The notes below the pieces were generated by a model. It worked only from the letters and a program-made list of their open reading frames with translations, was not told the DNA's origin and did no database searches. From the NCBI RefSeq assembly GCF_000226315.1, contig NC_016026.1, forward strand, positions 1,550,001-1,614,000: a stretch of DNA of 64,000 nt, in the 5' to 3' direction. This DNA comes from Micavibrio aeruginosavorus ARL-13. GTDB lineage: Bacteria > Pseudomonadota > Alphaproteobacteria > Micavibrionales > Micavibrionaceae. The position numbers were made by a program, and so were the translations under genes. Positions 1 to 64,000 of the stretch are shown here, one piece after another. Each line of letters begins with the position of its first letter. Positions within the stretch are counted from its first letter, which is position 1.

Positions 1-2
1 AA

Positions 3-824
3 GTATCTGTGCGTTTGGCAAAAACCCCGGCAGAAATCGAAGCAGCGCAACGTTTGCGCTACAGCATTTTCTATGATGAGTTCGGGGCGAAACCGGATGA
101 CACCGTCGCGGCCACGAAACTGGATGCCGACAAATATGACCCGGTAGCGGACCATATTATCGTTGTCGACACATCCGGTGACGCGGAGAAAATTGTTGGA
201 ACCTATCGCCTGATCCGCAAGGAACCGGCCGATTCCGTTGGCGGATTTTACACCAGCAACGAATATGACATCAGCGCCCTGCAATCCTGTGGCATGAGCA
301 TTCTGGAACTGGGGCGATCCTGCGTCCTGCCAGACTACCGCACGCGCCCCGTGTTGCAATTGTTGTGGCAAGGGATTGCCAATTACGTGATGGTGGATCA
401 CCAGATTGAATTGCTGTTCGGGTGCGCCAGCTTCCACGGCACGGACCCGGATAAAATTTCGGAACAATTATCTTATCTGTATCACTACCACCTCGCCCCG
501 CCGGGGCTGCGCCCCACGGCGCTGCCGGATCGGTTTGTGAAAATGGACCTGCATCCGAAAGAAAGCCTGAACCCGAAGAAAATTTTCAACGAACTGCCGC
601 CCTTGATCAAAGGGTATCTGCGCGTTGGTTCGATGGTGGGTGATGGCGCGGTGATTGACGAACAATTCAACACCATTGATGTGTGTATCGTCTTGCAAAC
701 GCATCTGGTCACCAGCCGTTACAAAAAACACTACGAACGCAAAACGGGCCAGAATATGCCCATCCCCGAGGAACTGGCCGGACAAACGGACGCCGACGCC
801 GAAGCGTTGTTCCGCCGGGATTGA
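3..824 (+). CDS. olsB: Ornithine N-acyltransferase-like GNAT protein (OlsB family), 5' end cut by window
   Basis: Acyl-ACP-dependent N-acyltransferase of the OlsB/autoinducer-synthase-like GNAT fold. The family makes lyso-ornithine lipid by acylating the ornithine amino group with a 3-hydroxyacyl chain. The segments LRYSIFYDEFGA, ELGRSCVLPDYR and LLWQGIANYVMV are those expected for the family, and a GCASFHGTDP stretch follows. The frame stays open through GTA-TCT before the first GTG at 9, and family members usually have residues before VRLA, so the true start probably lies upstream of base 1. The next gene, 14 bp downstream, encodes a PlsC-type acyltransferase that would supply the second (OlsA) step, which supports the ornithine-lipid role. 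Substrate is inferred from family and context. Confidence 0.82.
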   Translation, partial: VSVRLAKTPAEIEAAQRLRYSIFYDEFGAKPDDTVAATKLDADKYDPVADHIIVVDTSGDAEKIVGTYRLIRKEPADSVGGFYTSNEYDISALQSCGMSILELGRSCVLPDYRTRPVLQLLWQGIANYVMVDHQIELLFGCASFHGTDPDKISEQLSYLYHYHLAPPGLRPTALPDRFVKMDLHPKESLNPKKIFNELPPLIKGYLRVGSMVGDGAVIDEQFNTIDVCIVLQTHLVTSRYKKHYERKTGQNMPIPEELAGQTDADAEALFRRD

Positions 825-838
825 AAGATAAAAACACA

Positions 839-1669
839 ATGACCCGCAGCCTGATCGCCGTTATCAAAGCCCTGATGTTCATTCTGTGGTCATTGCTGGT
901 TGCGCCGTTGCAGTTTGTGTTCCTGCTGTTCAATCGTGGGCCTGCGGCCTATATCCTGCCGCATATCTGGCAGCGTGGCGTGTGCCGGATTCTGGGCCTG
1001 CGCGTCGTTGTCGAAGGCACGCCGGATACCGCGCGCCAGGTGATGTTCGTGTCGAACCACCTCTCCTATCTCGACATCCCCGTGATTGCCAGCGTATTGA
1101 AAGCCTCTTTCATCGCAAAGAAAGATGTCAGCTCGTGGCCGGTGTTTGGATTCCTGTCCACCCTGCAGCAAACCGCGTTCATCAGCCGTGACCGCAAGGA
1201 TGCAAAGGTGGAAAAAAACAACCTGTCATCCATGATTGCCGCAGGCAAAAGCCTGATCCTGTTTCCGGAAGGAACATCGACCGATGGGTGCGATGTCGTA
1301 AAATTTAAATCCAGTCTGTTTTCACTGGCCGCCGATCCGACCACAGGGGCGTTTCTGCCGGTCCAGCCGATCAGCCTGGTGATGGACCGGGTCGATGGCC
1401 GCGTCCCCGCCGACGGCCCCAATGACGTGCGAGACGTCTATGCCTGGCATGGTGATATGACCATGGGCCCGCATTTATGGAATTTTGTCAAATCCCGTGG
1501 GGCGACCATCCGCCTGATTTTCCACCCGGTTCTGGACCCACAAGTTTACAATGATCGTAAATTACTGGCCGAAGCCGCCTGGAATCAGGTCCGCGGCGGC
1601 GTCGCAGGCCCCAGCCTGTCTGCCCCGGCCACGGCCTCCACCCTTGCCGCCGCAGCCATTGGCGGCTAG
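839..1669 (+). CDS. olsA: 1-acylglycerol-3-phosphate / lyso-ornithine-lipid O-acyltransferase (PlsC/OlsA family)
   Basis: Membrane-associated acyltransferase, 276 aa. It has an N-terminal hydrophobic segment (about residues 5-31), the catalytic H-x4-D motif at H74-D79 (HLSYLD) and the glycerophosphate-binding FPEGTS motif at about 142-147. The ATG at 839 was chosen because the longer frame upstream lies inside the preceding gene, and a purine-rich GAAAGAT precedes this ATG. The OlsB-like gene ends 14 bp upstream, so the pair probably acts sequentially in ornithine-lipid synthesis. A role as ordinary PlsC in phosphatidic acid synthesis cannot be excluded from sequence alone. Confidence 0.85.
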   Translation: MTRSLIAVIKALMFILWSLLVAPLQFVFLLFNRGPAAYILPHIWQRGVCRILGLRVVVEGTPDTARQVMFVSNHLSYLDIPVIASVLKASFIAKKDVSSWPVFGFLSTLQQTAFISRDRKDAKVEKNNLSSMIAAGKSLILFPEGTSTDGCDVVKFKSSLFSLAADPTTGAFLPVQPISLVMDRVDGRVPADGPNDVRDVYAWHGDMTMGPHLWNFVKSRGATIRLIFHPVLDPQVYNDRKLLAEAAWNQVRGGVAGPSLSAPATASTLAAAAIGG

Positions 1670-1717
1670 GGTACAAACCAGAACACTCTTGTAGAAGAAG
1701 CAAAAGGACGTAAAACC

Positions 1718-1957
1718 ATGTCACAAGCCCAAGCCAAGCTGAAAATGACCGGCGAGGAATCCTCGAAAATCCAGAAGTTTCTGGAAAAAACGCTGAAAAC
1801 CCCGGGCTTGGCTCTGCGCGCCCGCCCCCAAGCCGCCGACTCGGTCGAAGTGCTGGTGAATGGGGAGTATGTTGGCCTGATCCACAAGGATCTGGATGAG
1901 GGCGAAACGTCCTATATCTTCACCATGACCATTCTGGACATTGATCTGGACGAATAA
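1718..1957 (+). CDS. DUF3126 family small protein
   Basis: A 79-aa protein matching the alphaproteobacterial DUF3126 family. It has a short helical N-terminus (KIQKFLEKTLKTP), a central SVEVLVNGEYVGLI segment and the characteristic C-terminal FTMTILDIDLDE. No function is established for the family. A strong ribosome site (AAAAGGA) lies upstream of the ATG. It follows the acyltransferase gene by 48 bp on the same strand and is closed by a terminator, so it is probably co-transcribed with the ornithine-lipid genes. Confidence 0.85.
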   Translation: MSQAQAKLKMTGEESSKIQKFLEKTLKTPGLALRARPQAADSVEVLVNGEYVGLIHKDLDEGETSYIFTMTILDIDLDE

Positions 1958-1980
1958 ACCCCGGTTTATTGCGGATTTTC

Positions 1981-2023
1981 AACGCCCCTGCGCCCCCTTT
2001 TGGGATCAGCAGGGGCGTTTTCC
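1981..2023 (+). terminator. Intrinsic terminator after DUF3126 gene
   Basis: Perfect 11-bp stem AACGCCCCTGC / GCAGGGGCGTT with a 17-nt loop, followed by TTTCC. It closes the 1-2 kb operon. Confidence 0.8.
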
Positions 2024-2099
2024 TTTGCGGGTCCAGTAAATTTGCAAAAGCCCTATCCCTTCAGGTACAATTCTATAATCCCTTTTCGTGGTTTGCGTC

Positions 2100-2128
2100 A
2101 TGACAAAACCCGGGGGATTCTGTACACT
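2100..2128 (+). promoter_or_regulatory. Putative sigma-70 promoter for the secreted-protein gene
   Basis: ATGACA (2100-2105), a 17-bp spacer, then TACACT (2123-2128). The predicted RNA start is about 30 bp before the ATG at 2166. A TATAAT at 2074-2079 has no well-spaced -35 box. Confidence 0.4.
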
Positions 2129-2165
2129 TACGGGGCGTGTGACAATAAGAGGGGACGAAGAGCCT

Positions 2166-3020
2166 ATGATCCTGTTTTCCGGGAATAAACAATCCAAATC
2201 GGGGCCTGTATCCGCCCGTTCCGTCATTCGCATGGCCCTGACGGTATGCGGCGCGGCCTTTATCGCCGCGACGATATCCTCCGCCGCGCAGGCACAGCCT
2301 GCCAGCTGTGACCCCGCTTATTGGGAATCAATGAAACAGCGCGGCATGCTGGAAGCCCAACGTGAAGTCCAGCAGAACCAGAATTTGATTTTCAAAGCCG
2401 ACAGTGTTCTGGAACTCACCTGCTTTGACCGCCAGCTTCAAGCCTTGGCCCAGCAGGCGATCAGCCTGTTCAGTGAAACCACACGCTGGGGCGTTATTTT
2501 ATCACCGACCTCCATGGACGCCGCACTGAACAACCTGGTGGCCACGGGGTTGATGAACTACATCGCCAACAACAGCTTCGCCCACACTTATGGTGGTGGG
2601 CGCTTCCCCGGCGATTACACAATGCAATCTTCCTTTGGCGGCAGCACCGTATATAACTGCAACACCATGGCACTCGTGTGGGAAGCAGCCAAATGCTATA
2701 ACTTCGCCGAAGAAAGCAAAGATGGCTTCTTTACACTGGCTGACTTCGTTGAACCGCGCGTTGGTGTTGGCCACCAGGGCTTCACCTGCTCCGGCGATGG
2801 CCGCTTGGGCAACATGCGCAGCGTTGCCTCCAACTCCGGCGATCAGTACCAAACAGAAACTTACAACTCCTATGCCGGATTGTTCGCGTCTGACTCCTGC
2901 TCTGCGCCGATCCCAACCGGGGTGCGTGTGTCACGCGTGAATATGAATCCGTATAACGAACATATCTGTATTAACCCGGGTTGCTTCTACAACCTGTCGA
3001 CATGTACGAACACACCGTAA
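2166..3020 (+). CDS. Secreted Cys-rich hypothetical protein
   Basis: A 284-aa protein starting at ATG 2166, preceded by a GAGGGGA ribosome site. An earlier in-frame start would add a tail with no signal peptide. The N-terminus has a basic stretch, a hydrophobic core and an AQA cleavage site (signal peptide of about 44 residues). The mature part begins with CDPAYWESMKQRG, has a predicted helical region rich in Gln and Glu, and carries about nine cysteines spread over its length, suggesting disulfide bonds in the periplasm or outside. A Gly-rich stretch (HTYGGGRFPG) lies mid-protein. I do not recognise the family. It is transcribed alone and ends at a terminator. Confidence 0.75.
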   Translation: MILFSGNKQSKSGPVSARSVIRMALTVCGAAFIAATISSAAQAQPASCDPAYWESMKQRGMLEAQREVQQNQNLIFKADSVLELTCFDRQLQALAQQAISLFSETTRWGVILSPTSMDAALNNLVATGLMNYIANNSFAHTYGGGRFPGDYTMQSSFGGSTVYNCNTMALVWEAAKCYNFAEESKDGFFTLADFVEPRVGVGHQGFTCSGDGRLGNMRSVASNSGDQYQTETYNSYAGLFASDSCSAPIPTGVRVSRVNMNPYNEHICINPGCFYNLSTCTNTP

Positions 3021-3035
3021 AACGGAATTACAAAA

Positions 3036-3404
3036 TCAGTTGAAGAATTCAGACATCAGCGTCCGGACCTTGGTCTGGACGCTTTTGTTTTGGGGCTGGA
3101 GCTCGAGAAACAAACGGATCGTTTGCAGATTGCGACGACGGTCAATCGCCTCATATCCCGGCTTGGCGGGTTCTGGTTTGATATCGGCCGCTGGGTTCCA
3201 TGCCTTCACACCCGGTGGCAGAGATGGGCGGTCATCGGAGACGGGCTCCATCAAATCCAACAAAGTTCGATCCCCGATCAACGCCCGCACCCGCGCCAGC
3301 AAAGCCGGGTCCAGCTGATCCCGCGTCTGGCGCAATTGCGTCAGAGCATCGTCCAGAACCTGTTTTCGGCGAAGGGCGGCGGGGTCCATATGGGAATCGG
3401 TCAC
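3036..3404 (-). CDS. Hypothetical helical protein
   Basis: A 122-aa protein on the minus strand starting with GTG at 3404. An AAAGGA ribosome site lies 8 nt upstream. An internal ATG five codons later is possible. The sequence is charged and probably all-helical (LDDALTQLRQTRDQLDP; RALIGDRTLLDLM) with a Pro-rich middle. No known family is recognised. Its 3' end overlaps the terminator hairpin of the convergent gene, so the last ~15 codons serve two purposes. Confidence 0.65.
   Translation of the reverse strand: MTDSHMDPAALRRKQVLDDALTQLRQTRDQLDPALLARVRALIGDRTLLDLMEPVSDDRPSLPPGVKAWNPAADIKPEPAKPGYEAIDRRRNLQTIRLFLELQPQNKSVQTKVRTLMSEFFN
3059..3090 (+). terminator. Intrinsic terminator lying inside the convergent gene
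   Basis: Stem GCGTCCGGACC / GGTCTGGACGC (one G-T pair), a 2-nt TT turn, then TTTTGTTTT. It terminates the secreted-protein gene but lies inside the 3' coding end of the minus-strand gene 3036-3404. Confidence 0.75.
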
Positions 3405-3569
3405 GGCGGAAATCCTTTCCGTTTAGGCGGCTAATCCATTGATTTTCAGCCGATTATGGCCGATTTTTACTGGTCAAAGGGATGTGTACCCCTTATATCT
3501 TCATACCATTACGATACGCCTATTTGCCTAACACAAGGTTAGCGAACAATTTCCGGGACTTAAGGGACC

Positions 3570-4859
3570 ATGGAACGGATTTACAGGACATTGATGCGGG
3601 CCGGGACCCCGGCCTTGCGGCTGTTGCTGGCCACCCGCGTCAAGCGCGGCAAGGAAGACCCCGCCCGTTTGAATGAACGGATGGGCGTGGCCGGCCATGC
3701 CCGCCCGGATGGTCCGCTGGTCTGGTTCCATGCCGCCAGCGTCGGCGAAGCGCAATCAACCCTGATCCTGATTACCGCCCTGCTCGACGCGCACCCGGAT
3801 TTGAACATTCTCGTGACCACGGGCACCGTGACGTCGGCGGAGCTGATGAAAAACCGCCTGCCCCCGCGCGCCATCCATCAATTTTACCCGCTGGACCACC
3901 CCATCTGGGTGGAACGGTTTGTCGATCATTGGCAACCCGATCTGGTCCTCTGGATGGAATCTGAACTCTGGCCCAACATGCTGGGCACAATCCGTGCGCG
4001 GAATATTCCCGCCGTGCTGGTCAATGCGCGCCTGTCGCCGCGATCGATGCGCCGCTGGAAACGAATGCGCAGCGTGATAACGCCGATGCTGTCCACGTTC
4101 ACCACCATTTTGACGCAAACGGATGAGCATGCGGCCAATTACCGCGCATTGGGCGCAACCCATGTTATCACCACGGACAATTTGAAATTTGCATCTTTGC
4201 CGCTTCCGTATAACGCCACCGATTTGCACGCGTTAAAGGATGCGATTGGCGCACGCCCGGTCTGGCTGTACGCCAGCACACATGACGGTGAGGAAGGGCT
4301 GGCCTGCACCCTGCACCGGAAACTTTTTATCGACTTCCCCGAATTGCTGACCATTATTGTGCCACGCCACCCGGAACGGCGTGCGGTGATTGCCACAACA
4401 GTGCAGGCCGAACATTTGCGGGTTTGTATGCGCGGGCCGAACAAAGCGTTGCCCAGCATGGATGACGATATTTATGTCGCCGACACATTGGGCGAGCTGG
4501 GATTGTTCTATCGTCTTGCCCCCATATCCTGCATCGGCCGGTCATTCAGCCGCGATGGCGGCGGCGGTCACAACCCGGTAGAGGCCGCACAGCTTGGCTC
4601 CGCCGTCCTGTATGGTCCGATGGTCCAAAACCAACAAGCCTTATATGATGAAATGCGCGATTATGGCGCGGCGATTGCCTTAGCCGACCCGGATATGTTC
4701 GCCGAAACGCTGCGCGATTTAATGCGCAATCAAGGCCGCTTGATTGAACAGCAAAACCGTGGCCAGAATTTTGCCCGCGAAAAGAACGCCGTTCTGGACC
4801 GCGTGATGGCCGCAATTACACCGCTGGTGCCTACCCCAAAAAAATCGGATGCGGCATAA
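3570..4859 (+). CDS. waaA: 3-deoxy-D-manno-octulosonic acid (Kdo) transferase
   Basis: Transfers Kdo from CMP-Kdo to lipid IV-A at the inner membrane, the step joining lipid A to the LPS core. The 429-aa length fits the family. The N-terminal domain has the catalytic Glu in HAASVGE (E60), the segment VTTGTVTSAELM and the MESELWPN motif. The C-terminal GT-B half has VPRHPERR and a GGGGHNPVEAAQLGSAVLYGP-type nucleotide-sugar site. It is the first gene of a tight operon with lpxK (no intervening bases) and lpxL. Confidence 0.95.
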   Translation: MERIYRTLMRAGTPALRLLLATRVKRGKEDPARLNERMGVAGHARPDGPLVWFHAASVGEAQSTLILITALLDAHPDLNILVTTGTVTSAELMKNRLPPRAIHQFYPLDHPIWVERFVDHWQPDLVLWMESELWPNMLGTIRARNIPAVLVNARLSPRSMRRWKRMRSVITPMLSTFTTILTQTDEHAANYRALGATHVITTDNLKFASLPLPYNATDLHALKDAIGARPVWLYASTHDGEEGLACTLHRKLFIDFPELLTIIVPRHPERRAVIATTVQAEHLRVCMRGPNKALPSMDDDIYVADTLGELGLFYRLAPISCIGRSFSRDGGGGHNPVEAAQLGSAVLYGPMVQNQQALYDEMRDYGAAIALADPDMFAETLRDLMRNQGRLIEQQNRGQNFAREKNAVLDRVMAAITPLVPTPKKSDAA

Positions 4860-5846
4860 ATGGTCACGAAAACCCCTGCATTCTGGTACAAGGACACCGC
4901 CGATTGGCGCGCACAGGCCTTGGCCGCGCCATCGGCGCTGTATGCGTTGGGCCACGCCATTCACATGGCGTCCGCTCGGCCCAAAACACTGCCTATTCCC
5001 GTTATTTGCATCGGCAACATCACCGCTGGTGGCGCGGGGAAAACCCCGGTTGCCCGCGCGATGATGCGTCTTATCCAGGAACGTGAACTGGCGCGCAACC
5101 CGGCGTTTCTCACCCGCGGCTATGGCGGAACGGAACCCGGCCCCATCGTGGTGGACCCCGCCACGGATCACGCCGGCACTGTGGGGGATGAATCTCTGCT
5201 CCTATCCCGGGATGGAACCACCATTTTATCCCGCAACCGTTATGACGGCGCGCAATTGGCCGTAACAAACGGGTACGATATGATTGTAATGGATGATGGG
5301 CTGCATAACACATCCTTGCACCGAGACCTCAACATTCTGGTGATTGATGGTGTTCACGGTGTGGGTAATGGATTGATGATCCCCGCCGGCCCCTTGCGCG
5401 CGCCGTTGCATGACGGGCTGAACCGCGCGGATATTATTATCATTATCGGCAATGACCGTACCCATATCGCCGCGCGCATCCCATCCGGAAAACCCATCAT
5501 TCACGCCCGTCTGGTCGCCGATGCCACACCACAACACGGTGTGCATTATCACGGGTTCTGCGGGTTGGGCCTGCCTGAGAAGTTCAAGGGCACGTTGCAT
5601 GAATCCGGCTACGCCTTAACGGGATTTACAGCCTTCCCGGACCACCATCCGTATACATCCGATGATCTGGATACGCTGGCCCACATCGCCGAGACGGCCC
5701 GTCTGATCACAACAGAAAAAGATGCGGTTCGCCTGCCCGCCGATTTTATCGCGCGCCACACCGTTGACATCCTGCCCGTATCCATCCGCATGAATGACGA
5801 TGACGCCGCCCGTTTGGCCACCGCGATTGGAGCCATTCGAAAATGA
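4860..5846 (+). CDS. lpxK: Tetraacyldisaccharide 4'-kinase
   Basis: Phosphorylates the 4' position of the lipid A disaccharide at the inner membrane using ATP. The 328-aa length is typical. The Walker A motif GNITAGGAGKTP lies at residues 52-63, and the DDGLHN motif and RDLNILVIDG follow. The ATG directly follows the waaA stop codon, and its own stop overlaps the lpxL start by 4 bp (ATGA), indicating translational coupling. Confidence 0.95.
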   Translation: MVTKTPAFWYKDTADWRAQALAAPSALYALGHAIHMASARPKTLPIPVICIGNITAGGAGKTPVARAMMRLIQERELARNPAFLTRGYGGTEPGPIVVDPATDHAGTVGDESLLLSRDGTTILSRNRYDGAQLAVTNGYDMIVMDDGLHNTSLHRDLNILVIDGVHGVGNGLMIPAGPLRAPLHDGLNRADIIIIIGNDRTHIAARIPSGKPIIHARLVADATPQHGVHYHGFCGLGLPEKFKGTLHESGYALTGFTAFPDHHPYTSDDLDTLAHIAETARLITTEKDAVRLPADFIARHTVDILPVSIRMNDDDAARLATAIGAIRK

Positions 5847-6748
5847 AACATGTTCGATATTTGATTCAGTTTATTGCATTGTTGCCCATTATGGGGGTGT
5901 TTGCTGTTTTGCCTGTACGCATGGCCTCTAATCTTGGCGGATGGCTGGGGCGTATGGTTGGACCGAAACTGGGCGCGAATAAAAAGGCCCTGCGCCATCT
6001 TCAAATGGCCCTGCCCGATCGGACAGACGACGCATATGCGGCAATCATCACCGGCATGTGGGACAATCTGGGCCGCACGTTCGCCGAATATCCACACATC
6101 AAAACACTGGCCCGCCAAACCGAAATTATTGGTGCGGACCATTTGTTGGCCCCGTTGGACGATGAAAAACCCGCCATCATGTTTTCCGCCCATCTGGGCA
6201 ACTGGGAATTACAACCGCCTAGCATGCTGACCCAGCATGGCCAGCGCGTGGACACCATCGTCCGCGCACCCAACAACCCGTATGTTGGATGGCTGTTAAA
6301 ACGTTTTCGTGAAATGGGTGGCCGTATTGCGACCCTGCCGAAATCGAAACAGGGCACACGCCAGTTGGTGCAAACATTGAAAGATGGCCGCCCCATTGGC
6401 ATTTTGATCGACCAGAAATATAATGAAGGCATCGCCATGCCGTTCTTCGGCCACCCCGCCATGACCAGCCCGGCCTTCGTTCAACTGGCGCAGAAGTTTA
6501 AATGCCCGCTGATCCCGTCGCGGTTGGAGCGCATTAACGGCACATCGTTCCGTTTAACCCTGTACCCCGCCCTGCCCGTATTCGATGACGCCGGAAACCC
6601 CCGCAAGGTCGAAGACGTTATAACGGACGCCCATGCCATGATCGAACGCTGGATCACCGAACGTCCGGAACAATGGATATGGCTGCACCGCCGCTGGATC
6701 GATGAGACCCGCGATGTCACCCATACGGGCACAAACACCGTCAACTAA
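5843..6748 (+). CDS. lpxL: Lipid A late acyltransferase (LpxL/HtrB family)
   Basis: Adds a secondary acyl chain to Kdo-lipid A. It is 301 aa, with an N-terminal membrane anchor (residues 5-30), the catalytic H-x4-E motif HLGNWE at 117-122, and the family segments GRIATLP and GILIDQKYNEGI. The C-terminal PEQWIWLHRRW is a hallmark. It overlaps lpxK by 4 bp and ends the LPS operon. Its stop codon abuts the stop of the convergent gene with no spacer and no terminator is visible. Confidence 0.92.
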   Translation: MKHVRYLIQFIALLPIMGVFAVLPVRMASNLGGWLGRMVGPKLGANKKALRHLQMALPDRTDDAYAAIITGMWDNLGRTFAEYPHIKTLARQTEIIGADHLLAPLDDEKPAIMFSAHLGNWELQPPSMLTQHGQRVDTIVRAPNNPYVGWLLKRFREMGGRIATLPKSKQGTRQLVQTLKDGRPIGILIDQKYNEGIAMPFFGHPAMTSPAFVQLAQKFKCPLIPSRLERINGTSFRLTLYPALPVFDDAGNPRKVEDVITDAHAMIERWITERPEQWIWLHRRWIDETRDVTHTGTNTVN

Positions 6749-7909
6749 TCAGAAAGTTTCAACGCCGTTGGCGATATCTTCGGCGGCTTGCTCCATGATG
6801 GTCCGCATCGCAGGCCCGAATACGGCGTTGCCCGCCGGGGTCATCATATTCCCGTTCAGCTGTTGCGTCATAAACGCCAGCAACATTTTAGGACCAGCGG
6901 TCATCACACCGCGCTCTTCCATGATGGACATGGTTTCAACTCGGCTTTGCTCATAGCTAAGGCCTGCGGAAGACCCAACATCCGCTTCGTGCAACAGCAT
7001 GGCCATCATGGACAAGGCCGGGTTTTCATCAAACCGGCGCAATTTGCCAATCATCATCATGCCGATATCATCTTCGGTCACATTGCCGACGAAAAAATGA
7101 TCGTAAATTTTCCGCATCCGTACACACGGGCTGTTTTCCCCGGCGAAAAACGTAATGTCGGTACAAAAAACAATGGTTTCAATTTCGGCCAGTAAATCGC
7201 GATCCAGATCCAGCGCATGGAAATATGGGCGGGCGATGTCGACCGCACGTTGTTCCATATAGCCCGGTGTGTAAATGCCATCGCGCATGTTATCGCCGCC
7301 TTCGTGGCCCAGATCGTGGATCGCCGCGGCGATCAGCATCTGGATAATTTGCGCTTCGCTCAACTTGATCGCTTTTTCATCCTGCAACGCCTGATGCGTA
7401 ACCATCAAGCGGATCACATGGAACATCACTTTGCGGTAATGTTCATTGCCGTGGTACAGAAGATTGTTCGGATATTCGGCCAACAACGCGGCGGTCAAAA
7501 CCGATGCCACATCCGGGTGATCGTGCGGAATGTTGAAATGGTCAATGGCGTGCGCGGCCATGGCCACCATGGATGGCCCGCCCCCTTCATCCGCCCAACG
7601 ATTGAACACGGATGTCGCCCGTGCGCCATACGCAACCAGATCGTCCCCGAACAACAATTCGGACACATCCGTAATGCGGGCATCATCATCGGCGTAATTA
7701 TCAATGATTGTATCAAGAACAGCGGCCAGATCATCCGCCGCAAAACCCTTTTCATCGCCCTGTACATCCACAAGACGCGGACGCAAAGCCTTCAGGGCCG
7801 TGGTGGCCCAGTAATTTTGGCGCGGTCGTAAAGCCAGTTCGTGCAACAAAAAATCGACTTTCTTCTTAAAAAGCGGCCGTGCACTGAACAATGAACACGC
7901 CACACCCAA
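6749..7909 (-). CDS. HD-domain protein resembling class I cyclic-nucleotide phosphodiesterases
   Basis: A 386-aa protein whose central region has the metal-site motifs of class I (eukaryotic-type) cyclic-nucleotide phosphodiesterases: HGNEH at 153-157, AAAIHDLGHEGGDN around 195-207, and a later acidic residue in LLHEADVGSS (D310). The preceding ~150 residues and the Met-rich C-terminus are not recognised. No signal peptide is evident, so it is probably cytoplasmic. The start is TTG at 7909 or GTG at 7903, with AGCAGG upstream. Cyclic-nucleotide hydrolysis is inferred from the motif pattern; other HD phosphohydrolase activities remain possible. No cyclase or sensor domain lies nearby. Confidence 0.72.
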   Translation of the reverse strand: MGVACSLFSARPLFKKKVDFLLHELALRPRQNYWATTALKALRPRLVDVQGDEKGFAADDLAAVLDTIIDNYADDDARITDVSELLFGDDLVAYGARATSVFNRWADEGGGPSMVAMAAHAIDHFNIPHDHPDVASVLTAALLAEYPNNLLYHGNEHYRKVMFHVIRLMVTHQALQDEKAIKLSEAQIIQMLIAAAIHDLGHEGGDNMRDGIYTPGYMEQRAVDIARPYFHALDLDRDLLAEIETIVFCTDITFFAGENSPCVRMRKIYDHFFVGNVTEDDIGMMMIGKLRRFDENPALSMMAMLLHEADVGSSAGLSYEQSRVETMSIMEERGVMTAGPKMLLAFMTQQLNGNMMTPAGNAVFGPAMRTIMEQAAEDIANGVETF

Positions 7910-8047
7910 AAAAACCTGCTTTTTCAGGGTAATATTAAAGGGTTAAAAAATAAAGGCTTTGCTTGTGATAAGATGGTTTTTCCGGCTATGCTGTTGTGCA
8001 AAATAACGAAAAATCTATGTAAATACGGATAGTTAGAGGCAAAAACC

Positions 8048-9439
8048 ATGACCAAAACACATTGGACCCCGTCCAGCTGGCGCGACAAACCCGCCCGCCA
8101 ATTGCCCGCTTATCCGGACGCCCTGGCCCTGAAACGGGTAGAGGAAGCCTTGGAGGCCCTGCCCCCGCTGGTCTTCGCGGGGGAGGCCCGCAACCTGACC
8201 GCCCAGCTGGCCGATGTCGCCGCGGGCCGCGCCTTCCTGTTGCAGGGGGGCGATTGCGCCGAAAGCTTCGCCGAATTCAGCGCCGGTAAAATCCGCGATT
8301 CATTCCGCGTGATTTTGCAGATGGCGATTGTCATGACCTTCGCCGCCGGATTGCCGATTGTGAAGGTGGGCCGCATGGCCGGGCAATTCGCCAAACCACG
8401 CAGTGATGATAACGAAACCATCGACGGCATCACCCTGCCCAGCTATCGCGGCGACAACGTGAACGGATTTGATTTCACCGCCGCCGCCCGCACCCCGGAC
8501 CCGGACCGCATGATCCGCGCGTATCATCAGGCGGCGTCCACGCTGAACCTGTTGCGCGCCTTTGCCCAAGGCGGGTATGCCGATTTAAACCGCGTGCATA
8601 AATGGAATTTGGATTTCGTCAAGGACAGCAGTTTAAGCGAACGCTATGACGATTTGGCCACACGCATTGACCAAGCCCTGACCTTCATGGGGGCCTGTGG
8701 TATTACGGGTGATAAAGTTCCGGCCATTCGCGAAACAAACTTCTACACCTCGCACGAAGCATTGTTGTTGCCGTATGAAGAAGCCTTAACCCGCGTCGAC
8801 AGCACGACGGGTGATTGGTATGCCTGCTCGGCCCATTTCCTGTGGGTTGGCGCACGCACGAACCAGACCGAAGGGGCGCAAATTGAATATGTGCGCGGCA
8901 TCGCCAACCCGATCGGGTTGAAATGCCCGCCGGATCTGGACCCCGATACGCTGATCCGTTTGATCGACACGTTGAACCCCAACAACGAACCGGGCCGCCT
9001 GACCCTGATCGCGCGTATGGGGCATGGCAAGGTCGAAGAAAAATTGACCCCGCTGGTCCGCGCGGTAAAACGCGAGGGCCGCAGCGTTGTCTGGTCCTGT
9101 GACCCTATGCACGGCAACACATTCAAATCATCATCCGGTTACAAAACACGGAAATTTGAAAATGTTCTGGGCGAAGTGCGTGAATTTTTCGGCGTTCACG
9201 CGGCGGAAGGCACCCACCCCGGCGGCATCCACCTGGAACTGACCGGCCAGAACGTTACGGAATGCACGGGCGGCGCACAGGATATTACGGAGGAAAATCT
9301 ATCCGACCGTTACCACACCCATTGCGACCCGCGTTTGAATGCAAACCAAGCCTTGGAAATGGCCTTTATGCTGGCGGAGGAATTGAAATCCCTGCGCCTG
9401 TCCCCGGCCACGGGAAACATCGCCCACGCGGCAGAGTAA
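8048..9439 (+). CDS. aroG: 3-deoxy-7-phosphoheptulonate synthase, class II
   Basis: First enzyme of the shikimate pathway (erythrose-4-phosphate + PEP to DAHP). It is 463 aa, matching the plant-like class II family: N-terminal [44 protein letters not shown], an [13 protein letters not shown] segment, and [10 protein letters not shown]. An AGAGG ribosome site lies 8 nt before the ATG. It is transcribed alone, divergently from the HD-domain gene, and ends 12 bp from the convergent pncB stop. The symbol for class II enzymes varies between organisms. Confidence 0.94.
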
Positions 9440-9451
9440 ATACGAAATGAA

Positions 9452-11038
9452 TTACGCCGCCGTGGCCGAATCCCGCAAACGCAGGATCATGTCGCGGCGG
9501 TTTTTATACAGCCCTTCCTCAATCCCCACGACATAGACGTGGGGATTTTTCAATCGGCGGTGGGCGGGGTCCAGCATTTTCAAACCCGCCATCGCCCGCG
9601 CCCGTGCCATATGCACATCTTCCAACGGGATCACCATATCCCCGGCCCGGAAAACGGACACCAATGGGCGATACACATGCGCCCCGGGGCCGAACCGTTT
9701 GCGGCGCGTATCATCATCACGACGAATGGACGTCAACGGATGTGTCAAAACGCCATCACGCACCGGATCCGTTATAAAAACGGGTAAAATTGTATCGCCG
9801 TTATAACGCACCGGTTGGTCCCCGTCATAAACGACATAACGGATCACATCCAATTCACCGGGGATGGATGTTTTGATGGATTGTTCCGACAATTTGATGA
9901 CATCACGCATGAAATTCGCATCCAGATGCGGCATTTTGCCCGCCTGCACCTGTTGGCGCATGGCATCGATTTCGGATTGGGATAAATCCGCCCCGAACAC
10001 CGCACCCAATTTGTACACGCCCCCCAACGCCGGTTGCGCCTTGGACGTGGCCAGATTTGTGCCAACGCCCCACATATCAATACGCCCGCCTTCCTGACGA
10101 ATGGCCAGAATGGTTTCTTCGTCCAGATCGTTGGACGCCACAATTTTCGCATCGGTAAACCCGGCGGCATCCAACAACGCGCGCGCCCGTTTTGACAGAT
10201 ACGCCAAATCACCGGAATCCAGACGAATACCCTTCATCGTCATGCCAGCGGATTGGCACGCGGCAATCGCGCGCTTAACGCCCTGCACCGTGTCATAGGT
10301 ATCCACCAAAAACACGCCGTTATGCGGCATGGCCCGGGCGTAATCGGCGAAGGATTCAACCTCGTCCTCATACACCATCACCCATGCGTGGGCGAATGTT
10401 CCGGTGGATGGAATGCCATAGGCCAAATCGGCCTGCATGTTCGATGTGCCCGCAACGCCGCCAATCCATGCGGCGCGGGATGGTTCCAACCCGCCAATAC
10501 ATTGGGCGCGGCGCAAACCAAATTCCAAAATCGGCGCGCCACCGGCGACATCCGTTAAGCGCGCGGCCAATGTGGCGAACAAGGATTGCGAATTGATGAC
10601 GTTCAGCAACGCGGCCTCGACCATCAAACATTGCCACAACGGCCCATGCACACGCATGATGGGTTCATCGGGGAAGGCCAATTCCCCCTCTGGCATGGCA
10701 TCGATGCTCAGTTCCAGCTTTGCATCCTTCACCATGGCGATAAAATCGTCGGTGAACAAACGATGGTCCACACCCGTGGTCGGGTCGGTGACCATTTTAC
10801 GTTTCATCCATTCGATTTCGTCCGGTCCGAACCGCCAGTTTTGCAACCATTCAAAAACAATATTCTGCCCCGCCGTGACCAGATAGGCCCCGCCAAACGG
10901 GTTTTTCCGAATAAACGCGTGGAACGTCGTATTCACATTGTGTTTGCCGTTGGTAAAGAAGGCCTGTGCCATGGTCAGGGCATATTGGTCCCCCCACAAA
11001 ACGCTTTGCCGGGCCAAAGGATCTTTGAAATCGGGCAT
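9452..11038 (-). CDS. pncB: Nicotinate phosphoribosyltransferase (NAPRTase/NAMPT family)
   Basis: Converts nicotinate and PRPP to nicotinate mononucleotide in NAD salvage. It is a 528-aa cytoplasmic enzyme. Visible family features are the N-terminal [27 protein letters not shown], the EFGLRRAQ segment, FLVDTYDT and the phosphoribosyl-site [14 protein letters not shown]. It is divergent from nadE across 73 bp, so the two NAD genes probably share a control region. Confidence 0.9.
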
Positions 11039-11111
11039 AATGCAATATCCTTACTTAAAACCGTGCCGCAAACGCGCTATGATCGGGCGGCACAGATTGA
11101 GGGATTATAGA

Positions 11112-12791
11112 ATGACTGCACCCGCATTGGAACCGTTGCATATTACGCTGGCCCAAACGAACCCGACCGTGGGCGCCGTGACCAAAAATGCGGAAAAAAT
11201 CCTGCAATATTATAACGATACCCCGGACACCACCGACCTGATCGTTTTTACGGAACTGGTTCTGGCCGGATATTCGCCGGAGGATCTGGTGTTAAAACCG
11301 GCCTTCCTTGCGTCCTGCGCCGCCGCAATTGAACAGATTGCCGCCGCCACGGCAGGCCGGCGCACACATATCCTGCTCGGCGCACCAATTTCCAGCGGAC
11401 AGCCCAAACCGTATAACGCCGCCCTGTTGATCGGTGATGGGAAAATTGTTGAAACGCGATTGAAACATCATCTGCCCAATTACGGCGTGTTTGATGATGA
11501 ACGCATTTTTACATCCGGTCCCCTGCCCGATCCCATCGCGTTCCGTGGTTATACGCTGGGCGTGATGGTGTGCGAAGATATGTGGTTCCCAGACGTATCC
11601 GCCAACCTAAAACAAAACGGCGCCCAAATTTTAATTGCCATTAACGGCAGCCCGTTTGACATGGGCAAACATGAAAAACGCCGCCTCGAGGCGAAAAAGC
11701 GCACCGCTGAAACCGGCTTGCCCTTAATCTACACCAATCAGGTTGGCGGACAGGATGCGATTTTGTATGACGGTGCATCCTTCATTATGAATGAAACCGG
11801 CGATGTGGTTGCGCAGATGGATACATTTGCCGAAGACCGCGCCGACAGCATCTGGACCATCACAGAAACGGGCAAGGCCCTGTGCCAATGCGACCACACC
11901 CGCCATGTTCCCGATGGGCATGAACGCATGTATGGCGCGTTGATGTTGGGCTTGCGTGACTATGTCACCAAAAACGGTTTCCCCGGCGTGGTTCTGGGGC
12001 TGTCCGGCGGGATCGACAGCGCCTTAACCGCCGCCATCGCCACCGACGCGCTTGGCCCATCCGCCGTGCATACGGTGATGCTACCCGGCCCATACACCGC
12101 GCAGGAAAGTCTGGACGATGCGACGGAAAGCGCGCGTTTACTGGGCATCGCGCACCAATCCATCAACATTATTCCGATGGTTCAGGCGTTTGAAAAGGAA
12201 CTGGCCTCGAATTTCAACGTCGACACACCATCCATCACATTTGAAAATTTACAATCGCGCAGCCGGGGCGTGGCGTTGATGGCCCTGTCCAATGCGACCA
12301 ACCGCATGGTTTTGACGACCGGAAACAAATCGGAAATGGCCACAGGATATGCGACCTTGTACGGCGATATGTGTGGCGGATTTAACGCACTGAAGGATGT
12401 TTACAAAACCGATGTGTTCGCCCTGTCGCGCTGGCGCAACGCGCATCACCCGGCTGGCAGTTTCGGCCCCCATGGCCCCGTGATGCCGGAACGCACAATC
12501 ACACGCCCGCCCACCGCCGAATTGCGCGCCAACCAGACGGATCAGGATTCCCTGCCCCCCTATGACGTGTTGGACGCCATCCTGTTCGCCTTGATCGAAG
12601 GGGACCAATCCATCGCCGAAATTGTGGCCGCCGGACATGATGTGGACACGGTAACACGGGTGCAAAAATTGCTGGACCGGGCGGAATATAAACGCCGCCA
12701 ATCCGCCCCGGGCACGAAAATTTCGCGCAAGGCCTTTGGCCCCGACCGCCGTTACCCCATCACCAACGGCTATACGGTTGAAAAACAATAG
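11112..12791 (+). CDS. nadE: Glutamine-dependent NAD+ synthase
   Basis: Amidates nicotinate adenine dinucleotide to NAD+, using ammonia released from glutamine. The 559-aa protein has an N-terminal nitrilase-fold amidase domain with the E48-K118-C154 triad (FTELVLAGY, RLKHHLPNYG, VMVCEDMW). The C-terminal synthetase domain has the ATP-binding SGGIDS at 298-303 and TGNKSEMATGY. The ATG at 11112 begins the amidase domain; the frame open upstream runs into pncB antisense and was not used. It pairs functionally with the divergent pncB. Confidence 0.94.
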   Translation: MTAPALEPLHITLAQTNPTVGAVTKNAEKILQYYNDTPDTTDLIVFTELVLAGYSPEDLVLKPAFLASCAAAIEQIAAATAGRRTHILLGAPISSGQPKPYNAALLIGDGKIVETRLKHHLPNYGVFDDERIFTSGPLPDPIAFRGYTLGVMVCEDMWFPDVSANLKQNGAQILIAINGSPFDMGKHEKRRLEAKKRTAETGLPLIYTNQVGGQDAILYDGASFIMNETGDVVAQMDTFAEDRADSIWTITETGKALCQCDHTRHVPDGHERMYGALMLGLRDYVTKNGFPGVVLGLSGGIDSALTAAIATDALGPSAVHTVMLPGPYTAQESLDDATESARLLGIAHQSINIIPMVQAFEKELASNFNVDTPSITFENLQSRSRGVALMALSNATNRMVLTTGNKSEMATGYATLYGDMCGGFNALKDVYKTDVFALSRWRNAHHPAGSFGPHGPVMPERTITRPPTAELRANQTDQDSLPPYDVLDAILFALIEGDQSIAEIVAAGHDVDTVTRVQKLLDRAEYKRRQSAPGTKISRKAFGPDRRYPITNGYTVEKQ

Positions 12792-12860
12792 GTTTTTACA
12801 CCTAAAGCACCCTTGCGCCGCAGGGGGTAAAACCTCTATATTGCAAGGCCTTACACCGTC

Positions 12861-12979
12861 CGTCATCCCCGCCTTGTGCGGGGATCCGGCACAATAAACG
12901 CGCGGCGCAATGCGCCGCACATAACGACTGGATCCCCGTTCGGCGGCGCGGCTTACGCCGCTTCTGGCCGGGGATGACA
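12861..12979. repeat. Dispersed palindromic repeat, long variant (copy 1)
   Basis: Outer arms GTCATCCCCG (12862) and CGGGGATGAC (12969) enclose a half-unit CCCCGccttgtgCGGGGATCC and a second half beginning GGATCCCCG at 12930. This copy carries extra GC-rich palindromes (GCGGCGC...GCGCCGC). It lies between nadE and gltX and belongs to the family at 14382, 35137, 42717, 48539 and 51628. Confidence 0.75.
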
Positions 12980-13009
12980 GCACTGAGATGATTTTGAAAG
13001 GTTTAAACC

Positions 13010-14359
13010 GTGTCCGTTCGCGTTCGTTTCGCCCCGTCCCCCACCGGTTATCTGCACGTTGGTAACGTGCGCGCCGCCATCGTTACATGGCTGTTCGCGC
13101 GCAAAAATGGTGGCAGCTTCCTGCTCCGTATTGACGACACCGACGTGGAACGCAGCAAGCCGGAATACGAAGCCGATATCGAAGCCGCCATGAACTGGCT
13201 GGGCCTGAACTGGGACGATCACGCCCGCCAACGCGACCGTGGCGACCGTTACAATGCGGTGATTGAGCAATTGAAATCCAATGGCCGTCTCTACGCCTGC
13301 TATGAAACGGCGGATGAACTGGCGCTGAAACGCAAGACTTTGCTGTCCCGCGGCCTGCCCCCGATTTACGATCGCGCGGCGCTGAACCTCACCGACGAGC
13401 AAAAAGCCAAATTCGAAGCCGAAGGCCGCAAACCGCACTGGCGCTTTAAAATGAACCCGACATCGATTGAATGGGATGATCTGGTCCGTGGCGCGGTGAA
13501 GTTTGATGGCGCACTGGTCTCCGATCCGGTGCTGATCCGTGAAGACGGCACGCCGCTGTACCACCTCTGCTCCGTCATCGACGATATTGATTACAAAATC
13601 ACCCACGTCGTCCGCGGCGAAGACCACGTATCCAACACCGCCATGCACGTGCAGATGTTCGAAGCCATAGGTGCCCCGGTGCCGCAATTTGCGCACCTGC
13701 CGATGATTTCTGATTCCGAGGGTGGAAAATTGTCCAAACGTCTGGGCAGTTTGAGCGTGCGCGACCTGCGCGAAAATGAAAAACTGGAACCGATGGCGAT
13801 CATCAGCCTGATGTCCCGCTTGGGCAGCGCCGATCCGATTGAGCCGTTCACATCAATCCAGCCGCTGATCGATCAATTCGACATGTCCAAATTCTCCAAA
13901 GGCGCGCCGAAATTCGATATGGAAGAACTCCTGCGCCTGAACGCGAAGATCGTCCACGAACTGTCTTTTGCATCGGTGAAGGACCGTCTGGCCGCAATGG
14001 GATTAAAAGATCTGGACGAAAATTTCTGGAACGCTGTCCGCCCCAACCTCGACCGCATGAGCGATGTGCAGGATTGGTGGAATGTGGCCAACGGCCCGGT
14101 TGAACCAATCATCAATGATTCCGATTTCGCCGCACAGGCCGCCGAGCTTCTGCCAGCCGCACCGTGGGATGGCACCACATGGAAAGCCTGGACCGAAGCG
14201 GTGAAGGCCGCCACGGGCCGCAAGGGCAAGGATTTGTTCATGCCCCTGCGTCAGGCCCTGACGGGCATGGATCACGGCCCCGAACTGGCCGTGCTGCTGC
14301 CGTTGATTGGCCCGGACAAAGCGCGCCAGCGCCTGACCGCCAAACGCGCTGCGGCGTAA
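13010..14359 (+). CDS. gltX: Glutamyl-tRNA synthetase
   Basis: Charges tRNA with glutamate. The 449-aa class I synthetase has the adenylate-binding HIGH-type motif as HVGN in APSPTGYLHVGN, the LRIDDTD signature and the second ATP motif KLSKR (within GGKLSKRLG), followed by an anticodon-binding helical domain. It starts with GTG at 13010, with GAAAGG upstream. Many alphaproteobacteria carry two gltX copies, one of them able to charge tRNA-Gln; which type this is cannot be decided here. Confidence 0.93.
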   Translation: MSVRVRFAPSPTGYLHVGNVRAAIVTWLFARKNGGSFLLRIDDTDVERSKPEYEADIEAAMNWLGLNWDDHARQRDRGDRYNAVIEQLKSNGRLYACYETADELALKRKTLLSRGLPPIYDRAALNLTDEQKAKFEAEGRKPHWRFKMNPTSIEWDDLVRGAVKFDGALVSDPVLIREDGTPLYHLCSVIDDIDYKITHVVRGEDHVSNTAMHVQMFEAIGAPVPQFAHLPMISDSEGGKLSKRLGSLSVRDLRENEKLEPMAIISLMSRLGSADPIEPFTSIQPLIDQFDMSKFSKGAPKFDMEELLRLNAKIVHELSFASVKDRLAAMGLKDLDENFWNAVRPNLDRMSDVQDWWNVANGPVEPIINDSDFAAQAAELLPAAPWDGTTWKAWTEAVKAATGRKGKDLFMPLRQALTGMDHGPELAVLLPLIGPDKARQRLTAKRAAA

Positions 14360-14381
14360 CATTTGACCAACCATACTCATG

Positions 14382-14449
14382 CGTCATACCGGCGAAGGCC
14401 GGTATCCATAGGATAGACCGTATGGACCCCGGCCTTCGCCGGGGTGACG
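14382..14449. repeat. Dispersed palindromic repeat (copy 2)
   Basis: GTCATACCGGCGAAGGCCGG half-unit followed by ATCCATA, a short spacer, then TATGGA and the inverted half CCCCGGCCTTCGCCGGGG-TGACG. It lies between gltX and trmJ. Confidence 0.8.
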
Positions 14450-14475
14450 AATGAGAGGGAAAGGCGTATTCCAAA

Positions 14476-15249
14476 ATGACCGGAACAGATCGCACACAAA
14501 TCGAACCCCCACAGGACCACGGGCCTGTGGTTATTCTCGTCGGCGCACAGATGGGCGAAAATATCGGTGCCGCCGCACGCGCGATGATGAATTGCGGCAT
14601 TACGCGTATGCGTCTGGTGGCCCCGCGTGATGGATGGCCCAATCCCGCCGCCGAAGCCATGTCATCCGGTGCGCTGGAATTGATGCCCCCGGTCGAAGTG
14701 TTCGCCACAACGGCGGAGGCCTTGGCCGACATCAACCATGTTTATGCCACCACCGCCCGCCCCCGCGATATGGTCAAACACGTTTTGACCGCACGCGGGG
14801 CAGCGGAAGACATGCACACACGGATCAAGTCTGGTGAAAAAACGGCCATCCTGTTCGGCGCGGAACGCAGTGGACTGGCCAATGACGATGTGGCGCTGGC
14901 TCAATCGATCATCACCATTCCGCTGAACCCCGGTTTTTCGTCCCTCAATCTGGGGCAAGCCGTACTGCTGGTCTGCCATGAATTTATGAGCGCGGGCGAC
15001 GCCACGCCACCGAAACAATTGCCCACCGGTGATTCCGCCCCGGCCACGCACGATGCTCTGGTCAATTTGTATGAACGGCTGGAAGATGCGTTGGATGATG
15101 CCGGGTTTTTCCGTTCGCCGGAAATGAAACCCTCCATCGTTCGCAACCTGCGCAACATGCTGGGCCGCGCCGAAATGACGGAACAGGAAGTCCGCACCTT
15201 CCATGGGATGATTTCCGTCCTGGCCGGGCGCCGGACCGGGCACGACTGA
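14476..15249 (+). CDS. trmJ: tRNA 2'-O-methyltransferase (TrmJ, SpoU family)
   Basis: SAM-dependent SPOUT enzyme that 2'-O-methylates position 32 of tRNAs. The 257 aa include VILVGAQMGENIGAAARAM (motif 1 with its conserved Asn), the motif 2 segment AILFGAERSGL and the motif 3 segment IPLNPGFSSLNLGQAV that form the knotted cofactor site. The C-terminal extension of about 80 residues is typical of TrmJ dimers. It is downstream of gltX, separated by a palindromic repeat. Confidence 0.88.
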   Translation: MTGTDRTQIEPPQDHGPVVILVGAQMGENIGAAARAMMNCGITRMRLVAPRDGWPNPAAEAMSSGALELMPPVEVFATTAEALADINHVYATTARPRDMVKHVLTARGAAEDMHTRIKSGEKTAILFGAERSGLANDDVALAQSIITIPLNPGFSSLNLGQAVLLVCHEFMSAGDATPPKQLPTGDSAPATHDALVNLYERLEDALDDAGFFRSPEMKPSIVRNLRNMLGRAEMTEQEVRTFHGMISVLAGRRTGHD

Positions 15250-15317
15250 CCCCCGACCATTAAACCTTTTATTAACCATGTTATGGCAAGTTTCCTCTAA
15301 CGGAGGAATGCCTTAGT

Positions 15318-15575
15318 ATGCTGGACCTGCTTATAAATTCTCTGACAACCTATTACGGGCTCGATTGGGTGTCCGTTGTTTTCGGCATTTCCGCAACCTA
15401 TGCCCTGGGCAAGCAAAACCGCACTGGTTTCGTCTTCTCCGCCATTTCCTGTATCAGCGGTATCGCCGTGGCCAGCATTTCGGCCCAATATGGCTATGTC
15501 TGCTATAATTTCATCCTGATGGCCATGGCCCTGCGCGCTTACGCCAATTGGGGCCGGGTTCGCGCCACGGCATAG
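15318..15575 (+). CDS. Small inner-membrane protein, PnuC-like pattern
   Basis: An 85-aa protein with three likely membrane segments (residues ~17-29, 37-55, 60-77). The run GKQNRTGFVF followed by a hydrophobic stretch and a final ALRAYANWGR recalls half of a PnuC/SemiSWEET-type transporter, but it is too short for a full PnuC. That resemblance is weak. A GGAGG ribosome site lies 11 nt before the ATG; a closer ATG at 15308 would give only a two-codon peptide (ATG-CCT-TAG). Confidence 0.6.
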   Translation: MLDLLINSLTTYYGLDWVSVVFGISATYALGKQNRTGFVFSAISCISGIAVASISAQYGYVCYNFILMAMALRAYANWGRVRATA

Positions 15576-15586
15576 ACGGCAAAAAC

Positions 15587-15615
15587 TGGACAAGCCCCCT
15601 CTTTCCCCGTAGATT
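15587..15615 (+). promoter_or_regulatory. Putative sigma-70 promoter for the lipoprotein gene
   Basis: TGGACA (15587-15592), a 17-bp spacer and TAGATT (15610-15615), about 40 bp before the ATG at 15655. Confidence 0.4.
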
Positions 15616-15654
15616 CGTCCCATAAAATAAAAAGACTATAAAACAGGGACATAA

Positions 15655-16959
15655 ATGATGCCGCTTAAAGGCACAGCCGCGCGATGGGGCAAAGCCGTCG
15701 TTTTATCCTTCGCCCTTGTGGCCGGATGCCAGACATCATCAACGATGGTCGGCAATGACAACCAACCGCCACAACCACCCCGCTTTGACACCAGCACCGA
15801 ACTCACCCATCTCTTCACCCGGCACAGCGCAACACCGGTGATCGTTTTGGACAGCGTTATGATTGAACGCGCCATGGATCATGCGCCCGAGGGAGCCGTC
15901 GGCGTCACCGCCGAAACAATTCTGCCCTCGCTGATCAAAACCCTGTCGGGGATTGAGGCCAGCGCGGACACCGTCGAAATGCTGGGACAGGCTTATTACA
16001 ACCACGCCCCCGTCGCCATTCCCAACCACGACAATATTGGTGGCGATATAACGAAAAAACCCAATGATTTATGGATTGTTTTTGGCGACCTGCCCGGCGC
16101 GCCTGTCTATGGCACGCTGTTTATGTTCAGCAAAATCCACCCGGATAATTTCAAAAAAATCGCCCCCGATATTGATGTGGATGCGTTGCATATTCCGCCC
16201 CATCTGGCCGAACGTTTTATCAAACTGCACGAAGGATTCCACGCGATTGACAGGCGCTATACCATTGCCATGCACAATCTTCCGGAATTGCACGAAGAAT
16301 CGTTTGCGGATTACGCCCGTCATAACGATATACGGATGCAGATTGAAGTCATTCACCAGAAAGCCGAAACCTTTGCCGATGTCGCCGCCGCATTGAAAAT
16401 GGCGCAGGAAGGCCACGGCCAATATCTTGTCCCGTATGCCGCATCACGCGGCATGGCCCAATATTTCCGCCATCTGCACAGTCTGCAGCGCGGCCAGGGT
16501 TACGCCGATATGATCATGACGGACGAAACCGGCGTTATCGCGGATAAAGTATCGGGATGGCCGGACAATCTGACCTTCGTGCCCCAGCCCTTTACATCGC
16601 ACAATACGGTGAAGGGATTGCTGATGGTCAATGATTTTGTGGCCCGCACCCCAGCCCGCACAATCCGCGCCATGACGATGGATGATATTCTGGCCAAGGC
16701 CTATGCCATCACCGAGTCCGCAACACCATCACCGGACACGCTACGGGCCCAGGCTTTTTACATGTGGAATGACGTTCGCAAAAATCTGGGGGAAACGACA
16801 GACCCGCTTCTGGTCGAAGATTTCTGCCCTGCCCCCTGCGCGTCCGCCATCACCCCGGCCCAGCGGGCCAGCGCCAAAAATGCGTATGATGATTATATCA
16901 ACACGCTGAACCGCGCTGTGGCCCCATATCGCAAACCATCGCCGGGGCCGCAATCGTAG
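15655..16959 (+). CDS. Putative zinc-metallopeptidase lipoprotein
   Basis: A 434-aa protein with an N-terminal signal and lipobox LVAGC (Cys25), so probably lipid-anchored in the envelope. It carries the zinc-peptidase motif HEGFH at 192-196 and, about 20 residues later, HEESFAD (213-219), which supplies an E-xxx-D pair of the kind that gives the third zinc ligand in gluzincins. The remainder is not recognised. Peptidase activity is inferred from this motif pair only. CAGGGA precedes the ATG; a second ATG follows directly at 15658. It is the last gene of the plus-strand run and faces the convergent gene 16966-17334. Confidence 0.68.
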   Translation: MMPLKGTAARWGKAVVLSFALVAGCQTSSTMVGNDNQPPQPPRFDTSTELTHLFTRHSATPVIVLDSVMIERAMDHAPEGAVGVTAETILPSLIKTLSGIEASADTVEMLGQAYYNHAPVAIPNHDNIGGDITKKPNDLWIVFGDLPGAPVYGTLFMFSKIHPDNFKKIAPDIDVDALHIPPHLAERFIKLHEGFHAIDRRYTIAMHNLPELHEESFADYARHNDIRMQIEVIHQKAETFADVAAALKMAQEGHGQYLVPYAASRGMAQYFRHLHSLQRGQGYADMIMTDETGVIADKVSGWPDNLTFVPQPFTSHNTVKGLLMVNDFVARTPARTIRAMTMDDILAKAYAITESATPSPDTLRAQAFYMWNDVRKNLGETTDPLLVEDFCPAPCASAITPAQRASAKNAYDDYINTLNRAVAPYRKPSPGPQS

Positions 16960-16965
16960 AAACGA

Positions 16966-17334
16966 TCAGAGTTTCGGGTCGCGAGGCTTGAATGGCACAA
17001 CGACCGATGCCCGGGCCCGCTCGACCTCTGCCGCCAGAGCCGGGCCATTGGCGATATGCACATCAATCTCAGCAATGATGTCCTGTACGGTTTGAATATT
17101 GGGATTGGATAAAACCGTGTCACCCTCGGCCTTTGCCATGTCTAGCAAGGCGACAAGATCATGCCGCTGGCATGCGCCACAGATCGTTGCGTCCGGCGTA
17201 CCGACAATCGCCTCGACATAGGACGCGCCATAAGAACTGGAAATTTCATGGTACACAAATGTCGGGCGCGGTTGAAACCGGCCGGACCGGAACAAGGATT
17301 CCAATTCTGCTTTTGGCAGGAATGAATAATTCAT
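16966..17334 (-). CDS. Hypothetical protein with CxxC motif
   Basis: A 122-aa soluble protein with one CxxC pair (ICGACQR, about residues 52-55) and a helical second half. An AAAAGGA ribosome site precedes the ATG at 17334. It is downstream of rpsD on the same strand, separated by the rpsD terminator. The family is not recognised; metal or redox binding by the CxxC is only a possibility. Confidence 0.6.
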   Translation of the reverse strand: MNYSFLPKAELESLFRSGRFQPRPTFVYHEISSSYGASYVEAIVGTPDATICGACQRHDLVALLDMAKAEGDTVLSNPNIQTVQDIIAEIDVHIANGPALAAEVERARASVVVPFKPRDPKL

Positions 17335-17391
17335 GGCGCTATCCTTTTTGGTTATAGGAGCAACCTACGCAACTTCACCGCGATTGCGCAA

Positions 17392-17420
17392 CAAAAAAGG
17401 CCGCCCGGTTGGGGCGGCCT
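17392..17420 (-). terminator. Intrinsic terminator of rpsD
   Basis: On the minus strand GGCCGCCC / GGGCGGCC with a 5-nt loop is followed by TTTTTT (17393-17398). Confidence 0.85.
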
Positions 17421-17440
17421 TCTTCGAATTTCTGGTCCGA

Positions 17441-18058
17441 TTAACGGCTGTAATATTCGATAACCAGGTTCGGTTCCATCTGTACTGCGTACGGAACGTC
17501 TTCCAGTTTCGGAGCGCGCAGGAATACGGCTTTCTTCGCCTTTTCATCCACTTGGATGTATTCCGGCAGGTTGCGCTCTTGGGATTCCATAGCGGACACA
17601 ACCAGACCCATGTCTTTGGATTTTTGACGTACTTCGATGACGTCGCCGTCTTTTACTTGGTAAGACGGGATGTTCACGCGTTTGCCGTTCACGGTTACGT
17701 GACCATGGTTTACGAACTGACGAGCAGCGAACACGGTCGGTACGAATTTCGCGCGGTAAACAACCGCATCCAGACGACGCTCCAACAGGCCGATCAGGTT
17801 CTGGCCGGTATCACCACGCAGGCGGGATGCTTCCAGATAGTAGCGGCGGAATTGGCGCTCGCCAATGTTGCCGTAGTGCAGACGCAATTTCTGTTTCGCC
17901 AGCAACTGTTGACCATAGTCAGACAGTTTGCCGCGGCGTGCACCATGTTGGCCCGGAGCGGTTTGACGCTTGTTGAACGGGGACTTTGCACGGCCCCACA
18001 GGTTCAGGCTCAAGCGGCGGTCAATTTTGTATTTTGCACTTGGACGTTTCAACGCCAT
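17441..18058 (-). CDS. rpsD: 30S ribosomal protein S4
   Basis: Primary 16S rRNA-binding protein that nucleates assembly of the small subunit. It is 205 aa, starting at [11 protein letters not shown] with a strong AAAGGA ribosome site. The N-terminal part has [14 protein letters not shown], and the S4 RNA-binding domain has [29 protein letters not shown] and [16 protein letters not shown]. An upstream frame extension from 18136 was rejected. It is a single-gene unit with its own promoter, a leader hairpin and a terminator. Confidence 0.97.
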
Positions 18059-18101
18059 TGTCGTTTCCTTTCGAACATTATTGTCCCGATATCCATTGGT
18101 A

Positions 18102-18122
18102 TTGGCCGAACCATTCGGCCAA
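18102..18122 (-). promoter_or_regulatory. Perfect leader hairpin upstream of rpsD
   Basis: TTGGCCGAA-CCA-TTCGGCCAA, 9-bp arms and a 3-nt loop, about 44 bp before the rpsD start and inside the predicted leader. S4 is an autogenous regulator in other bacteria, so a role in control is conceivable but unproven. Confidence 0.45.
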
Positions 18123-18160
18123 CGCACCCAAGTCATGGTGCTTTTCGGGAGTGCCCCGGT

Positions 18161-18188
18161 TTTAGACGGTTTTATGGGATCAAGTCAA
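18161..18188 (-). promoter_or_regulatory. Putative rpsD promoter
   Basis: Minus-strand TTGACT (18183-18188), a 16-bp spacer and TCTAAA (18161-18166). The predicted start gives a leader of about 95 nt. Confidence 0.5.
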
Positions 18189-18240
18189 TGTTTCCGCGCC
18201 CTTTTTGGCAGAAAATCGCCCTTTTCCACCCTTTTAATTT

Positions 18241-19005
18241 TCATAATGAAAAGAATGTCAGCCGAACGCCCTGCCCCAGGCAGTATAAACAGACGATCGT
18301 GACCAGAATCCGGGTGAATTTTTTAAAATGGTGGTCGCTCATCCGGTGCAGAATCACACCCGCCACCGACGTGCCCGCAATGGCCGCCACCATAAAACCG
18401 GGGATAGCCCACCCCGGAATCGAATCCGGCCACACGGCCTGCCCGCTGACCAACGGCACCAACGACCCGAAATAGGTCAACCGGGTTAAATGCATCGCGC
18501 TTTGCGTAAACGCCTTGGTGCCGACGATTTCTTTGCGCGTCAACGGCGCGTTGTTATAGAGCAGATCCAGCAACGGCCCCACCACCCCCGCCGTCATTTG
18601 CACAAAGGTCAAAATGGTTGCCGTGAAAAACGTATGCACCTTGTTGGTGATATACAGCGTCACATAACGCTCGCCCGCCATGGCCAGCAACGGCAACGCC
18701 CCCATGGCCAGAAACACCACGCCCTTGTCCGGCACGAACCGGACCATCAGCATAATGCCAAACCCCGCCACCATGCCCGCGAAATACGGTGGCAACACCC
18801 GCCACACAATATGCCGCCGCCACAAAAAACTGCGCCACGCATTGGACACCAGTTGAATGCACGCATGCACACTCATCGCCGCGGCAACGGGCATAAAGCC
18901 CAGCAAAATCGTCATCAAAATCAACCCACCCGCCATACCAAACATGCCGGACAGGATCGCGGTGAGGAAGGTTGAGATGGTGATGATCAGGATGATGGGC
19001 GACAT
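18241..19005 (-). CDS. TauE/SafE (TSUP) family anion exporter
   Basis: A 254-aa polytopic inner-membrane protein with about seven to eight hydrophobic segments. The N-terminal FLTAILSGMFGMAGGLILM is the glycine-rich signature of the TSUP/TauE family of sulfite or organosulfur anion carriers. A related motif (TFVQMTAGVVGPLLDLLYN) lies mid-protein. The substrate cannot be assigned. It lies upstream of rpsD on the same strand but rpsD has its own promoter. Confidence 0.85.
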   Translation of the reverse strand: MSPIILIITISTFLTAILSGMFGMAGGLILMTILLGFMPVAAAMSVHACIQLVSNAWRSFLWRRHIVWRVLPPYFAGMVAGFGIMLMVRFVPDKGVVFLAMGALPLLAMAGERYVTLYITNKVHTFFTATILTFVQMTAGVVGPLLDLLYNNAPLTRKEIVGTKAFTQSAMHLTRLTYFGSLVPLVSGQAVWPDSIPGWAIPGFMVAAIAGTSVAGVILHRMSDHHFKKFTRILVTIVCLYCLGQGVRLTFFSL

Positions 19006-19051
19006 CCCCAGAGATTAACAGGGCATGCCCGGTATAACCAAGCCCGAATAG

Positions 19052-19088
19052 AAAACCGGAGGTAAATTTATATTTACCCCCGGTTTTG
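19052..19088 (-). terminator. Terminator after the autotransporter gene
   Basis: AAAACCG...GGTAAAT / ATTTACC...CGGTTTT stem-loop, symmetric A/T flanks allow action on both strands. It lies 24 bp past the autotransporter stop. Confidence 0.75.
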
Positions 19089-19111
19089 ATCCGTCATGAT
19101 GTTCTATGGCT

Positions 19112-21019
19112 TTAGAACTTAACGCCAAACCCGACAAAGCCGACATACCGATCTTCATAACGATCACGAGACAAATCAGCCCCGGCTTTCAGCGAGCGCG
19201 AATTATCCAGATCGTAACGCATCTCCGCCCCCAGACCAACATCAAACGTCGTCAAATCCCGCCCGTTGATGGTGGTGGCGCTTCCTGCACCGACAAAGCG
19301 TGTTGTATTGGAGGCCTCTTCAAGCTCCCACTGCTGGCCGACATAGGGACGCAGTTTAACAGCGAACGCCCGGCCATCTTCAAACTTCATTTCGCGTTGT
19401 ACAGCCATGCCAATTTTTGCCGATGCGGTCGAAAACGTATCCGCCGAAACCGTCATGTTCATGGCCCCGCCACCCTTTTCCGTGTAGCCATCCGTACGCA
19501 CCGCAGTGTAAGACACAGACGCAAACGGTTCGAATTCATAATCATCATGAGCGTATAAACGGCTGAGCGCCGCCGTCATGCTGCCGCTCCACCCGTCATA
19601 GTCACTGCGCGGTGATTGCGTCACGCCACCGACATCAACGTGGCGTTTAGATTCGTAATCGCCATAACCAACCATGGCCATGCCGCTCAACTTTGTAGCG
19701 CCGAAAAGCTTCTGTCCATATACGCCGATATTATAGTTATATCCTTCGGTATCGCCTGCATGGTTATCGACATCGACGTCCGTACGGAACATGCTGCCCA
19801 GAACGCCAATCATATGCGTTTGATCAAGCGCGAATTCTGCGCCCGTGACGAAACCACGGCTGAACGTGTCATACCCCATGGTGGATGTCGTGGCATCGCC
19901 ATTGGCACCCGCCACGACAGCTTCGGTCCAGACCGCTTTCTGGCCCGGCTCATACCGGTCATAGGCACTAGCAGACAACGATAAAGACGGTGCCTGCCCC
20001 ACTTCCGTCATTGCCTTCGCATTGCTATCCGCAAAAATCCAGCCAGACATATCGGCCTGACCATCGCGGAAATTCAGCGACGAAACAGAACCCACATTCC
20101 CTAGAACCGTGCCCACCTTTTCAACCAGAACATTGGTGGTTTGCCCGCTGGCGGACATCATGGTTTGGCCCGTTACGCTGGTATTCACGGGAAACACCTT
20201 TTTCATCACCTGTGCAATTTCTTCCGGCGATGTCAGGGTGTTCAAATATGTGCCGATAGTTGCGCGATCGCCGCCATTATTATCAAATCCGTCGAAATAA
20301 CTGGCCAGTCCTTCCGCAGGCGTGCCCGTTGACGTCTGCACATACCCACCGCTGAAAAAACCGATTGGAACGATGGCGTAGCGAATAACCCCACCGCCAT
20401 ACAAGACATCGCCGCTGCCCGTGCCGTAAAATGTAATAACGCTGAATGTCGCGGAATCATCAATCGCACCAACAAAAGTACGATCACCCTGCCCGGCGGC
20501 AGAACCCTTGTTATCAGCGCGTTGTGTCGCGGTACCCACCAAAATCGGCGTTCCGCCATCAAAGCTGATATACAATTCGGACGGATAGCAGCACGTGCCC
20601 CAATCCCCCAAATCAATACCAAATCCGTTGATTGGATTGTCGAACGTAAATGTCAGGCCGGATGTAACCTGTCCATTCGCGCTCATTTGAATGGATTGCC
20701 CGCCCGGCACGCCCGCAATCGCATTCGTACCCAGATATGTATTATCGATAGAGCGGTTCAGGCCATTGGTTGCCGTAATTGTATAGGCACCACGATCCCA
20801 TGTATTTCCGCCAACCAGCCCGCTGAGGGGATCGAGCGTCAACGTGCCGCTGGCACTGTTCACCAGATCATCGAATTCATCACGGCCATCGGGAATGGTA
20901 TCGAAGAAGGGAATAGGCTGAGCCATCGCGGACGCCGCTCCCATCATAACGCCCGCACAGGCGCCGGATAAAAGAATGGCACGGGACACAGAACGCGAGA
21001 TACGCTTCACAGAAATCAT
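19112..21019 (-). CDS. Autotransporter outer-membrane protein
   Basis: A 635-aa protein starting at MISVKRISRS, chosen because it begins a classic signal peptide ending SAMAQ. The passenger (about residues 35-320) has an Asp/Gly-rich beta domain with a NPINGFGIDLGDWGTCC segment that resembles carbohydrate-binding-like or choice-of-anchor domains. A helical linker (LNTLTSPEEIAQVMKKVF) leads into a C-terminal beta barrel of about 280 residues with alternating aromatic strands, ending in VGFVGFGVKF with the terminal Phe required for BAM insertion. Two adjacent Cys in the passenger are notable. Its function on the surface, such as adhesion, is inferred. Confidence 0.85.
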   Translation of the reverse strand: MISVKRISRSVSRAILLSGACAGVMMGAASAMAQPIPFFDTIPDGRDEFDDLVNSASGTLTLDPLSGLVGGNTWDRGAYTITATNGLNRSIDNTYLGTNAIAGVPGGQSIQMSANGQVTSGLTFTFDNPINGFGIDLGDWGTCCYPSELYISFDGGTPILVGTATQRADNKGSAAGQGDRTFVGAIDDSATFSVITFYGTGSGDVLYGGGVIRYAIVPIGFFSGGYVQTSTGTPAEGLASYFDGFDNNGGDRATIGTYLNTLTSPEEIAQVMKKVFPVNTSVTGQTMMSASGQTTNVLVEKVGTVLGNVGSVSSLNFRDGQADMSGWIFADSNAKAMTEVGQAPSLSLSASAYDRYEPGQKAVWTEAVVAGANGDATTSTMGYDTFSRGFVTGAEFALDQTHMIGVLGSMFRTDVDVDNHAGDTEGYNYNIGVYGQKLFGATKLSGMAMVGYGDYESKRHVDVGGVTQSPRSDYDGWSGSMTAALSRLYAHDDYEFEPFASVSYTAVRTDGYTEKGGGAMNMTVSADTFSTASAKIGMAVQREMKFEDGRAFAVKLRPYVGQQWELEEASNTTRFVGAGSATTINGRDLTTFDVGLGAEMRYDLDNSRSLKAGADLSRDRYEDRYVGFVGFGVKF

Positions 21020-21136
21020 ACAAAACACGGGGAACACTCCGACGCAGGACTGGGGCTTAACAAGCGAAAGAATTGTCCCACGCCGTCCCGGCTTTGTAAA
21101 GCGGGTACCGTTTTGTTTTAACAAGGAAATGTTGTA

Positions 21137-22525
21137 TTAGGGGGCTGGAGAATTGACCGGAGCCGCCCCGGGAGTCTGCGGCTTCATCTGCCGCATCATC
21201 CGCTTCGCCGCCATGTTCAGGGCGGTGGTGGCATCGTAATGCGCGGCCCAGGTTACCGTTTGATTGCATTTCAGTGCCACCATCACGATATCAACGCCGT
21301 TGACCAGTAACAAACGTTCGGCCATCTGGGGCATTTTCATCCGGCGGTCGCTGCACTCTTTACGCAAGGCACCAATATCCGTTGCCGGGTTGCGTTCATC
21401 CGCAAAATGGGGGGATGTTGTGTCCTGTTCCGCGCGATGGTTCGCCCATGTGACATGCCAACCGGGCTGCGTTGTATGGTCCTGGTTCGTGGCGGCTTGG
21501 TTAAAGTTTGTGGTGAGGCGCGAAACTTCCTTCGCGTCGTTCAGCTGCACAGTTTTTCCATCCAAATGACGCGTCATAATTTTCAGACCAAGGAAGTCAC
21601 GATATTTTTGCATCGGTGATGAAATTTTGGCGTAAGGTGGTGATGTCCGAATGATGGTTTCGATCACATCCAACGCGATGCGATTGCATTCGAGATCGAA
21701 ATTGAAATCCTTGGACACATGCAGAACCTTGAAAAATCCCTGCGCCGATTTGAATGGGGCGGGCAAATTGTTATCAACGAAATATTCCGCCGCCGCCAGA
21801 TTGGTCATGCGCATGATTTCATGGACCAGATCGGTGCCCTCATATCCCGGGCGGGGTGGGAATTCGGGCGCGGATGCGGGCTGAATATTATCGTTTACGG
21901 CCAGATTGTTGCAGATCTGCACCATATCATTTGTACGTTTTTCGTGCAGACGATGACCCAGATCGGTCCAGCGTTTTACATCCGCATCGCCCTTGGCCAA
22001 TTCGCGCACAATATCATTGTCATTGCACTGTTTCAGGTTTTCAAAAACCGTGCGTTCAATAGAACAGGATTGCAAATTCAAATCCGCGTCCAGAACGAAC
22101 GTAAACGTAACCGCCGGGCGTTTCTCCCCCTGTTGCAAGCTGATGCAGCTTTGCAGGAATTTGTAATTGAACAGCGGTTTGTCCACCCCAAAGGCCTTTT
22201 CAATCGACCGCGCAAAAATTTCCATCGGGTGTTGATTGGGGACCAGTGCGGGAACATCGGCGATACTGGATTGAATCATCCATCCACCATCATCCTTTGG
22301 TGTCATGAAAATTCCATCATCCAACAACCGTGCCCGCGGGTCATCGATGGTAATGCCCTGCACATGCACGCGGCCGGCCCCGTGCGTCAGCCCTTGCAAA
22401 CGGCCCGCCGCGTTAAAATCGATCAGAATGTCATTGGCTGTTACGGGATTATTGAACCGCGCCTGGCGCTCTTGCTGCTGGCGCGTGCGTTTTTGGTTGG
22501 CATTCTTGTTTTTGTTACGCTTCAT
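21137..22525 (-). CDS. RNB-domain (RNase II/R-like) protein with altered active site
   Basis: A 462-aa protein with a basic N-terminus and an RNB exoribonuclease core. Recognisable segments are the catalytic-loop equivalent ITIDDPRARLLDDGIF (residues 58-73), SSIADVPALV, ERTVFENL, the LVHEIMRMTNLAAAEYFVDN helix and SSPMQKYRDFLGLKI, equivalent to SPLRRYxDL. In RNase II the loop has four Asp (D201, D207, D209, D210); here D61, D69 and D70 match but the D207 position is Leu67. No cold-shock or S1 domains flank the core. It may be inactive, impaired or an RNA-binding remnant. Confidence 0.75.
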   Translation of the reverse strand: MKRNKNKNANQKRTRQQQERQARFNNPVTANDILIDFNAAGRLQGLTHGAGRVHVQGITIDDPRARLLDDGIFMTPKDDGGWMIQSSIADVPALVPNQHPMEIFARSIEKAFGVDKPLFNYKFLQSCISLQQGEKRPAVTFTFVLDADLNLQSCSIERTVFENLKQCNDNDIVRELAKGDADVKRWTDLGHRLHEKRTNDMVQICNNLAVNDNIQPASAPEFPPRPGYEGTDLVHEIMRMTNLAAAEYFVDNNLPAPFKSAQGFFKVLHVSKDFNFDLECNRIALDVIETIIRTSPPYAKISSPMQKYRDFLGLKIMTRHLDGKTVQLNDAKEVSRLTTNFNQAATNQDHTTQPGWHVTWANHRAEQDTTSPHFADERNPATDIGALRKECSDRRMKMPQMAERLLLVNGVDIVMVALKCNQTVTWAAHYDATTALNMAAKRMMRQMKPQTPGAAPVNSPAP

Positions 22526-22622
22526 AATCCCTGCCCCGTATTTTGCCAGATTGAGCCCCGGCTTTTTATAGATCCCAGAACCCTATGATAAAAATATGGA
22601 AATTGCAAGATTTTGAGGGAAA

Positions 22623-22699
22623 TGGTGGGCCAGGCCGGACTTGAACCAGCGACCAAACCGTTATGAGCGGTCCGCTCTAACCAACTGAGCTACTGGCCC
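22623..22699 (-). tRNA. ileX: tRNA-Ile2 (CAU anticodon, lysidine type)
   Basis: A 77-nt cloverleaf including encoded CCA. The acceptor stem is GGGCCAG / CTGGCCC, the D stem GCTC / GAGC, the anticodon stem GACCG / CGGTT with loop CTCATAA, and the T arm GCTGG / CCGGC with loop TTCAAGT. The CAT anticodon could be Met or Ile2. The fully paired acceptor rules out initiator tRNA, and the variable and T region (TTGGTCGCTGGTTCAAGTCC) is the one seen in tRNA-Ile2, whose C34 is converted to lysidine by TilS. Confidence 0.85.
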
Positions 22700-22717
22700 T
22701 TTTCATCTATTGTCGTA

Positions 22718-23842
22718 TCAGGGTTGTACCGCCCTATCAAGGGGGGCGACAGGTTGGATTTCCGGCTTTTGCCCGGGTTTTTCGCCCATTTTCCGGCGCA
22801 AAGCCCACCCGGCTGCGGCCCACAGGACCGTAATAATGGCGATGCTGGCATACCCATCAATGGCGTAGTGCCAGCCCAGAACGACCGACCCCACCATGAT
22901 GGCGGCGAAAAACGCCCCCATAAAAGCCATGACCCACCACCGCCGCACGGCAAAGGCGTACAGCACCAACAGCCACGCCACGGCGACATGCATGCTGGGC
23001 ATTGCGGAAATGGCGTTCATGTCCAATTTGGTTTCATCACCCCACAAATCCTTCAACGTCACGGCAATATCCAGCGCGCGCAGCGGCGTTTGGTCGTGAA
23101 TGGATTGCAAGGCGGCCAGATGCGCGGTGTACCCGTTCAGCGGCAGGTCGGGGTAAAAATCCTTCAGATAAATCGGCCCGACAGAGGCCAGCGCAATCGC
23201 CAACCCCGTGCCAATCACCATCCACGACACGCAATACACCCAGAGATATTGCAGTCGCCGCACACGGTTGCGGTCACAGAACACAACCCATGACGTGGTG
23301 CCAAACATCACCGGGAACCACAGAATATAAATCTTATCAATCGCGCGAATGATCCATGGGTGTTCATACAGACCACCCAGCCAATCCATCGCCGAGCGTC
23401 CACCGTGAAGCATCTCTTCCAGATGGATCATCACCGGGTCCCAGTGATAATTATCCAGTAACGGCAACAGCCCCTTGCCAATGAAGAACTGGCTAAGGCC
23501 GATAATCGCCACTGTCCCTAAAATGGTATCGGCCAGAACCGGCCATGTCGTGTAGGGGTGGATGATCTGGTCAAAAACACTGTTGATCCGCTGGCTGAGG
23601 CCCTTACCACCGTCGCGCAAGGCCGTAACAACCGCCCGACCATAGGCCAGCGCCAGCAACACACCCCAGAATGCAAAGGCAATCAGCAGGGCCATCAGGG
23701 CATAGCCCACGCCCTGCAACAATTCACGGGCCGGAACACCAAACCCCAGAACCGCAACACCGGATACAACCAGATAATAAGCAAACACGACCACGATCAG
23801 AGATCCGTGGTCGTGCCATGATTGTTTCCAGGTGCCGGACAT
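22718..23842 (-). CDS. PAP2-superfamily membrane enzyme (Aur1/Ipt1-like)
   Basis: A 374-aa integral membrane protein with about seven hydrophobic segments. The PAP2 core is seen as AISAMPSMHVAVAW (C2-type motif PSMH) and GWHYAIDGYAS (C3-type His and Asp). It looks like the PAP2_3 group, related to inositol-phosphotransferase and lipid phosphatases, acting on lipid phosphates or phospholipid head groups at the membrane. Substrate unknown. It lies between tRNA-Ile2 and rpoD on the same strand; its start is 12 bp from the rpoD stop. Confidence 0.82.
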   Translation of the reverse strand: MSGTWKQSWHDHGSLIVVVFAYYLVVSGVAVLGFGVPARELLQGVGYALMALLIAFAFWGVLLALAYGRAVVTALRDGGKGLSQRINSVFDQIIHPYTTWPVLADTILGTVAIIGLSQFFIGKGLLPLLDNYHWDPVMIHLEEMLHGGRSAMDWLGGLYEHPWIIRAIDKIYILWFPVMFGTTSWVVFCDRNRVRRLQYLWVYCVSWMVIGTGLAIALASVGPIYLKDFYPDLPLNGYTAHLAALQSIHDQTPLRALDIAVTLKDLWGDETKLDMNAISAMPSMHVAVAWLLVLYAFAVRRWWVMAFMGAFFAAIMVGSVVLGWHYAIDGYASIAIITVLWAAAGWALRRKMGEKPGQKPEIQPVAPLDRAVQP

Positions 23843-23854
23843 TGACGCCTGTAC

Positions 23855-26350
23855 TTATGTATCCAGGAAGCTGCGCAGTTTGCGCGAGCGGCTTGGGTGT
23901 TTCAGTTTGCGCAAGGCCTTCGCCTCGATCTGACGAATACGCTCACGCGTTACGTTGAACTGCTGCCCGACTTCTTCCAGCGTGTGGTCGGTGTTCATGC
24001 CGATACCAAAACGCATCCGCAGAACGCGTTCTTCACGCGGGGTCAGGGTCGCCAGAACGCGCGTGGTTGTTTCACGCAGGTTCGAGTGAATGGCCGCATC
24101 AACGGGCAGAAGCGCGTTCTTGTCCTCGATGAAATCACCCAGTGTCGAATCTTCTTCATCACCGATCGGGGTTTCGAGGGAGACTGGCTCCTTCGCGATT
24201 TTCAGAACTTTACGCACCTTGTCCAACGGCATGTGCAGACGTTCGGCCAGCTCTTCCGGCGTCGGCTCGCGACCAATTTCGTGCATCATCTGGCGGCTGG
24301 TGCGGACCAGCTTGTTGATCGTTTCGATCATGTGCACAGGGATACGGATTGTACGGGCCTGATCCGCGATGGAACGCGTGATCGCCTGACGAATCCACCA
24401 TGTGGCATAGGTCGAGAATTTGTAACCACGGCGATATTCGAATTTATCAACCGCCTTCATCAAACCGATGTTCCCTTCCTGAATCAAATCCAGGAATTGC
24501 AGGCCACGGTTGGTGTATTTCTTGGCGATGGAGATAACCAGACGCAGGTTGGCCTCGACCATCTCTTTCTTCGCGCGGGCAGCTTCGCGTTCGCCCTTCT
24601 GCACCGTACCAACGATACGGCGGAATTCACCCAGCGGCACGCCCGCATCGTCGGTCACCGTCACGATTTGCGTGCGGATTTCACCGACTTCGGCAACATG
24701 CTTCTCGGCAAACTTGGCCCAGCCCTTGCCCGTCAGCTTGGCAACCTTGGCCAGCCAGTTCGGGTCCAGTTCAGAACCATAGTAATTTTGCAGGAAGTCT
24801 TCGCGCTTCACGCCGCAATCAACGGCCAGACGCATCAAGCGCCCTTCCAGGCTGACGACTTCGCGGTTCATTTTATACAAACGGCCAACCAGCTGTTCGA
24901 TACGGGCGTTGTTCAAACGCACTTCGTTCATCAGCTCGACCATCTGCGCTTTCAGATCGTCATATTTCTTGTTCGTTGCGGCCGGGGGCTGCTTGGCGTT
25001 TTGCAGATGTTCAAAACGCTCCTGCTGCACCTTCTGCATTTTCTTGTAGGTTTTCTGAATCTTCGAGAAGCTTTCAGACACCTGCGGCAGCAATTCCTGT
25101 TCCATCGCGGACAGGGACACAGCGTTTTCTTCCTCGCCGCCTTCTGCGCCCTCGGCGCTTTCGCCTTCGGGTTCGTCCAGATCATCGGCCGGCGGTGCGC
25201 CGTCGCTGGAATCGCCATAGGTGGCATCCAGGTCGATCACTTCGCGCAGGAGGATATCGCCCTTCTGCAGCGCTTCGTACCAGGCAATCATGGATTCAAT
25301 GGCCAGCGGGCTTTCGCAAATGCCGCCGATCATCATTTCACGGCCAGCTTCGATCCGCTTGGCAATCGCGATCTCACCTTCACGGGACAGCAGCTCAACC
25401 GAGCCCATCTCGCGCAGGTACATACGCACCGGGTCATCGGTCCGACCGGAATCGTCCGAGCTGATGTTCCCGCTGCTTTCGTATTCTTCGCCCTTTTCGG
25501 CTTCTTCAACGTCGTCTTCGCTGTCGACCAGTTGGATGCCCACGTCGGACATGGTCGCCATCGCGTCTTCGATCTGCTCCGAAGAAAATTCCTCGGCCGG
25601 AATCGCGCTGTTGATTTCGTCATAGGTCAGGAACCCGCGTTCCTTGCCCTTCGTCACCAATTTCTTGACGATGGATTCCAAAGAGCCGCGCGGCTTGGCC
25701 GGAGCGTCATCGGTTGCGGCTTCTTGCTGTTGTCCTTTTGCGGCCTTGTCCGCAGCGGGGGCTTTCTTGCCCTTCGCGGCCTTGGCATCTTCTTCAACCG
25801 CAGGAGGTGTTTGTTTTACGCTCATCTTCGTGGAACCGATGGAACCTTTTGCATTCTTGTTCTTGTTATCTTCGACCTTCGGCTGGGGGGCCGGTTTTTT
25901 GGCGACTGGCGGCGTCTTCGGCGTGGCCGCCTTCACCACCGGCTTGGCTACGGGTTTTGCCTTGGCGGCGGTTTTGGCCGGTGCCTTTACCGCCTGTTTT
26001 ACCGCCTGCTTCACAGGGGCCTTGGCTTTCGAAGGTGTCGGCTTTGCCGCCTTGACGGGTTTGGCCGCAGGCTTCACCGCCCTCTTGGCCGGCGCGGGTT
26101 TCGCAGCCTTTGCTGATTTAGGGGCCGATTTAGGAGCCGCCTTCGGCGCAGGCTTCTTCGCCGCGACCTGTTTCACTGTTTTGGTTTTGGCGGCGGATTT
26201 GGACGCGGCCTGTGTCTTTGATTTCGACGGAGCTTTTGCCGGCACGCGGGTTACCTTTTCTGTCTTCTTTGCGACCTTGGCCACGCGCGCAACCTTCTTG
26301 GTTGCTGCGGCGGAACCCTTCGCTGTTTTACCTGTTTTCTTGACTGCCAT
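23855..26350 (-). CDS. rpoD: RNA polymerase sigma factor RpoD with histone-H1-like N-terminal tail
   Basis: Primary sigma factor, 831 aa, clearly longer than the ~610-680 aa usual for the family. About 220 N-terminal residues are almost entirely Lys, Ala, Pro, Val and Thr, like AlgP or histone H1 tails. Region 1.1 begins near [19 protein letters not shown] long acidic non-conserved insert follows region 1.2 ([16 protein letters not shown]). Regions 2-4 are canonical: [41 protein letters not shown], and [18 protein letters not shown]. The ATG at 26350 was chosen; an internal ATG at 25825 would remove most of the tail. It follows dnaG by 69 bp, an arrangement like the macromolecular-synthesis operon. 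Confidence 0.95.
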
Positions 26351-26419
26351 TCCCAACCCGTATCACCCGAATCCGAACATGGAATTTAACCGTATTTCCC
26401 ACGAAAAATCAAAGCGCTT

Positions 26420-28315
26420 TCACCCTTGCCCGTCCTGATCCTGACGCGCCTGATGCAAAGCGAGAATGCGCTGTTCATTTTCCGTACTGAAGTCCCCGGC
26501 CAAAGTCTGGCCTGCAACACGCAGTTCCTGGCGTTCGGCCTGGTCATAAAGCGACCTGATCGTTTCCGCCCACCCCTCACGCACATCTTGTAGTTCGGCG
26601 GAGGGACGAGCGAATCCAGCGTGCACATACATAGTGTCTGACGCCAGATTTTGCAATTCTTTATCAAAGCCATATGCACTCAAATGGTCATAAAATGGCG
26701 TTTTTTCAAGGTTTGGGGCCTCAGACAGGGTCCGGATCATCATTTGGCGCAAAGAATCGAGCCGAGAATCGGATATGGACAACGCGCCGAACTGCTCCTC
26801 CACCTCCTCAAACAGCCACGGATGATTTAACAGAATCAGGAGAAGGATCGAATGCGCCCTGCGCTCCTTCTCCACCACCGGGCTGCGCAAGGGCGGCAGC
26901 TCAATCTTCCGGCCCTTGGCCTTTGGTCCCGTATCGCGCCCGAACCCGCGCCCCATTCCCGGCCCCATTCCAAATCCGCGCGATGCATTTTGTTTGGCCC
27001 GGTCCAGTTCCCAGAACAGATTGCTGCTCTTCTTCAACAGCAGCTTGCGGTACTGGTCCTGCACCGCCTTGTCCACGATGCGCGCCGTTTCATCCAGCCA
27101 TGTGCGCTCCAGCCCAGCGCGCTCCTCCGGCGTATTAAAGCTGCGTCCTTCGGTCTGGCTCATCCAGATAAAATCGGCGAGCGGCATCGCCGTGTCGATA
27201 ATGGTTTGGAACGCCACCGCGCCCTTGGTCTGAATCAAACTATCCGGGTCCTCCCCTTCGGGCAGGAAGGCGATGCGCGCCGAATGATCGGGGCGCAGAT
27301 GCGGCAGAATGCGTTCACATGCCCGCGCCGCCGCGCGACGTCCGGCGTTATCGCCATCGAAGCACAACACCGGAACCTTCATGTCGCCGGGGATCATCTT
27401 CCACAGCACGGCGATCTGGTCTTCGGTCAGGGCGGTGCCCAGCGGCGCCACCGCGCCCGTGAACCCAGCGCGCCAGCATGCAATCACATCCAGATACCCT
27501 TCGACAACGATCAGCGGCTTGCCATCAATCGCCGCTTGCCGCGCATGCGGCTCACCGAACAGCATGCGTCCCTTGTGGAACAAGGGCGAGTCCGAGGAGT
27601 TGATATATTTCGGCGGTTTCGATTGCGACGGATCGATGGGGCGCAAATGTTCCGGCAAGACCCGTCCACCAAACGCCACCACGCGCCCACGCCGATCCGG
27701 CACGGGGAAAATCACACGGTCGCGGAAGAACGCATACAGGTCATTGTTGCGCGTCGATTTGCGCGCAACACCGGAATCCAGAATTTGTTTCTCACTGAAC
27801 CCCTGCTCGCGCAGGAATTTGGGCAGCGCGCCCCCATCCGCCGGGGCAAACCCGACCGAAAACGCCGACAGCACGTCATCCGGCAAACCACGTTCACGCA
27901 CATAGTGGAGCGCGTCACGATGGGCGGGGCTGTGCAACTGATCCTGAAACCATTTGGTGGTGGCCGCCATCAGGGCATGAAGGTCTTTTTCCTGCTTGGC
28001 GTGTTCGACATCTTCGCGCGTCTGGCGCGGCACTTCCAACCCGGCCTGCGGGGCCAGGGCCTCAATCGCCTCGATAAAGGACAAATTGTCATGCCGCATG
28101 ACAAAGCCCACCGCATCACCATGCGCGCCGCACCCAAAGCAATGGAAGAATTGCTTGTCATCATTCACATAGAAAGACGGTGATTTTTCCCCGTGGAACG
28201 GACAGCACGCTTTATATTCATGCCCAGCGCGGACAAGCTTCACCCGCCGTCCGATAATTTCGGACAGGGACAAACGGTCACGCAACTCTTGCATAAAACG
28301 CGGGGAAATCGACAT
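26420..28315 (-). CDS. dnaG: DNA primase
   Basis: Synthesises RNA primers for replication. The 631-aa protein has an N-terminal CHC2 zinc finger (CCPFHGEKSPSF ... HCFGCGAHGD), the RNA-polymerase core with VIFPVPDRRGRVVAFGGR, the TOPRIM EGYLDVI and FDGDNAG motifs, and a Gly/Met-rich linker (GFGMGPGMGRGFG) before the helicase-binding C-terminus. ATG 28315 (MSISPRF) was preferred over a longer upstream frame. It is upstream of rpoD on the same strand. Its leader carries competing inverted repeats (see 28408-28440). Confidence 0.96.
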   Translation of the reverse strand: MSISPRFMQELRDRLSLSEIIGRRVKLVRAGHEYKACCPFHGEKSPSFYVNDDKQFFHCFGCGAHGDAVGFVMRHDNLSFIEAIEALAPQAGLEVPRQTREDVEHAKQEKDLHALMAATTKWFQDQLHSPAHRDALHYVRERGLPDDVLSAFSVGFAPADGGALPKFLREQGFSEKQILDSGVARKSTRNNDLYAFFRDRVIFPVPDRRGRVVAFGGRVLPEHLRPIDPSQSKPPKYINSSDSPLFHKGRMLFGEPHARQAAIDGKPLIVVEGYLDVIACWRAGFTGAVAPLGTALTEDQIAVLWKMIPGDMKVPVLCFDGDNAGRRAAARACERILPHLRPDHSARIAFLPEGEDPDSLIQTKGAVAFQTIIDTAMPLADFIWMSQTEGRSFNTPEERAGLERTWLDETARIVDKAVQDQYRKLLLKKSSNLFWELDRAKQNASRGFGMGPGMGRGFGRDTGPKAKGRKIELPPLRSPVVEKERRAHSILLLILLNHPWLFEEVEEQFGALSISDSRLDSLRQMMIRTLSEAPNLEKTPFYDHLSAYGFDKELQNLASDTMYVHAGFARPSAELQDVREGWAETIRSLYDQAERQELRVAGQTLAGDFSTENEQRILALHQARQDQDGQG

Positions 28316-28407
28316 ATCCGGGTTTTTAGCAGACCGCCCCCCCATAAACCAGACCCAAACCGGCCCGAAGCCGCCCAATTCCCACATGACCCCCATACGG
28401 ACGCATG

Positions 28408-28440
28408 AACCTTACAAGCCGGTAAGGTTTTGTTAACCTT
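28408..28440. promoter_or_regulatory. Competing inverted repeats in dnaG upstream region
   Basis: AACCTTAC (28408-28415) and GTAAGGTT (28422-28429) form a perfect 8-bp stem. The second arm can alternatively pair with AACCTT at 28435-28440. GTTAACCTTT recurs at 28432 and 28521. The segment lies ~93 bp before dnaG and ~118 bp before the divergent gene, so it could be a leader switch or a repeated operator. Confidence 0.45.
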
Positions 28441-28443
28441 TTT

Positions 28444-28467
28444 CCCAGAATGCTGGCCTATTCTGGG
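28444..28467. promoter_or_regulatory. Inverted repeat in the dnaG / 28558 divergent region
   Basis: CCCAGAAT, 8-nt spacer, ATTCTGGG. Perfect 8-bp arms with no T run, so more like an operator than a terminator. Confidence 0.4.
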
Positions 28468-28557
28468 ACAATAAATAGATAAAACCCGCGGCTTTGGTAA
28501 CGTTTCGGAAAAGATTTTACGTTAACCTTTAGGCTGGGGTTCGGTTGGGAGAGATTG

Positions 28558-28926
28558 ATGACAGAGAAATTATACGCACGGTTTGCGATCGCAAAGCCAA
28601 CGGGCAAGGTGTCGCTGACACGCGAGTTCGTGGAAGTATCCGGCACGAATATCAAAGACATGGCCCTGCCCGACAATGTCGTGCGGGTTGATTTTTTTGC
28701 GGACATCACCGCCCAACAACCGGCGAAGCGTGTCTTCCTCGGCGTGGATCAGGTGTATAGCAAATCCGACATCGACCATCATTACGGCGAATTCTTCACC
28801 CACCAGATCGAAGAAGCGGGCGGTAGCCATGCGGTCCTTCTGGCCGGACTGGGTAAACTGGTCCCGGCACAGATCGGCGATGAATTTGTTCATACAGATG
28901 GATTGCACCAGATGGCCATCGCCTAA
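28558..28926 (+). CDS. Hypothetical protein
   Basis: A 122-aa soluble protein starting at ATG 28558, after GGGAGAGA. It has a beta-rich N-terminus (LYARFAIAKPTGKVSL), a His-rich DIDHHYGEFFTHQIEEAGGSHAV segment, and a C-terminal ALLAG-type hydrophobic strand. No known family is recognised. It is transcribed alone, divergent from dnaG, and closed by a strong terminator. Confidence 0.65.
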   Translation: MTEKLYARFAIAKPTGKVSLTREFVEVSGTNIKDMALPDNVVRVDFFADITAQQPAKRVFLGVDQVYSKSDIDHHYGEFFTHQIEEAGGSHAVLLAGLGKLVPAQIGDEFVHTDGLHQMAIA

Positions 28927-28949
28927 GGCGCGATTCATCACAGCGATAC

Positions 28950-28982
28950 AAAAAGAGCGAGGCCTACGCCCCGCTCTTTTTT
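28950..28982 (+). terminator. Bidirectional intrinsic terminator
   Basis: AAAAAGAGCGaGGC / GCCcCGCTCTTTTT stem-loop with A and T tracts on both sides; serves gene 28558-28926 and the convergent yqeY. Confidence 0.85.
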
Positions 28983-29028
28983 ATTTCCAGCACCCCCGAC
29001 GCCATACGCGGGAATGACAATCTAAAAA

Positions 29029-29490
29029 TCAACCAGCCAGACGTTGCTTCACCATACCGCTGACCTTGCCCATATCCATTTGGCCGGCATAGCGGTCTTT
29101 GATCGTCGCCATGACCTTGCCCATCTCGCGGATGTCGGTCACGTTCATTTCGGCCAGCACCTGATCGATGGCGGCCTTCACTTCGGCCTCGTCCATCTGC
29201 TTCGGCAGGAAGCGGCGGATAATGGCAATCTCGGCCAGTTCACGATCGGCCAGATCCTGACGGTTAGCATCGGTATAGGTCTTGGCCGACTCTTCGCGTT
29301 GCTTGATCATCGATTGCAACATGGACAGGATTTCGCTTTCGCTGATCCCCTCGCTGTTGCCCAGGCCACGGGCGTTGATATCCCGGTCTTTCAGGGCCGC
29401 AATAATCAGACGAATCGTCGACAGCGCGATTTCGTCCTTCGCCTTCATGGCTTCTTTCATTGCGGTGTTGAATTCTGCACGTTTTTCCAC
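29029..29490 (-). CDS. yqeY: GatB/YqeY domain protein
   Basis: A 153-aa protein of the YqeY family, related to the tail domain of the GatB amidotransferase subunit. Visible features are STIRLIIAALKDRDINARG, ILSMLQSMIKQREESAKTY, and LPKQMDEAEVKAAI. Start chosen at GTG 29490 because AAAGGA lies 7 nt upstream and the family aligns from here; ATGs at 29514 and 29526 are alternatives. The family's role is unclear, perhaps tRNA binding. It is divergent from carA by about 80 bp, a common alphaproteobacterial arrangement beside dnaG-rpoD. Confidence 0.9.
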   Translation of the reverse strand: MEKRAEFNTAMKEAMKAKDEIALSTIRLIIAALKDRDINARGLGNSEGISESEILSMLQSMIKQREESAKTYTDANRQDLADRELAEIAIIRRFLPKQMDEAEVKAAIDQVLAEMNVTDIREMGKVMATIKDRYAGQMDMGKVSGMVKQRLAG

Positions 29491-29569
29491 GTTTTTATCC
29501 TTTAATTCGATCATGTCTTCCGGCATGCTGACCCTGTATCTGGACTCACCCCCAACAGGAGAACACGCC

Positions 29570-30775
29570 ATGCTCGACGTTTCTAACGCCAAACAGCCGC
29601 ATAATGCAACCGGTGTCCTTGTTTTGGCTGACGGAACAGTGTTTTGGGGGCGCGGATTTGGCGCGGCCCGGGCCTGTGTCGGGGAAATCTGCTTTAATAC
29701 GGGAATGAGCGGGTATCAGGAAATCCTGACGGATCCCTCCTACGCCGGGCAGGTCATCACCTTCACCTTCCCGCATATTGGCAATGTCGGCGCCAATGAT
29801 CTAGATATGGAAAGCTCAAAACCCGCCGCCCGCGGCATGATCGTGCGCGAAGATGTGACCGAGCCATCCAACTGGCGCGCGATTGAACCGCTGGACCAAT
29901 GGATGAAATCTTATGACATTCCTGGCATCAGTGGCTTGGACACCCGCGCTTTGACCCGGCATATCCGGGACCACGGCGCCCCGAACGGCGTGATCGCCGT
30001 AAGCCCCAGCGGCGACTTCAACATCACTGCCCTGAAGAAGATGGCCGCCGAATGGCCCGGCCTGAACGGCATGGATCTGGCCAAAGATGTGACGTGCGAA
30101 AAAGAATATGTCTGGACCCAAACCAACTGGGACGCGGACAAGAACGAATACGGCAAGGCCGAAGCCCCGGAACACCATGTCGTCGCCATCGATTTTGGCA
30201 TTAAACGCAATATCTTGCGCAACCTTGCTGCAGCAGGATGTAAGGTCACCGTCGTCCCCGCCCAGACCAGCGCAGAAGACATTCTGAAGCACAAACCGGA
30301 CGGCATTTTCCTGTCCAACGGCCCGGGCGACCCGGCCGCGACCGGAACCTATGCCGTTGCGACCATCAGCAAACTGATCAAATCCGGCACGCCGATCTTT
30401 GGCATCTGCCTTGGCCACCAGCTTCTCGCCCTTGCCCTTGGCGGCAAGACGAAGAAGATGGAATTGGGCCACCGCGGCGCCAACCATCCGGTGAAAGATT
30501 TGACCACCGGAAAAGTTGAAATCACCAGCCAAAACCATGGCTTCCGCATTTTGCCTGATACTTTGCCGCAAGATGCGGAGGTGACCCATGTCAGCCTGTT
30601 TGACGGATCAAACGAAGGATTAAGACTGAAGGGTAAGCCTGTGTTTTCAGTGCAATATCACCCCGAAGCATCCCCCGGCCCGCGCGACAGCCATTATCTG
30701 TTCCAGCGCTTCGTCGATATGATGAAAAAAGCCGAAAAAACGGAAAAAACAGAACCAGAGGAAAAGGCGGCTTAA
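29570..30775 (+). CDS. carA: Carbamoyl-phosphate synthase small subunit
   Basis: Glutaminase subunit supplying ammonia to CarB for carbamoyl phosphate in arginine and pyrimidine synthesis. The 401 aa comprise an N-terminal domain (GRGFGAARACVGEICFNTGMSGYQEIL) and a class I glutamine amidotransferase domain with the nucleophile Cys in GICLGHQLLALALGG and the His-Glu of QYHPEASPGP. A GGAGAA ribosome site precedes the ATG. Unusually, carB is not adjacent: a methyltransferase gene lies between them. Confidence 0.96.
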   Translation: MLDVSNAKQPHNATGVLVLADGTVFWGRGFGAARACVGEICFNTGMSGYQEILTDPSYAGQVITFTFPHIGNVGANDLDMESSKPAARGMIVREDVTEPSNWRAIEPLDQWMKSYDIPGISGLDTRALTRHIRDHGAPNGVIAVSPSGDFNITALKKMAAEWPGLNGMDLAKDVTCEKEYVWTQTNWDADKNEYGKAEAPEHHVVAIDFGIKRNILRNLAAAGCKVTVVPAQTSAEDILKHKPDGIFLSNGPGDPAATGTYAVATISKLIKSGTPIFGICLGHQLLALALGGKTKKMELGHRGANHPVKDLTTGKVEITSQNHGFRILPDTLPQDAEVTHVSLFDGSNEGLRLKGKPVFSVQYHPEASPGPRDSHYLFQRFVDMMKKAEKTEKTEPEEKAA

Positions 30776-30790
30776 AAGCCGCCTTTTTCT
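30762..30790 (+). terminator. Terminator overlapping the carA stop
   Basis: GGCGGCTT / AAGCCGCC stem-loop whose loop contains part of the TAA stop codon, flanked by AAAA and TTTTT. Confidence 0.8.
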
Positions 30791-30844
30791 TGCCCACATC
30801 CGGGATCAAATTGTAAAAACCAATATCCCACGGAGTGTAAAAAC

Positions 30845-31606
30845 ATGAAACTGCACGAATTGATGATCCGCCACGGCCATTCGATGTTCCGCTGGCGCAG
30901 CTATATTCCCCTGCTCTTTATTGGCCCGCTGCTACTGGCCTTCCGCGAAAGCGCCCATATCGAAGCCATGGTCGGCGATGCCGCCGAAGATGTCTGGGTC
31001 CTGTTCTGTTTTATCCTGTCGCTGTCCGGCCTCGCCCTGCGCGCCTTTACGGTTGGATTTGTTCCGGCCGGCACATCCGGGCGCAACGCCAAACAACAGC
31101 GCGCCGAAGTTTTGAACACAACAGGCATGTACTCAATTGTTAGAAATCCGCTCTATCTAGCGAACTTTATTATCATTTTGGGCGTCTTGCTTTCCATCAA
31201 AGTCTGGTGGCTGGTGGCGCTCGCCTCGCTGGTGTTCTTTGTTTACATGGAACGCATCATCCTGACCGAAGAAAGCTTCCTGCTGGGTAAATTCGGCAAG
31301 ACCTATAGCGACTGGTGCGAAAAGACCCCGGTGATCCTGCCGAACTTCAAACTGTGGAAACCATCGACGATGACATTTTCGATGAAGACGGTCCTGCGCC
31401 GTGAATACCCGGGTCTGCTAGGCATCGGCACCGCCTTCTTCGTCACCGAGATGATTCAGGATCTGGTGTATGAAGGTGAAGCGTTTCGTGAATGGATTGC
31501 CGAAGATTATATCTGGCCCATCACCTACGGCATCATTATCGCAACTTGCCTGAGCTTGCGGCACTTGAAGAAAAATACGGATCTTCTGAAAGTTGAGGGG
31601 CGGTAA
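30845..31606 (+). CDS. ICMT/PEMT-like membrane methyltransferase (possible lipid A 1-phosphate methyltransferase)
   Basis: A 253-aa membrane protein of the isoprenylcysteine carboxyl methyltransferase-like family. It has several hydrophobic segments, the conserved GMYSIVRNPLYLANFIIILG motif and the cofactor-site EESFLLGKFGKTYSDWCEKTP. The family includes LmtA-type lipid A 1-phosphate O-methyltransferases; the substrate here is not shown by the sequence. An extra C-terminal extension has another membrane segment. It sits between carA and carB but carA ends in a terminator and carB has its own promoter region, so it is probably an independent unit. Confidence 0.8.
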   Translation: MKLHELMIRHGHSMFRWRSYIPLLFIGPLLLAFRESAHIEAMVGDAAEDVWVLFCFILSLSGLALRAFTVGFVPAGTSGRNAKQQRAEVLNTTGMYSIVRNPLYLANFIIILGVLLSIKVWWLVALASLVFFVYMERIILTEESFLLGKFGKTYSDWCEKTPVILPNFKLWKPSTMTFSMKTVLRREYPGLLGIGTAFFVTEMIQDLVYEGEAFREWIAEDYIWPITYGIIIATCLSLRHLKKNTDLLKVEGR

Positions 31607-31659
31607 CGCCCCTTTCCTTTATCCATATCCACGCATCAACAAAAACGTGGAAAACAGGC

Positions 31660-31688
31660 TTGCCCTTTTGCATACGCAATAATACACA
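31660..31688 (+). promoter_or_regulatory. Putative carB promoter
   Basis: TTGCCC (31660-31665), a 17-bp spacer and TACACA (31683-31688), upstream of carB at 31752. Confidence 0.35.
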
Positions 31689-31703
31689 ATAGGTCTCGGG
31701 CCG

Positions 31704-31724
31704 TGAATCACCTACACTGATTCA
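31704..31724 (+). promoter_or_regulatory. Operator-like palindrome upstream of carB
   Basis: TGAATCA-7 nt-TGATTCA, perfect arms, covering a second TACACT box at 31713-31718. The position just downstream of the predicted promoter suits a repressor site. The regulator is unknown. Confidence 0.4.
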
Positions 31725-31751
31725 GTCATTTCCAAGGGACCGAGATCCATC

Positions 31752-34700
31752 ATGCCAAAACGTCACGACATTCAATCCATCTGCATCATCGGCGCTGGAC
31801 CGATTGTTATTGGGCAAGCCTGTGAGTTTGATTACTCCGGCACCCAGGCCTGCAAGGCCCTGCGCGAGGAAGGATACAAGGTCATCCTGATCAACTCGAA
31901 CCCGGCCACGATCATGACCGACCCGAACATGGCGGATGTGACCTATATCGAGCCAATCACGCCCGAGATTGTTGCGAAAATTCTGGAAAAGGAACGCCCG
32001 CACGCCTTGCTGCCCACCATGGGCGGACAAACGGCGCTGAACACGGCTTTGGCCCTGCACGCCAATGGCACGCTGGACGCTTTGGGGGTTGAGCTGATTG
32101 GCGCGCGCGCCGATGTGATTGCCCGGGCCGAAGACCGCGACCTGTTCCGCCAGTGTATGGACCAGCTGGGCCTTGAAAGCCCGAAGAGCATCACCGTCAC
32201 CAACCTGTTCGAAGCCATCGACGCCCTGCCCCATATCGGCCTGCCCTGCATCATCCGCCCGTCCTTCACACTGGGCGGTACGGGCGGCGGCATTGCCTAT
32301 AACCGTGAGGAATTCGAAACCATCGTCCGCGAAGGTCTGGATGCCTCCCCGGTGCGCCAGGTTCTGGTCGAGGAATCCGTTCTGGGCTGGAAAGAATATG
32401 AGATGGAGGTCGTGCGCGACCGCAACGACAACTGCATCATCGTCTGCTCCATCGAAAACATTGACCCGATGGGCGTGCATACCGGGGATTCCATCACCGT
32501 TGCCCCGGCGCTGACCCTGACCGACAAGGAATATCAGCGGATGCGCGACGCATCCATCGCCGTCCTGCGCGGTATTGGTGTGGAAACCGGCGGATCGAAC
32601 GTGCAGTTCGCGGTTAATCCCGAAGATGGCCGTATGGTCGTTATTGAGATGAACCCCCGCGTATCACGGTCTTCCGCCCTCGCCTCCAAAGCGACCGGTT
32701 TCCCGATTGCCAAGATCGCGGCAAAACTGGCGGTTGGCTATACGCTGGATGAATTGCAAAACGACATTACGGGCGGCCTGACCCCGGCCAGTTTTGAACC
32801 GACCATTGATTACGTCGTTACAAAAATTCCGCGTTTCGCGTTCGAAAAATTCCGCGGCACTACCAACATCCTGACCACATCCATGAAATCGGTCGGCGAA
32901 GTCATGGCGTTTGGCCGTTCATTCGAGGAATCGATCCAGAAAGCCCTGCGCTCGCTGGAAAAGGGCCTGACCGGATTTGACGAAGTGGTGATTGGTGAAG
33001 GTGACGGGCAACACCCGCACCCGGACCATGTCCGCGCCGCCATCGCCCGCCCGACGCCACAGCGTATCCTGTATATTGCGCAGGCTATGCGCCATGGCAT
33101 GAGCGTGGATGAAATCCACGACATCACAAAATTCGATAAATGGTTCCTGAACCGCATTGCCGGGATTATCGCCACGGAAAACAAACTGCGTGTTGGCGGC
33201 CTGCCCCGTGATGCCGCCGGGTGGATTGCCGTGAAGAAAATGGGCTTCTCTGACGCCCGTCTGGCCAAATTGATGAACGTCACCCCGGACATGGTTCGCA
33301 CCGCCCGTCATAAGGCCGGAGCAACCCCCGTTTTCAAACGTGTTGACAGTTGTGCCGGCGAATTGCCGACCAGCACGGCGTATATGTATAGCTGCTACGA
33401 AAACGTTGGCGCGGAAAACGAATGCAACCCGACGGATCGTGAAAAAATCATCATTCTGGGCGGCGGCCCGAACCGGATTGGCCAGGGGATTGAATTTGAT
33501 TATTGCTGTGTTCATGCCGCGTATGCTTTGAAAGAAGCGGGTTATGAAACCATCATGATCAACTGCAACCCGGAAACCGTATCAACCGATTACGATACGT
33601 CCGACCGTTTGTATTTCGAACCGCTGACCAACGAAGATGTGGTTGAAATCATCCGTGCGGAACAGCGCAAAGGCAAGGTTAAGGGCGTGATTGTCCAGCT
33701 GGGCGGTCAAACCCCGCTGAAACTGGCGCAGGCGTTACAGGCGGCGGACATCCCAATTCTGGGCACCAGCCCCGATGCCATCGATCTGGCCGAAGACCGC
33801 CAGCGGTTCCAGAAATTGCTGCATCAAATGAAACTGCGCCAGCCGCCAAACGGTTTGGCCCGGTCCGAAGAACAGGCCATTAAAATGGCCGAGGAACTCG
33901 GCTTCCCGCTGGTCATTCGCCCCTCTTATGTTCTGGGCGGCCAAGGCATGGAGATCGTCCACAGCATGGACGAGCTGAAACGTTACATCAAAACTGCGGT
34001 TCAGGTTTCGGGTGATACCCCGGTCCTGCTCGACCGCTACCTGCGCAGTGCGATTGAAATTGACGTCGACGCCCTGTGCGATGGCACGGAAGTGGCCGTG
34101 GTTGGCATCATGGAGCATATTGAGGAAGCGGGTATTCACTCCGGTGACTCGGCTTGCGTTCTGCCGCCGCACTCCCTGCCCTATAAAACCGTAAAGGAAA
34201 TTGAGAAGCAGACGATCCGTCTGGCCAAGGCCCTGAAAGTCAAAGGATTGATGAACGTCCAGTTCGCCGTGAAGAAAAACCGCGACACAGGCGAACACGA
34301 TATCTTTATTCTGGAGGTCAACCCGCGTGCCAGCCGCACCGTTCCGTTCGTGGCCAAGGCCACGGGCGTTCCGGTTGCCAAAATCGCCGCGCGTTTGATG
34401 GCGGGTGAAATGCTGGACGTTTTCACCACGCAATTGCGCGGCATGGATCAGGAACATACGGCGGTGAAGGCCCCCGTGTTCCCGTTCTCCCGCTTCCCCG
34501 GCGTGGACCCGATCCTCGGCCCCGAAATGAAATCCACAGGTGAAGTCATGGGTATTGACCGTGACGTGGCCGTGGCGTTTGCCAAATCCCAAATCGCCGC
34601 CGGCACCCATCTGCCGCTGGAGGGCACCGTGTTCCTGTCCGTGAAGGATTCGGACAAGGAAGCCTTGGTTCCGATCGCCCAGGATTTGGTCGATATGGGC

Positions 34701-35081
34701 TTCAACCTTGTCGCCACCGGGGGCACATGTGTGTTCCTGAAGGCCCAGGGCCTGCCGGTCACGCGGATCAACAAGGTGATGGAAGGCCAGCCGCATATCG
34801 TGGATGCGATCATCAACGGACAAATCCAGTTTATGATCAACACCACAAAGGGCCCGCAAGCCGTGACCGATGCGACATCCATCCGTCGCCAGGCCCTGAC
34901 CTATCGCATTCCGTATTACACGCTGCTGTCCGCGGCGCGGGCGGGAACGATGGCCATCCGAGCCCTGCGCGCCAAACCTTTGGAGGTCGCATCAATCCAA
35001 AGCTATTTCGGCGTGGACGGCGAAGGCATCTTCAGCCCAGCCGATCTGGACTTCCCGCAGGATATGCAGGCGGCGGAGTAA
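31752..35081 (+). CDS. carB: Carbamoyl-phosphate synthase large subunit
   Basis: Makes carbamoyl phosphate from bicarbonate, ammonia and two ATP. The 1109-aa protein has two homologous ATP-grasp halves (first signature [20 protein letters not shown] near the N-terminus; second [18 protein letters not shown] near residue 575), an oligomerisation region between them, and a C-terminal MGS allosteric domain ([15 protein letters not shown]). The length is normal. An AAGGGA site precedes the ATG. Confidence 0.97.
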
Positions 35082-35136
35082 CGCGCCCCTAAACACACAG
35101 GCTGTTATCCCGGCGAAAACTGCCGAAAGCCCCCTT

Positions 35137-35203
35137 GTCATTCCCGCGAAAGCGGGAATCCATTGGGCGGATCGTATGGATTCCCGCTTTCGCGGGAATG
35201 ACG
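35137..35203. repeat. Dispersed palindromic repeat (copy 3)
   Basis: GTCATTCCCGCGAAAGCGGG and its inverted half CCCGCTTTCGCGGGAATGAC around ATCCAT...ATGGAT. It lies between carB and the ABC exporter. A decayed partial unit precedes it at about 35105-35125. Confidence 0.85.
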
Positions 35204-35228
35204 AACAAATAATGGAAAGAACAGGCTC

Positions 35229-37088
35229 GTGCGTATGTCACTCTTAAAACCCCACATCCCTGCCGCCCCCTACGGTGAACTGCCGACAAGCTTTGGCGGG
35301 TTTCTGCTTTATGTCTGGCGGAAGAATCCGGTCCTGTGGGGTACATTCATGCTGCAGGATATCGTGCATTTTACGCGCTATCCGATTGCGTTCATCCTGC
35401 TTGGTAAAATCATCGACATTCTGAAGGATGCCAACCCGGCCGATGGCCTGCCCGCGGCGGCGTGGTCCATTTTGGGACTGATGATGCTGGTTCTGGCCGT
35501 GGGTGAATTTGCCCATATCTGGACCGCGCATACGATCCTGCACTGGAAACCAAAACTGCGCACCGTGATCCGAGGGGATTTCCTGTCCTACACCATGGGG
35601 CACAGCCATGCGTATTTTCAGGATAATTTTGCCGGAGCGCTGGCCCGCAAAGTATCCGAAGTGGCGGAAAGCGCCCTGCGCCTGCACGATATTATCCGTT
35701 TCCAGATCTGGTTCGCCACGATCCATATGGGCATCACCCTGATCTTTATGTTTACGGTCAGTCCGCTTTATGGCTGCGCCCTGCTCTTCTTCATTCTGGC
35801 CGTCACCGTTCCGCTGTTTGCGCGTATTCCAAAAATTCGCCAGCGATCGTTGCGCTATTCCGAACAACGCGCCCATGTCACGGGCATGGTTGTTGATATG
35901 CTGACCAATATTCCGGCGGTCAAATCCTTTGCCACCTTGCCGCACGAAATTGATGTTCATACGGCAGAATCGCACATTGAACGCACCCGCCATAGCAAAC
36001 TCATGCGCAACATGATCCAGATTGAAGACCTGCGCCGCCTTTGCCTTGTGACACTGGGTGGCGGCATGACGGCGCTGGCGTGCCTTGGCTGGGCGCATGG
36101 GTGGATTACGGTTGGACAGGCGTCCAGCGTGGCCACCATGTCGATGATGCTGACCGGAACCACATGGATTTTGGGCGGCGGGATTATGCAGTTTGTCGAT
36201 GAAGCCGGCTACATCACCGACGCCCTGCGCATCACCGCACGCCCGCACGAAATTTCAGACACTCCCGGTGCCAAGCCGTTACAGGTTGATCGCGGAACGA
36301 TCGAATATCGCGGCGTGAATTTTGCTTTCGCCAATTTCCCAATTTTCCGGGAACTGAACCTGAAAATTACTGCGGGTGAAAAAATTGCGCTGGTCGGCCC
36401 ATCCGGTGCGGGGAAAAGCACGTTTGTGTCTGTCTTGCTGCGCCTGTACGACCTGCATGGGGGTGAAATCACCATTGATGGCCAGAACATCGCCCACGTC
36501 ACGCAAGATTCATTGCGGCAGGCCGTAGCGATTATTCCGCAGGACACCGCCCTGTTCCACCGCAGCCTGATGGAAAATATCCGCTATGGCCGATTGGACG
36601 CCACGGATGACGAAGTGATTGCAGCGGCGAAGAAAGCCTATGCCGATGATTTCATCAATACTTTGCCCGAAGGGTACAACACGCTGGTCGGTGAACGCGG
36701 CATTCGCCTGTCCGGCGGGCAACGCCAGCGCATTGCCATCGCCCGCGCCATCCTGAAAAACGCCCCGATCCTGATTTTGGATGAAGCCACATCGGCGCTG
36801 GATAGTGAATCTGAACGCCTGATCCAACAGGCATTGGATGATTTAATGAAGGGAAAAACGGTGATTGCCATCGCCCATCGCCTGTCCACCATTGCGCGGA
36901 TGGACCGTATTATTGTGCTGGATCGCGGCGTGATTGCGGAACAAGGCAACCACGAAACCTTACTGAAAAATCACGGGCTGTATGCGCGGCTATGGTCCAT
37001 GCAATCGGGTGGTTTCCTGCACGCAGACGACATTGGCGGAGGATCATCCCCCGCCAATGCCGAACCTGTGAAATCAATTGATGGATAG
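35229..37088 (+). CDS. MsbA-like ABC exporter (fused permease and ATPase)
   Basis: A 619-aa half-transporter with an N-terminal membrane domain (about residues 40-310, six segments) and a C-terminal nucleotide-binding domain. Visible are Walker A GPSGAGKST, the signature LSGGQRQR, Walker B ILILDEATSALDSES and the switch His in IAIAHRLSTIARMD. This is the architecture of lipid, peptide or drug exporters. The substrate is unknown; LPS-lipid export is conceivable but not shown. The start is GTG 35229 or ATG 35235. It ends nine bases before the convergent secreted-protein gene. Confidence 0.9.
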   Translation: MRMSLLKPHIPAAPYGELPTSFGGFLLYVWRKNPVLWGTFMLQDIVHFTRYPIAFILLGKIIDILKDANPADGLPAAAWSILGLMMLVLAVGEFAHIWTAHTILHWKPKLRTVIRGDFLSYTMGHSHAYFQDNFAGALARKVSEVAESALRLHDIIRFQIWFATIHMGITLIFMFTVSPLYGCALLFFILAVTVPLFARIPKIRQRSLRYSEQRAHVTGMVVDMLTNIPAVKSFATLPHEIDVHTAESHIERTRHSKLMRNMIQIEDLRRLCLVTLGGGMTALACLGWAHGWITVGQASSVATMSMMLTGTTWILGGGIMQFVDEAGYITDALRITARPHEISDTPGAKPLQVDRGTIEYRGVNFAFANFPIFRELNLKITAGEKIALVGPSGAGKSTFVSVLLRLYDLHGGEITIDGQNIAHVTQDSLRQAVAIIPQDTALFHRSLMENIRYGRLDATDDEVIAAAKKAYADDFINTLPEGYNTLVGERGIRLSGGQRQRIAIARAILKNAPILILDEATSALDSESERLIQQALDDLMKGKTVIAIAHRLSTIARMDRIIVLDRGVIAEQGNHETLLKNHGLYARLWSMQSGGFLHADDIGGGSSPANAEPVKSIDG

Positions 37089-37097
37089 GTGAAGCGC

Positions 37098-37469
37098 TTA
37101 CGGCTCCAACGGTTCAATCGGGCGAATGCCGTTTTTACCGACTTTCAGAACGTTATTGATCTTGCAGATATCAATGCCAAAACGCACGTTATGTTCGCCG
37201 ATATACATGCTGACATTCGTGTCTTTGCATGTCATTTCATCAATGTTGCGGCCAAAACGCTTGCCGTAGCCTTTTACAGCGGCTTGCTTCTCGTCTTCGG
37301 TCATTGTGATACCGGCACGGGCCGCATCACGCGCGATATAATCGCCCATTTGTTTGATCAGCGGATCATTCTGGTGCGGAGTGTCTTCAGCGGCGGCGCA
37401 TGTTGCCACCGCGCCAAGGAAAAGAGCGCCCAGAATGCGGGATGATGTGCGTGTGAAAGATGTCGTCAT
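37098..37469 (-). CDS. Small secreted hypothetical protein
   Basis: A 123-aa protein beginning MTTSFTRTSS with a signal peptide ending CAAAEDTP. A GCAGGA ribosome site supports this ATG; a second ATG lies at 37490. The mature part of ~95 residues is helical at first (DPLIKQMGDYIARDAARAGIT) and carries two Cys (MTCKD, DICKI) that could form a disulfide. The family is not recognised. It is divergent from greA. Confidence 0.65.
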   Translation of the reverse strand: MTTSFTRTSSRILGALFLGAVATCAAAEDTPHQNDPLIKQMGDYIARDAARAGITMTEDEKQAAVKGYGKRFGRNIDEMTCKDTNVSMYIGEHNVRFGIDICKINNVLKVGKNGIRPIEPLEP

Positions 37470-37596
37470 TGCGGTGTCCTGCCTGTTCATTTTTATCGTT
37501 ATTATGAAACATCGTTTATGGCACGCTCGCCCCCGGGGCACAAGGAATTATAAACCATTGAAAATCAATCGATTACCCGCCTGATTTTATCCCTAT

Positions 37597-37626
37597 TGAC
37601 CTTTGCTCCGCCCTTGGCCTAATGTG
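37597..37626 (+). promoter_or_regulatory. Putative greA promoter
   Basis: TTGACC (37597-37602), an 18-bp spacer and TAATGT (37621-37626). The RNA start would be near 37633, giving a leader of about 110 nt. Confidence 0.5.
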
Positions 37627-37654
37627 GAATTAACAGTTCTGGACCAAATCCCAA

Positions 37655-37687
37655 TCCCGTCGCTCGCGGCGGGGTTTGTTTTTTTGG
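37655..37687 (+). terminator. Intrinsic terminator within the greA leader (attenuator candidate)
   Basis: CCCGTCGC-TC-GCGGCGGG (one G-T pair) followed by GTTTGTTTTTTT. No plus-strand gene lies upstream, so the terminator sits between the greA promoter and the greA start at 37743. It would produce a short leader RNA, like GraL of E. coli greA. Confidence 0.6.
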
Positions 37688-37742
37688 AAAAATTCCAGAG
37701 CAATCGAAAAGCAACAAGAAGAACAGACGAAGGAATATTGTC

Positions 37743-38216
37743 ATGGATAAAGTCCCAATGACCAAACAAGGGTTTGACGCGCTGGAAAAGGAGCTGCGCA
37801 CCCTCAAAAGCGTTGAACGCCCGGCGGTGATCGTTGCCATCGCCGAAGCGCGCGCTCACGGCGATTTGTCTGAAAACGCCGAATACACCGCCGCACGCGA
37901 ACGCCAGAGCTTTATCGAAGGCCGGATCAAGGAACTGGAATCTGTCATCTCTGCGGCCCAGATTATTGATCCGTCCAGCCTGGCTGGCAGCACGATCAAA
38001 TTCGGCGCGACGGTTTTCCTGGCGGATGAAGACAGCGGCGACGAAGTGACGTACCAGATCGTTGGTCCGTATGAATCCAACGCCGACAAGGGCATGATTT
38101 CGACCACCGCCCCGATTGCCCGCGCATTGATTGGTAAAGGCATCGGCGACAGCGTTGAAGTTGTTACCCCGGCGGGCAAGCGCTCGTACGAAGTGCTGGA
38201 CGTGCAATACCGTTAA
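37743..38216 (+). CDS. greA: Transcription elongation factor GreA
   Basis: Rescues backtracked RNA polymerase by stimulating transcript cleavage through its secondary channel. The 157 aa are the normal length. The N-terminal coiled coil (VPMTKQGFDALEKELRTLK) carries the acidic tip residues in the ENAEY segment, and the C-terminal FKBP-like domain includes TYQIVGPYES and SPIARALIG-like GKGIGD. The leader carries an intrinsic terminator and the gene ends in a strong terminator, so it is monocistronic. Confidence 0.96.
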   Translation: MDKVPMTKQGFDALEKELRTLKSVERPAVIVAIAEARAHGDLSENAEYTAARERQSFIEGRIKELESVISAAQIIDPSSLAGSTIKFGATVFLADEDSGDEVTYQIVGPYESNADKGMISTTAPIARALIGKGIGDSVEVVTPAGKRSYEVLDVQYR

Positions 38217-38234
38217 GCGCAATAGACAACAAAG

Positions 38235-38272
38235 AAAAAGACCGCCCCGATCATCGGCTGGCGGTCTTTTTT
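38235..38272 (+). terminator. Terminator of greA (bidirectional)
   Basis: AAAAGACCGCC / GGCGGTCTTTT stem-loop with A and T tracts either side; also serves the convergent small genes. Confidence 0.85.
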
Positions 38273-38293
38273 ATTCTTTCTGCGTCGGCGGGA

Positions 38294-38503
38294 CTAAAGC
38301 TTCAGCTTTAACGCCTCAATCTCTTTTTCCGTGCGTTCAATAATCAAACGCGCCGCCTTTTCATCGATCTTAATCATCGCACCGCCATGGGCTCCGGTGG
38401 CAATGCTGAAACCGCCTTTTGCGGCGTTCAGTTCCGCTTCTAAACCGATCAATTCCATTTTGGTATGAAAACGGCTGATCGTATTAAAGATTTTTGCCAA
38501 CAT
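38294..38503 (-). CDS. Small hypothetical protein, paralogue of the next
   Basis: A 69-aa protein with an amphipathic N-terminus and a Lys/Glu-rich C-terminal helix (ARLIIERTEKEIEALKLKL). It resembles the 78-aa product of the gene 11 bp upstream: MLxxIFxxI, then AAKxG, then D(E/P)xxAxxII and a final EIxELxxKL pattern. Tandem duplication is therefore likely. A GAGAGCGGGCG stretch precedes the ATG. No function is known. Confidence 0.65.
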   Translation of the reverse strand: MLAKIFNTISRFHTKMELIGLEAELNAAKGGFSIATGAHGGAMIKIDEKAARLIIERTEKEIEALKLKL

Positions 38504-38514
38504 CGCCCGCTCTC

Positions 38515-38751
38515 TTATCCCAGCTTGGCTCTCAGCTCTTTAATCCGCTGTTCGGATTGTTTGATAATCGACTGCGCCGTTTGCGGATCGATATCGCGCA
38601 AGCCGCTGACCACAGACCATGGGCCGCGGGATTCCATCGGCACCAGCATCTTACCCGCTTTAGCGGCTTCGATACGGCTTTCCTGGTCCTTGATTTCCAG
38701 ACGGACAAAAAAGTTCGCAACAGGTTGAAAGATGGATTTCAGAGACAGCAT
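38515..38751 (-). CDS. Small hypothetical protein, paralogue of the previous
   Basis: A 78-aa protein with an N-terminal hydrophobic/aromatic helix (SIFQPVANFFVRLEI) and a charged C-terminal helix (QSIIKQSEQRIKELRAKLG). The GGAGG ribosome site is strong and a well-formed promoter lies upstream, so this is the leading gene of the pair. It resembles the downstream 69-aa protein but has a central insertion (LVPMESRGPWSVVSGL). Confidence 0.7.
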   Translation of the reverse strand: MLSLKSIFQPVANFFVRLEIKDQESRIEAAKAGKMLVPMESRGPWSVVSGLRDIDPQTAQSIIKQSEQRIKELRAKLG

Positions 38752-38791
38752 GGCAATTCCTCCGCTGGTATCCGGAATAAAACAAATTATT

Positions 38792-38831
38792 TATGTAAAG
38801 AATAAGCAGGCCCCTGTCAAAGGCAACAGGG
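38792..38831 (-). promoter_or_regulatory. Promoter with overlapping inverted repeat
   Basis: Minus-strand TTGACA (38815-38820), 17-bp spacer, TACATA (38792-38797). A perfect CCCTGT-8 nt-ACAGGG repeat (38812-38831) overlaps the -35 box, an operator-like arrangement just downstream of the lrp gene. Confidence 0.5.
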
Positions 38832-38858
38832 ATTATTCATAAAAATCAAAGCGTTACG

Positions 38859-39332
38859 CTAAACTTCGATTGGCACACCCGGCATGTCTTTGGTCGAACG
38901 GATCGCCAGAGAGGATTTGACCGACGTCACATTCGGCGCGGCGGTCAATTGCTCGGTCAGGAAATGCTGATAATCATCCCAATCCTTGGCCACGATTTTC
39001 AGCAGGAAGTCCGTCTCCCCCGCCAGCATGTGTGATTCACGCACCATCGGCCAGGTTTCAACCAATTCCATGAATTTTTTCAGATCATTCTCGGCCTGGC
39101 TGACCAATTTCACCTGCGCAAACACCGTAACGCCATATCCCATAGCGGTTGAATCAACGCGCATGAAATAACCACGGATGTAGCCAGATTCTTCCAACGC
39201 CCGCACGCGACGCAGACAGGGCGGTGCGGAAATGCCCGCCTTCTGCGCCAGTTCTACGTTGGTGATGCGTCCGTTTTCCTGCAGGTGGTGAAGGATTTTC
39301 TTATCGATTTTATCGAGCTTGACGCGTCGCAT
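38859..39332 (-). CDS. Lrp/AsnC family transcriptional regulator
   Basis: A 157-aa DNA-binding regulator that senses small molecules such as amino acids. The N-terminal winged HTH is VKLDKIDKKILHHLQENGRIT with the recognition helix in GISAPPCLRRVRALEESGYI. The C-terminal RAM/ACT-like domain contains AGETDFLLKIVAKDWDDYQHFL. It is divergent from the ELM1 gene and upstream of the small paralogue pair, either of which could be a target. Confidence 0.92.
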   Translation of the reverse strand: MRRVKLDKIDKKILHHLQENGRITNVELAQKAGISAPPCLRRVRALEESGYIRGYFMRVDSTAMGYGVTVFAQVKLVSQAENDLKKFMELVETWPMVRESHMLAGETDFLLKIVAKDWDDYQHFLTEQLTAAPNVTSVKSSLAIRSTKDMPGVPIEV

Positions 39333-39481
39333 GGGGATATGTATTTCGCAAAATTGTTATATGAACGAAGGACGCTCTGATATAAAGTTGCGCGTGGCCC
39401 TATGCAAGCCCTTTCTGAAGGTGTTTTTCGCATCGGTATAACCCCACAAAACAGCAAGATAATCTTTGGAAAATCCCCATT

Positions 39482-40435
39482 ATGACACGCTGCTGGATCG
39501 TCACCGAAGGACTGACCGGAACGGAAAACCAATGTTTGGGCGTTGCAGAAGCGCTCGGCGTTATTCCGGAAATAAAGCGCATTAACTTGAAGCAGCCTTG
39601 GCGCACCCTATCCCCATGGCTGGGGTTTGAGCATGCGGGCATATTCACCGGCGATCCCATCGCCGCGCCATGGCCCGACCTCGCACTGTGTTCCGGACGC
39701 AAAGCGATTGCCGCCGCCCGATACATTCGCAAGGCCAGTGGTGGCAAAACACTGGTCGTGCAAATTCAGGATCCGCGCGTGTCGCCGGACCAATTCGATC
39801 TGGTTGCCGTGCCCACGCACGACCCCACACGCGGGCGCAATGTCATTGTCACAACAGGCGCGCCAAACCGTATCAATAAAAAAATGCTGGAGGATGCGCG
39901 TGGTGATTTTGCATCCCTGCTCTCCCCGCTGCCCACACCACGCGTGGCTGTCATGATTGGCGGAACCAGCAAGGCGTACAGCATGAATGATGATGTCGCA
40001 CACACATTGGCGACACAGTTGAGCGGCTTGCGCGATCAAGGATGCGGGTTGATGATCACCGCATCACGCCGCACGGGTGCGACACAACAAGCCATTATCC
40101 GTGACGCGTTGAAAGATGACCCAAATGTTTTCTTTTGGGACGGTACCGGGCCCAACCCATATCTGGGGTTCCTCGCCTGGGCGGATGCCGTTCTGGTCAC
40201 CGCCGATAGCGTATCGATGTTGTCCGAAGCCGCCACCACCGGAAAGCCCGTTTACATTATCCCCATGGCGGGCGGCGCCCCCCGGATTGATGCTTTGCAC
40301 CAGGCCCTGATCACCCACGGCGCGGCCCGGATGTTCGAGGGAAAACTGGCCCAATGGACATATCGCCCCCTGAATGATGCGGGAATCGTCGCTTTGGCCA
40401 TATGGAATGCTCTGAAAAACCCGAAAAAGGGATGA
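39482..40435 (+). CDS. Mitochondrial fission ELM1 family protein
   Basis: A 317-aa protein of the ELM1 (DUF1022) family, a GT-B glycosyltransferase-like fold found in alphaproteobacteria and plant mitochondria. Visible features are CWIVTEGLTGTENQCLGVAEALG, the VVQIQDPRV segment, VAVMIGGTSKAY, and LVTADSVSMLSEAATTGKPV, which resembles a nucleotide-sugar site. The bacterial role is unknown. It precedes trxB by 78 bp on the same strand. Confidence 0.87.
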   Translation: MTRCWIVTEGLTGTENQCLGVAEALGVIPEIKRINLKQPWRTLSPWLGFEHAGIFTGDPIAAPWPDLALCSGRKAIAAARYIRKASGGKTLVVQIQDPRVSPDQFDLVAVPTHDPTRGRNVIVTTGAPNRINKKMLEDARGDFASLLSPLPTPRVAVMIGGTSKAYSMNDDVAHTLATQLSGLRDQGCGLMITASRRTGATQQAIIRDALKDDPNVFFWDGTGPNPYLGFLAWADAVLVTADSVSMLSEAATTGKPVYIIPMAGGAPRIDALHQALITHGAARMFEGKLAQWTYRPLNDAGIVALAIWNALKNPKKG

Positions 40436-40513
40436 TTTTGCCCTTTACCCCTCCTCCTCCGCCAATTAAGACTATGTTATTCAAGTCATTTAGTAGAGTA
40501 AGGACGGATCGTC

Positions 40514-41503
40514 ATGAGCACTGGCGCGGACACAGCGACGCACACGAAAGTATTGATTATTGGATCTGGCCCGGCCGGATACACGGCGGCCATCTATGCC
40601 GCGCGCGCCAATTTGAATCCGATCCAGATTCTGGGTCTGGAACCGGGTGGCCAGTTAACCATCACCACCGACGTTGAAAACTTCCCCGGCTTCGCCGATG
40701 TGATCCAGGGCCCGTGGCTGATGGACCAGATGAAGGCCCAGGCCGAACATGTCGGCACCAAGATGGTTTACGATTTTATCAAGGAGGTGGATTTCAACGT
40801 CCGCCCCTATCGCGCCGTGGCCGATTCCGGCACCGTGTACACCGCCGACACCGTGATTATCTGCACGGGTGCAAAAGCCCGCTGGCTCGGCCTGGAAGGT
40901 GAACAGACATTCCGTGGTCTGGGCGTATCCGCCTGCGCCACATGCGATGGGTTCTTCTTCCGCGGGAAGAAGGTTGCCGTGGTTGGCGGCGGGTCCGCCG
41001 CTGTGGAAGAAGCCATCTTCCTCACCAATTTCTGTGAGAAGGTCACGTTGATCCACCGCCGTGATACATTGCGCGCGGAAAAGATTGCGCAGGACCGCCT
41101 GTTTAAAAACCCGAAGGTCGAAGTGATCTGGGACAGCGTTGTTGAAGATATTCTGGGCGACAACAGCGCCGGCGGCGCAGGCGTCACCGGATTGTCGTTG
41201 AAAAACGTCAAGACGGGTGATGTGTCGAAACTGGATGTTGATGGCATGTTCGTCGCTATCGGCCACGTTCCCGCGACGGAGATTTTCAAGGGCAAGGTCA
41301 ATCTGGACAGCGAAGGCTACATCGTCACCGCGCCGGATTCCACCGCCACCAATATTCCGGGCGTTTTCGCCGCTGGCGATGTAAAGGACAAAACATTCCG
41401 TCAGGCTGTGACCGCCGCCGGTATGGGATGTATGGCTGCGCTGGAAGCGGATCGCTATCTGGCCGCATTGGAATCCGACCACCGCGCACAAGCAGCCGAA
41501 TAA
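40514..41503 (+). CDS. trxB: Thioredoxin reductase
   Basis: NADPH-dependent flavoenzyme that reduces thioredoxin in the cytoplasm. The 329 aa carry the FAD-binding IIGSGPAGYTAAIYAARA, the redox disulfide CATC at 141-144, the NADPH-binding VVGGGSAAVEEAIFL and the C-terminal FAD motif GVFAAGDVKD. The gene is followed by a LysR-family regulator 33 bp downstream, perhaps in the same transcript. Confidence 0.95.
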   Translation: MSTGADTATHTKVLIIGSGPAGYTAAIYAARANLNPIQILGLEPGGQLTITTDVENFPGFADVIQGPWLMDQMKAQAEHVGTKMVYDFIKEVDFNVRPYRAVADSGTVYTADTVIICTGAKARWLGLEGEQTFRGLGVSACATCDGFFFRGKKVAVVGGGSAAVEEAIFLTNFCEKVTLIHRRDTLRAEKIAQDRLFKNPKVEVIWDSVVEDILGDNSAGGAGVTGLSLKNVKTGDVSKLDVDGMFVAIGHVPATEIFKGKVNLDSEGYIVTAPDSTATNIPGVFAAGDVKDKTFRQAVTAAGMGCMAALEADRYLAALESDHRAQAAE

Positions 41504-41536
41504 CGAAACACAAAACAAGAACAGGACACCACGGCA

Positions 41537-42427
41537 ATGGATTGGGACAAGCTTCGCATTTTTCACGCCGTTGCCGAGGCCGGAAGCTTTACCCATGCGG
41601 GTGAAACACTCAACCTCAGCCAATCCGCAGTATCACGGCAGATCAGTTCATTGGAAGAAAGCTTGGGCGTCACCCTGTTCCACCGCCATGCGCGGGGATT
41701 GTTGCTGACCGAACAAGGTGAGTTGCTGCACAAAACGGCGCGCGATATTTTCGGCCAGCTTTCAATGATCGAAGGGCAGTTGCTGGATTCCAAACAATTG
41801 CCGGAGGGGCCGTTGCGCATCACTGTCGCCGAATTTATCGGCTCGACATGGCTGGCCCCCAATCTGGGGCGTTTCCGTGAACAATATCCGGATATTCAAC
41901 TGACCATCCTGTTGGATGATCGTATTTTGAATCTGGGCATGCGTGAGGCCGATGCCGCCATTCGTTTGTACAAACCGGAACAGCCGGATTTGATCCAACG
42001 TCAATTAACGACGTTGAATTTCCGCATCTGTGCGTCATCGTCTTATCTGAAAAAACACGGCACTCCGAAGGACATCAAGGATCTGCAATCCCACACGCTG
42101 ATCGGGTTCCCGGAAAACGTGCCCGCGCCGTACGCCGATCCGAACTGGCTGTTCCGTATCGCGGGCGTGGATCCGGAAGATTACAACAAGATCATTATGA
42201 TGAACTCGCTCTACGCCATCCAGCGCGCGGTGGAGAGCGATGCCGGCATTGCCTCCCTGCCCGATTACATGATCCGGCAGAATCCCGACCTGCAGATCAT
42301 CCTGCCCGAGGCCGAGCGGGCCGGCGTGGACATGTATTTCGTCTACCCCGAAGAGCGCCGCCATTCCCGCCGTATTGCGATTCTGCGGGATTTTCTGGTC
42401 GAAAACATTCAAAAGACCGGAAAATAA
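41537..42427 (+). CDS. LysR family transcriptional regulator
   Basis: A 296-aa LysR-type regulator. The N-terminal HTH is clear (LRIFHAVAEAGSFTHAGETL, LSQSAVSRQISSLEESLGV), and the rest is a periplasmic-binding-like effector domain. The first helix DWDKLRIFHAVAEAG is typical of the family. It lies after trxB, which makes redox-related regulation conceivable, but the effector is unknown. A terminator follows 33 bp downstream. Confidence 0.92.
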   Translation: MDWDKLRIFHAVAEAGSFTHAGETLNLSQSAVSRQISSLEESLGVTLFHRHARGLLLTEQGELLHKTARDIFGQLSMIEGQLLDSKQLPEGPLRITVAEFIGSTWLAPNLGRFREQYPDIQLTILLDDRILNLGMREADAAIRLYKPEQPDLIQRQLTTLNFRICASSSYLKKHGTPKDIKDLQSHTLIGFPENVPAPYADPNWLFRIAGVDPEDYNKIIMMNSLYAIQRAVESDAGIASLPDYMIRQNPDLQIILPEAERAGVDMYFVYPEERRHSRRIAILRDFLVENIQKTGK

Positions 42428-42459
42428 GTCGATTTATGGCACTGCAAACGCCCTTTACA

Positions 42460-42482
42460 ACGCCCGGTTACGGGCGTTTTTC
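42460..42482 (+). terminator. Terminator after the LysR gene
   Basis: ACGCCCG-GTTA-CGGGCGT followed by TTTT. Confidence 0.85.
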
Positions 42483-42550
42483 TTATGAAAATCAATGCAT
42501 TATGCACTTGTCATGCAAAATACGCATATCAGATCATGCGAAAAATGCTG

Positions 42551-42580
42551 TAGACGCGAAGGAGCGAGTGGGTATATAAA
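42551..42580 (+). promoter_or_regulatory. Putative promoter of the sRNA
   Basis: TAGACG (42551-42556), a 16-18 bp spacer and overlapping TATATA/TATAAA boxes (42573-42580). The start would be near 42586, right at the first hairpin. Confidence 0.45.
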
Positions 42581-42585
42581 GCGGC

Positions 42586-42688
42586 CATCGACGTTTCGAC
42601 GTTGATGGGATCTTCCCAGATCCTACGTCTCCCAGACGTGAAACCTCCCTGTTCAACTCGCCGGGCCCAAGTGGTCCGGTTTTTTTTT
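42586..42688 (+). ncRNA. Candidate trans-acting small RNA with C-rich loops
   Basis: About 103 nt forming four consecutive hairpins. Hairpin 1: 42585-42608, 10-bp stem closed by a TTCG loop. Hairpin 2: GGATCT-TCCC-AGATCC (42608-42623). Hairpin 3: ACGTCT-CCC-AGACGT (42625-42639). Then a single-stranded linker with CCTCCC (42644-42649), complementary to a Shine-Dalgarno sequence. Hairpin 4 is an intrinsic terminator, CCGGGCC / GGTCCGG plus nine T (42661-42688). No plausible protein is encoded here. Alphaproteobacterial sRNAs with C-rich or anti-SD loops are known, and this has that architecture. The rest of the 461-bp gene-free region holds only the LysR terminator and a palindromic repeat. Confidence 0.65.
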
Positions 42689-42716
42689 GCGCGAATCGCG
42701 CCACATCCCCTTTGAA

Positions 42717-42787
42717 GCATCCCCGCGAAAGCGGGGATCCATGAACGCGCGGCCAGATACAATGGATCCCCGCTTTCGCGGGGATGC
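42717..42787. repeat. Dispersed palindromic repeat (copy 4)
   Basis: GCATCCCCGCGAAAGCGGGG half-unit and its inverse CCCCGCTTTCGCGGGGATGC, with ATCCAT/ATGGAT inside. It lies between the sRNA candidate and the first patatin gene. Confidence 0.85.
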
Positions 42788-42888
42788 CTCAATTGCAAAA
42801 AGCACCACATATTTTTTGCGCGAATTGGATTGGGCCGCGATATACTGAACATCCGATTCACTCATAGCGTTTTTACAGAATCACACCC

Positions 42889-44160
42889 GTGTCCGAATCC
42901 AACAGAACCCAGATTGCCCTTTTCAACTATGGCGGCGGATTACGCGGCCTGATCCCCGCCTATATCATGGCGCGGATTGAGGATGTCACCGGACTGCGCA
43001 TGACCGACATGGTCGATATTTTCGCAGGCCCATCAACCGGATCGATTTTGAACGCGGCGCTGAACCTGCGCCACCCGGAACACCCGGAACAACCCAAATA
43101 CCGCGCCCGTCACATGGTGCGTTTTTACGAACGCGAAGGCGCCCGCATTTTCCCTGCGGATTCATTCCGCGAGATGCGCGGCCTGATCCACGATTTCAAC
43201 AACCGCACGATGAAATTGAACCAGCTGAACTGGCTGTTCAAACATGGGCATTACGACCCATCCAATTTGGGCCATGCGTTGCAGGCCTTGTTTGGTACGG
43301 CGCAATTGTCGGATTCGCTCCGCAGTCTGATCATCCCCTGCTACAACATTGACGGCGACGGGATCGAAGCGGTGACAGAACGCGGTGAAACCGGCAATTC
43401 CCCCGTTCACACCAAAAACAACTTCATCAACGAAGGTGGTCATGCGCTGTGGCTGAAAAGCATGCGCACGGGCACGCCCGCGGAACACCGCGCTAACACA
43501 CCACACGTATCGCTCTATGACGCCGTGATGGCCAGCTGCGCCGCCCCCACCTATTTCCCGTGCCACCATTTCCCGGCCACATTGCCCGGGGATTCCGAAC
43601 GCAAATATTATTCGGCGATTGACGGATGTATTTTTGACAACCCGTGCATCAGCTATCTGGGCGCGATACGACAGCACATCCAGCCGAGCCAGAATTTGAA
43701 AATGATTGTTCTGGGCACCGGCTACACCAACAAATCCATTAAACGTGATGAATGGAACCGATTTGGCGCGTTGGGTGTTGTGGACCCGGTCAATGATCTG
43801 CCGCTGATCAACATCTTCTTTAACGCATCCGAATCCGCGTTGATGGATTCCTTCGCGGCGGAGATGGGCGACAATCTATACATCTTCAACAAATCCCTGC
43901 ACGCCGGACGCCATGGCGATTTCCCCAGCATTCAGATTGACGACGCCAGCCCGGAAAACATGAACCGCCTGCGCCTGTTCTTCGAGGCGATCATGGAGGA
44001 AAATGCCCGCACGTTTGATGAGGTCTGCCATATCCTGGTCAGCAACCGCGACCGCCGGTCCGACGAAGATCGCAGCAAACGCAAGGAAGGCATTTTGCGG
44101 TATTTCGTGTCCATGTTCGATGGCCGGGATTCCAGCACGGACCGTTCGCTGGACGATTAA
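42889..44160 (+). CDS. Patatin-like phospholipase, intact catalytic motifs
   Basis: A 423-aa patatin-fold lipid acyl hydrolase using a Ser-Asp dyad. The oxyanion loop GGGLRG lies at 15-20, the nucleophile elbow GPSTG at 47-51 (Ser49) and the Asp at DG 245-246 (AIDGCIFDNP). The length and motif order fit the family; no signal peptide is seen. It starts with GTG at 42889. A second patatin-like gene follows 162 bp downstream. Patatins hydrolyse phospholipids or acyl-lipids; the target (self or other membranes) is unknown. Confidence 0.87.
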   Translation: MSESNRTQIALFNYGGGLRGLIPAYIMARIEDVTGLRMTDMVDIFAGPSTGSILNAALNLRHPEHPEQPKYRARHMVRFYEREGARIFPADSFREMRGLIHDFNNRTMKLNQLNWLFKHGHYDPSNLGHALQALFGTAQLSDSLRSLIIPCYNIDGDGIEAVTERGETGNSPVHTKNNFINEGGHALWLKSMRTGTPAEHRANTPHVSLYDAVMASCAAPTYFPCHHFPATLPGDSERKYYSAIDGCIFDNPCISYLGAIRQHIQPSQNLKMIVLGTGYTNKSIKRDEWNRFGALGVVDPVNDLPLINIFFNASESALMDSFAAEMGDNLYIFNKSLHAGRHGDFPSIQIDDASPENMNRLRLFFEAIMEENARTFDEVCHILVSNRDRRSDEDRSKRKEGILRYFVSMFDGRDSSTDRSLDD

Positions 44161-44322
44161 AAAACGCTGGATTTAGCACCCTAACCCACTGAAACGCCGC
44201 GAATCTGGGGATATTTTCGCGTCGCACAACACCGCAAACCTGACATCCCGGAAAATATGGTCTAAGTTTGCCCTGCGATATGCAAAACAAGTCACCCGCG
44301 TAAACAAAAAGTGACGCTATAT

Positions 44323-46071
44323 ATGAGCAACAGGGACAACACCGATCATCAGGAACCGCAGGATTACGTTCTCTACGTACCCGGCGGCGTGCTTTGGGGC
44401 ATCTACCCCCTGGTCGTTCTCAAGTTTCTTGAGGACCTGACGCAGCTTCCCGTTAGCAAGCAATTCAACAATTTCGCCGGATCATCCACCGGGGCCGTGG
44501 CCTTGGGCGGATTGAATATCCCGAAATCCAAAGGATCAACCGAACCGCGTTATTCCGCTGCCGATGCGCTGGAGTTTTACAAGGTCGTTGGCCGCCGCAC
44601 CTTTCCACCACGGTCCGCTTATTATGAACGCCAGTTGATTATGGATCTGGTCAAGCTGGGGCATGAATTCACCCGTGAAATCGTATGGATGGCGTTTGAA
44701 AAAACGGATGCCCTGCTCTCTGCCGGGGTCAACGGTGCCGGACGGTTGATGAACCGCCTGAAGCGATCAACCACGCCGTATGAACCGTTTATCCTGAAAC
44801 CCATGCGGTTCCTGCACAACACGTTGATCCGCCCGGTGGACAATGCCGTGGAACGGGGAATCAACCATTTGCTGGCCAAATCCCGCTATGACATCAACGT
44901 CCTGCGCGAGGCGCTGGACACGGCCTATCGTTTTGAAGATACGAATGAACCCGTCAAGCTGAACGAAACGATTGTCAGCCACCATGTCACATCCATGAAC
45001 GTGACGCGCAACGAACCGGCCATTTTCTTCCACTTCAAGGACGAAACCGGGACAACGCGCCATGTATCACACCCTGACATGGATATTGTTGACCTGACCT
45101 GCGCCAGCAGTGCGGCCCAGACAATTTTCCAGCTTTATAAAGCCAGCAACGAAAACCATTATTGCGATATCGCCCACTTTGATACGCCGCAAACCCCGAT
45201 CAACAGTTATCAGGGGCGCATGCAAAAGAACAAGAACATCAAACTGATCATGATTGGCACCGCTAAACGCGATGCCGAAATTGACGTCCAACGCTTGAAC
45301 GGCATGCTGTTCCTGCAACAATTGATTGGGCGGCTGGGTGCACACCTGCTGGGTCTGCCGCAACGTTTTATCTTGCAACGCGACCTGATGAATTTGCGCC
45401 AGAATTTAGGGGCGGACAATGTTGTGGTCATTGATAAATCGATGAGCAAGGACACACTGCGCGGACAGGTTTTAAGCAACCCGCGCCTGATCAACGCGGC
45501 GGCGCATTTCGGTGTTGACCTGCGCGCCCGTTCGCAAATCAGCCACCAGGATCGCACACCGTCCCCGGACCTGTTCGATTCCCGTGATGACAACATCGAG
45601 AAGATGGAATCCTTTGGCTGGGATATGGTGTGGGAGAATATCGACACGCTGGTCCCCCTGGCCAAGGAACTGGTCGAGAATGCGGCCCTGCGCGGTCATA
45701 TTACGAACGACCGCGCGAGCGAAATCATTCGCGGAATTGACAAGATTTATCCGATGAACGAATCCGCCATGGCCCATGACCATGATAACGACAACACGCC
45801 GGCCCCCGAGCCCAGTAAACCCAGCAAATGGCTGCAGTTTGATGAGCGCGCACCGACCACGTTGCGCCAATCCATCACGGGATTGTTTAACCGGATTGTC
45901 CAGCGCGACAAATACACACCGCCCCCGCCGCCTGCGGCCCCCTACATCCGTGATCGCGACTCCTTTGCGCCGCACCAGGATGCAGGATCCTGCAATGTCT
46001 GCGCCAGCGGGAATATCGATCCGAAAAAACAGCGCCCGCCCTGTACCCACAAGGGACCAGAGCCGAAATAA
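44323..46071 (+). CDS. Patatin-like protein with extended C-terminus and altered dyad motif
   Basis: A 582-aa patatin relative. The nucleophile GSSTG is at 53-57 (Ser55), with an oxyanion-like VPGGVLWG loop at 19-26. The Asp region is YCDIAHFDTPQ, where the usual DG has become DI, so activity may be reduced. The C-terminal ~150 residues are Pro-rich and charged, with two CxxC-like Cys at the end (CNVCASGN). Start uncertain: ATG 44323 is preferred over GTG 44311, but neither has a clear ribosome site. Its terminator is made from a repeat-like element. Confidence 0.75.
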   Translation: MSNRDNTDHQEPQDYVLYVPGGVLWGIYPLVVLKFLEDLTQLPVSKQFNNFAGSSTGAVALGGLNIPKSKGSTEPRYSAADALEFYKVVGRRTFPPRSAYYERQLIMDLVKLGHEFTREIVWMAFEKTDALLSAGVNGAGRLMNRLKRSTTPYEPFILKPMRFLHNTLIRPVDNAVERGINHLLAKSRYDINVLREALDTAYRFEDTNEPVKLNETIVSHHVTSMNVTRNEPAIFFHFKDETGTTRHVSHPDMDIVDLTCASSAAQTIFQLYKASNENHYCDIAHFDTPQTPINSYQGRMQKNKNIKLIMIGTAKRDAEIDVQRLNGMLFLQQLIGRLGAHLLGLPQRFILQRDLMNLRQNLGADNVVVIDKSMSKDTLRGQVLSNPRLINAAAHFGVDLRARSQISHQDRTPSPDLFDSRDDNIEKMESFGWDMVWENIDTLVPLAKELVENAALRGHITNDRASEIIRGIDKIYPMNESAMAHDHDNDNTPAPEPSKPSKWLQFDERAPTTLRQSITGLFNRIVQRDKYTPPPPPAAPYIRDRDSFAPHQDAGSCNVCASGNIDPKKQRPPCTHKGPEPK

Positions 46072-46093
46072 GAAGACATCCATTCTAAAAAAA

Positions 46094-46199
46094 CGTCACC
46101 CCGGAAAGAGCATCAGCTCTTATCCGGGGTTTTTGCCGTGAATTTTACAACACGGCCTAAATCCCGCATAAACGCTCAGAAGCGTTTTCCGGGATGACG
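46094..46199. repeat. Repeat-related element containing terminator
   Basis: CGTCACCCCGG and CCGGGATGACG ends like the dispersed repeat family, but the internal arms differ. CCCCGGAAAGAGC / GCTCTTATCCGGGG plus TTTTT at 46099-46134 is an intrinsic terminator for the patatin gene and sits between it and convergent aspC. Confidence 0.55.
46099..46134 (+). terminator. Terminator of the second patatin gene
   Basis: CCCCGGAAAGAGC-atca-GCTCTTATCCGGGG with one bulged A/T step, then TTTTT. Confidence 0.75.
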
Positions 46200-46209
46200 A
46201 TCATAGAGT

Positions 46210-47430
<1,221 letters not shown>

Positions 47431-47457
47431 TCAGATCTCCTTCAGAGGTTAAAACTG

Positions 47458-48432
47458 TTAAGCGGCAACGGGCAGGAACGGATTGCCATGCCCACGTAAA
47501 TCACTGGCGGGATAGCACCCCATAATCCGCATCGCGGCGGTGTGGCCCGCAAATTCATCCAGAACCGGTTTCATCGCCGGGTCCGCCATGTTCGCGCCCA
47601 CATCGACATAGAATGTCGGATTGGGCCGCGCCGGGCCAGCCATGTATGTTTCCAATTTGGTCATGTCGATATTGTGGCGTTCAAACACGTTCAGCACGCG
47701 GAACAATGCCCCCGGCTTGTGCGCCGTTTCAAACAGGATCGAACTGATCGCCGGGCCAGAAAGCGCCCCCGCCGCCAACGGTTCGCGTGCCAGCACGAGG
47801 AAGCGCGTGGTGTTCATATCCACGTCCTCAATATTCTTTTGCAGGATCGTCATATTATACAGATCCGCCGCATCTTCGGATGCAATCGCCGCAATATCGG
47901 GCGACATGAAATTGGCGATGGCGCGTGCGGCCCCTGCTGTGTCGTAATATTCCTTCGCCGACGCGCGCGGCAGATTGTCGGCCATGAATTTGCGGCATTG
48001 GGACAAGGCCTGCGGGTGGCTGCGCACCTCGCGAATGGATGAGAGGGCCACGGCCACCTCCTCCGCGCTCAAATCGCTTTCTTTCCACGCAACAATGTCT
48101 TTTGTCGTCATGTTTTCCGGCGGTGCGCCGCGGAAGGCTTTGCGCGGGATCATCAGGCAATGGTGGATCGGCACCATATGTTCACCAACGATGAACAATC
48201 CAGATTCTGGCAGAAGATTATAAACCTCCATCACCCGGCCGGATGTGGAGTTTTCAACCGGGATCATCGCGAAATCAACATCGCCGTTTTCAACGGCGCT
48301 TAACGCGTCCTGAAATCCGCGATAGCCTTGGTAATATCCGTCGGGGAAATATTCGGAACAGGCGCGATAAGAGAATGATCCCTTAATGCCCTGATAACTG
48401 ACCCGCATTGGCTTATTTTCCGTATCGCCCAA
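47458..48432 (-). CDS. pheA: Prephenate dehydratase
   Basis: Converts prephenate (or arogenate) to phenylpyruvate (or phenylalanine). The 324-aa protein has the dehydratase domain with VSYQGIKGSFSYRAC, the VENSTSGRV motif and the catalytic DMNTTRFLVLARE region, followed by a regulatory ACT domain (HKPGALFRVLNVFERHNIDMTKLETY). No chorismate mutase domain is present. TTG 48432 is the outer start; ATG 48408 is an alternative. It forms an operon with aspC. Confidence 0.93.
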   Translation of the reverse strand: MGDTENKPMRVSYQGIKGSFSYRACSEYFPDGYYQGYRGFQDALSAVENGDVDFAMIPVENSTSGRVMEVYNLLPESGLFIVGEHMVPIHHCLMIPRKAFRGAPPENMTTKDIVAWKESDLSAEEVAVALSSIREVRSHPQALSQCRKFMADNLPRASAKEYYDTAGAARAIANFMSPDIAAIASEDAADLYNMTILQKNIEDVDMNTTRFLVLAREPLAAGALSGPAISSILFETAHKPGALFRVLNVFERHNIDMTKLETYMAGPARPNPTFYVDVGANMADPAMKPVLDEFAGHTAAMRIMGCYPASDLRGHGNPFLPVAA

Positions 48433-48538
48433 GACATTCCATCCGGTAAAAGTGACCGGGAATTTTTACTATGGGAAGTATGGCGATGCAACAGGCATAG
48501 CCCCTCCTCTGGTCGTCATCCCCCACTCCTCGCACACA

Positions 48539-48602
48539 GCATTCCCGCGAAAGCGGGAATCTATGCGATCCATCCATTGGATTCCCGCTTTCGCGGGAAT
48601 GC
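48539..48602. repeat. Dispersed palindromic repeat (copy 5)
   Basis: GCATTCCCGCGAAAGCGGGA ... TCCCGCTTTCGCGGGAATGC. It lies between the 3' end of the amgK-like gene and the pheA start. Confidence 0.85.
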
Positions 48603-48636
48603 CGAAAACGGAAAATGGCGCCAAAAACAGTGCTAT

Positions 48637-49758
48637 TTAAAACGCATCCGGACGGATCAGTTTCGCCGTATCCTTGGAAATGGCCGGAATGACGGTGAAA
48701 TCCAACCCCGCGCCCTTCGCCCAATCGGCCAAGGGGGTCAGAATGGGGTCGTTCAGACCATCACGAATATACCCCGCCACGCGCGGTAAGTGGGCCAGAT
48801 AGCGATCCTTGCCATCGCGCACAGCCAGACGGATAAACTGCCCCAAAACACGGCAATGGAATTGGGTAGCCAGCACGCGATACCACGCACGGAACGCATC
48901 GCGTTCATCATCCGCCATGTCGGCACAATACCGGTCCAGCATGGCGTTACGCAGATCAACAGGCACATCCACACGCGCATCTTCCAGCAGGTTCGCCAGA
49001 TCATACGGAACCGGGCCGGTCATCGCCCCTTGGAAATCCAGAATACCGCAACGGCTTAAATCACTCGCACCCGGCAACCACATCAGATTTTCGAAATGGT
49101 AATCGATATGCAGGAACCCACGCGGCACCGGCGGCAGGGATTTTTCAATCTTGTCCCATGCGGCCAGATAATCATCGACGATCCCATCAATATTTTTCTG
49201 CCCCAATGCGGCGGGCATATACCAATCCACCAGACGGCGGCGACCCGTATGCACATGGCTGGCGTAATAATCGGGCAACGTGATGTCTCCCGCCTTTGCC
49301 CGTTGGCGCAGGGCGATCAGGGCATCGGTGGCCAACGCATAGAGGTCATCGCGTGTGGCCACGCTTGTTTCCATGGCGCGTTTGAATGACACATCACCGA
49401 AATCTTCGATCAGCACGTACCCCTCTGCCGCGTCCGTGTCATAGACCGTCGGCGCGCGCAGGCCGATGGAGCGCAGATACGTACTGATGCGCAGGAAATC
49501 GCTGATGGAATGCCCCGGCGTGGCCATTGGGTGGCCATCGGGCATGGCTTCCATCAAAACACGGGTTTCCCCATCCGGTTTTTTCAGGCGGACATAGCGG
49601 CGAAACGCGGAATCTTCACCCACGGGGTGAATGGTTGCATCCCCCCACCCGGCACGCGACAAAAAGGCCGCGCGCAACGCATGGCGGGCATTAAACCATT
49701 CGATGGGAGTCATGGATGGAGACGCAGATTGTTTGGGTTTTGATTTTGGTTTGGGCAT
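48637..49758 (-). CDS. amgK: AmgK-like sugar kinase (aminoglycoside phosphotransferase family)
   Basis: A 373-aa protein of the APH fold resembling AmgK, which phosphorylates N-acetylmuramic acid and N-acetylglucosamine at the anomeric position in peptidoglycan recycling. Visible are the catalytic-loop HIDYHFENLMW and the metal motif GILDFQGAMTGPVPYDLANLLEDARVDV. A Lys/Pro-rich N-terminal stretch precedes the fold. It is the last gene of a run after the GDH-family and 138-aa genes. The partner MurU gene is not in view, so the recycling role is inferred. Confidence 0.75.
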   Translation of the reverse strand: MPKPKSKPKQSASPSMTPIEWFNARHALRAAFLSRAGWGDATIHPVGEDSAFRRYVRLKKPDGETRVLMEAMPDGHPMATPGHSISDFLRISTYLRSIGLRAPTVYDTDAAEGYVLIEDFGDVSFKRAMETSVATRDDLYALATDALIALRQRAKAGDITLPDYYASHVHTGRRRLVDWYMPAALGQKNIDGIVDDYLAAWDKIEKSLPPVPRGFLHIDYHFENLMWLPGASDLSRCGILDFQGAMTGPVPYDLANLLEDARVDVPVDLRNAMLDRYCADMADDERDAFRAWYRVLATQFHCRVLGQFIRLAVRDGKDRYLAHLPRVAGYIRDGLNDPILTPLADWAKGAGLDFTVIPAISKDTAKLIRPDAF

Positions 49759-49773
49759 CGAAAATTCTTACAT

Positions 49774-50190
49774 TTACTTTTTATCGGCCGGCGGTGTACG
49801 CCCGGCCAGTTTTTTCAATGCATCAATATGCGATTGTGAGGCTTTTTTGCGCCGACCGGACAATGCGGGCGATCCGCTTTCATGACCAAAAATCGCCGTA
49901 CCCGCCCCAGACAAGGCTTTCAGGATTTCCTTGCCGAACGTATCGGGCGCCATGTCCAAAGTGCGCGGCGTGGCGGGAATTTCTTCGTCAATAATCGCGC
50001 CTTCCGGGTGCTCAACAACACGGTTCACGGCATGAGCCACGATTCCGGTTAAGTGCGGCTGGGCCAACGCCATTAAAAGTCGCGGGTCTTCATAGCTCCA
50101 CGCGATCACTTGCTGACGGGCCTTGGTTGCATTTCCGCGTGACAGGCGCAGGGCCTCCCGAATGCGGCTTTCGGCATATTCACGGCTCAT
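49774..50190 (-). CDS. Hypothetical protein
   Basis: A 138-aa protein with a helical N-terminus (AESRIREALRLSRGNATKARQQVIAWSYEDPRLLMALAQPHL) and a Lys-rich end (ALKKLAGRTPPADKK). A strong GGAGG ribosome site precedes the ATG. It is 15 bp upstream of the amgK-like gene and probably co-transcribed. The family is not named by me; it looks conserved-type, with unknown function. Confidence 0.7.
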   Translation of the reverse strand: MSREYAESRIREALRLSRGNATKARQQVIAWSYEDPRLLMALAQPHLTGIVAHAVNRVVEHPEGAIIDEEIPATPRTLDMAPDTFGKEILKALSGAGTAIFGHESGSPALSGRRKKASQSHIDALKKLAGRTPPADKK

Positions 50191-50277
50191 GGTCTGGCCC
50201 TCCGGTGGCCTGTCTTTGATCCTTCCTCCAGTTTGACACAGTTTGCGCCCGCGTCAAAACCGGGAAGGATCGCAACA

Positions 50278-51507
50278 TTAACCGACTGTTTTTAAATCAA
50301 AAATTCGCGAAAGCGCCAGATACATACCCGCCTGAACCGGGGCCACATTGTGCAAACAGGCCAGATCGACCACGCGCCCGACATTTTCGGTAATTTTTGC
50401 AATCGTCATGGATTTGGCTGCCGCCACCTTGTCCCCCGCTTCATGGGTCAGCTCGACAAAGGCCGCAATGATCCCGCCCGGGTTGGCGATAAAATCCGGG
50501 ATCAGCATGATGCCCCGATCATGCAACGCCAGACGCGCACTCTCCGTCACCGGACCATTCGCCCCCTCCACCACCAGACGGGCGCGGATACGGCCGACAT
50601 TTTCATCCGTAATCACATTCTGCACCGCGCAGGGGAACACGACATCAACATCGTGATACAACACATCCGCCGCATCGACGGATATTAACGTCCCCTCCAT
50701 CGGCAGCAACGCCGTGGCCTTGTCAAAATCCATCCGGATCAACGCATCGCGCAGATCATGCGACAATGGTTTTTCAAACACCCATGTCCCGCCATATTTC
50801 GGGTCCGCCATGGATGCCAGTTGCGCGCCATGTTCGCTGAAATACCGCAGAACCGCAGCCCCCATCGCCCCCATGCCCTGCACGGCAAAACGTGTGGCGG
50901 CGATATCGTTTTTATTCAGGTCCAGAAAGGCTTTAGCCGCCGTCGCAACACCCAGCCCGGCAATGCCTTCACGGTCATAATCGGTGCCGCCCATATGCAC
51001 AGGCTTGCCCGTAAAGCTGCGCGTGGATTGCAATTCGTCACACGCCCACAGCGCGTGTTCGGGTTTACCGCCAATATCAAATCCGAACCCACCAAACACG
51101 CCGCCATTTTCATGCAGGAACGGTTTGCACAGCGATACGAAACGGCGATATTGCGTTTCAAAACCATCCATTGATGAATTGGCACACAGCCCCGACTTCG
51201 CCCCACCCAGCGGCAACCCGGCGGCCGCGTTTTTCAGCGCCATGGTCCGCGCCAACATCCGTACTTCGTCCAATGTCAGGTTCGGCGTAATGCGCGTACC
51301 GCCCTTGCCGGAGAATTGCAGCGGCCCGCCCGCGCTGATCTGCGTGTTCCACACCACAACGTGCCCTTCGACCCCCAATGCGGGGTCGCGCACGGTGACT
51401 TCGAATTCCGGTTTCATGGCGGCGAAGCGCTGTTTCAAATTTTCCAGTTGTGTCAGAAAATCCGAACCCGTTGCTGGGACCCGATCAAACGCGGCGGTGT
51501 TGGTCAT
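50278..51507 (-). CDS. Glu/Leu/Phe/Val dehydrogenase family enzyme
   Basis: A 409-aa NAD(P)-dependent amino-acid dehydrogenase. The substrate domain has GGTRITPNLTLDEVRMLARTMALKNAA and the catalytic Lys in LPLGGAKSG; the Rossmann domain is FAVQGMGAMGAAVLRYF followed by EGANGPVTESA and IPDFIANPGGII. Start set at ATG 51507 (CAGGG upstream); the longer frame enters a repeat. Glutamate is the likeliest substrate but leucine or others cannot be excluded. It begins the run with the 138-aa and amgK-like genes. Confidence 0.88.
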   Translation of the reverse strand: MTNTAAFDRVPATGSDFLTQLENLKQRFAAMKPEFEVTVRDPALGVEGHVVVWNTQISAGGPLQFSGKGGTRITPNLTLDEVRMLARTMALKNAAAGLPLGGAKSGLCANSSMDGFETQYRRFVSLCKPFLHENGGVFGGFGFDIGGKPEHALWACDELQSTRSFTGKPVHMGGTDYDREGIAGLGVATAAKAFLDLNKNDIAATRFAVQGMGAMGAAVLRYFSEHGAQLASMADPKYGGTWVFEKPLSHDLRDALIRMDFDKATALLPMEGTLISVDAADVLYHDVDVVFPCAVQNVITDENVGRIRARLVVEGANGPVTESARLALHDRGIMLIPDFIANPGGIIAAFVELTHEAGDKVAAAKSMTIAKITENVGRVVDLACLHNVAPVQAGMYLALSRIFDLKTVG

Positions 51508-51627
51508 GTGAAAACCCTGATCCGTTAATGGTGGAAACAGGCGGATTTTCGCACGCGAGCCATAGACCAGCAAGGCGGTCACAGGGCGGTGCAACAAACA
51601 CAGAGTGAGCGGGAAAAACACACAAAC

Positions 51628-51695
51628 CGTCATACCGGCGAAGGCCGGTATCCATACAATCCATCCACTGGATACCGGCCTTCGCCGGTATGACG
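51628..51695. repeat. Dispersed palindromic repeat (copy 6)
   Basis: CGTCATACCGGCGAAGGCCG and the inverse CGGCCTTCGCCGGTATGACG, around ATCCA/TGGAT. It lies between mfd and the dehydrogenase gene. Confidence 0.85.
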
Positions 51696-51721
51696 AAAAT
51701 GGAGTATTTGCAGCGTTGCGC

Positions 51722-54700
51722 TTATCCCTGCGCCAGCCCCGCCAATTCGCGGATCAAGCCCTGAACCCCCTGCACCCGATGGGCGGGACGGTCCCAGGAC
51801 CGGACAGCGGCCAGTTTCTGGTCCGGACGCAGTTTGATTGACCCGGCTTTGGATTGCAGCCATTGCATAATGGCCACCGGATTGGGCGGAGCATCTTTAT
51901 AGAAGCCGATGACGGCCCCCTTTGGCCCGGCATCGACCCGGTCCACATGCGCGGCGCGGCAGAGTTGCTTGATCTCGACAATCTGCAACAGGTTTTCAAC
52001 TTCATCCGGTACAGGACCGAAACGGTCGATCAATTCCGCGGCAAAACCCTCGATGTCCGATTTGGTTTCCAATTCGGACAGACGACGATACAGGCTCATC
52101 CGCACATTCAGATCCTCGACATAGTTTTCGGGGATCAGGACGGACGTGCCGATATTGATTTGCGGTGACCAGCGTTCTTCGTGTGGCGCGGCACCCAGTT
52201 CGGAACCCGCACGCGCTTCGGCCACAGCCTCTTCCAGCATTTGCTGGTACAACTCCACACCCACTTCGCGGATATGGCCGGATTGTTCTTCGCCCAGCAA
52301 GTTCCCTGCCCCGCGAATGTCCATATCGTGGCTGGCCAATTGGAAGCCCGCGCCCAGCGTGTCGAGCGTTTCCATCACCTCCAACCGCTTTTGTGCGGTG
52401 GGGGATAATTTTTGATCCGGGGCGTAGGTCAGATAGGCGTAAGAGCGCAATTTCGACCGCCCGACGCGCCCACGAATTTGATAAAGCTGGGACAGGCCAA
52501 ATAGATCGGATCGGTGAATCACAATCGTGTTCGCGGTTGGAATATCAATCCCGTTTTCAATGATATTGGTGGCCAGTAAAACGTTATATTGCCCATCATA
52601 GAAGGCCGTCATGCGGTCCTCCAGTTCCTGCGTGCTCATCTGGCCATGCGCGGCGATGACTTTCACCTCGGGCACCAGTTCCTTCAGCATCCGTTCGACT
52701 TCGTCCAGATCCTTGATCCGCGGGCAGACATAGAAGCTTTGCCCACCGCGATAATGTTCACGCAACAAGGCCTCGCGGATCACAACCGGGTCAAATGGCA
52801 AAACGAATGTCCGCACGGCCAGACGATCCACCGGCGGGGTCGCCATCAACGACAAATCCCGCACCCCGGTCAGCGACATTTGCAATGTCCGCGGGATCGG
52901 CGTGGCCGTCAGGGTCAGAACGTGGACGTTGTTCTTGATCTCTTTCAAATATTCTTTCTGCTTCACGCCGAACCGTTGTTCTTCGTCCACGATCAACAGG
53001 CCGAGATTTTTGAATTTCACACTCTTGGAAAACAGCGCATGTGTACCAATAACGATATTCACATCTCCATCGCGCAGGCCGTCCTTGGCCTTTGCCGCAT
53101 CACGCGGGCTTGCAAAACGGGACAATTGTTCGATACGCAGCCCCAGCCCCGCAAAGCGCTTTGAAAAATTCTGGTAATGCTGACGGGCCAGCAACGTGGT
53201 TGGCACGACCAACGCCACCTGTGCACCGGACATGGCGGCGATAAAGGCGGCGCGCAGGGCGACCTCCGTCTTGCCAAACCCGACATCGCCGCAGACCAGA
53301 CGATCCATCGGGTGGTCGGTGTTCAAATCCTCCATCACATCCATGATGGCGCGCAATTGGTCGTCGGTTTCCTGATACGGGAAACGGGACACGAATTCGT
53401 CGTAGATGCCATCGCTGACGTGTAATTTTTCACTTCGCTGCATCATGCGGGCGGCGGCGATTTTCAACAGCCCCTCCGCCATACGCATCAAATCTTTCTT
53501 CACGCGGGCTTTGCGCGCCTGCCACCCGGCCCCACCGAGCTTGTCCAGCTGGGTCGTGCCTTCGTCACTGCCGAAACGGGACAGGACCTCAATATTCACA
53601 ACAGGCACGAACAATTTATCGCCGCCGTCATAAACAACCTTCAGGCAATCATGCACAGTCCCGGCGGCGGAAATGGTTTCCAGCCCCTCAAACCGGCCAA
53701 TCCCATGATCGACGTGAACAACCAGATCACCGGGCGTCAGCGAAGACACTTCGGTCAGGAAATTATCGGCCTTGCGCTTCTTCTGCTTCCGCCGCGCCAT
53801 GCGATCGCCAAGGATGTCCTGTTCCGTCAAAATCGCCAGATCGGGCGATACAAACCCGTTTTCCAACGTCAAAATCGCCATCCCCGTCTGGCCGGGGTTC
53901 AGCGATTTCACATCATCCCAATGGTCGCAATCTTTGAAATTGGCGAATCCCGCATTGGTCATCAAACTGCGCAGGCGTTCGCGTGATCCGGGGCTGTAGG
54001 CCGCAATAACGATCTTGCGCCCCTTCTCCAAACGCAGATGCGCAACATGATTGGCCAATTCGCCAAACACATCGGCGTCCGGACGCGCACGAATGTCACC
54101 GAAATCGCGCCCTTTGCGCCCGCCTGCATCCTCCATCCCCGCTTCTTCGGCCGCACCAAAGGGGGAGAGTTGCATTTCATCCGCCGCCAATCGACGCCAT
54201 TCATCGGTGCCGATATACAAATCATTCACCGGAACGGGGTGATAGATGGTTCCGGACAAGGATACATCACTACCCTCTTTCCGCGCTTTCTTCTTGTCCT
54301 TGGCAGAATCTTCCAGGGTGCGGCGGGCGGCGTAGAAATCCTCCACCTGCGCCAGACGTTCGGCGCGGGATTGTTCGGCCAGATGATCCACAGTCACGGA
54401 CGCACCCGGCGCATAATCGAACAACGTATCCAGCCGATCAAAAAACAACGGCAACCAATGATCCATGCCGTTATAACGGCGCGCGGACGATACGGCCTCA
54501 TACAGCGGATCATCATTGCGCACCACACCGAATAAATCACGGTACCGCGCGCGGAACCGGGCGATAGAATCTTCGTTCAGGAAAAATTCGGTCGCGGGGC
54601 GCAGGGCGAAATGCGACAATTTCTTATCCGTGCGCTGGCTGGCGGGGTCGAAGGTGCGAATGCCCTCCAACGTATCACCAAACAGGTCGAGGCGAATTGG

Positions 54701-55261
54701 ATCGTCATACCCCGGCGGGAACAAATCAATAATACCGCCGCGCTGCGCGAACTCCCCCGCTTCACGCACTGTATCAGTGCGGACATAGCCGTTTTGGCCC
54801 AGGAAGTTCATCAGTGCATCGACATTCACCCGTTCCCCCACGCGCGCAATGAAGCTGGCCCCTTCCAATGCCGCGCGCGGTGTCACGCGTTGCGTCACCG
54901 CATTCACAGTGGTCAGGACAAGGCGCGGAAAGCGTTCTTTCTGCTGGTCCCAATGGATCAGGGTTGCGAGAGCCGCCACACGGTGCGCGACAATATCGTT
55001 GTTGGGTGATACGCGGTCATAGGGCAAACAATCCCACGCCGGGAATTGCACCACCTGCACATCGGGCGCAAAGAACGCCAGCAGGTCGGCCAGTTCCGCC
55101 ACACGCGCATCATCCATCGCGACGTGAATCAGCACCCGGTCATCGGGCATCAACGCCCGCGCCCGGTCGGCCAGAATGCGCGCATCCATCCCCTCGGGCG
55201 CCCCGAACAGGGTCCGCAGGGTCGATACAGATTTAGAAGATGGTTCAGAAGCGCCGGACAT
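51722..55261 (-). CDS. mfd: Transcription-repair coupling factor
   Basis: Removes stalled RNA polymerase and recruits UvrA to damage. The 1179-aa protein has the UvrB-homology N-terminus (FPAWDCLPYDRVSPN), the RNA-polymerase-interacting domain (SLTPGDLVVHVDHGIGRFEGL), the helicase domain with Walker A GDVGFGKTEVALRA and DEEQRFG, and the TRCF domain near the C-terminus. The start is ATG 55261 by analogy with homologues; ATG 55288 is possible and neither has a clear ribosome site. Divergent from the GNAT gene, it lies in the usual alphaproteobacterial recG/sdhE/mfd region. Confidence 0.95.
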   Translation of the reverse strand: MSGASEPSSKSVSTLRTLFGAPEGMDARILADRARALMPDDRVLIHVAMDDARVAELADLLAFFAPDVQVVQFPAWDCLPYDRVSPNNDIVAHRVAALATLIHWDQQKERFPRLVLTTVNAVTQRVTPRAALEGASFIARVGERVNVDALMNFLGQNGYVRTDTVREAGEFAQRGGIIDLFPPGYDDPIRLDLFGDTLEGIRTFDPASQRTDKKLSHFALRPATEFFLNEDSIARFRARYRDLFGVVRNDDPLYEAVSSARRYNGMDHWLPLFFDRLDTLFDYAPGASVTVDHLAEQSRAERLAQVEDFYAARRTLEDSAKDKKKARKEGSDVSLSGTIYHPVPVNDLYIGTDEWRRLAADEMQLSPFGAAEEAGMEDAGGRKGRDFGDIRARPDADVFGELANHVAHLRLEKGRKIVIAAYSPGSRERLRSLMTNAGFANFKDCDHWDDVKSLNPGQTGMAILTLENGFVSPDLAILTEQDILGDRMARRKQKKRKADNFLTEVSSLTPGDLVVHVDHGIGRFEGLETISAAGTVHDCLKVVYDGGDKLFVPVVNIEVLSRFGSDEGTTQLDKLGGAGWQARKARVKKDLMRMAEGLLKIAAARMMQRSEKLHVSDGIYDEFVSRFPYQETDDQLRAIMDVMEDLNTDHPMDRLVCGDVGFGKTEVALRAAFIAAMSGAQVALVVPTTLLARQHYQNFSKRFAGLGLRIEQLSRFASPRDAAKAKDGLRDGDVNIVIGTHALFSKSVKFKNLGLLIVDEEQRFGVKQKEYLKEIKNNVHVLTLTATPIPRTLQMSLTGVRDLSLMATPPVDRLAVRTFVLPFDPVVIREALLREHYRGGQSFYVCPRIKDLDEVERMLKELVPEVKVIAAHGQMSTQELEDRMTAFYDGQYNVLLATNIIENGIDIPTANTIVIHRSDLFGLSQLYQIRGRVGRSKLRSYAYLTYAPDQKLSPTAQKRLEVMETLDTLGAGFQLASHDMDIRGAGNLLGEEQSGHIREVGVELYQQMLEEAVAEARAGSELGAAPHEERWSPQINIGTSVLIPENYVEDLNVRMSLYRRLSELETKSDIEGFAAELIDRFGPVPDEVENLLQIVEIKQLCRAAHVDRVDAGPKGAVIGFYKDAPPNPVAIMQWLQSKAGSIKLRPDQKLAAVRSWDRPAHRVQGVQGLIRELAGLAQG

Positions 55262-55470
55262 AGGCGGTTTTGTACCCCCCCAATCCATTCAGATCAAAGG
55301 TTTTTTCAGCTCTCAAACCGCCCCCAAACCAGACTTTTTGCATCGCAACAAATACACCAATAAATTCAGCGCACTATGTCAAAAAAGATGGCGACAAAAA
55401 TCGGATTGGGATAAATACTGTGCCGCAGCAGACAGAAAAACAACCAATTCAACTGCGTAAAAAACAGGAC

Positions 55471-56271
55471 ATGAGTCGTATGGGACTGCAATTTGCCAAC
55501 GTGACGAAGGATCGCAAGGATCTGTTTAACGCCCTTGCCCAAGCCTACAGCGAAATCTATATCCCGGCTTTTCCCGATGTGAACGAGCGCGAAAGCCTGG
55601 AACAAATCCACGGGCTGATGAACGGGGCCGTTCCCGGCGTTCAGGCCATCGTGAACATTGCCGGAAACAACCTGACCTCCAATGGCCCGGACCGCGTGGT
55701 CAAGGGCATTGCCGTGGCGTACCACTTTCACCCGGAACACGTCGGATTGCTGGCCTATAACGCCGTGTGCCCCAAGGCCAAAGGCGAAGGCATTGGAAAA
55801 ATTCTGGTTCACAGCCGGATTGAATCATTGAAACAACTGTCGGCCAATCAAAACGCATCCTTGCGTGGTGTGTTTGTTGAATGCCACGACCCCGCCGTGA
55901 TTGATGCCAAAAACGATGTCATGGACCCCAGCGCCCGCATCCGCCTGTTCACATCATGGGGGGCGCGCGAAGTGCCGTTTAACTATGTTCAACCACCGTT
56001 GGACGCGCATCTGGATTATTGCGACACGATGAATTTGTACAATTATCCGGTGGATGGCCAATATGCCACACCACAGGCCGCGCTTGATTTCGTGAAGGCC
56101 CAATTCAACAAAGCCCTGCCCAACTTCGACCATACCCAGATTGCGCATTACCGGAACATGATGCAGGAACTGGCAGAATGGAGCGCCAAGGCCGCCAACG
56201 ACAACACACCGCAAAAGGAAACCGCCCCCCTGTTAGACAAGGCGGCGGTTCAAGCTTTGAAATTCGTTTAA
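55471..56271 (+). CDS. GNAT-family acetyltransferase
   Basis: A 266-aa protein with a GNAT-like core: YNAVCPKAKGEGIGKILVHSRIESLK carries the acetyl-CoA loop (K-x-x-G-x-G). The N-terminal segment LFNALAQAYSEIYIPAFPDVNERESLEQIH is family-like. The acceptor substrate is unknown. The start at ATG 55471 is provisional (AGGA very close); ATG 55480 or GTG 55420 are alternatives. It converges with a nitrilase-family gene; in other bacteria GNAT and nitrilase domains are fused into one protein, which suggests a functional link. Confidence 0.78.
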   Translation: MSRMGLQFANVTKDRKDLFNALAQAYSEIYIPAFPDVNERESLEQIHGLMNGAVPGVQAIVNIAGNNLTSNGPDRVVKGIAVAYHFHPEHVGLLAYNAVCPKAKGEGIGKILVHSRIESLKQLSANQNASLRGVFVECHDPAVIDAKNDVMDPSARIRLFTSWGAREVPFNYVQPPLDAHLDYCDTMNLYNYPVDGQYATPQAALDFVKAQFNKALPNFDHTQIAHYRNMMQELAEWSAKAANDNTPQKETAPLLDKAAVQALKFV

Positions 56272-56274
56272 TTG

Positions 56275-56303
56275 GAAGCGGCTTACATTAAGCCGCTTCT
56301 TTA
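56275..56303. terminator. Bidirectional terminator between GNAT and nitrilase genes
   Basis: GAAGCGGCTT / AAGCCGCTTC perfect 10-bp stem-loop, then TTTAATTT. It covers the last codons of the nitrilase gene. Confidence 0.75.
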
Positions 56304-57205
56304 ATTTCCACGCCATCGGCGTTCCACGGGCCCGGCCAGACTTCCGGTTCGCCATGACGGATCGCGCGGATTTTGCCCAGCGGCACATCGCGGGAAATCA
56401 GCATATCACCCGGCAGTTCCTTGCCCGGCGACACCGCAATTTCGGCCCAGATGCCGTTATAACCAAACGCTTCTTCGCACGGCAGGTACAAGGATGCACC
56501 GCTGTGATAGGTGTCGCGTTTCTTCCCGGCCAATGTCGGAGCCCCCACGCAACCAACAACGGCCAGCGCGGTCAGCATTTCAACGGCCCGCGCCTTGGCG
56601 CAGCCAAACACGCGGTGATAACCGGACGGTTTCGACGTTTGCGACGGCACGAAGATCAGATCGATATCCAGCATGGACATTTTGCACGACAGGATCGGCA
56701 TTTCGATGTCGAGGCAGATCAGGATGGACAGACGGAACCCGCGCCATTCGATGATCTTCACATCCTTGCCCACTTCCAGTTCCCACGATGCCGGGTCCTT
56801 TTCAAACGGGGTCATGACCAGCTTGTCATGGAACGCCGCTTCGCGGTCCGGGAACAGGAACCAGCACCGGTTGGTGAAACCATTGCCGCTGTCATGCGGC
56901 CACGGCATGCTGCCCGCGACCAGCGCAACACCGGTTTTCTTGACCAGCTCTTGCAGGATCGGTTGAACGATCTGCGCCTGACCCGCCATCCATTCGACTT
57001 CCCCCGTCGGAGGCAGATCGGCCGGAGCGTAATGCAGCATCCCTTCCGAGCAATATTCCGGGATCAGCAGCACATCGGCTTTTTCCGCCTTCGCGCGCTC
57101 CAACTGGCTTTCCACCAAAGCGCACCAATCATGGGCGTCTTTTACAGGTGTGCCATAGTTGGCAACCCAGTGGGCAATCGTCATGGTTTCTTTGTTGGCC
57201 GTCAT
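56288..57205 (-). CDS. Carbon-nitrogen hydrolase (nitrilase superfamily)
   Basis: A 305-aa amidase-type enzyme. The Glu-Lys-Cys triad is visible as E50 (LLIPEYCSEG), K128 (FHDKLVMTPFE) and C164 (LSILICLDIEMP). The substrate is unknown. It is convergent with the GNAT gene, and both enzyme types occur as fusions elsewhere, so they may act on a shared amide or amine metabolite. The C-terminal codons overlap the terminator hairpin. Confidence 0.88.
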   Translation of the reverse strand: MTANKETMTIAHWVANYGTPVKDAHDWCALVESQLERAKAEKADVLLIPEYCSEGMLHYAPADLPPTGEVEWMAGQAQIVQPILQELVKKTGVALVAGSMPWPHDSGNGFTNRCWFLFPDREAAFHDKLVMTPFEKDPASWELEVGKDVKIIEWRGFRLSILICLDIEMPILSCKMSMLDIDLIFVPSQTSKPSGYHRVFGCAKARAVEMLTALAVVGCVGAPTLAGKKRDTYHSGASLYLPCEEAFGYNGIWAEIAVSPGKELPGDMLISRDVPLGKIRAIRHGEPEVWPGPWNADGVEIKEAA

Positions 57206-57301
57206 GTCATTACACCAGTCTGCTACAGGTCAAAGGGGGTTATATTGCGGCGCCAATAAACCATTGCCGCCGCCAAGTTTCAACAAATTCCGACGTTGGG
57301 A

Positions 57302-57718
57302 TCAGTCAAAAAGGGGCTTCCAGCCACCGTGCCCATCCTTGCGAACACCGTAAAGGCGACGGCATGGGCTGAGCGTATAACCGTTGGGGTTTTTCAGGAT
57401 GTTTTCCGCGCGGCGGGCCTGAACAAAAATGTGGTAGAGCGTATCAATCGCGTCCTTGCCCGACACCATCGCGTTTTCCGCCAGCAGCCCGCGTTCCCGG
57501 CGCGGATATTTCAGGCCGGAATTTTCCATGCCCGTCCGTTGGACCAAGCCATGCGCCACGGCCCGGTTCAAAACATCGGACAATTCAACCGCCCGGATCG
57601 GCTGTCCCGCAACGGCGTTAAAATGCATCCGCGCCGAATCCGCGCGCAAGGTGGTGATATCCGCCACGCGATGGGCCTCAGCCAGAGCCTTATCTTTTAA
57701 AATTTCCAATGATTTCAT
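57302..57718 (-). CDS. Hypothetical protein
   Basis: A 138-aa basic protein with a helical N-terminus (KSLEILKDKALAEAHRVADITTL) and an Arg-rich middle (KYPRRERGLLAEN). AGGGG precedes the ATG 57718. No family is recognised. It lies between sdhE and the nitrilase gene on the same strand. Confidence 0.6.
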   Translation of the reverse strand: MKSLEILKDKALAEAHRVADITTLRADSARMHFNAVAGQPIRAVELSDVLNRAVAHGLVQRTGMENSGLKYPRRERGLLAENAMVSGKDAIDTLYHIFVQARRAENILKNPNGYTLSPCRRLYGVRKDGHGGWKPLFD

Positions 57719-57797
57719 TGCGTTACACCCCTTACCTTGCCATTACCGCACGGCACAAAAGCAGCATAAACGGGAGTTGTGCGTTATGTCAATATAA

Positions 57798-58076
57798 TCA
57801 GCGATCAAACGGCTGGTGATCCAGCAGTTTTCGCAGAACCGGGGTGACAACATTGGCCGGGGGCGTGGCTTGTCCCGTGACCCAGTTATACAAGTCAACA
57901 TCGTTCAATTGCAGGACATTGGCATAATCAGCCAGTTCCTCGGCCGAAAAGTCGGGCACATAATCCCGAGCAAAACGGCCCAGAATAATGTCCATTTCCT
58001 TGGTTCCGCGATGATCGGATTGATACATCAACCGGCGGCGCAGATCGTCAACATGTTCGGGGGCTTGCGTGTTCAT
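57798..58076 (-). CDS. sdhE: Succinate dehydrogenase assembly factor SdhE (FAD assembly)
   Basis: A 92-aa protein that promotes covalent FAD attachment to SdhA. The family signature RRRLMYQSDHRGTKEMDIILGRF is clear (RGTKEMD), with YNWVTG near the C-terminus. Start at ATG 58076 (MNTQAPE); an upstream frame extension was rejected. It is divergent from recG over 44 bp, a conserved alphaproteobacterial arrangement with mfd nearby. Confidence 0.93.
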   Translation of the reverse strand: MNTQAPEHVDDLRRRLMYQSDHRGTKEMDIILGRFARDYVPDFSAEELADYANVLQLNDVDLYNWVTGQATPPANVVTPVLRKLLDHQPFDR

Positions 58077-58120
58077 AATGGCGACTTTACCCGCCCCCCA
58101 TATTTTGGTCAAATCCCCCC

Positions 58121-60256
58121 ATGACCAGTCAGCCCGAACATGCCGAAACCGCCTCGCCGCCCAAATCCATCGGGCGGCCCTTTGCGTTGGACCCGCTGTT
58201 CCGGCCCCTGACCGCCCTGTCCGGGATTGGCCCGCGCAATGGCAAGTTGTTGGAGAAACTGGTTGGTGGGCCGAAGATCCTCGACCTGCTCTGGCACAAG
58301 CCCATCGATTTTATTGATCGGCGGTACGCACCCACATTGGCCGAGGCCCTGCCCGGCAAAACCGCCACGCTGACCCTGCGCGTTGAAAAGCACATACCGA
58401 ACACACGGCGCAACCTGCCCTATCGCGTGCGATGCAAAGATGACACCGGGTCGATTGATCTGGTGTTCTTTAACGCGCACAAGGATTACATTGAAAAAAA
58501 TATGCCGCTGGGTGCAACCATTATCGCCAGCGGCAAGGTCGAGGCGTATCAGGGCCAATTGCAGATGGTCCACCCCGACGCCTTGGGCGCATTGGAAGAC
58601 AAAGATTCAATCGCCACCATCGAACCCATCTATGCCCTGACCGCTGGTGTAACGAACAAGGCCGTGCGCAAGGCGATCAATTCCGCTCTGCCCGCCGTTC
58701 CATGCTTGCCGGAATGGCAGGATGCTGCCTATTTCGCGCGTCAACATTGGCCGGTGTGGGATGATGCGCTGCGGACATTGCACAACCCGCCCGGCGAAAA
58801 TGGATTGTCACCCCTGCACCCGGCACGGGCGCGGTTGGCCTATGATGAATTGCTGGCCAACCAATTGGCGTTGTCATTGGTGCGGTATCGCCAACGCAAA
58901 GTGAATGGCCGCATTTACAACACCAACGGCCCCCACCGCGCCCGCGTTTTGGCCGCTGTTCCGTTTGAATTAACCGGGGCGCAGAAACAATCCTTGGTCG
59001 AAATCGATGCCGATATGGGCAGCGATGAACGCATGTTGCGCCTGCTCCAAGGTGATGTGGGCAGTGGCAAGACCGTTGTTGCCGCCCTCTCCATGATGAA
59101 TGCGATTGATACGGGCGCACAGGCGGCCTTGATGGCCCCCACCGAAATCCTCGCCCGCCAGCACGCGCAAAGCTTGAAACCATGGCTGGATGCGGCGGGC
59201 GTTCGCTTTGTTATCCTGACTGGGCGTGACAAGGGCAAAGCCCGCGATCTGCTCCTGCAACAAATCGCCAGTGGCGCGGCGCAAGTGGTGATTGGCACCC
59301 ATGCGTTATTCCAGGATGATGTGATTTTCTCTGATCTTGGCCTCGCCGTCATTGACGAACAACATCGCTTTGGCGTGCATCAGCGTTTGCAACTGGCGTC
59401 CAAGGGAAAAGGTGTTGATACGTTGGTGATGACGGCCACGCCGATCCCGCGCACGCTGACCCTCACCGCCTATGGCGATATGGATGTCAGCCGATTGAAC
59501 GAAAAGCCGCCGGGACGAAAACCCGTGGATACGCGGTTGATGTCGCAAGACAAGCTGGATGAAATGATTGACGGCATCGCCCGCCAGATTGCCGCCGGAG
59601 CCCGTGTTTATTGGGTTTGTCCGCTGGTCGAAGAATCAGAAGTGATGGATCTGGCCGCCGCCGAAGAACGGTTTGATATTCTGCAGGCCCGCTTTGGCGA
59701 CCGTGTCGGCCTTGTCCACGGGCGATTGAAGCCACAGGAAAAAGACGAGGTAATGGAAAAATTCGCGCGCGGCGACCTGTCCATCCTTGTCGCCACGACG
59801 GTGATTGAAGTGGGCGTGAACGTCCCCGAAGCCACCATTATGATTATCGAACACGCCGAGCGGTTTGGCTTGGCGCAATTGCACCAATTGCGTGGGCGTG
59901 TGGGCCGTGGCGGTGACAAATCATTTTGCTTCCTGCTCTATTCCGGTCCCCTCTCCGACAATGGCAAAGCACGCTTGGCCACCATGCGGGATACGGAAGA
60001 TGGCTTCCTGATCGCGGAGAAAGATCTGGAACTGCGCGGCAGTGGCGACATTCTCGGCACCAAGCAAAGCGGCTTGCCCACCTTCCGTCTGGCCGACCTG
60101 TCGGCCCATGCGGAATTGCTGGCCACCGCCCGGGATGATGCCCGATTGATTATCGACAAGGACCCCGACCTGAAAGGCCCGCGCGGCAACGCCCTGCGCC
60201 ACCTGCTTTATCTGTTTGAAAGAGATCAGGCAATTCAATACCTTAGATCCGGTTAA
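58121..60256 (+). CDS. recG: ATP-dependent DNA helicase RecG
   Basis: Reverses stalled replication forks and branch-migrates recombination intermediates. The 711-aa protein has the N-terminal wedge/OB domain (TLTLRVEKHIPNTRRNLPYRVRC) and the SF2 motor with Walker A GDVGSGKTVVAAL, motif II VIDEQHRFG, TATPIPRTLTLTAYGDMDVS, and QLRGRVGRGG. The ATG 58121 has no clear Shine-Dalgarno. The length is normal for RecG. Confidence 0.95.
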   Translation: MTSQPEHAETASPPKSIGRPFALDPLFRPLTALSGIGPRNGKLLEKLVGGPKILDLLWHKPIDFIDRRYAPTLAEALPGKTATLTLRVEKHIPNTRRNLPYRVRCKDDTGSIDLVFFNAHKDYIEKNMPLGATIIASGKVEAYQGQLQMVHPDALGALEDKDSIATIEPIYALTAGVTNKAVRKAINSALPAVPCLPEWQDAAYFARQHWPVWDDALRTLHNPPGENGLSPLHPARARLAYDELLANQLALSLVRYRQRKVNGRIYNTNGPHRARVLAAVPFELTGAQKQSLVEIDADMGSDERMLRLLQGDVGSGKTVVAALSMMNAIDTGAQAALMAPTEILARQHAQSLKPWLDAAGVRFVILTGRDKGKARDLLLQQIASGAAQVVIGTHALFQDDVIFSDLGLAVIDEQHRFGVHQRLQLASKGKGVDTLVMTATPIPRTLTLTAYGDMDVSRLNEKPPGRKPVDTRLMSQDKLDEMIDGIARQIAAGARVYWVCPLVEESEVMDLAAAEERFDILQARFGDRVGLVHGRLKPQEKDEVMEKFARGDLSILVATTVIEVGVNVPEATIMIIEHAERFGLAQLHQLRGRVGRGGDKSFCFLLYSGPLSDNGKARLATMRDTEDGFLIAEKDLELRGSGDILGTKQSGLPTFRLADLSAHAELLATARDDARLIIDKDPDLKGPRGNALRHLLYLFERDQAIQYLRSG

Positions 60257-60265
60257 GCGCAGAAT

Positions 60266-60308
60266 TTGCGCCCCAATTCCGAATTGATTAATATGCGCCA
60301 CCGCATAT
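60266..60308 (+). promoter_or_regulatory. Promoter with palindrome at the start site
   Basis: TTGCGC (60266-60271), a 17-bp spacer and TAATAT (60289-60294). A perfect AATATGCG-4 nt-CGCATATT palindrome (60290-60309) overlaps the -10 box and start. GCGCA/TGCGC flanks the -35. It lies upstream of the acidic-protein gene at 60337. Confidence 0.45.
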
Positions 60309-60336
60309 TTAACGGCTTTTTATATAGAGGCAGGCC

Positions 60337-61191
60337 ATGACAAATCTGGTTCCCCAAAACGGTCAAAACCCGGACGACAATCACGACGACGACAAAGGCT
60401 CCAACGAAGTTGGCTTTGTCCGCCGCAATGATGAAGAAGAAACCGAAGAAGAACGCACCGCCCGTCGCCTGCGCGAAGAAGCGGCGGAAAACGCGTTGAT
60501 CCGTTTGAGCCAAATTCACCAAGAAGAAGGCACAGAAACATTCGGCTCCGCCCGCCGCGACGACGACGTGATCGACGGCGAATTTATCGAAGCCGATTTC
60601 GGCCCCGCCGAACCGCAAAGCGCCGCCGTCGAGGAAGACGCCATTGACGCCGAAGCCGTACGCCCGGATGCGGAACGCGACACATTGCGCGATATGTTCA
60701 ACCGCATGGCCCACCTGCAAAGCGTTCTGTGCAAAGTGTTCGAACAAGAAACAATCAACCCGTATTACGTCGAAGAACTCGCCAAAACGGTTACCGTTAC
60801 GGTTGAACTGGAAAAATCGTTCGAAGCCCAAGGCGCGGACGATGTCATTTCCGTGTCCCGCGACCATATTTTCGCGCAAAACAACGATGTTTCATTCGCA
60901 ACAGCCTATGAAATGACGCTGATCGCCATGACCGACCCGTCTTTGTGCGCAGAAGGCGTAGATGTGCGCGGCAACGCCGATGACCGCCTGATCCTCAGCA
61001 TCATGGCCCAGGAATGCGGATTAAAAGTCAACAATGCGCCAGAAGCCGACACGGCCACCATCGCCGCCGTAAAATCTGAAATCCAGAACTGGCTCGCCCA
61101 GAAAAACGGCGTCGGCCCCATTCACGCCACCCGTGCAGAGGAAGAACCGGAACAAAAACCGGCCTACCAACGCACGTTTGCACCAGCATAA
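60337..61191 (+). CDS. Acidic hypothetical protein
   Basis: A 284-aa protein. The first ~110 residues are very acidic and low-complexity (many Asp/Glu: EEETEEER, RRDDDVIDGEFIEAD), probably disordered. The rest is helical (RMAHLQSVLCKVFEQE, KTVTVTVELEKSFEAQ). AGAGGCAGGCC precedes the ATG. No family is recognised. It is monocistronic with its own palindrome-bearing promoter and a terminator. Confidence 0.7.
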   Translation: MTNLVPQNGQNPDDNHDDDKGSNEVGFVRRNDEEETEEERTARRLREEAAENALIRLSQIHQEEGTETFGSARRDDDVIDGEFIEADFGPAEPQSAAVEEDAIDAEAVRPDAERDTLRDMFNRMAHLQSVLCKVFEQETINPYYVEELAKTVTVTVELEKSFEAQGADDVISVSRDHIFAQNNDVSFATAYEMTLIAMTDPSLCAEGVDVRGNADDRLILSIMAQECGLKVNNAPEADTATIAAVKSEIQNWLAQKNGVGPIHATRAEEEPEQKPAYQRTFAPA

Positions 61192-61210
61192 TCCAGCAAG
61201 ACAGAAATAT

Positions 61211-61248
61211 AAAAAAGGGGACGGCGGTTTAATCGCCGTCCCTTTTTA
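61211..61248. terminator. Bidirectional intrinsic terminator
   Basis: GGGACGGCG / CGCCGTCCC stem with A run before and T run after, between the acidic-protein gene and the convergent DUF2927-like gene. Confidence 0.85.
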
Positions 61249-61266
61249 TTCCGTTCAATATGCATA

Positions 61267-62274
61267 TTACCAACAACGACTGCTATCGGCTAACACTTGA
61301 AACACACCGGCCTTATCCATACCCGGCTTGATCGCGGGACAATAAAGCAATTGAAGCAAATATTTTTGATAGCCCGTGGCATAGCCCACACCATCAGGGC
61401 TTTGTTCTGTAGACAATTCCGGCAAACCCAAAGCACCCATAAGGCACTTCGGAACCAATCGATCAACATCACTTTCCGTCGCCGACATATCGATTTTGCA
61501 CACAGCAAGATCGATATTGTTATTGTGATCCGGCAGAATATAAGCCTCCATCAATGGCTCAGCATCGTCAATCAGAACACCACCCCAAAACCCACGCTCT
61601 TGTAATTCAACTTGATATCCATCACTCCCGGGATTAATGGGCGAGCGTGCATTGAGCCTATTTGTTGGGATAATTCTGATTCTTGCATAATCTTCCGTCG
61701 CGTCATCCGCATCCCCCATGGGCATGAACGTCAAGGCAGGCACCCTGCCCCCAGATAATTGAGGAACGGCTTTCCGGGCAGATTTTTCAATGGAGGCATA
61801 CAATTTGTCGGCCCCCTGTTGATTATAAGGACTAATACTGGAAACACTTTGCCCCTGCGAATAAGCAGGCCACCCAAATGCAACAGATATTTTTGATTGC
61901 GACCATTTGTTTACAACGCCGGATTTAGGCCACCCATTCGGACGATGAATATGATCCGCCATCCATGGGCGGGATTTTTTCTCCGTTTCATAGTTGCCGT
62001 TTCCGTCCTTCATATACGAACCGACCATCGCCCCAAAGCGCGATGACCCAATTCTATCTACAACATCGTCATTCCAGAAACGGTCCGAAAAAGCAGAAAC
62101 CAACAGGGACGCAATTAGATCACCGCGCGTGTAAGTTTGACCATCCAGCATAATTTCTGCGCTTGCGCGGTCTTTGCCAGAGTCAAAAAATGCCTGTGAT
62201 GCCTGAACGGAACAAAATAGAATCGAAAAACAGACAATTGAGAATAAAAAATATGCCTTATAAGAAAACCGCAC
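61267..62274 (-). CDS. Secreted DUF2927-like protein, AT-richer than its surroundings
   Basis: A 335-aa protein starting with GTG 62274. AAAGGGGG lies just upstream, and this start gives a clean signal peptide (RFSYKAYFLFSIVCFSILF ... ASQAFF). An ATG at 62313 would overlap cysE. The C-terminal half matches the DUF2927 pattern: KCLMGALGLPE, then a YLLQLLYCPAIKPGMDKAGV segment. Function of the family is not established. The base composition, especially at the N-terminal end, is visibly more AT-rich than in its neighbours, suggesting recent acquisition or relaxed selection. Confidence 0.72.
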   Translation of the reverse strand: MRFSYKAYFLFSIVCFSILFCSVQASQAFFDSGKDRASAEIMLDGQTYTRGDLIASLLVSAFSDRFWNDDVVDRIGSSRFGAMVGSYMKDGNGNYETEKKSRPWMADHIHRPNGWPKSGVVNKWSQSKISVAFGWPAYSQGQSVSSISPYNQQGADKLYASIEKSARKAVPQLSGGRVPALTFMPMGDADDATEDYARIRIIPTNRLNARSPINPGSDGYQVELQERGFWGGVLIDDAEPLMEAYILPDHNNNIDLAVCKIDMSATESDVDRLVPKCLMGALGLPELSTEQSPDGVGYATGYQKYLLQLLYCPAIKPGMDKAGVFQVLADSSRCW

Positions 62275-62291
62275 AAAACCCCCTTTAGAAA

Positions 62292-62930
62292 TTAAATCCC
62301 CGAACCCTTCCATTTTTCCGCCATCACGCGGACTGACACACGATTGTCGTCGGTGTCACCATCGCCGATGGGAAGGCCGTAATAGACTTCGGTGTCTTTA
62401 TCTTTCTGGCCCGTGATGCGTGCGGGGATGCCGACGACCGTGGCGCCCGGCGGAACATCGCGCGTGACAACCGAATTGGCGCCGATTGCGGCGTTGTCGC
62501 CAACGCTGATCGGGCCCAGGACTTGCGCCCCTGCCCCAATCATCACGTTATTGCCGATATCGGGGTGGCGTTTGCCACATTGCGGGCCGTGGCCCGTGCC
62601 GCCCAACGTAACGCCGTGGTAAATAACGCAATCATCACCCACCGTTGCGGTGGCACCGATCACAATACCCGTACCGTGGTCGATGAAGACATTTTTGCCG
62701 ATTTTGGCCGCCGGGTGGATTTCAATGCCCGTTATCCACCGCCCGACATACATCCAAAACCGCGCCAGGGCACGCAGTTTATGCGCCCATAAAAAATGCG
62801 CCAACGGATGAAAGATCGTCAGGATATGAAAGCCGGGATAGCAGAATACAACCTCGGCCCATGTCGGGCACGCGGCATCGCGATCCCGGATGGACCGGAT
62901 AAAATCCTGTAATCCCGTCATCACCTTCAT
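62292..62930 (-). CDS. cysE: Serine O-acetyltransferase
   Basis: Makes O-acetylserine from serine and acetyl-CoA. The 212-aa protein is the shorter (EpsC-like) type: an N-terminal helical part ([19 protein letters not shown]), then left-handed hexapeptide repeats with [24 protein letters not shown] and the HGVTLGGTG loop. Its ATG overlaps the cysK stop by 4 bp (ATGA), so the two cysteine genes are translationally coupled. Confidence 0.95.
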
Positions 62931-63880
62931 TCTAAGCCCTCAAACAACACCGTCGACAAATAACGTTCGGCGAAAGACGGAATGATAACGACGATCATTT
63001 TTTCGGCATTGGCCGGATCCCTAGCCACTTGAATGGCCGCCCACAGGGCCGCGCCAGAAGAAATGCCCACAGGCAACCCTTCAATTTTTGCCACATCACG
63101 CGCCATTTTAACGGCATCGTCATTTTCAACCTTGATGATCTTATCAATTAAATCGGTTTGCAGGATGGACGGCACGAACCCGGCCCCAATCCCTTGAATT
63201 TTATGCAGGCCCGGTTCCCCACCGGATAAAACCGGGCTGGCCGCCGGTTCAACGGCGACGGTCTTGAAACCGGGATTGCGTTCCTTCAACACACGCGACA
63301 CACCGGTCAGCGTCCCCCCCGTTCCCACACCGGAAATCAGGATATCGGCCATGCCATCCGTGTCATTCCAGATTTCTTCCGCCGTTGTGCGTTCATGAAT
63401 GGCGGGGTTTGCGGGGTTGTCGAATTGCCCGGGAATAAAACTGTCGGGATATTCGGCTTTCAATTCGTCCGCCTTGGCAATCGCGCCCTTCATCCCCTTA
63501 TCCGCCGGGGTCAGGACCAGTTCCGCGCCCAGTAATTTCAGCATTTTCCGGCGTTCCACAGACATGCTTTCGGGCATGGTCAAAATCAACCGATATCCGC
63601 GCGCGGCGGCCACAAACGCCAGCGCAATTCCGGTATTACCCGATGTGGGTTCTATCAAAACGGTTTTACCCGGGGTAATATCCCCCGCCGCTTCGGCTGC
63701 ATCAATCATGGCAAAGCCGATCCGGTCCTTGACCGATCCCAGCGGATTAAAAAATTCCAGCTTGGCCACGATGTCGGCGGTCACACCATATTTTTCTGAC
63801 AGTCGTTTCAAACGCACCATCGGCGTTGCGCCGATCGTATCGATAACCGAGTCATAAATTTTTCCACGAAATTCGGTCAT
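62927..63880 (-). CDS. cysK: Cysteine synthase A
   Basis: PLP enzyme joining O-acetylserine and sulfide to cysteine. The 317 aa include the PLP Lys51 in [11 protein letters not shown], the substrate loop [13 protein letters not shown] and the phosphate-binding [19 protein letters not shown] precedes the ATG. It is the first gene of the cysK-cysE pair and lies 15 bp after a DUF502 gene end on the same strand. Confidence 0.96.
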
Positions 63881-63895
63881 ATGCCGTCTCCTCGA

Positions 63896-64000
63896 TTATT
63901 TTTTCTTGCCGTTTCCATTTTTGGGCTGCGGCGGGTTTAATGTGGGATCCGATGGCGTAATGATGCCACCAGACACAATCATTTTGATGGCGTCTTCAAC
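63896..64000 (-). CDS. 3' end of a DUF502 family membrane protein
   Basis: Thirty-four codons plus a TAA stop, reading VEDAIKMIVSGGIITPSD and ending in a Pro/Lys tail (PPQPKNGNGKKK). The VEDAIKxIVSGG pattern is the C-terminus of DUF502 transmembrane proteins, often encoded near recG and mfd in alphaproteobacteria. The gene begins beyond the window's right edge. Confidence 0.7.
   Translation of the reverse strand, partial: VEDAIKMIVSGGIITPSDPTLNPPQPKNGNGKKK

Follow-up and report, generated by a model that had tools for sequence, protein, structure and literature searches.

Micavibrio aeruginosavorus ARL-13 is an obligate epibiotic predator belonging to the Alphaproteobacteria (PMC3189940). 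The window analyzed here, a stretch of 64,000 nucleotides of its genome, carries on the forward (+) strand the thioredoxin reductase gene trxB (40514-41503; TIGR01292 at 409.8 bits, over the cut-off), a gene for a LysR-type regulator (41537-42427), an intrinsic terminator detected by a terminator scan (42459-42478), a dyad, ATGCAAAATACGCAT (42513-42527, with a weak extension to 42536), a promoter-like element and a putative small RNA gene (42586-42688). The order trxB, LysR gene, RNA, patatin gene recurs in most genomes of the family. The patatin gene in question is the first of two consecutive patatin-like phospholipase genes (42889-44160 and 44311-46071), and it is this one that stays beside the RNA in most family genomes; the nearest NCBIfam model for both is the CBASS cGAMP-activated phospholipase, with scores of 95.7 and 39.7 bits that fall far short of its cut-off, 200. 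At 42683-42825, a stretch bounded on both sides by a 14-base direct repeat, TTTTTTGCGCGAAT, contains a REP-like inverted repeat, the arms of which are 42712-42742 and 42762-42792. Because a related genome (G002, locus L003) reads straight through this site with a single copy of TTTTTTGCGCGAAT, ARL-13 seems to have gained an insertion right after the terminator of the RNA; similar elements lie at 35140-35199 and 48541-48600 of the window.

The promoter consists of a -35 element, TAGACG (42551-42556), and a -10 element, TATAAA (42575-42580), both read in the sequence and separated by an 18-nt spacer. Although the region (42551-42580) is absent from the list produced by a promoter/terminator scan, its position is kept in relatives. 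If the RNA is assumed to start at 42586 (the 5' end has not been mapped), then its minimum free energy structure consists of four hairpins at -38.7 kcal/mol, as against -25.0 ± 3.3 kcal/mol for shuffled sequences (z = -4.1; 0 of 200 shuffles as good). Hairpin 1 (42586-42607) has a UUCG loop; hairpin 2 (42608-42623) has a six-base-pair stem and a UCCC loop; hairpin 3 (42624-42640) has a predicted stem of seven base pairs, including one U-G, and a CCC loop, with the motif CUCCCA in and beside that loop. There follow a single-stranded anti-Shine-Dalgarno stretch, AAACCTCCCTGTTCAACTC (42641-42659), within which CCTCCC occupies positions 42644-42649, and an intrinsic terminator (42660-42688), also found by the terminator scan, consisting of a hairpin (42660-42680) and nine T (42680-42688). 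An earlier, sequence-only reading had proposed just this layout--promoter, four hairpins, unpaired CCUCCC and terminator with nine T--and the sequence, the fold and the terminator scan agree with it. One stem length needs slight correction: hairpin 1, for which ten base pairs had been claimed beneath the TTCG loop, has nine in the predicted fold; a possible tenth C-G pair competes with hairpin 2.

That the stems should be preserved by compensatory changes had been set beforehand as a check on this interpretation, and they are. Among 18 relatives, such changes occur in 14 of the 30 pairs (37 cells; 0 of 500 shuffles as high), including double changes in seven of the nine pairs of hairpin 1 and four of the six pairs of hairpin 2, and the structure outscores every slid control. 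A covariance model (termed here R1) was built from these 18 sequences; it matches the window RNA at 118.3 bits. When 69 distinct sequences from across the class are aligned to R1, double changes appear in 29 of the 30 pairs (521 cells), with a covariation score of 0.657 versus 0.167 for shuffles, none of which did as well; the stem of hairpin 3 covaries at this scale, and 98.5% of cells in the terminator are paired. The class-wide figures lean towards R1, however, because the alignment is itself fitted to that model. (A MAFFT alignment of all relatives, A1, misaligns the 5' hairpins; an alignment of a closer set, A2, and a model-based alignment, A3, were used instead.) Single-sequence folds of 78 full family members yield four hairpins in 41 and three in 33, and hairpin 2 is missing from some relatives.

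Sequence conservation is concentrated towards the 3' end. Relatives hardly differ in the part that stretches from hairpin 3 as far as the terminator, ACGUCUCCCAGACGUGAAACCUCCCUGUUCAACUCGCCGG, whereas the sequences of hairpins 1 and 2 do change. Across the class, single-stranded CUCCCUG is present in 70 of 70 sequences, extending in most of them to CUCCCUGUUCAAC, and CUCCCA, the loop motif of hairpin 3, in 59 of 70. Two of the three C-rich modules recognized in the sequence-only reading are accordingly conserved; the third, the UCCC loop of hairpin 2, is of local occurrence only, CCC being present there in 10 of the 41 family members with a resolved hairpin 2. In the Micavibrio form, AAACCTCCCTGTTCAACT, an A precedes the CC; elsewhere in the class GCCUCCCUG is more frequent. 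A scan of approximately 85,000 species for the AAACCTCCCTGTTCAACT pattern returned mostly Micavibrio-like alphaproteobacteria together with a few evident chance matches in other organisms.

With E values of up to 1 accepted, a DNA search matched the RNA in 47 of the 58 relatives, mostly far more strongly than that limit requires. In an even sample of 289 genomes from across the Alphaproteobacteria, R1 matches 118, representing 95 of 224 genera; absences in this larger search are soft, because stricter filters were applied there. At gathering scores, Rfam recognizes only a tRNA in the window, and a scan of 18 class-wide loci gave no Rfam match that attained the cut-off of its family. The family is not found in Rfam 15, so that a new model would annotate many genomes. 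Neither a description of the family nor its core sequence was found in the literature searched, which did not extend to subscription papers.

The gene upstream had been described in the sequence-only reading merely as a flanking LysR gene. It does flank the RNA, but it is more than a neighbor: it encodes an orthologue of LsrB/VtlR whose own binding motif lies in the promoter of the small RNA. Its best relative of known structure is LsrB of Agrobacterium tumefaciens (9HH1; 278 bits, the next being 127), and it meets the test for LsrB/VtlR membership, which asks for LsrB as the nearest relative in sequence and for a gene that follows trxB; this gene order is kept in relatives. LsrB and VtlR are the same protein, which activates abcR1 in A. 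tumefaciens and Sinorhizobium meliloti and abcR2 in Brucella abortus (PMC7486931, PMC8844928). In 82 of the 118 RNA-bearing class genomes, the RNA shares the strand of the LysR orthologue and lies 108-676 nt (median 175) downstream of it; in eight others it is 1.5-5.6 kb away. Altogether, 36 of the 118 carry it elsewhere than directly behind the listed LysR gene, and in some genomes having the LysR gene no RNA was detected by R1 in the 289-genome search. LysR orthologues behind trxB occur class-wide, which argues against a recent statement that LsrB is unique to the Rhizobiales (PMC11975290) and agrees with an older view of class-wide conservation (Sheehan et al. 2015, a title cited in PMC5461406). 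A redox switch of the A. tumefaciens type was considered for the window protein and rejected, both of the conserved redox cysteines involved (C144 and C273 of LsrB) being missing, with A and V aligned in their place; its signal is therefore unlikely to be a disulphide switch like that of LsrB.

The evidence for an operator comes from the dyad ATGC-N7-GCAT, which precedes the promoter in family loci with almost constant spacing. Perfect copies stand at 39 of the 59 family loci with an adjacent LysR gene and, in a class-wide test set, at 30 of 39 such loci (one of which is from a family genome), as compared with 0.2% of shuffles. At columns not fixed by the search, the family and class sets show the same extension, GCAT-N3-(T)G-N3-T, and both consensuses are in register with the published VtlR/LsrB box, GCAT-N3-TG-N3-T (PMC7486931, PMC8844928), which is what was required for operator membership; the window copy has five of the seven letters of this box. 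In S. meliloti the box lies at -61 to -49 of abcR1 (PMC7486931, PMC8844928), and here the GCAT half would start about 62 nt before the RNA, a figure inferred from the assumed start. Sites of this kind, which might point to a wider operator regulon, number 16 in ARL-13 versus 5 for a mirrored control; one of them, near hfq, appears to sit within a coding frame.

Presence of the box goes with adjacency of the LysR gene (Fisher p = 1.5e-6, shared descent being ignored). Seven genomes (G005, G015, G020, G035, G037, G042 and G049) have kept the RNA but not the box, and searches at E up to 1e-40 found no LysR orthologue anywhere in them (the G020 assembly being 84% complete). One genome that keeps the box without an adjacent LysR gene (G034) has that gene on another contig, and three (G016, G030 and G031) have neither the gene nor any match to the RNA. 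The -35 elements are better in promoters lacking the LysR gene (4.33 versus 3.60 matches, p = 0.002, shared descent again being ignored). One further locus (L110) has a perfect box with no LysR gene in its stretch. Two others (L229 beyond position 2082 and L227 beyond 1895, both read on the strand of the LysR gene) have that gene and a perfect ATGC-N7-GCAT box followed by a different stretch without an R1 match, which is RNA-like in having C-rich loops and a terminator (fold z = -6.3 for L229) and possibly represents a replacement RNA in the same place.

The interpretation best supported by these observations, and one held with considerable confidence, is that the locus encodes a stand-alone trans-acting anti-Shine-Dalgarno small RNA of about 100 nt activated by the LsrB/VtlR orthologue upstream. 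A compact trans-acting RNA with anti-Shine-Dalgarno modules is what the sequence-only reading had suggested, and the comparative evidence backs it strongly. Computation shows that the structure and a promoter element are conserved, that there is both linkage to the LysR gene and co-loss with it, and that hfq is present; transcription, trans action, LysR binding, Hfq binding and repression of targets remain inferences. According to the proposed mechanism, the LysR protein would bind ATGC-N7-GCAT, centered approximately 60-70 nt before the start, and, once bound, would activate a weak sigma-70 promoter. Transcription would stop at the intrinsic terminator belonging to the RNA gene, and the U tail formed there could load Hfq. 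The 5' hairpins may protect and space the molecule, the predicted working parts being the CUCCCA loop of hairpin 3 and single-stranded ACCUCCCUGUUCAAC; these might pair with the Shine-Dalgarno regions of mRNAs, leading to a block of translation or to decay. The genomic criteria for an Hfq-type small RNA are met, in that Hfq is encoded in the genome (106.3 bits) and the terminator has a U tail of nine T.

With regard to targets, mRNAs of uptake systems are a first guess, made by analogy with AbcR and SorX. Searches for complementary sites, which were confined to patterns, revealed no conserved target. CAGGGAG-N3-11-ATG occurs at 25 sites in ARL-13 versus 6 for a mirrored control, an excess for which the Shine-Dalgarno core alone could account; a ten-base complement before ATG has no site in ARL-13 and only sporadic matches elsewhere.

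Among characterized RNAs, the closest parallel is with AbcR1 and AbcR2 (ar15, RF02345). In A. tumefaciens, vtlR lies after trxB and before abcR1-abcR2, and in S. meliloti abcR1/2 lie beside lsrB (PMC7486931, PMC8844928, PMC5461406, PMC7143759); the window RNA meets the corresponding membership test by occupying the same slot after trxB-vtlR/lsrB, with the same operator in its promoter. Moreover, both have CUCCCA in a hairpin loop (hairpin 3 in the window), followed by a C-rich single strand and a terminator. This raises the possibility that the window RNA and AbcR1 are truly orthologous, though much diverged, a reading that would refine rather than contradict the preferred one and that is retained only tentatively. 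The pairing motifs of AbcR are CUCCCA (M1) and GUUCCC (M2) (PMC5461406), given also as CUCCUCCC and UUCCCCUC (PMC8844928); here the invariant letters are CUCCCUGUU instead of GUUCCC, and the requirement of an M2 between hairpins is unmet, the single strand of the window reading CCUCCCUGUUCAAC. Two 5' hairpins precede the CUCCCA hairpin of the window RNA, unlike AbcR, and its family is class-wide where AbcR is an order-level family. Even with E values up to 10 admitted, the ar15 model (cut-off 40 bits) did not match the region. Nor did it match anything in 38 relatives and 289 class genomes, though these genome searches lacked a positive control. Finally, a different RNA follows the box in L227 and L229, so that replacement in place does seem to happen, and this too counts against orthology.

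Less credible is the notion that the window RNA belongs to the SorX family (RF02784) of Rhodobacter sphaeroides, having been cleaved from the 3' end of the LysR mRNA. SorX, which is cleaved from the RSP_0847 mRNA, inhibits translation of potA and needs Hfq (PMC9438474); it shares ACCUCCCUGUU and a terminator with the window RNA, which its model matches at 28.0 bits (E = 1.2e-4). Furthermore, one family includes three genomes whose LysR gene is immediately followed by a SorX- or SorY-like RNA, two of these RNAs exceeding the SorX cut-off (52.3 and 51.6 bits) and the third matching SorY at 62.1 bits, under the cut-off of 111; the SorY scores for RNAs in this position outside the window include one of 52.8 bits as well. 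(The three genomes are probably Rhodobacterales, as inferred from the SorX and SorY matches themselves.) The window score is nevertheless under the SorX cut-off of 46.6 bits, and the GUC-CUCCCA-GAC hairpin is not modeled in SorX. As for cleavage, an intrinsic terminator separates the LysR gene from the RNA, a conserved promoter and operator of its own precede it, and in genomes lacking the LysR gene the RNA persists behind other genes; membership by this route is improbable. SorY (RF02651), likewise of R. sphaeroides, shares CCUCCCUGUU and a terminator with the window RNA, matching it at 14.2 bits.

It is also highly improbable that the RNA serves mainly as a sponge for a CUCCC-recognizing protein rather than by base pairing: there are indeed two conserved C-rich motifs, one of them in a loop, but the invariant letters complement Shine-Dalgarno sites, conservation in most sequences extends beyond such a core to the longer stretch described above, and no such protein is known at the RNA locus. 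In most family genomes the RNA precedes the patatin gene and shares its strand, and this, together with the 3' terminator, might suggest a leader acting in cis on that gene as an attenuator or riboswitch. Such a reading is hardly tenable, inasmuch as no patatin gene lies downstream in four loci (L011, L018, L023 and L024) although the RNA is retained throughout the class, there is no obvious antiterminator structure as an alternative fold, and hairpins 1 and 2 are free to vary in sequence.

Two other RNAs bear a more general resemblance. SmelC671/sm84 has single-stranded CUCCCUGU between variable hairpins and a 3' terminator (PMC3927594), but is known only in the Rhizobiales and has no reported link to lsrB. 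suhB/MmgR (RF00519), control of which by NtrC and AniA has been described for mmgR (PMC7143759), is likewise an alphaproteobacterial small RNA with an anti-Shine-Dalgarno motif and a terminator; its model matches some relatives at sub-threshold scores (27-34 bits) and the window at 16.2 bits, short of the required 41. Most likely, then, the window RNA works like AbcR, shares parts with SorX and represents a new LsrB/VtlR-linked family of anti-Shine-Dalgarno small RNAs.

AbcR, SorX and SorY have so far been treated as separate order-level families. A class-wide unit consisting of LsrB/VtlR and an anti-Shine-Dalgarno RNA would provide one testable frame for these scattered RNAs. The regulator-plus-RNA unit occurs in an obligate predator and in 118 of the 289 genomes sampled, and its operator is consistent with the box described in the literature. 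A broader history, for and against which the odds seem about even, is that one small RNA gene has stood behind its own LysR activator since the early Alphaproteobacteria, as parent or sister of AbcR, SorX and SorY; that in some lineages a different C-rich RNA took its place downstream of the same operator; and that loss of the activator was followed either by disappearance of the RNA or by its acquisition of a promoter that needs no activator. For Micavibrio, whose genome paper makes no mention of small RNAs or Hfq (PMC3189940), the family offers an entry to post-transcriptional control.

Multiple copies of the RNA occur in several genomes. Tandem R1 matches, two or three each, were found at L221 (2122-2745), L217 (2879-3355), L235 (1161-1522) and L238 (1252-1597), an arrangement comparable to that of abcR1-abcR2, and two genomes (G292 and G301) have five matches each. 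In L040, L042 and L043 (approximately 3540-3665, minus strand) there is a second RNA-like element possessing only the 3' module (CUCCCUGUUCAACU plus terminator), with no LysR gene or CUCCCA hairpin alongside; because the L042 element is located after the end of an open frame, it may be derived from a 3' end, like SorX.
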